A program made the translations under genes and the position numbers. This document shows, piece after piece, positions 1 to 17,472 of a DNA stretch of 17,472 nt (the stretch's first letter is position 1; each line of letters opens with the position of its first letter). The notes under the pieces were generated by a model. It searched no databases. It worked only from the letters and a program-made list of their open reading frames with translations, and had not been told where the DNA came from. The DNA comes from a bacterium (GTDB lineage Bacteria > Planctomycetota > J058 > JAJDCP01), in the NCBI GenBank assembly GCA_030428695.1, contig JAUIEM010000204.1:1-17472 (forward strand), written 5' to 3'.

Positions 1-327
1 GGCGAGGGCGGCGACAGGGGCCGCCGCGGCGCGGGCGGACGCGCGGGCTGCGGGGGCCGGGGCGCGGAGTGGTACGAGGACCGCTCGTACTTCACGGCCT
101 ACGGCAGCCACGTGCGGCACTGGGTCCACTGCTGCGGCCCGCGGGGCTGGGACGGCCGCCCGGGCCGCGCGGGCAGCCCCGGCCGGGATGGAGCGGACGG
201 CCTGGACGGCAGGCCCGGAGCGGACGGCTACAAGGGCGCGGCCGGGCTGGCGGGGGCCGCGGGCGTGGACGGCCGGGCGGGCGCCGCGGGCACGGTCCGC
301 TGGGGCTTCGTCGAGGGGGGTGAATAA
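1..327 (+). CDS. Collagen-like Gly-X-Y repeat protein, C-terminal part (5' end outside window)
   Basis: The frame is open from base 1 to the TAA at 325-327, so only the last 108 residues are seen. Residues 1-21 are seven Gly-X-Y triplets. Residues 22-45 are a non-collagen segment rich in Trp, Tyr and His that ends in Cys-Cys (C44, C45). Residues 46-97 are another 17 uninterrupted Gly-X-Y triplets (GPR, GWD, GRP, GRA and so on). An 11-residue acidic/aromatic tail follows. Bacterial collagen-like proteins are normally surface or spore-coat structural proteins that form trimers. The Cys-rich insert could act in trimer registration, but that is inference. The triplets use Asp, Arg and Ala rather than mostly Pro, which is usual for bacterial collagens that lack hydroxyproline. 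The N-terminus, signal peptide and any head domain lie upstream of the window. A simple low-complexity artefact is unlikely because the phase of glycine every third residue is kept across both blocks. Confidence 0.7.
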   Translation, partial: GEGGDRGRRGAGGRAGCGGRGAEWYEDRSYFTAYGSHVRHWVHCCGPRGWDGRPGRAGSPGRDGADGLDGRPGADGYKGAAGLAGAAGVDGRAGAAGTVRWGFVEGGE

Positions 328-375
328 GCCGCGCGGGGGGACGTCGAACGGGCATCGAACCCTGGAGGATTCCCG

Positions 376-1083
376 ATGACCCGCGTCCTGTCATTCCTCG
401 TCGCCGGCGCCTGGCTGGCCGGCTGCAGCAGCACTCCGAGCGGCGGCGGACCGCCGCCCGACGCGACGATGCGCCCGGTCAAGGCCGGCACCTACCTGAT
501 CGGAGAAGCGAACAAGAGGCGCACCGTCGGCGAGCTCTGGATCGACAAGGACGAGGTCAGCAACGAGAAGTTCCACGCCTTCCTGCAGACCGAGGCCGGC
601 CGCAGCTTCGGCCCGCCGGAGTACTGGAACGGCGACGCGCCAGCCGACGCGATCCGCAACGCCCCGGTCCACTCCATCCCCTACGAGGCCGCGGTCGCCT
701 ACGCGACCCACCACAAGAAGCAGCTGCCGACGGTCGCGCAGTGGGAAGCGGCCGCGCGCGGCCCGGAGGGGCTGTGGTTCCCGTGGGGCAACTCCCCCGA
801 GGACGGCGACACCAAGGCCCACTTCGGCTTCTACCTGCACGACGACGGTCCCGCGCCGATCGGCCACCATTCGCCCGCGGGCGACTCCTGGGTCGGGTGC
901 CGCGACATGTTCGGCAATGTCTGGGAGATGACCCGCGACTCCACGGGCGATCGCAAGATCATCAAGGGCGGCTCCTTCCTGACGCACGGCCTCGACGACA
1001 CCAACCTCGGCACCGACGGCACCTGGGATGGCACCGCCGCCGAAGGCGAAGGGGTCGGCTTCCGCTGTGTGTGGGTGCCCTGA
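376..1083 (+). CDS. SUMF1/FGE-sulfatase-fold lipoprotein lacking the catalytic cysteine pair
   Basis: 235 residues. The ATG at 376 is preceded by GGAGG at 364-368. A lipoprotein signal ends in the lipobox Leu14-Ala15-Gly16-Cys17, followed by a Ser/Gly/Pro-rich linker to about residue 30. The rest matches the formylglycine-generating-enzyme (SUMF1) fold: LPTVAQWEAAARG at 117-129 with FPWGN at 135-139, DMFGNVWEMTRD at 177-188, KGGSF at 197-201 and GVGFRCV at 226-232. In true FGE, two cysteines follow the R-x-G-G-S strand and carry out sulfatase Cys oxidation. Here that stretch (residues 200-212) has none, so it is probably a non-oxidase relative. Such relatives are often found beside kinases or as binding or effector modules. 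It faces the convergent beta-sandwich/kinase pair. It is short for the family (commonly 250-350 residues) but both ends are intact. The fold assignment is confident; the function is unknown. Confidence 0.85.
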   Translation: MTRVLSFLVAGAWLAGCSSTPSGGGPPPDATMRPVKAGTYLIGEANKRRTVGELWIDKDEVSNEKFHAFLQTEAGRSFGPPEYWNGDAPADAIRNAPVHSIPYEAAVAYATHHKKQLPTVAQWEAAARGPEGLWFPWGNSPEDGDTKAHFGFYLHDDGPAPIGHHSPAGDSWVGCRDMFGNVWEMTRDSTGDRKIIKGGSFLTHGLDDTNLGTDGTWDGTAAEGEGVGFRCVWVP

Positions 1084-1091
1084 GCCCGTTG

Positions 1092-1127
1092 GATCGGAAT
1101 CGGGATCGCGATCGGGATCGGCGTCGG
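1092..1127 (+). repeat. Degenerate hexamer tract (RATCGG), copy 1
   Basis: Six tandem 6-base units in the 51-bp gap between two convergent genes: GATCGG, AATCGG, GATCGC, GATCGG, GATCGG, CGTCGG. Two more tracts of the same unit occur at 6339-6368 (opposite orientation) and 13112-13153. The tract lies between stop codons of opposite-strand genes, so it is not coding. It contains four overlapping GATC sites. Confidence 0.75.
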
Positions 1128-1134
1128 AACGAGC

Positions 1135-1914
1135 TCACCCCGCCCGCTCCAGCGCCACGGTGAGGTTGGTCAGCGGCCCCTCGACCCGCACCAGCGCCCG
1201 CGTCGGGGCGAAGCCCTCGCCGCGCACGTAGAGCTCGACCGCGCCCTGGGGCACGGCGCAGACCAGGCGGCCGGGCTCCCGGGCGCGCACCCGCTGCAGG
1301 AGCTGGGGAAAGCCCCGCATCCCCGCCACCTTCCAGCCCAGCTCGGCCCCGTCCACCGGCCCGCCCGTGTCGGCCGCGACGGCCCGGACGTCGATAAGCC
1401 CCGGTGCGGGCACGACCAGGCGCACGTCCTCGCGCGCCGTCTCGAGCGCGAGCACGGTCTCCCAGCCCGGCGGCCGGACCCGGACGCCGCAGGCTCCCGG
1501 CAGGAGCGCCGGAGCTTCCCAGGCGAAGATCCCCGGCGCGGTCCCGGTCAACAGGCTGCGCGGCAGGGACAGCGCCCCGCCGGGCCCTTCCAGACGGAGC
1601 ACGAAGTCCTCCAGCCCCCAGGCCGCCGGAACGACCAGCGTGCCCGCCACGCGGATGGTCGCCGGCCAGCGCGCCTCCAGGTGGACCTCATGCCCGGGGG
1701 CGGGAGCGTCGATGAGGCTGGTGGGGCGCTCCCCGAGGCGCACAGCCAGCCAGCGCAGGCGCTCCCCGGGGGCGGCCTCGACCGACCAGCGCCCGCCGCA
1801 CACGACGACCGTCTCGGCAACCTCGCCGCGCAGCACCCGCAGGCTGCCGTCCACGTTCCGGTGCCGCCGGCCCGCGGGGTCGGTGACGGCGATCGTCCCG
1901 GAGAGCGTCGGCAA
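1135..1914 (-). CDS. Hypothetical protein with carboxypeptidase-regulatory-like beta-sandwich repeats
   Basis: About 259 residues if it starts at the TTG at 1914-1912, five bases after the kinase stop codon. The frame stays open upstream inside the kinase gene, but that part translates to Arg/Ala-rich shadow sequence and has no good ATG or GTG. The body is rich in beta-strand-like alternation. Its last third (motif VDGAELGW, then LVCAVPQGAVELYVRGEGF near the C-terminus) resembles carboxypeptidase-regulatory/transthyretin-like modules, in which a ligand-poor beta-sandwich ends in a strand about surface presentation. No signal peptide or membrane helix is seen, although such domains are usually extracytoplasmic. 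It sits directly behind the kinase whose extracytoplasmic C-terminal region it follows, so it is either translationally coupled or was once part of that protein. No strong ribosome site is visible. The coding call is good; the start and function are uncertain. Confidence 0.6.
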   Translation of the reverse strand: MPTLSGTIAVTDPAGRRHRNVDGSLRVLRGEVAETVVVCGGRWSVEAAPGERLRWLAVRLGERPTSLIDAPAPGHEVHLEARWPATIRVAGTLVVPAAWGLEDFVLRLEGPGGALSLPRSLLTGTAPGIFAWEAPALLPGACGVRVRPPGWETVLALETAREDVRLVVPAPGLIDVRAVAADTGGPVDGAELGWKVAGMRGFPQLLQRVRAREPGRLVCAVPQGAVELYVRGEGFAPTRALVRVEGPLTNLTVALERAG

Positions 1915-1919
1915 CCGCG

Positions 1920-3503
1920 CTACTCGGCGCCGCTCGTCAGCCGCAGGCTGTCCTCGAGCAGGCGCAGCCGCTCCTCGCCGGCCTCGGCGTGCACCTGGTC
2001 GAACAGGCGGTCGGCGCGCAGGTAGGTGTCGATGGCCTGCTCGAAGGCGCCGCTGCGCATCTGCTGGCGCCCCTCGGCGAGCAGGGCCGCGCCTTCGAGG
2101 GAGGCGGCGGTGTCCTCGAAGCCGCAGCGCTCCTGCAGATCCTCCCAGCGCTCGGCGGCGCGCTCGGCCGCGTCCTGCAGGTCGAAGGCGAGGGCGACGG
2201 CGGTGTTCCCATCCTCCCCCCGGGCCTGGGTGTCGGCAGGCTGCTGGTAGAGCCGCTCGGCGACCAGGAAGGCGATGATGCACAGCAGGGAGATCAGCGT
2301 CCCCCGGCCCGAGGCGAGGAAGCCCGCCGGCGCAGCGGCGGCGAGCACCGGCTCCTGGACGGGGGCGGGCGCCTCGAGCGCGACCTCGTCCGAGCTCTTG
2401 ACCCGCTGCCGGCGCTTGTAGGGCGCGGCGAGCGGCTCGAGGGCCTCGGCGAGCTCGACGCCGGTCTGGAAGCGCTTGTCGGGGTCCTTCTCGAGCAGGC
2501 GCGCGACGATGGTCGCCATCGCCTCACTGATCTCCGGCCGCGAGTCGCGCACGTCCGGCGGCGTGTCCATGATGTGCTGCTTGATCATTTCGTGGCGGGC
2601 CTTCGTCTCGAAGGGCCGCGTGCCGGCGAGCATCTCGTACAGGGTGCAGCCGAGCGAGTACAGGTCCGAGCGGTGGTCGGGGTTGCCCTCGCCGCTCCAC
2701 TGCTCCGGGGAGATGTACGCGGGCGTGCCGAGGATCGAGCCGTCGTGCGTCAGCCGCGTCGACTCGTCGAGCTGCTTGGCGAGCCCGAAGTCGGCGATAC
2801 GCACCCGCCCGTTCTTGCACAGCAGCAGGTTGCCGGGCTTGATGTCGCGGTGCACGATGCCCTCGAGGGAGGCGGCCCACAGCCCGAGGGCGGTCTGCTG
2901 GGCGAGGGCGGCGGCGTGCTCTTCGCGCAGCCGCCCCTCGCTCTTGATCAGGTCGCGCACCGAGCCGCCCTCGGCGTAGCCCATCACGATGCACAGGTGA
3001 CCCTTGCTCTCGAACAGCTCGTAGATCGGCACCACGTACGGGTTGTCGAGCCGGGCGAGGGTCTTCGCCTCGCGCTTGAAGCGGTCGAACACGTCCTGGA
3101 CCCGGAAGCGCAGGCGGGGCAGGAACTTCATCGCGACCTTGCGGTTGAGGTTGAGCTGGGTGGCGGCCATCACGACCCCCATCCCGCCCTTGCCGAGCTT
3201 CTTCTCGATGCGGAAGCCCTTGAGGATGTCGCGGAAGGGGCTGAGGAAGACCTCGGCGACGACGTCGATCTCCGCCGTCTCGACCCCGTAGCCCGCGGTC
3301 ATCTCCTCGGAGATGTCGGCGAGGGCGGCGTCCTGGTCTTCCTCATCCGCCTCCCGCTTGCGGTACTCCTGGAGGAAGGCGAGGATCTCCCGGGCGTTGA
3401 CCTGGTAGGTGTTCGACCCGAGGCTGGAGTCGAGCGGATGCCGGCAGCCGATGCAGGTCGTCCGGCTCTTCGCGTTCTTCTGGCCACATTTGTTGCAGAT
3501 CAC
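1920..3503 (-). CDS. Zinc-ribbon transmembrane Ser/Thr protein kinase (Hanks type)
   Basis: 527 residues, starting at GTG 3503-3501 with AAAGGAA (3515-3509) as ribosome site. Domains in order: an N-terminal zinc ribbon with Cys3, Cys6, Cys17 and Cys20 (CxxC...CxxC); a linker with an acidic stretch (51-80); a kinase domain of about 97-358; a membrane helix near 403-419; and an extracytoplasmic tail of about 105 residues that is helical and Ala/Glu-rich, possibly TPR-like (AEGRQQMRSGAFEQAIDTYL at 476-495). Catalytic features are complete: glycine loop GKGGMG 104-109, Lys126, HRD 218-220 with Lys222 and Asn225, DFG 238-240, SPE 265-267, Asp280 and Arg344. It should therefore be active, phosphorylating Ser/Thr in the cytoplasm in response to an envelope or internal signal. 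The architecture is typical of planctomycete and myxobacterial kinases. Substrates are unknown. The gene directly downstream may work with it. Confidence 0.93.
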   Translation of the reverse strand: MICNKCGQKNAKSRTTCIGCRHPLDSSLGSNTYQVNAREILAFLQEYRKREADEEDQDAALADISEEMTAGYGVETAEIDVVAEVFLSPFRDILKGFRIEKKLGKGGMGVVMAATQLNLNRKVAMKFLPRLRFRVQDVFDRFKREAKTLARLDNPYVVPIYELFESKGHLCIVMGYAEGGSVRDLIKSEGRLREEHAAALAQQTALGLWAASLEGIVHRDIKPGNLLLCKNGRVRIADFGLAKQLDESTRLTHDGSILGTPAYISPEQWSGEGNPDHRSDLYSLGCTLYEMLAGTRPFETKARHEMIKQHIMDTPPDVRDSRPEISEAMATIVARLLEKDPDKRFQTGVELAEALEPLAAPYKRRQRVKSSDEVALEAPAPVQEPVLAAAAPAGFLASGRGTLISLLCIIAFLVAERLYQQPADTQARGEDGNTAVALAFDLQDAAERAAERWEDLQERCGFEDTAASLEGAALLAEGRQQMRSGAFEQAIDTYLRADRLFDQVHAEAGEERLRLLEDSLRLTSGAE

Positions 3504-3564
3504 GACGCTTCCTTTCTGCCCATTTCATCGGAATGTGGACCGGATCGTGAGTCAGAACTTGAGA

Positions 3565-3594
3565 CGTAAAGCTGTTTCGGTTTCAGACTGCCAA
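3565..3594 (-). promoter_or_regulatory. Possible promoter for the kinase gene
   Basis: On the minus strand TTGGCA (3594-3589) is followed after 18 bases by TTTACG (3570-3565), about 60 bases before the GTG start. The -10 match is poor (3 of 6), but the region is the most AT-rich part of the divergent gap. This is a consensus comparison only. Confidence 0.25.
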
Positions 3595-3674
3595 CGATCG
3601 GGACGCATTCCTCCGGTACGGGCACTCCGTGCAAATGGCGGTCCGGGATGCCCGGGGAGGGCCCCGATTTAACC

Positions 3675-3703
3675 TTGGGAAGCGCCGGACGAGCGGGTAG
3701 ACT
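3675..3703 (+). promoter_or_regulatory. Likely sigma-70-type promoter for hisS-galE
   Basis: TTGGGA (3675-3680) and TAGACT (3698-3703) are separated by exactly 17 bases and lie 28 bases before the hisS ATG. Each hexamer matches the housekeeping consensus at 4 of 6 positions, and the preceding bases (GATTTAACC) are locally AT-rich. No operator-like palindrome or T-box-like leader is visible. Confidence 0.45.
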
Positions 3704-3731
3704 GCGCGCTCTTCTGGCCCTGGAGACCCCG

Positions 3732-5081
3732 ATGAGCGGCCCCCGCGTGACCCCGCGCACCCTGACCGGCTTCCCCGAGTGGCTGCCCGCCAAGCGGGCG
3801 CGGGAGCTGGCCTGGATCGAGACCATCCGGCGCGTCTTCCAGACCTTCGGCTTCGCGAACATCGAGACGCCGGCCCTCGAGTACGCCGAGGTGCTGCTCG
3901 CCAAGGGGGGCGAGGAGAGCGACCGGCAGATCTACCGCTTCCTGCGCGGCTCCCGCGACGTCGCGATCCCCTTCGACCTGACCGTGCCGCTCGCGCGCTA
4001 CGTCGCCCAGCACGAGCAGAACCTCGCGCTTCCCTTCCGGCGCTACCAGATCCAGCGGGTCTGCCGCGGCGAGTCGGCGCAGATCAAGCGCGGCCGCTTC
4101 CGCATGTTCTACCAGTGCGACATCGATGTGATCGGCACCCGCTCCCAACTCGTCGACGCGGAGATGGTCGCGGTGATCGCCGCGACCTTCCGCGCCCTCG
4201 AGCTCTCCGACTTCGTCGTCCGCGTCAACAACCGCAAGGTGCTCGGCGGCCTGTACCGGGCCTGGGGCATCGCCGAGCCCGCGCCGGTGCTGCGGGTGAT
4301 GGACAAGCTCGAGAAGATGCCGGAGGAGAAGCTGCGCGCCGAGCTCGCCGGGCTCGCGATCGACGACGCCCTCGCCACCCGCCTGCTCGAGCTCGCCCGC
4401 CTGCGCGGAGCCCCCGCCGAGGTGCTGACCGAGGTGCGCGCCCTGGCCGGAGCGGCGGTCGCAGAGGAAGGGCTGGCGGCGGGCCTGGCCGAGCTCGCCG
4501 AGGTGTGCGAGGCGATCGCGGCCTTCGGCGTGCCGGCCGACTGCTTCGAGCTCGACATGAGCATCGCCCGCGGCCTCGACTACTACACCGGCACGGTCTA
4601 CGAGACCGCCCTGCGCGGCCACCCGGACATCGGCAGCATCTGCAGCGGCGGCCGCTACGACGACCTCGCCTCCTACTACACGAAGACCCGGCTGCCCGGT
4701 GTCGGGTTGTCGATCGGACTGTCGCGCGTCTTCGACAGGCTGTACGAGGCCGGGGCGATCGCGCCGGGCCGGGCCTCCCCCGCCGAGGTGCTGGTCGCCC
4801 GGCTCGGCCAGCTGCCCGCCGCGATCGGGCTGGCCGCCGAGCTGCGCGCGGCCGGCTGGTCCTGCGAGCTGTACCCGGACAAGCGGCGCCTCAAGCACCA
4901 GCTCAAGTACGCCCAGCGCCAGGGCATCCGCTTCGTCGCCCTGCTCGGCGAGGAAGAGCTCGCCGCCGGCGAGGTCACCCTGAAAGACCTCGCCGCCAGC
5001 GAGCAGGCCCGCCTGCCCCGGGCGCAGTGCAGCGTCTGGATGCGCGAACGCCTGGCGAGCGGGAGCCCGACGACGCCATGA
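3732..5081 (+). CDS. hisS: Histidyl-tRNA synthetase
   Basis: 449 residues. It charges tRNA-His with histidine in the cytoplasm. The ATG at 3732 is chosen because GGAG sits at 3722-3725 and the protein then begins like other HisRS enzymes (fGFPEWLP-type start); the frame is open further upstream but runs through the promoter region. Class II motifs are present: motif 1 around Pro47 (IETPALEY), motif 2 as RRYQIQRVCRGE 103-114 and GRFRMFYQCDID 121-132, the histidine-specific box ARGLDYYTG 279-287, GGRYDDL 306-312, and motif 3 GLSIGLSRV 325-333. The C-terminal anticodon-binding domain spans about 352-440. The motif 2 wording (FYQCDID) resembles the eukaryote-like HisRS branch more than the E. coli type (FHQLG). 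A HisZ-like regulatory paralogue is unlikely because the histidine box and motif 2 arginine are kept. It overlaps galE by 4 bp. Confidence 0.95.
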   Translation: MSGPRVTPRTLTGFPEWLPAKRARELAWIETIRRVFQTFGFANIETPALEYAEVLLAKGGEESDRQIYRFLRGSRDVAIPFDLTVPLARYVAQHEQNLALPFRRYQIQRVCRGESAQIKRGRFRMFYQCDIDVIGTRSQLVDAEMVAVIAATFRALELSDFVVRVNNRKVLGGLYRAWGIAEPAPVLRVMDKLEKMPEEKLRAELAGLAIDDALATRLLELARLRGAPAEVLTEVRALAGAAVAEEGLAAGLAELAEVCEAIAAFGVPADCFELDMSIARGLDYYTGTVYETALRGHPDIGSICSGGRYDDLASYYTKTRLPGVGLSIGLSRVFDRLYEAGAIAPGRASPAEVLVARLGQLPAAIGLAAELRAAGWSCELYPDKRRLKHQLKYAQRQGIRFVALLGEEELAAGEVTLKDLAASEQARLPRAQCSVWMRERLASGSPTTP

Positions 5082-6061
5082 GCAGCGAAGACCGGGTCCT
5101 GGTGGTCGGCGGGGCGGGCTACATCGGCGCCCACGTGGTCAAGGCCCTGCTGCGGGCGGGCAAGCCGGTGACGGTCTTCGACGACCTCTCGACCGGCAGC
5201 CGCGACAACCTGCTACCCGGCGCCGCCTTCGTCGAGGGCGACCTGCTGACCGGCCCGCGCCTCGCCGAGACCCTCGCGGCGCAACCTTTCCGTGGCGTCG
5301 TGCACCTGGCGGCGCGCAAGGCGGCCGGCGAGTCGATGCAGAAGCCGGCGGTCTACGCCCATCACAACGTCGTCGGCTCCCTGCGCCTGATCGAGGCGGC
5401 GCTCGCGGCCGGCGTCGAGCGCTTCGTGTTCAGCTCCTCGGCGGCGGTCTACGGCGACCCGGAGTACCTGCCCCTCGACGAGGCACATCCCACCCGTCCG
5501 GCGAACTTCTACGGCTACACCAAGCTGTGCGTCGAGCAGCACCTCGAGTGGTTCTCGCGGCTGCGCGGGCTGCGGGTCGCGAACCTGCGCTACTTCAACG
5601 CGGTCGGCTTCGACCCCGAGGGCGAGGTGCGCGGCATCGAGCGCACGACGGCGAACCTCCTGCCGGTGATCATGGAGGTGCTGACCGGCCGCCGCCGGGA
5701 GCTCAAGGTCTTCGGCGACGACTACCCGACCCGGGACGGCACCTGCGTGCGCGACTACATCCACGTCACCGACCTCGCCGACGCCCACGTGCGCGCCTAC
5801 GAGGCCCTGGGAGAGCGCACGCTGCTGACCTGCAACCTCGCGAGCGAGTCGGGGGCGACCGTGCTCGAGATGCTGAAGGCCGTGCAGGAGGTGACCGGCC
5901 GCGCGGTCCCCTTCCAGTTCGCCCCGCGCCGAGCCGGTGACCCCCCGAAGCTGATCGCCAGCGCCGCCCGCGCCCGGAGCGAGCTCGGCTGGCGCGACCG
6001 TCACAGCGACCTCGCGACGATCATCCACACGACCTGGGATGTCTACCGGGCGCAAGCCTGA
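5078..6061 (+). CDS. galE: UDP-glucose 4-epimerase
   Basis: 327 residues. It interconverts UDP-glucose and UDP-galactose with bound NAD+ in the cytoplasm, supplying sugars for envelope polysaccharide or galactose use. It starts at the ATG that overlaps the hisS stop (ATGA, 5078-5081), implying coupled translation. It is an extended short-chain dehydrogenase: nucleotide-binding GGAGYIG at 11-17, FDDLSTGSRDNL at 34-45, LAARKAAGESMQ at 78-88, catalytic Ser region FSSSAAVYG at 118-126, YxxxK as Tyr145 and Lys149, the epimerase-typical GTCVRDYIHVTDLADAH at 221-237, and RRAGDPPKLIAS at 284-295. The length matches bacterial GalE (about 325-340). Pairing with hisS has no obvious metabolic logic, so the operon is probably incidental. 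A UDP-N-acetylglucosamine or UDP-xylose/arabinose epimerase specificity cannot be excluded from sequence alone. Confidence 0.93.
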   Translation: MSSEDRVLVVGGAGYIGAHVVKALLRAGKPVTVFDDLSTGSRDNLLPGAAFVEGDLLTGPRLAETLAAQPFRGVVHLAARKAAGESMQKPAVYAHHNVVGSLRLIEAALAAGVERFVFSSSAAVYGDPEYLPLDEAHPTRPANFYGYTKLCVEQHLEWFSRLRGLRVANLRYFNAVGFDPEGEVRGIERTTANLLPVIMEVLTGRRRELKVFGDDYPTRDGTCVRDYIHVTDLADAHVRAYEALGERTLLTCNLASESGATVLEMLKAVQEVTGRAVPFQFAPRRAGDPPKLIASAARARSELGWRDRHSDLATIIHTTWDVYRAQA

Positions 6062-6184
6062 GCGTTCGTCGCGGGGCCGGTCGAGCTCGCCCGCGAGCTG
6101 CCGCGCCTGCTGCAGGTCTGCCACGCGGTCGCCTACGCCCACAGCCGGGGCATCGTCCACTGCGACCTCAAGCCCGAGAACGTA
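6062..6184 (+). pseudogene. Remnant of a Ser/Thr kinase catalytic loop
   Basis: Directly after the galE TGA and in the same reading frame, 41 codons translate to a piece of a Hanks kinase: LPRLLQVCHAVAYAHSRG followed by IVHCDLKPENV. This is the alpha-E helix and catalytic loop of planctomycete-type kinases, with HRD changed to HCD (a single C-to-T change would turn CGC into TGC). There is no glycine loop or Lys upstream, and no DFG downstream; after about 6184 the similarity stops. It is a deletion remnant, not a gene. Confidence 0.65.
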
Positions 6185-6263
6185 CCAGGCCTGCCTCGAC
6201 ACCGGCGTGCGCAACTTCTGGGAGACCCAGTGGGCGCAGAACCGGCTGGCGATGCTCGAGTGA
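6185..6263 (+). pseudogene. C-terminal scrap of an unidentified protein
   Basis: From about 6183 a different frame (frame 3) reads TYQACLDTGVRNFWETQW, then AQNRLAMLE, and ends at TGA 6261-6263. Its composition (Trp, Phe, Asn, Gln) is protein-like and unlike the Arg/Pro/Ser shadow sequence before it in that frame. The sequence abuts the kinase remnant without any start codon, suggesting that a deletion joined the ends of two genes. The parent family is not recognised. Confidence 0.4.
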
Positions 6264-6267
6264 GCGG

Positions 6268-6285
6268 CTGTCCGGGAACGGACAG
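6268..6285 (+). terminator. Perfect 7-bp hairpin with GGAA tetraloop
   Basis: CTGTCCG (6268-6274), loop GGAA (6275-6278), CGGACAG (6279-6285). It starts 5 bases after the last stop codon of the debris region. The loop is a GNRA type and the stem has no mismatch. No U-tract follows, so it may be a stabilising 3' end or a Rho-assisted terminator for hisS-galE rather than a classical intrinsic terminator. Confidence 0.4.
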
Positions 6286-6338
6286 GTGGGGAAGGGCCTC
6301 CGCGCTGGGGGGCGGCGCTCCTGAGGGCGCTTCCGCTG

Positions 6339-6368
6339 CCGATCCCGACTCCGATTCCGACACCGATT
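6339..6368 (-). repeat. Degenerate hexamer tract (RATCGG family), copy 2, inverted
   Basis: On the + strand the units read CCGATC, CCGACT, CCGATT, CCGACA, CCGATT, which is the reverse complement of the unit at 1092-1127 and 13112-13153. CCGCTG just upstream and CGCTTC just downstream may be decayed units. It lies in a 264-bp gap without a gene. Confidence 0.7.
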
Positions 6369-6402
6369 CGCTTCCGAAGTCAGAGCGCAGGGCAGACCCC
6401 CC

Positions 6403-6419
6403 CGGGCGCTGTACGCCCG
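6403..6419 (+). terminator. GC hairpin, weak terminator candidate
   Basis: CGGGCG (6403-6408), loop CTGTA, CGCCCG (6414-6419), followed by CCTTTACG. The stem is strong but the T-run is only three bases, so a terminator role is uncertain. Confidence 0.25.
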
Positions 6420-6527
6420 CCTTTACGACTTGACGCCCCGCGCCCGTCCCTCCCCGTCCCGACCGTCCCACCTCCCGGCACAGGGCTTGCAACACAACAG
6501 CCTGCACACCGCGGGAGGGAGGAGACG

Positions 6528-6992
6528 ATGCGAGGCTTGATCCGTTGCCACCGGGACCAGGTCCGGAAGCTGCTCGCCGAGGGCATGCGCAGCGCCCGCG
6601 TCCAGCGCCAGCCGCTGAGCGTGGTGCTGCTGCGCCTGGACGACTACCACCGCCTGGCCGACGAGGGCGAGCCCGCCTTCGAGCTGGCCGCCCGCCGCGT
6701 CGAGCTGGTGCTGCGCCTGCGGCTGCGGTCGGGGGATCTGACCTGTCGCTTCGCGGAGGACACGTACCTGCTGGTGCTGCCGCGCACCGACGCCCTCGCC
6801 GGCCTGCGGGTCGCCGAGCGCATCGCCGCGGACGTGCCGCGCCTGGTGCTGTGCGGCACCCACCAGGTCACCTGCTCGGCGGGGGTAGCGGGCCTGCAGG
6901 CGGGGCCCGATCCGGACGCGGTGATCATCGCCGCCGACCGCGCCCTGGCCCGGGCGCGGCGTGACGGTGTGGGGACCTGCGTGGCGGCCTGA
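6528..6992 (+). CDS. Degenerate GGDEF-domain protein
   Basis: 154 residues, with a strong purine-rich ribosome site (GGGAGGGAGGAG, 6513-6524) before the ATG at 6528. The whole protein is one GGDEF-like domain: an alpha/beta opening SVVLLRLDDYHRLADEGE at 31-48, the hairpin DLTCRFAEDTYLLVLPRTD at 70-88 where the active-site GGDEF should be, SAGVAGL at 117-123, and AADRALARARRDG at 135-147. The signature is replaced by AEDTY (76-80): only the central Asp is kept, and the Gly-Gly and catalytic Glu are missing. It therefore should not make cyclic di-GMP. It might bind a nucleotide or act as a protein-interaction or dimerisation module. No RxxD inhibitory site, sensor domain or membrane helix is present. 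It stands alone, with a 73-bp gap to the next gene. Fold assignment is fairly confident; the role is inference. Confidence 0.75.
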   Translation: MRGLIRCHRDQVRKLLAEGMRSARVQRQPLSVVLLRLDDYHRLADEGEPAFELAARRVELVLRLRLRSGDLTCRFAEDTYLLVLPRTDALAGLRVAERIAADVPRLVLCGTHQVTCSAGVAGLQAGPDPDAVIIAADRALARARRDGVGTCVAA

Positions 6993-7065
6993 GCTGAGCG
7001 GAGTCGGTCCTTGCGTTGGACAGCGCCGATGGCGGAGAATCCCTCCCGAGCCCTGGGAGAATCCG

Positions 7066-8487
7066 ATGCGCTGCCTCATCCTGTGCCTCCTGTGTGGCCT
7101 CCTCGCCGCGCAGGACATCCCCTTGTCCAACGCCGACTTCTCCGTCTGGCGCGACGGCCTGCCCGTCGGCTGGGACGTAGGCCGCGGCGCCGGCCCCGAC
7201 GGTGAGCCGAGCGGGCTCGAAGGGGGGCCGGGCCTGGCGCTGGTCGGGCGCGCGAGCACGCGGGCCTGGCGGCTGGTGTCGCAGTCCTTCGAGGCCCGCC
7301 CGGGCGCGGTCTACCGGCTCGGCTTCAGCGCCCGCGCCGCGGACCTGCGGCAGGAGGAGGGCCAGTTCAACAGCCGCTACGTCGGGCTGGTCTTCTACGA
7401 CGCCGGGGGGGGCGTGCTCGCGCGGGTCGTCTCCGAGGTCGCCGGCCCGGAGCTCTGGGCGCGGAGCCTCGTCGCGCGCGCCCCGGAGAACACGGCGCGC
7501 GGCGAGGTCGCGATCTTCCTGTCGATGACGGGGCGCCTCGAGGTCCGCGGTGTCGAGCTCGCGGAGACCCGCCCGGAGCAGAGCTTCGCGCTCCTCGTCG
7601 AGCAGCTCGACGCCTACTACAGCCACTTCCCCGCCAAGGAGCTCGACTGGCCCGCCCATGTCGACAGCCTGCGCGCCCGGAGCGAGGCGGAGGGAGCGGC
7701 CTTCGGCGAGGTCCTCGCCGCGCTGCTCGCGCCCCTCGCCGATCCCCACGTGTGGGTGCGCGCTCCGGACGGTTCCTTCTCGGTCCCGCACGCCTCCGCG
7801 CCGGAGCAGAACTTCGATCTGCAGGCGACCCTCGAGCAGCTCGTCGACGTGCGCCAGGTGGTGCGCAACGTGATCGCCGCCCGCACGGCCGAAGGCTACG
7901 GCTACCTGTGCCTCGGCACCCTGGCCCTCGACGACGCGAGCTTCCGCGCCGTCGACGCGAGCCTGGCGCGGATGCTCGCCGAGGTCCCGGCCATCGTCAT
8001 CGACCTGCGGGTCAACGGCGGCGGGGACGAGCGCCGGGCCGCGGCCCTGGTCGGACGCTTCACCGACCGGGCGCTGCCCTATGCCCAGGCGAAGGTCCGC
8101 GACGGGCCGGCGCCGGACGCCTACCTCGAGCCCTGGACGCGCTCCTTCGGCCCGGTCGGGGAGGAGCCCTTCAGCGGCCCCGTCGTCGGCCTGCTCGGCC
8201 CGGGTTGCCTCAGCAGCGGGGAGGGCATGGCGCTGATGCTCGCGGCCCTGCCCCACGTCGTGCTGGTCGGCCAGCCGACGCGCGGGGCGAGCGGCAATCC
8301 CGCCTGGGTGCCCCTGCCGAACGGCTACGAGGTCGCCTTCTCGCGCTGGGTCAGCCTGCGCCTGGACGGGAGCTCGATCGAGGGGGAGGGGATCCGGCCC
8401 GACGTCGCTGTCGAGCACCAGGCCGGCAGCGACCGGACGCTCGAGCGGGCGCGCTCGGTGCTCCGGGGGCAGCTCGACGACGAATGA
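7066..8487 (+). CDS. Secreted S41-family (tail-specific/tricorn-like) peptidase with N-terminal beta domain
   Basis: 473 residues. The ATG at 7066 is chosen because it follows GGGAGA (7055-7060) and opens a clear signal peptide (MRCLILCLLCGLLAAQ). Residues 18-165 look like a carbohydrate-binding or galactose-binding-like jelly-roll (NADFSVWRDGLPVGWDV, then alternating strands). Residues 170-450 are the peptidase: a helical cap, LADPHVWV (224-231) with a likely tetrad His228, IVIDLRVNGGG at 310-320, the nucleophile region GPGCLSSGEGMALM at 378-391 with Ser383 as the probable active serine, then VGQPTRGASGNP and LPNGYEV. There is no PDZ domain between the cap and the core. This matches the S41 subgroup of periplasmic or lipid-associated proteases. 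The substrate is unknown; it should act in the periplasm or outside the cell. It is followed by a hairpin with a short T-run, so it is probably transcribed separately from the ABC importer. Confidence 0.85.
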   Translation: MRCLILCLLCGLLAAQDIPLSNADFSVWRDGLPVGWDVGRGAGPDGEPSGLEGGPGLALVGRASTRAWRLVSQSFEARPGAVYRLGFSARAADLRQEEGQFNSRYVGLVFYDAGGGVLARVVSEVAGPELWARSLVARAPENTARGEVAIFLSMTGRLEVRGVELAETRPEQSFALLVEQLDAYYSHFPAKELDWPAHVDSLRARSEAEGAAFGEVLAALLAPLADPHVWVRAPDGSFSVPHASAPEQNFDLQATLEQLVDVRQVVRNVIAARTAEGYGYLCLGTLALDDASFRAVDASLARMLAEVPAIVIDLRVNGGGDERRAAALVGRFTDRALPYAQAKVRDGPAPDAYLEPWTRSFGPVGEEPFSGPVVGLLGPGCLSSGEGMALMLAALPHVVLVGQPTRGASGNPAWVPLPNGYEVAFSRWVSLRLDGSSIEGEGIRPDVAVEHQAGSDRTLERARSVLRGQLDDE

Positions 8488-8567
8488 TCTCGTCGTACAA
8501 GTTGTTGCACGGACGACGGGAATCTGGCAGGGTAGCGCGGTGAACGTCGCGCCCCGGAATCGTCTCC

Positions 8568-8588
8568 CCCGCTCCTGCGGGTTTGTCT
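8568..8588 (+). terminator. Short intrinsic terminator candidate
   Basis: CCCGC (8568-8572), loop TCCT, GCGGG (8577-8581), then TTTGTCT (8582-8588). The stem is all G/C but only 5 bp. It lies 80 bases after the peptidase stop and may end that transcript, or form part of a leader of the ABC operon. Confidence 0.4.
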
Positions 8589-8591
8589 GAA

Positions 8592-8614
8592 GACCGCAGC
8601 GTTGGCTGCCGGTC
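8592..8614 (+). promoter_or_regulatory. Second hairpin in the leader upstream of the ABC importer
   Basis: GACCGCAGC (8592-8600), loop GTTG, then GCTG, a bulged C (8609), and CGGTC (8610-8614), forming a 9-bp stem. It directly follows the shorter hairpin at 8568-8581. No known riboswitch consensus was recognised and no convincing promoter hexamers were found in 8488-8727. Confidence 0.3.
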
Positions 8615-8727
8615 GGTGAGCGCCTCAGTACGTTCCGTTCGTGAGATCCTCCCCAGCACCCGACGCAACGACACGCGGCCTTCTCATCGCTGTGTTCTCG
8701 GAACCATCTCGCGAGGAACGAACAAAG

Positions 8728-9651
8728 ATGCGCATCTCTCCCCTGGCCGGGGTCCTGCTCGCGGCCTGCCTGTTCGCCCTGGTCCTCCTGCCGCTCGGTT
8801 GCGGCGACCAGGCCGGCAACGGTGGCGCCACCGAGCTCCGCTTCTCCGCCATCCCCGACTCCGACAAGGAGAAGGTCACCAAACGCAGTCAGGTGATCGC
8901 CGCCTATCTCGAGAAGGAGCTCGGCATCCCGGTCAGCTTCGTCGAAGCCCCGGACTACAACGGCGCGGTCCAGGCGCTGGTGCAGAACAAGGTCGACCTG
9001 GTCTGGCTCGGTGGCGTGACCGGCGTGCTCGCCGAAGAGCGCACCGAAGGCAAGGCCCGCTTCATCTGCAACCGCGAGTCGGACCTGCAGTTCAAGAGCC
9101 ACTTCATCGCGCACAAGGACACCGGTCTCGCGCCCGTCGAGAGCCTCGCCGACATGAAGGAACAGGTCGGCGCGCTGAAGTTCACCTTCGGCAGCAAGAG
9201 CTCGACCAGCGGCCACATCATGCCGCGCTTCTTTCTGACCGACGCCGGCATGATCCCCGAGGACACCTTCGGTGAGGTCGGCTTCCAGGCCCAGGGCGGC
9301 CACGCGGCCTGCGCCAAAGCGGTCGACTCCGGCGCCGCCCAGGTCGGCGCGCTGAACTACAAGACCTTCGACAAGATGAAGGCCGCCGGCGAGCTGCCCG
9401 ACGCCGACATCATCTTCACCACCCCGCCCTACGTCGACTACTGCATGGTCGGCCACGAGCGCCTCGGCGACGAGCTGCTCGGCAAGGTCCAGGCCGCCTT
9501 CCTCAAGCTCGACCCCGCCAACGAAGAGCACAAGGCAGTGCTCGAGGCCTTCGACGCGGGCAGCGAGCGCTTCGTCGCGGCCGATCCGAAGAAGTGGGAC
9601 GGCATCCGCGCGGCCCTCAAGGACGCCCGCGACCGCGGCCTGCTCGAGTAG
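8728..9651 (+). CDS. phnD: Phosphonate/selenate-type ABC transporter substrate-binding lipoprotein
   Basis: 307 residues. The ATG at 8728 follows GAGGAA (8713-8718). A hydrophobic signal ends near Cys25 (PLGCG); Cys14 in LAAC is a better lipobox but sits inside the hydrophobic core. The mature protein has the PhnD/PtxB layout: LRFSAIPDSDKEKV (37-50), DYNGAVQALVQNKVDLVWLGG (76-96), the oxyanion-binding STSGHIMPRFFL (159-170) and GGHAACAKAVDSGAAQVGAL (190-209). The combination of WLGG, GSKSSTSG, FTTPPYVDY (230-238) and the C-terminal SERFVAADPKKWDGI matches my recollection of the PhnD-related group annotated as putative selenate binding proteins, so the ligand may be selenium oxyanion rather than phosphonate. 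It acts in the periplasm and hands ligand to the following ATPase and permease. No phosphonate-breakdown gene is nearby. The symbol is at family level only. Confidence 0.85.
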   Translation: MRISPLAGVLLAACLFALVLLPLGCGDQAGNGGATELRFSAIPDSDKEKVTKRSQVIAAYLEKELGIPVSFVEAPDYNGAVQALVQNKVDLVWLGGVTGVLAEERTEGKARFICNRESDLQFKSHFIAHKDTGLAPVESLADMKEQVGALKFTFGSKSSTSGHIMPRFFLTDAGMIPEDTFGEVGFQAQGGHAACAKAVDSGAAQVGALNYKTFDKMKAAGELPDADIIFTTPPYVDYCMVGHERLGDELLGKVQAAFLKLDPANEEHKAVLEAFDAGSERFVAADPKKWDGIRAALKDARDRGLLE

Positions 9652-9692
9652 CTCCCCCCGGCGCCTCCGGGCGCCTCCTGCCCCGAGGAACC

Positions 9693-10478
9693 ATGGCCGA
9701 GCCCGTGATCCGACTGGTCGGCGTGTCGCGTCGCTTCGGCGCGCTGACCGTGCTCGACGCGCTGCAGCTGACCGTGCCCGCCGGGCAGCGGGTCGCGCTG
9801 ATCGGTCCCTCGGGCGCGGGCAAGACCACCCTGCTGCGCGTCCTCGCCGGGGTGCTGCCGGTCAGCGCCGGGACCCTCGAGGTGTTCGGCGAGGAACCGG
9901 CCGCGCTCTCCCCCGGCCGGCTGGCCCGGCTGCGGCGGCGCATCGGCATGCTCTACCAGTCCGACAACCTGATCCCCGGCCTGCGCGTCGCCCACAACGT
10001 CAACGTCGGCCGGCTGCCGCGCTGGTCGCTGCTGCGGGCGATGTTCTCGCTGGTCGTGCCCCAGGGCCTGACGACCGTGCGCGAGGCGCTGCAACGTGTC
10101 GAGCTCGAGGAGAAGCTCTGGGCCCTGCCCGACACGCTGTCCGGAGGCCAACGTCAGCGGGTGGCGATCGCCCGGCTGCTGGTCCAGAACCCCGAGCTGC
10201 TGCTCGCCGACGAGCCGGTCAGCGGCCTCGACAACCGGCTCGGCCGCGAGGTGATCGAGCTGCTGGTCGGGATCGCGAAGGAGCGCGGCGCCACGCTGGT
10301 GACCAGCCTGCACTCCCTCGAGCTGCTCGGTGAGCGCTTCGACCGCATCCTCGCCCTGCGCGGGGGGCGGCTGTGCTGGGATGGGACCCCCGCCCAGCTC
10401 GACCGCGAGGTGCTGCGCGAGGTGTACGGGGCCGAGTACCAGGGCCTCGACCTGGCCGACTTCGCGGCCGAGCGGTGA
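9693..10478 (+). CDS. phnC: PhnC-type ABC transporter ATP-binding protein
   Basis: 261 residues. The ATG at 9693 follows GAGGA (9685-9689) and lies 41 bases after the binding-protein stop. It powers import by ATP hydrolysis at the cytoplasmic face of the permease. Motifs: Walker A GPSGAGKTT 38-46, Q-loop YQSDNL 88-93, signature LSGGQRQR 149-156, Walker B LLLADEP 169-175, D-loop SGLD 177-180 and H-loop His207. The stretch NLIPGLRVAHNVNVGRLPRW then LLRAMFSLVVPQG (92-125) is the characteristic helical insert of PhnC-like ATPases. The length is close to the family norm (about 250-280). Its stop overlaps the permease start (GTGA), indicating coupled translation. Confidence 0.9.
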   Translation: MAEPVIRLVGVSRRFGALTVLDALQLTVPAGQRVALIGPSGAGKTTLLRVLAGVLPVSAGTLEVFGEEPAALSPGRLARLRRRIGMLYQSDNLIPGLRVAHNVNVGRLPRWSLLRAMFSLVVPQGLTTVREALQRVELEEKLWALPDTLSGGQRQRVAIARLLVQNPELLLADEPVSGLDNRLGREVIELLVGIAKERGATLVTSLHSLELLGERFDRILALRGGRLCWDGTPAQLDREVLREVYGAEYQGLDLADFAAER

Positions 10479-12247
10479 GCCCCCCGCGCGAGCGCATCTG
10501 GCTGCGGCCGGTGGCGGGCGCGGCGGTGCTGCTGCTCGCCGTGTTCGCGGTCAGCGCCCTCGACTGGGACCTGCATGCGCTGGCCGACGGCGAGGCGCGG
10601 TCCGCCGCCTGGGACCGCTTCGCGCGCTTCCTCGGCTCCTTCGGCGCCCCCAACCTCGCGCCCGACTACCTCGCGACCGCCGGCCACCTCGCCCTGCAGA
10701 CCCTGTCCGTCGCCGTCCTCGGCACCCTGCTCGGAGCCCTGGGCGGCTACCTGCTCGCCCTCGGCGCCTCGCGCGCGGTCCTGGTCGGCGGGCGCCCGGC
10801 GGGGGGCGGTGTCGCGTGGCTCCGGTACCTGTTGCGGCGCGGGCTGTGCGAGCTGTTGCGGCTGCTGCTCGACGTGATGCGCGGGGTGCCGGACTTCGCC
10901 TGGGCGATCGTGATCCTCGCCCTGCCCGGGCCGGGGCCGGTCACCGGCATCCTCGCCCTGGCGGTCAGCGTCGGGGGCATCCTCGGCAAGATCTACAGTG
11001 AGCTCTGGGACAACGTCCCGACCGGCCGCTACGAGGCGATCCGCACGACCGGGGCCGGCCGGCTGGTCGTGTTCGCCTACGGCATCCAGCCGCTCGCCGC
11101 CCGCTCGATGCTGAGCTTCTCGCTGATGCGCTTCGAGTGCGCCGTGCGCAACGCCTCGGTGATCGGCGTGGTCGGCGGCGGCGGCATCGGCGCGCAGATG
11201 TTCGACGAGTTCAACTACGGGAACTTCGACAACGTCGTCACCCTGCTGCTGGTGATGCTGGTCCTGACCGCCGGCGTCGACCTGTTCGCGAACTTCGTGC
11301 GCTACCGCCTGCGCGCGGCGCCGGCCGGAGAAGGCGCGCCGTCCCCCCTGCGCGGCCCACTGCTGCGGCGGCTCGGCGGCGTCGGCGCCGGGCTCGCCCT
11401 GGTCGTCTTCTGCTGCCTCTACCTCGGCGGGATCTTCGGGGGCCGGTCGGCAGAGCGCCCGCCCTTCCAGACCGCCCTGGTCGAGCTCGAGCGGGTCGAG
11501 TGGGGCCTGCTCGGCCGCGACTTCGCGCGCCTGCTCACCCCGGACCTGCGCTGGACCCAGCCGCTGGCCAACGGCGAGACCAAGCCCGGCGCCCTCCAGG
11601 AGGCCCTGGTCGGCGCCCGCGTCCCGCTCGCCCTCGGCCTGCTCGGCACGCTGCTCGGGACCCTGATCGCGGCGCTGCTCGCCTACCCGAGCGCGATCGC
11701 CTTCCATCCCCGGGCCCCGGCCTACACCGGCGCCCGCCTCGGCCCCTTGCGGCGCGCGCTGCGCTGGCTGACGGTCCTGATCGCCCGGGGGCTCGCTCTC
11801 GGCATGCGGGCGATCCCCGAGGTCGCCTGGCTGTGGATCTTCGCGACCTTCTTCACCCTCGGCGTCGCCCCGGCGATCTGCGCGATGACCCTGCACACCG
11901 CGGGGGTGCTCGCGCGGGTGTTCACCGAGACCGTCGACGACATCCCCTACCGCGCCTACGAGCGCGACTACCTGGGCTCGCGGCCCCGGCTGTTCTTGTA
12001 CGGCGCCCTGCCGCGCAGCTTCCGCACCTGGATGTCGTACGCCTTCTTCCAGTTCGAGTCGAACGTGCGGGCGGGGGTGACCCTCGGCATCATCGGGGTC
12101 GGCGGCCTCGGGGACTCCTTCGACTGGAGCTTCAAGTACTGGTCGCTCGAGCGGGCGAGCACCTTCCTGCTCGCGATGGTGCTGCTGACGACGATCATCG
12201 ACCGCGTCTCGCGCGCGCTGCGCCTGGAGCGGGGTTCGGCGCGGTAG
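10475..12247 (+). CDS. phnE: Fused double PhnE-type ABC transporter permease
   Basis: 590 residues, starting at GTG 10475, which overlaps the ATPase stop by 4 bp. Two complete binding-protein-dependent permease domains lie in tandem. The first runs roughly from 65 to 280, with EAA-loop sequence ELWDNVPTGRYEAIRTTGAG (176-195), YGIQPL (202-207) and GVVGGGGIGAQM (231-242). The second runs roughly from 378 to 580, with ETVDDIPYRAYERDYLGS (485-502), YGALPRSF (509-516) and GIIGVGGLGDSF (538-549). Each has several hydrophobic helices. A linker with its own helix (about 302-320) and a soluble stretch (321-375) separates them. Most PhnE proteins are about 260-290 residues and work as dimers, so the fusion should make a pseudo-heterodimeric channel from one chain. 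The halves are clearly diverged, so the fusion is not recent. This completes a three-gene importer for a small oxyanion. Confidence 0.9.
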   Translation: MSPPRERIWLRPVAGAAVLLLAVFAVSALDWDLHALADGEARSAAWDRFARFLGSFGAPNLAPDYLATAGHLALQTLSVAVLGTLLGALGGYLLALGASRAVLVGGRPAGGGVAWLRYLLRRGLCELLRLLLDVMRGVPDFAWAIVILALPGPGPVTGILALAVSVGGILGKIYSELWDNVPTGRYEAIRTTGAGRLVVFAYGIQPLAARSMLSFSLMRFECAVRNASVIGVVGGGGIGAQMFDEFNYGNFDNVVTLLLVMLVLTAGVDLFANFVRYRLRAAPAGEGAPSPLRGPLLRRLGGVGAGLALVVFCCLYLGGIFGGRSAERPPFQTALVELERVEWGLLGRDFARLLTPDLRWTQPLANGETKPGALQEALVGARVPLALGLLGTLLGTLIAALLAYPSAIAFHPRAPAYTGARLGPLRRALRWLTVLIARGLALGMRAIPEVAWLWIFATFFTLGVAPAICAMTLHTAGVLARVFTETVDDIPYRAYERDYLGSRPRLFLYGALPRSFRTWMSYAFFQFESNVRAGVTLGIIGVGGLGDSFDWSFKYWSLERASTFLLAMVLLTTIIDRVSRALRLERGSAR

Positions 12248-12310
12248 GGCTCGCCTGCTGCACGCGCGGCGTGGTTGCACTACCCTGGGAGAGAACCTCC
12301 GCCGCGGTCC

Positions 12311-13087
12311 ATGACGTTGCGTACCACCCTTCTCCTCCTGTGCTGCTGGTTCCAGAGCGGCTGCATCACCACCCGCTTCTGGGAGCCCTACCGGCCGCTC
12401 ACGGAGAGCCATGAGGGCGCCTTCGTCGACGCGGCCCTCGCCCCCGAGGACCCGTCCGGCCTGCTGCTGCGCTTCGCCTTCGCCGACAGGGACACCCAGA
12501 TCGTGCGCGTGACGCCGCCCCATCAGGCCCTCGAGCGGCTCGGGCCGGAGACGCCTATGCCTGCCTCCGCCCGGCCGCTGACCGCGAAGCCGCTCACGCT
12601 CGGCGGCTGCGAGCTTCTGCTGCAGGCCGACGGCCGGCTGGAGATCTCCGGCGCCGACTGGGAGTGGAGGCTGCCGTCGAGCGCGGGCGGCCGGCGCGCG
12701 ACGGAGCTCCGCGGCATCTGGCTCCTGCCCGCGCCGTCCGAGGCGCAGGTTCTCGTCCGGCTCGCCTTCGGTCCCGAGGAGCATCTCGTCTGCCTGCGTG
12801 ACGATGCCGCCGCGCTCGTCAGGGGGAAGGAGCCGGCCCGCGCGCCGTTTCCCCTCGCCGCCGAGCTCATCGAACGGGAGGAAGGCGCCGCCCTGCGCAT
12901 CCGCGGCGCGACGCGGGTGCTCCTTGCGCCCGAGCGTCATGATACGGGGCCCGACAGGCTGGCCCTCGCGGGCCGGATCCCCTTCTCCGTGGTGACGGTC
13001 GCTTGCGACGCGTTGACCCTGTACTTCCAGCTTCCCTACCTGATCTTCCATGCGGTCGCGCTCTCGCAGGGCGGGTCCGCGGGTTAG
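12311..13087 (+). CDS. Small lipoprotein, paralogue 1 of a five-copy family
   Basis: 258 residues. The start at ATG 12311 opens a typical lipoprotein signal (about 17 residues, Gly17-Cys18, with Gln at -3). A TTG 36 bases upstream would put charged sequence before it. There is no good ribosome site at 12311; GGGAGA lies about 17 bases too far away. After Cys18 come FWEPYRPL (24-31), a domain shared with the four copies at 14447-17472 (LTLGGCELLLQADGRLEI, WEWRLP, RIRGATRVL) and a C-terminal hydrophobic segment. It is the most divergent copy and is separated from the others by a low-GC gene and palindromic repeats. There is no Asp at +2, so outer-membrane sorting would be expected. The family is not recognised; the hydrophobic tail faintly recalls YceK-like lipoproteins, at low confidence. 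Confidence 0.8.
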   Translation: MTLRTTLLLLCCWFQSGCITTRFWEPYRPLTESHEGAFVDAALAPEDPSGLLLRFAFADRDTQIVRVTPPHQALERLGPETPMPASARPLTAKPLTLGGCELLLQADGRLEISGADWEWRLPSSAGGRRATELRGIWLLPAPSEAQVLVRLAFGPEEHLVCLRDDAAALVRGKEPARAPFPLAAELIEREEGAALRIRGATRVLLAPERHDTGPDRLALAGRIPFSVVTVACDALTLYFQLPYLIFHAVALSQGGSAG

Positions 13088-13111
13088 CGGTGGGGGTGGG
13101 CCGCCCATGTC

Positions 13112-13153
13112 AATCCCAATCGGGATCGGAATCGGAATCGGAATCGGAAGCGA
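13112..13153 (+). repeat. Degenerate hexamer tract (RATCGG), copy 3
   Basis: Units AATCCC, AATCGG, GATCGG, AATCGG, AATCGG, AATCGG, AAGCGA, starting 25 bases after the paralogue 1 stop. Four of the seven units are identical, making it the most regular of the three tracts in the window. The first unit can pair with the third (ATCCC-AATC-GGGAT), forming a small hairpin. Confidence 0.8.
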
Positions 13154-13231
13154 CCGCAAGAGCGCCGTTGCCTGTTCGTCGACCCCCCATGCCCACTGAG
13201 GACCGATAGGAACAATTGCACTGGAGCGCAT

Positions 13232-13239
13232 GGAGGGAG
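13232..13239 (+). promoter_or_regulatory. Strong ribosome-binding site that decides the start at 13242
   Basis: GGAGGGAG lies 2 bases before the ATG at 13242, with its GGAGG core (13232-13236) 5 bases away. It overlaps the earlier in-frame ATG at 13230, which has no such site, so 13242 is preferred. Confidence 0.6.
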
Positions 13240-13241
13240 CG

Positions 13242-13973
13242 ATGAGCATCCACCAACCCATTGCTTTGATGGTGATTTTAGCACTCTCGATTGTCTCCGG
13301 CTGCGCCAGTCGAATCAGCCGCTCACCAACCTTCTACGGAGATGGAGACGTCGAGAACCTCTATGGTTGCCCCAGATACGAGAAGATTCGACAGAGTGGA
13401 CGAGCATTCGCGATGTTCAGAGTGAGGATTGATGAGGTCATAGAGTCTGGGCCGGATAGGTTCTTCTTCATACATGAACCAGAAGGGAATGGGACATACT
13501 CAGCAATAGCCTTTAGAGTCGACACCAACATCGGCATACAAGAGTCAGTCAAGGCAAAGGCATGGCTTGTTCGCTGCCCAACCGATTGGATTGAAATGTG
13601 TCAGCTGTCGGAGGATGGGGGGCCTTCATTTAGCCAAAGGATGAAGTTCTTTGATGAGTGTATAAGGTCCGGATTCTCAAACAATGGAATCTTCGAACTC
13701 TCTGGAGATGTCACCACAACATGGTCAGCGGATGGTTCTCTGGTAAGCGTCTCAGTGGATCTCGTCTCTGTTGATGAAGTGACTCCATTTTATGGCTACA
13801 TGGAGACTTGGGTACGAGTGTTTGATGAGTGGGAGAAGGACGTGACACTGGGTGAAGAGATAGAGGACGCAAGGAACGCTCTGATCAACTGCCTGAATAT
13901 GACCAGTCGAGACTTGACAAGATTTAGAATCAATGCAACCTTCGACAGGAAACGCATATACAGTTGGAGGTAG
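13242..13973 (+). CDS. Low-GC hypothetical lipoprotein, probably acquired
   Basis: 243 residues from ATG 13242. The signal peptide (residues 1-20) ends in a canonical lipobox Val18-Ser19-Gly20-Cys21. The mature part is mostly soluble, Asp/Glu/Ser/Phe-rich and beta-like (AFAMFRVRIDEVIESG, WSADGSLVSVSVDLVSVDEVTPF), with several Cys residues. Two 60-base samples of the gene (13441-13500 and 13681-13740) count to 47% and 48% G+C, against 73% in a sample of a neighbouring lipoprotein gene (15001-15060). Codon endings in A and T are common here and rare elsewhere in the window. This suggests transfer from another genome. It sits between copies 1 and 2 of the lipoprotein family, bounded by a hexamer tract and palindromic repeats, but no integrase or transposase is present. 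No known family was recognised. The frame is intact, with no sign of decay. Confidence 0.75.
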   Translation: MSIHQPIALMVILALSIVSGCASRISRSPTFYGDGDVENLYGCPRYEKIRQSGRAFAMFRVRIDEVIESGPDRFFFIHEPEGNGTYSAIAFRVDTNIGIQESVKAKAWLVRCPTDWIEMCQLSEDGGPSFSQRMKFFDECIRSGFSNNGIFELSGDVTTTWSADGSLVSVSVDLVSVDEVTPFYGYMETWVRVFDEWEKDVTLGEEIEDARNALINCLNMTSRDLTRFRINATFDRKRIYSWR

Positions 13974-14002
13974 GTCACTCCTCGAATGCCCGCCAGGCAA
14001 CG

Positions 14003-14051
14003 CCGTCTTGCGGCTAAACCCTCCGGGTCGCCCGCGGCGACGGCAAGACGG
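14003..14051 (+). repeat. Nested inverted repeat (REP-like)
   Basis: The outer arms CCGTCTTGC (14003-14011) and GCAAGACGG (14043-14051) pair over 9 bases. Inside, GTCGCC (14027-14032) and GGCGAC (14036-14041) pair around CGC. It starts 30 bases after the low-GC gene stop, so it could also act as that transcript's 3' hairpin. Confidence 0.55.
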
Positions 14052-14067
14052 TTCAATCCGAAACGAA

Positions 14068-14201
14068 CTGACCTCAGCATGAGTCTTGTCCCGGCTCGGC
14101 GGGCGGGGGTAAACCCCGCCCCTACCCCCGGAAAAGCGCACACCGAGGTAGGGGAGGGGTTTACCCCCTCCCGTCGTACTTCGGGAACTGACAGAGGTCA
14201 G
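14068..14201 (+). repeat. Large imperfect palindrome, REP/MITE-like element
   Basis: The outer arms CTGACCTC (14068-14075) and GAGGTCAG (14194-14201) are perfect inverted copies. The inner arms 14101-14131 and 14143-14172 are about 30 bases each and pair with only a few mismatches around GGGGGTAAACCCC / GGGGTTTACCCCC, closing on an A-rich loop (14132-14142). The core resembles extragenic palindromes seen widely as GTAGGGG-GGGTTTACCCC in bacterial genomes (from memory). It has no coding potential. Confidence 0.65.
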
Positions 14202-14446
14202 CAGGATCTGCGCCCTCCGCAGCCTCGTGAGACCGTCCGACACTCCGTGTGCGCACGCTGCACAGAGATTGTCCGGGACCCCCGCAGCACCCGTGGCGGC
14301 GACCAGGCTCAGCCCTGTCGTCGCGGTGCCCGGAACACCAGCGCGGAGGCGGCGCCGGGACCAGCCGATGAGCCACCAGCCCAGCGAAGGCGTCACCGGC
14401 GCGCAGTTTGCGTACCAATGAAAGAGCTCTCCAACTGCCGAAGACC

Positions 14447-15184
14447 ATGACGCGCCTGCTCCTGCTCCTATGCCTGACCCCGACCGGCTGCATGACCGAC
14501 GGCCTGTGGAGCAGCTACCGCCCTGTGGAAGACACCTACCGCGGCGTGTACCTGCAGGCAGCCCTCGATCCCCATTCCGGCCCGCCCCGGCTGCTCCTGC
14601 GCTGCGCCTTCCCGGGCAGCAGCGAGAGCGCCGTCATCGCCGTCACGCCGCCCGCCCAGAAGCTCGAGATCCTCGCCCCCCACGCGCTCGAGAATCCGAC
14701 GCCCCTCCTGCCCGGGGAGCCGGTGACGCTCGGGGGCTTCCGCCTGCTGCTGAGGGAGGACGGCCCGCTAGAGATCGAGGGCGCCGTCTGGGAGTGGATG
14801 TTGCCGGAGGAGACCGACGGGACGCGCGCGAGCGGGATGGACGAGATCGCGACCCTCGACGGCCACTCCACGGTGCTGGCCAGGCTCTGGTACGGAACGA
14901 GCCGGCGCTTCGTGTGGCTGAGCGGCAACCGCACCTGGGTCGACGATCTCCCGGACGCGTCGCGGGCCCCGTTCCGCCTGGAAGCGAACCTGCGCGAACG
15001 CGGCTCGCACAGCACTCTGGAGATCGCAGGCGCGACCCGCATCCTCGACCGGCCGCTCCGGCGCACCCTCCGCCCGGACCACCCGGAAGCCGCCCGGCGC
15101 GGCGCGCTCACCCTGTTCGCCGCCGCGCTCGATGCCGCGACGTTGCCGTTCCAGCTTCCGTTCTTGATCCTCTTCGAACCTTGA
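14447..15184 (+). CDS. Small lipoprotein, paralogue 2
   Basis: 245 residues from ATG 14447, aligned by homology with the starts of copies 3-5; an upstream in-frame ATG (14408) would place charged residues before the signal. The signal is MTRLLLLLCLTPTG with Cys15; Pro at -3 is atypical for a lipobox. Shared blocks follow: LWSSYRPVEDT, QAALDP, GPPRLLLRCAFPG, PPAQKLEIL, GEPVTLGGFRLLLREDGPLE, WEWMLPEETDGTRASG, RLWYGTSRRFVWL and LEIAGATRILDRPLR. The hydrophobic end is LDAATLPFQLPFLILF. The first 230 bases align without gaps to copy 3 at a constant offset of 749. This is the first gene of a tight run: 11 bases to copy 3. The ribosome site is weak here, unlike in copies 3-5. Function unknown; expected to be anchored to the outer membrane on the periplasmic side. 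Confidence 0.85.
   Translation: MTRLLLLLCLTPTGCMTDGLWSSYRPVEDTYRGVYLQAALDPHSGPPRLLLRCAFPGSSESAVIAVTPPAQKLEILAPHALENPTPLLPGEPVTLGGFRLLLREDGPLEIEGAVWEWMLPEETDGTRASGMDEIATLDGHSTVLARLWYGTSRRFVWLSGNRTWVDDLPDASRAPFRLEANLRERGSHSTLEIAGATRILDRPLRRTLRPDHPEAARRGALTLFAAALDAATLPFQLPFLILFEP
14579..14676 (+). repeat. 98-bp near-identical patch, copy in lipoprotein 2 (partner 15328-15425)
   Basis: Compared by eye with 15328-15425, only 4 of 98 bases differ, including at third codon positions, while the later parts of the two genes differ at many sites and by insertions. The patch encodes the GPPRLLLRCAFPG to KLEIL region. Confidence 0.7.
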
Positions 15185-15195
15185 GGCGAGAGACG

Positions 15196-16029
15196 ATGCC
15201 GCGCCTGCTCCTGCTCCTGTGCCTGACCCCGACCGGCTGCATGACCGGCCTCCTGTGGAGCACCTACCGCCCGCTCGCGGACACCCAGCGCGGCGCGTAT
15301 CTGCAGGCCGCCATCGATCCTCGCCCCGGCCCGCCCCGGCTGCTCCTGCGCTGCGCCTTCCCGGGCAGCGGGGAGAGCGCCGTCATCGCCGTCACGCCGC
15401 CCGACCAGGAGCTCGAGATCCTCGCGGACCAGGCGCTCGTCGATCCTGTGCCGCTTGTGGCCGGGGAACCGGCGACGGTCGGGGGCTTCCACCTGTTCCT
15501 GCGGGACGAGGGCCCGCTCGAGATCGAGGGGGCCATCTGGGAGTGGAGGTTGCCAGAGCAGAAGGACGGGACGCGCGCCCGCAGCGTGCGCGAGATCGCG
15601 CTGGTGCGGGACGATGACGAGCGCCTCATCGTGTCGCTCGATCTCTGGTACGGGGAAGGAACGCGCCGCTACGTCAAGCTGCGCGGCACCCGCGCAGTGT
15701 TCGACGACAACCCTGCCTGGGACCGCGGGAGCTTTCCCCTCGTGGCGCAGCTGCGGGAGCGCGCCGCGCACAGGGTTCTGGAGATCGAGGGGGCGACACG
15801 CGTCCTCGACCGGCCGCGGCGCCAGACCTTGACCACGGATCACGCGAAGGCCGCGTGGCGCGGCGCGGTCACGCCCTGGTCCGTCGCGGCGGACGTCGCG
15901 ACGCTGCCCGTCCAGATCCCGCTCTGGATCTCTTTCGCCATCTCCCCGCCGCAGATTCCGTCACGCGCGGCGCGGGCCGAGGTTGCGCCGCGGCGACGGC
16001 CGATGCCCGCCCAGCCTGAAGAGGAGTGA
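15196..16029 (+). CDS. Small lipoprotein, paralogue 3, with C-terminal extension
   Basis: 277 residues, the longest complete copy. The ATG at 15196 is preceded by GAGGCGAGAG, which overlaps the previous stop. Signal to Cys15 (same PTGC box as copy 2). Family blocks: YRPLADT 24-30, GPPRLLLRCAFPGSGESAV 45-63, QELEIL 71-76, GEPATVGGFHLFLRDEGPLE 90-109, WEWRLP 115-120, DGTRARS 124-130, LDLWYGEGTRRYVKLRG 148-164, VLEIEGATRVLDRP 194-207. The hydrophobic segment is ADVATLPVQIPLWISF 232-247. After it, a tail of about 30 residues rich in Arg, Ala, Pro and Glu is not shared with the others and may be newly acquired 3' sequence. It is 2 bases from copy 4, so it is co-translated. No enzyme motif was recognised. 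Confidence 0.85.
   Translation: MPRLLLLLCLTPTGCMTGLLWSTYRPLADTQRGAYLQAAIDPRPGPPRLLLRCAFPGSGESAVIAVTPPDQELEILADQALVDPVPLVAGEPATVGGFHLFLRDEGPLEIEGAIWEWRLPEQKDGTRARSVREIALVRDDDERLIVSLDLWYGEGTRRYVKLRGTRAVFDDNPAWDRGSFPLVAQLRERAAHRVLEIEGATRVLDRPRRQTLTTDHAKAAWRGAVTPWSVAADVATLPVQIPLWISFAISPPQIPSRAARAEVAPRRRPMPAQPEEE
15328..15425 (+). repeat. 98-bp near-identical patch, copy in lipoprotein 3 (partner 14579-14676)
   Basis: Direct-repeat partner of 14579-14676 at an offset of 749 bases. The four differences are two in the codon pair after GGGCAGC and two around the Gln codon before CTCGAGATC. Confidence 0.7.
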
Positions 16030-16031
16030 CG

Positions 16032-16838
16032 ATGCCGCGCCTGCTCCTGATCCTGTGCCTGACCCAGACCGGCTGCATGACAGCGTTGTTGTGGCGTACG
16101 TACCATCCGATCGAGGAGACCAGCGACGCCGACTTCCTCGAAGCCGCCCTGTCCCTCGAGCCCGGGCCGCCGCGCCTGCTGCTGCGCTGCGCCTTCACCG
16201 CCGGGGACAGCGCGGTGCTCGCGCTGACCCCACCGGCCCAGGAGATCGAGGTGCGCCCGGGGCGGCCGCTCGTCGATGGGCGTCCCCTGGTCGCCGGCGA
16301 GCCGATCACGCTCGGCGGCTTCGAGCTGCTGCTGCGCGAGGACGGGCGCCTCGAGGTCGGGGGAGCGCAGTGGGAGTGGGCGCTGCCCGCCCAGGACGAC
16401 GGGACCCGCGCCAGCAGCCTGCGCCACATCTGGCTCATCGCGGACATCGACGAGACCCCGACCGTGCTCGCCGAGCTCTGGTACGGGGACACCGGCAGCC
16501 GCTACGTACAGCTGCGCGGCACGGAGTCCCGCTTCCCGCGGAATCCCGACTGGGTGCGCGAGCCCTTCCCGCTCACGGCCACGGTGGCCGACCGCGGCGA
16601 CCACGCCGCGCTCGTTGTCGAGGGCGCGACGCGCATCCTCGACCGCCCGGTGCGCGATCGTTCGTTGCCGAACCCCGCGGGGATCGCGCCGCGCATCCCC
16701 TGCACGCCCTTCGCCGTCGCGCTCGACATCGCGACCGCGCCGCTCCAGCTCCCGGTGGCGATCCTGTTCACCCTCTATCCGATCCGGATCTTCGTCGACA
16801 GCCCCCGGGTCCCGGCCCGGGACCCGGTCGGGGAGTGA
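16032..16838 (+). CDS. Small lipoprotein, paralogue 4
   Basis: 268 residues. ATG 16032 follows GAGGAG (16021-16026). A GTG at 16026 in the same frame lies inside that ribosome site and is rejected. Signal to Cys15 with Gln at -3 (TQTGC). Blocks: YHPIEET 24-30, GPPRLLLRCAF 45-55, PPAQEIEV 67-74, GEPITLGGFELLLREDGRLE 89-108, WEWALP 114-119, DGTRASS 123-129, LAELWYGDTGSRYVQLRG 146-163, EGATRILDRPVR 197-208, and the hydrophobic stretch FAVALDIATAPLQLPVAILF 227-246. The stop at 16836-16838 overlaps a possible ATG for copy 5. The pattern of conserved Trp, Gly and Leu suggests one beta-rich domain per protein plus a C-terminal amphipathic or membrane-associated helix. Confidence 0.85.
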   Translation: MPRLLLILCLTQTGCMTALLWRTYHPIEETSDADFLEAALSLEPGPPRLLLRCAFTAGDSAVLALTPPAQEIEVRPGRPLVDGRPLVAGEPITLGGFELLLREDGRLEVGGAQWEWALPAQDDGTRASSLRHIWLIADIDETPTVLAELWYGDTGSRYVQLRGTESRFPRNPDWVREPFPLTATVADRGDHAALVVEGATRILDRPVRDRSLPNPAGIAPRIPCTPFAVALDIATAPLQLPVAILFTLYPIRIFVDSPRVPARDPVGE

Positions 16839-16840
16839 TG

Positions 16841-17472
16841 ATGCGACGCCTGCTCCTGTTCCTCCTGTGCTTGACCCAGACCGGCTGCATTAGCGGCCTG
16901 CTCTGGAGCGCCTACAGACCTGTCGAGGAAGACGAGGGCTCCTCCTACCTCGAGGCGGCCCTCGACCCTTCTCCCGGCCCGCCCCGGCTCCTGGTCGCCT
17001 GCGTCTTCACCGGCGGAGAGAGCGCGGTGGTCGCCCTCACTCCGCCCTACCAGAAGCTCGAGATCCTCCCGCCGACGGCGCTCGTCGACCCGGTGCCGCT
17101 CGCTCCCGAGGAGCCGGTCACCCTCGGCGACTTCCAGCTGCTCTTGCGCAGCACCGGCCGCCTGGAGGTGTCCGGCGTCGCCTGGGAGTGGCGGCTGCCC
17201 GAGGAAGAAGACGGGACCCGCGCCAGCGGCGTGCGCGACCTCGGGCTGGGGTGGAGCTTCCGCGGCGAGGAGACCGCCGTGCTCGCCGAGCTCTGGTACG
17301 GCGCCGGACACAGCCGCTATGTGCGCATCGCCGACTCCTTGGTGCGTTTCGACACGCAGCCGACGTCGGTGCCGAAGCCCTCTCTGCTCGTCGCCCGGGT
17401 GCGCGACCGCGGGGCCCACGCGACGCTGGAGATCGAGGGCGCGACGCGGATCCTCGCCCGGCCGGTGCGGAC
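16841..17472 (+). CDS. Small lipoprotein, paralogue 5 (3' end outside window)
   Basis: The frame is open from ATG 16841 to the last base, about 210 codons, with no stop in the window. A second in-frame ATG at 16838 overlaps the previous stop but lies too close to GGGGAG (16830-16835), so 16841 is preferred. Signal MRRLLLFLLCLTQTG with Cys16. The family blocks are all present: LLWSAYRPVEED, YLEAALDP, GPPRLLVACVFTGGESAVVALTPP split across positions 46-69, QKLEIL, EPVTLGDFQLLLRSTGRLE, WEWRLPEEEDGTRASG, VLAELWYG, and LEIEGATRILARPVR at the window edge. A small insertion (LGLGWSFRGEE) is unique to this copy. By comparison with copies 2-4, about 35-65 residues, including the hydrophobic tail, should follow. 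Confidence 0.85.
   Translation, partial: MRRLLLFLLCLTQTGCISGLLWSAYRPVEEDEGSSYLEAALDPSPGPPRLLVACVFTGGESAVVALTPPYQKLEILPPTALVDPVPLAPEEPVTLGDFQLLLRSTGRLEVSGVAWEWRLPEEEDGTRASGVRDLGLGWSFRGEETAVLAELWYGAGHSRYVRIADSLVRFDTQPTSVPKPSLLVARVRDRGAHATLEIEGATRILARPVR

What the first reader, a model, noticed from the sequence alone, without database searches (positions are those of the whole stretch)
12311..17472. Tandem array of at least five paralogous lipoproteins of an unrecognised family
Five proteins share the same order of blocks: short signal to Cys, LW-x-x-Y-x-P, GPPRLLL-x-C-x-F, TPP-x-x-x-LEI, GEP-TLGGF-x-LLL, WEW-x-LP, DGTRAS, LWYG, EGATR-L-x-RP and a hydrophobic C-terminal segment. I cannot match this to a named family. 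Copies 2-5 are spaced by 2-11 bases, so they are made together, and the array continues past the window. Local expansion of surface or periplasmic lipoproteins often points to diversification toward ligands, phage or neighbours, or to subunits of one complex. That role is inference.
Basis: partly seen in the sequence, partly recalled or inferred. Interest (0 to 1): 0.7.

Follow-up and report, generated by a model that had tools for sequence, protein, structure and literature searches.

The report
Tandem array of orphan lipoprotein-like genes
A stretch of bacterial DNA carries at least five related copies of a probable membrane-anchored protein close together, of a family that could not be matched to a named one; what the proteins do is not known.

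Summary
The array is real: copies at 12311-13087, 14447-15184, 15196-16029, 16032-16838 and 16841 to the window end (cut), 38-64% identical, with pN below pS in 10 of 10 pairs. Corrections: copy 1 is a divergent outlier lacking several quoted motifs; a foreign-looking 49% GC lipoprotein-like gene (13230-13973) separates it from copies 2-5; and the candidate lipobox has P or Q at -3 in 6 of 6 members, so "lipoprotein" is likely, not shown.

No convincing match came from Pfam, NCBIfam, PADLOC, PHROGs or the PDB. Three searches of a 5.8-billion-protein set found one outside relative, P0005, 53% identical to copy 1. Two AlphaFold models from overlapping alignments agree on a beta-rich domain plus C-terminal helices, without a significant fold match. 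No H, S, K or N is invariant; one D is, in the C-terminal segment.

Best reading: an operon of envelope-anchored binding or structural modules that diverged after duplication (confidence 0.35); neutral duplication is nearly as likely. A new orphan family of a familiar kind; modest interest without taxon, genome context or function.

The parts
12311..13087 (+). Copy 1 (P0004, 258 aa), divergent member; nearest relative is P0005 outside the window (53%)
13230..13973 (+). Unrelated lipoprotein-like ORF (247 aa) with a canonical lipobox (VSGC), 49% GC against 71% for the window; lies between copies 1 and 2
   Evidence: best family rows are weak: Pfam E 0.22, NCBIfam E 0.14 and 0.17, PHROGs E 0.29, PADLOC none
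14097..14176 (.). Inverted repeat, two 30-base arms 90% complementary with 20 bases between, in the gap before copy 2
14447..15184 (+). Copy 2 (P0003, 245 aa)
15196..16029 (+). Copy 3 (P0001, 277 aa); 64% to copy 2, with a 44-nt identical run and a run of 29 identical same-residue codons
16032..16838 (+). Copy 4 (P0002, 268 aa); GTG at 16026 is an alternative start
16841..17472 (+). Copy 5, cut by the window end after 210 residues; ATG at 16838 is an alternative start
8641..12247 (+). Upstream phosphonate-type ABC transporter: PhnD-like binding protein, PhnC-like ATPase, PhnE-like permease (two permease stretches in one frame), ending 63 bases before copy 1
   Evidence: Pfam PF12974, PF00005, PF00528; whether it is transcribed with copy 1 is not known

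Best explanation
Shown: a small paralogous family expanded in tandem, with copies 2-5 spaced like one operon. Inferred: each protein is exported and held at the envelope by the Cys after the short signal and by the moderately hydrophobic C-terminal segment. The beta-rich domain between them is a binding or structural module rather than an enzyme. Duplication supplied several versions of one scaffold that are present together, with the conserved core (WxxYxP, PP, WEWxLP, GATR) holding the fold and the faster stretches giving each copy its own partner, as a mixed oligomer or a small ligand repertoire.
For: Spacing of 11, 2 and 2 bases between copies 2-5, with AG-rich stretches before copies 3-5. 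The 46 columns invariant in six members contain no H, D, S, K or N, and the two invariant Cys are in the signal and at the lipobox; among the five complete members one D (D229 of copy 2, in the C-terminal segment, with T232 and Q236) is also invariant, so no usual catalytic or metal site is evident in the beta domain. Two AlphaFold runs on different copies (mean pLDDT 74.4, pTM 0.63; 76.8, 0.63) give 17 and 14 strands followed by C-terminal helices; 10-residue block means in the beta domain are 65-93 and 74-94. Conservation is uneven: identity is 0.14 at model residues 121-130 and 0.22-0.31 at 141-160, against 0.61-0.71 at 31-40, 91-110 and 181-190. pN is below pS in 10 of 10 pairs, so the copies look kept as proteins.
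Against: No ligand, partner, expression or localisation data. Lipobox not canonical. The two models share most of their 5-6 input sequences, so they are not independent; only the best of five models is quoted, and others fell to mean pLDDT 52 and 55; the C-terminal helices are mostly under pLDDT 66. The fast stretches are not only loops: 141-150 is a predicted strand. Neutral divergence also gives such a pattern, and strands average 0.52 identity against 0.43 for loops, a small contrast. dS is limited by GC3 above 0.9: independent codons for one residue are expected to match 57% of the time and 55-77% do, so dN/dS cannot be read as diversifying selection.
Confidence: 0.35

Rival explanations
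1. Duplication with little or no functional divergence: the copies raise dosage or drift, and the array will shrink again.
For: Copies 2 and 3 are the closest pair (64%) and share a 29-codon identical run, reached by 6 of 1000 shuffles (one of 10 pairs tested, so weak after correction), which suggests homogenisation. The family is known almost only from this contig.
Against: The other nine pairs differ at 42-62% of residues while frames and core motifs stay intact in the four complete copies; pN is below pS in all pairs.
Confidence: 0.28
2. An immunity-type array: envelope lipoproteins that neutralise toxins acting in the periplasm or on membranes, multiplied against several toxins.
For: Duplicated immunity genes exist in known systems: in Aeromonas hydrophila none to three DUF2931 immunity genes follow Tle-type effector genes, and some DUF2931 members are annotated as outer-membrane lipoproteins (PMC7245790, passages read). 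A foreign-looking gene lies between copies 1 and 2.
Against: No toxin, secretion or defence gene was recognised among the ten neighbour proteins scanned with Pfam, and PADLOC gave nothing for the four complete copies, P0005 or the 13230 ORF. No DUF2931 row for any of five copies.
Confidence: 0.12
3. Exported or membrane-associated proteins that are not lipidated: the Cys is not used by the lipidation enzyme, and the C-terminal helix is the anchor.
For: P or Q at position -3 in 6 of 6 proteins; neither lipobox pattern fits at that Cys. Short signal (14-22 residues before the Cys).
Against: Gly-Cys is invariant in 6 of 6. Lipobox patterns were derived mostly from other phyla (recalled).
Confidence: 0.15
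4. Accessory proteins of the phosphonate-type ABC transporter, from which the array grew.
For: The permease frame ends 63 bases before copy 1 on the same strand; Pfam assignments.
Against: Copies 2-5 lie beyond a separate gene and a 1.4 kb gap; the neighbourhood of P0005 could not be read, so linkage is untested; no substrate-binding domain is recognised in the copies.
Confidence: 0.1

Closest known systems
Tandem lipoproteins of Staphylococcus aureus (Lpl cluster; abstract and outline of PMC4470592 seen)
   Same: Tandem cluster of paralogous lipoprotein genes
   Different: No row for that family in the Pfam and NCBIfam scans; no canonical lipobox here; beta domain plus C-terminal helices predicted here
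DUF2931 / Tli immunity proteins of type VI lipase effectors (passages of PMC7245790)
   Same: Small envelope proteins that can occur as duplicated neighbours
   Different: No DUF2931 row; no effector gene seen among the neighbours scanned; the side beyond 17472 is unknown
YceK/YidQ family lipoproteins (the likeness of the C-terminal P-x-x-x-x-x-D-x-x-T-x-P-x-Q segment is recalled, not tested residue by residue)
   Same: A Cys after a short signal and a hydrophobic C-terminal segment with conserved D
   Different: No YceK row for the array copies, nor for C-terminal pieces of copies 1-4 searched alone
Beta-propeller blades (weak structural rows only)
   Same: Antiparallel meanders; many fold-search rows are proteins I know as propellers (DDB1, TolB, Neu2, GH43, PHL lectin; recalled)

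Membership tests
Canonical Sec/Lgt lipoprotein | Lipobox [LVI][ASTVI][GAS]C or PROSITE-like pattern (patterns recalled) | tested here: not met
   0 of 5 copies and not P0005 at the candidate Cys; -3 is P or Q. A strict match in copy 5 at residue 54 lies inside the mature domain
Canonical Sec/Lgt lipoprotein | Positively charged start, hydrophobic stretch, then G/S/A-Cys | tested here: met
   All six members, read from the sequence
Canonical Sec/Lgt lipoprotein | Acylated N-terminal Cys | not testable with these tools
   Needs mass spectrometry or labelling
S. aureus tandem lipoproteins (Lpl) | Match to the family profile in Pfam or NCBIfam | tested here: not met
   No such family listed for any of five copies
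DUF2931 / Tli immunity proteins | Pfam profile match | tested here: not met
   No row at E up to 10 for 5 of 5 copies; HMMER's filters drop most matches above about 0.1
DUF2931 / Tli immunity proteins | Neighbouring lipase effector gene | tested here: inconclusive
   None among the ten neighbour proteins scanned; sequence past 17472 not available
YceK/YidQ lipoproteins | Pfam or NCBIfam profile match | tested here: not met
   No row for the five copies, for C-terminal pieces of copies 1-4, for the P0005 piece (Pfam) or P0005 whole (NCBIfam); the unrelated 13230 ORF scores 12.5 bits against a cut-off of 123
Beta-propeller | Closed ring of four-stranded blades | tested here: inconclusive
   Weak alignments of one or two blades; no coordinates available to check closure

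The most novel reading that the evidence does not exclude
The copies are versions of one new small beta-domain, possibly a closed ring of four meanders, that are made together and assemble as a mixed envelope-anchored complex whose variable stretches form different binding faces: a lineage-specific surface system with its own fold.
Probability: 0.1. Interest if true: 0.55.

Novelty: new member of a known kind. Interest (0 to 1): 0.33.

Why it matters
It adds a protein family that the libraries searched do not hold and for which one relative outside the window was found in a set of 5.8 billion proteins, with a fairly confident beta core. If related genomes become readable, copy number and orthologous groups would show whether such arrays are functional repertoires or passing duplications. 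By itself it settles no open question.

Tried and rejected
Named family: rejected after Pfam, NCBIfam, PADLOC, PHROGs (the last two without copy 5) and PDB sequences (7, copy 2 alone). Weak rows seen and taken as chance, all under their curated cut-offs: a metallo-beta-lactamase model for copy 4 (E 0.049, 13 bits against 640), an Rz1-like LysC lysis model for one of five copies (E 0.18; cut-off not shown there), GhoT/OrtT for the C-terminal pieces of copies 2 and 4 (E 0.065 and 0.097), an aminotransferase model for the piece of copy 3 (E 0.16).

Internal repeat within the protein: best ungapped diagonal not significant (p 0.087 of 300 shuffles). More family remnants in the window: tblastn with P0001-P0005 found the five copies; other rows had E 0.17 or worse. 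Plasmids: none, copy 3. Phages: three Microbacterium phage rows at E 0.5-0.7, copy 4, taken as chance. Viral contigs: 30 pattern matches, no relative. Genome contigs: 41 pattern matches, no relative; neither pattern matches P0005, so this negative is weak. Whole genomes: 0 of 201 of the phylum of G003, chosen only because a handle existed, so it shows little. In some searches only the 7997 and 7998 candidates sharing most words were scored; more distant relatives may exist.

Taxon: not established. The HisRS scan gave nine loci at 36-48% identity from unlike groups; the kinase against plasmids matched 838 records of mixed organisms. A Planctomycetota-like look of the kinase and FGE genes is a recalled impression. 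Promoter scan: one site, inside copy 4 (0.2 expected); terminators: two, 1.7 expected. No tRNA, no Rfam match. Paper searches listed no paper that I recognised as on this family, but an unnamed family can hardly be found that way.

Full report
Observation. The window holds five homologous frames on the + strand: 12311-13087, 14447-15184, 15196-16029, 16032-16838 and 16841 to the window end. Protein identities are 64% (copies 2-3), 54-58% (the other five pairs among 2-5) and 38-41% (copy 1 with the rest), over 204-261 aligned residues. tblastn E-values between copies run from 1.6e-27 to 4e-88. Third-position GC is 0.91-0.95, as in the five neighbouring genes measured, and pN is below pS in 10 of 10 pairs.

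Corrections. Several quoted motif strings hold only for copies 2-5. Copies 2-5 have gaps of 11, 2 and 2 bases and AG-rich stretches before copies 3-5, but copy 1 is 1359 bases upstream. Between them lies an unrelated ORF, 13230-13973, with 49% GC against 71% for the window and its own canonical lipobox, without a convincing family match, and then an inverted repeat at 14097-14176. The candidate Cys of the array proteins is preceded by P-T-G, Q-T-G, Q-S-G or Q-A-G: in 6 of 6 members the -3 residue is P or Q, so neither the strict nor the PROSITE-like lipobox pattern fits there. Lipidation is likely from the invariant Gly-Cys but is not shown.

Relatives. Pfam, NCBIfam, PADLOC, PHROGs and PDB sequences gave nothing convincing for the copies scanned; the weak rows are told under Tried and rejected. 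Three searches of the 5.8-billion-protein set returned the four complete window copies; the two core-based ones (21, 38, with E up to 10) also returned one outside protein, P0005 (267 aa, 2 contigs, longest 6996). Copy 1 (P0004) is reported on 2 contigs, the others on one. Copy 5, being cut, is not in that set. P0005 is 53% identical to copy 1 and 41-44% to copies 2-5. The identities suggest that copy 1 and P0005 form one branch and copies 2-5 a later local burst; no tree was built. Copies 2 and 3 share a 44-nt identical run and 29 consecutive identical same-residue codons, reached by 6 of 1000 shuffles (one of 10 pairs tested): a possible conversion tract.

Mechanism. The 46 columns invariant in six members contain no H, D, S, K or N, and no Cys beyond the lipobox one and one in the signal. 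Among the five complete members a D, with a T and a Q, is also invariant in the C-terminal hydrophobic segment (D229, T232, Q236 of copy 2): a motif that copy 5 is cut too early to show, and that may serve the membrane part. So a usual catalytic or metal site is not evident in the beta domain. The most likely role is a binding or structural module held at the envelope, in several versions made together. Inferred steps: export, anchoring, co-expression, and different partners for each copy. The variable stretches (model residues 121-130 and 141-160, identity 0.14-0.31) against constant ones (0.61-0.71) are in keeping with this, but the strand-loop contrast is small and one variable stretch is a predicted strand. 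Synonymous sites are near the match expected for independent codons in most pairs (57% expected, 55-77% seen), so no claim of diversifying selection is made.

Rivals. Neutral or dosage duplication remains nearly as likely. An immunity array has literature parallels, DUF2931 proteins after Tle effectors in Aeromonas (PMC7245790, passages), but no toxin neighbour among the ten proteins scanned and no profile match here. A link to the phosphonate-type transporter upstream rests on a 63-base gap alone.

Novelty. Tandem paralogous lipoproteins are a known kind, for example S. aureus Lpl (PMC4470592, abstract and outline seen), and large numbers of unnamed families in uncultured taxa are on record (PMC10849945, start of abstract in a search listing). 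The family itself is absent from the libraries used. The limits are the lack of a genome, an unknown taxon, an array cut by the window end, and a genome-contig scan whose patterns would have missed P0005.

Noticed in passing
1094-1115, 6339-6366, 13114-13153: Three tracts of a TCGGAA-type hexamer repeat (7 matches with up to 3 mismatches, none in 200 shuffles), just after the 376-1083 gene, in the gap between the epimerase and GGDEF-like genes, and just after copy 1: possibly an intergenic element family of this genome.
   Followed up: partly
13230-13973: Low-GC (49%) lipoprotein-like gene in a 71% GC window, between copies 1 and 2: possibly acquired horizontally.
   Followed up: partly
6528-6992: GGDEF-family protein (Pfam E 1e-12) that reads RFAED where the GGDEF signature is expected (recalled), so probably catalytically inactive.
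   Followed up: no
1-327: Frame end with 18 consecutive G-X-Y triplets, collagen-like, cut by the window start.
   Followed up: no
10373-12247: PhnE-like permease frame with two permease stretches in one protein, apparently a fused pair.
   Followed up: no
14447-16029: 44-nt identical run and 29 identical same-residue codons between copies 2 and 3: possible gene conversion.
   Followed up: partly
C-terminal segments of copies 1-4 and of P0005: Conserved D-x-x-T-x-x-x-Q in the hydrophobic C-terminal segment in 5 of 5 complete members; recalls the C-terminal motif of YceK-like lipoproteins, but no profile match.
   Followed up: partly
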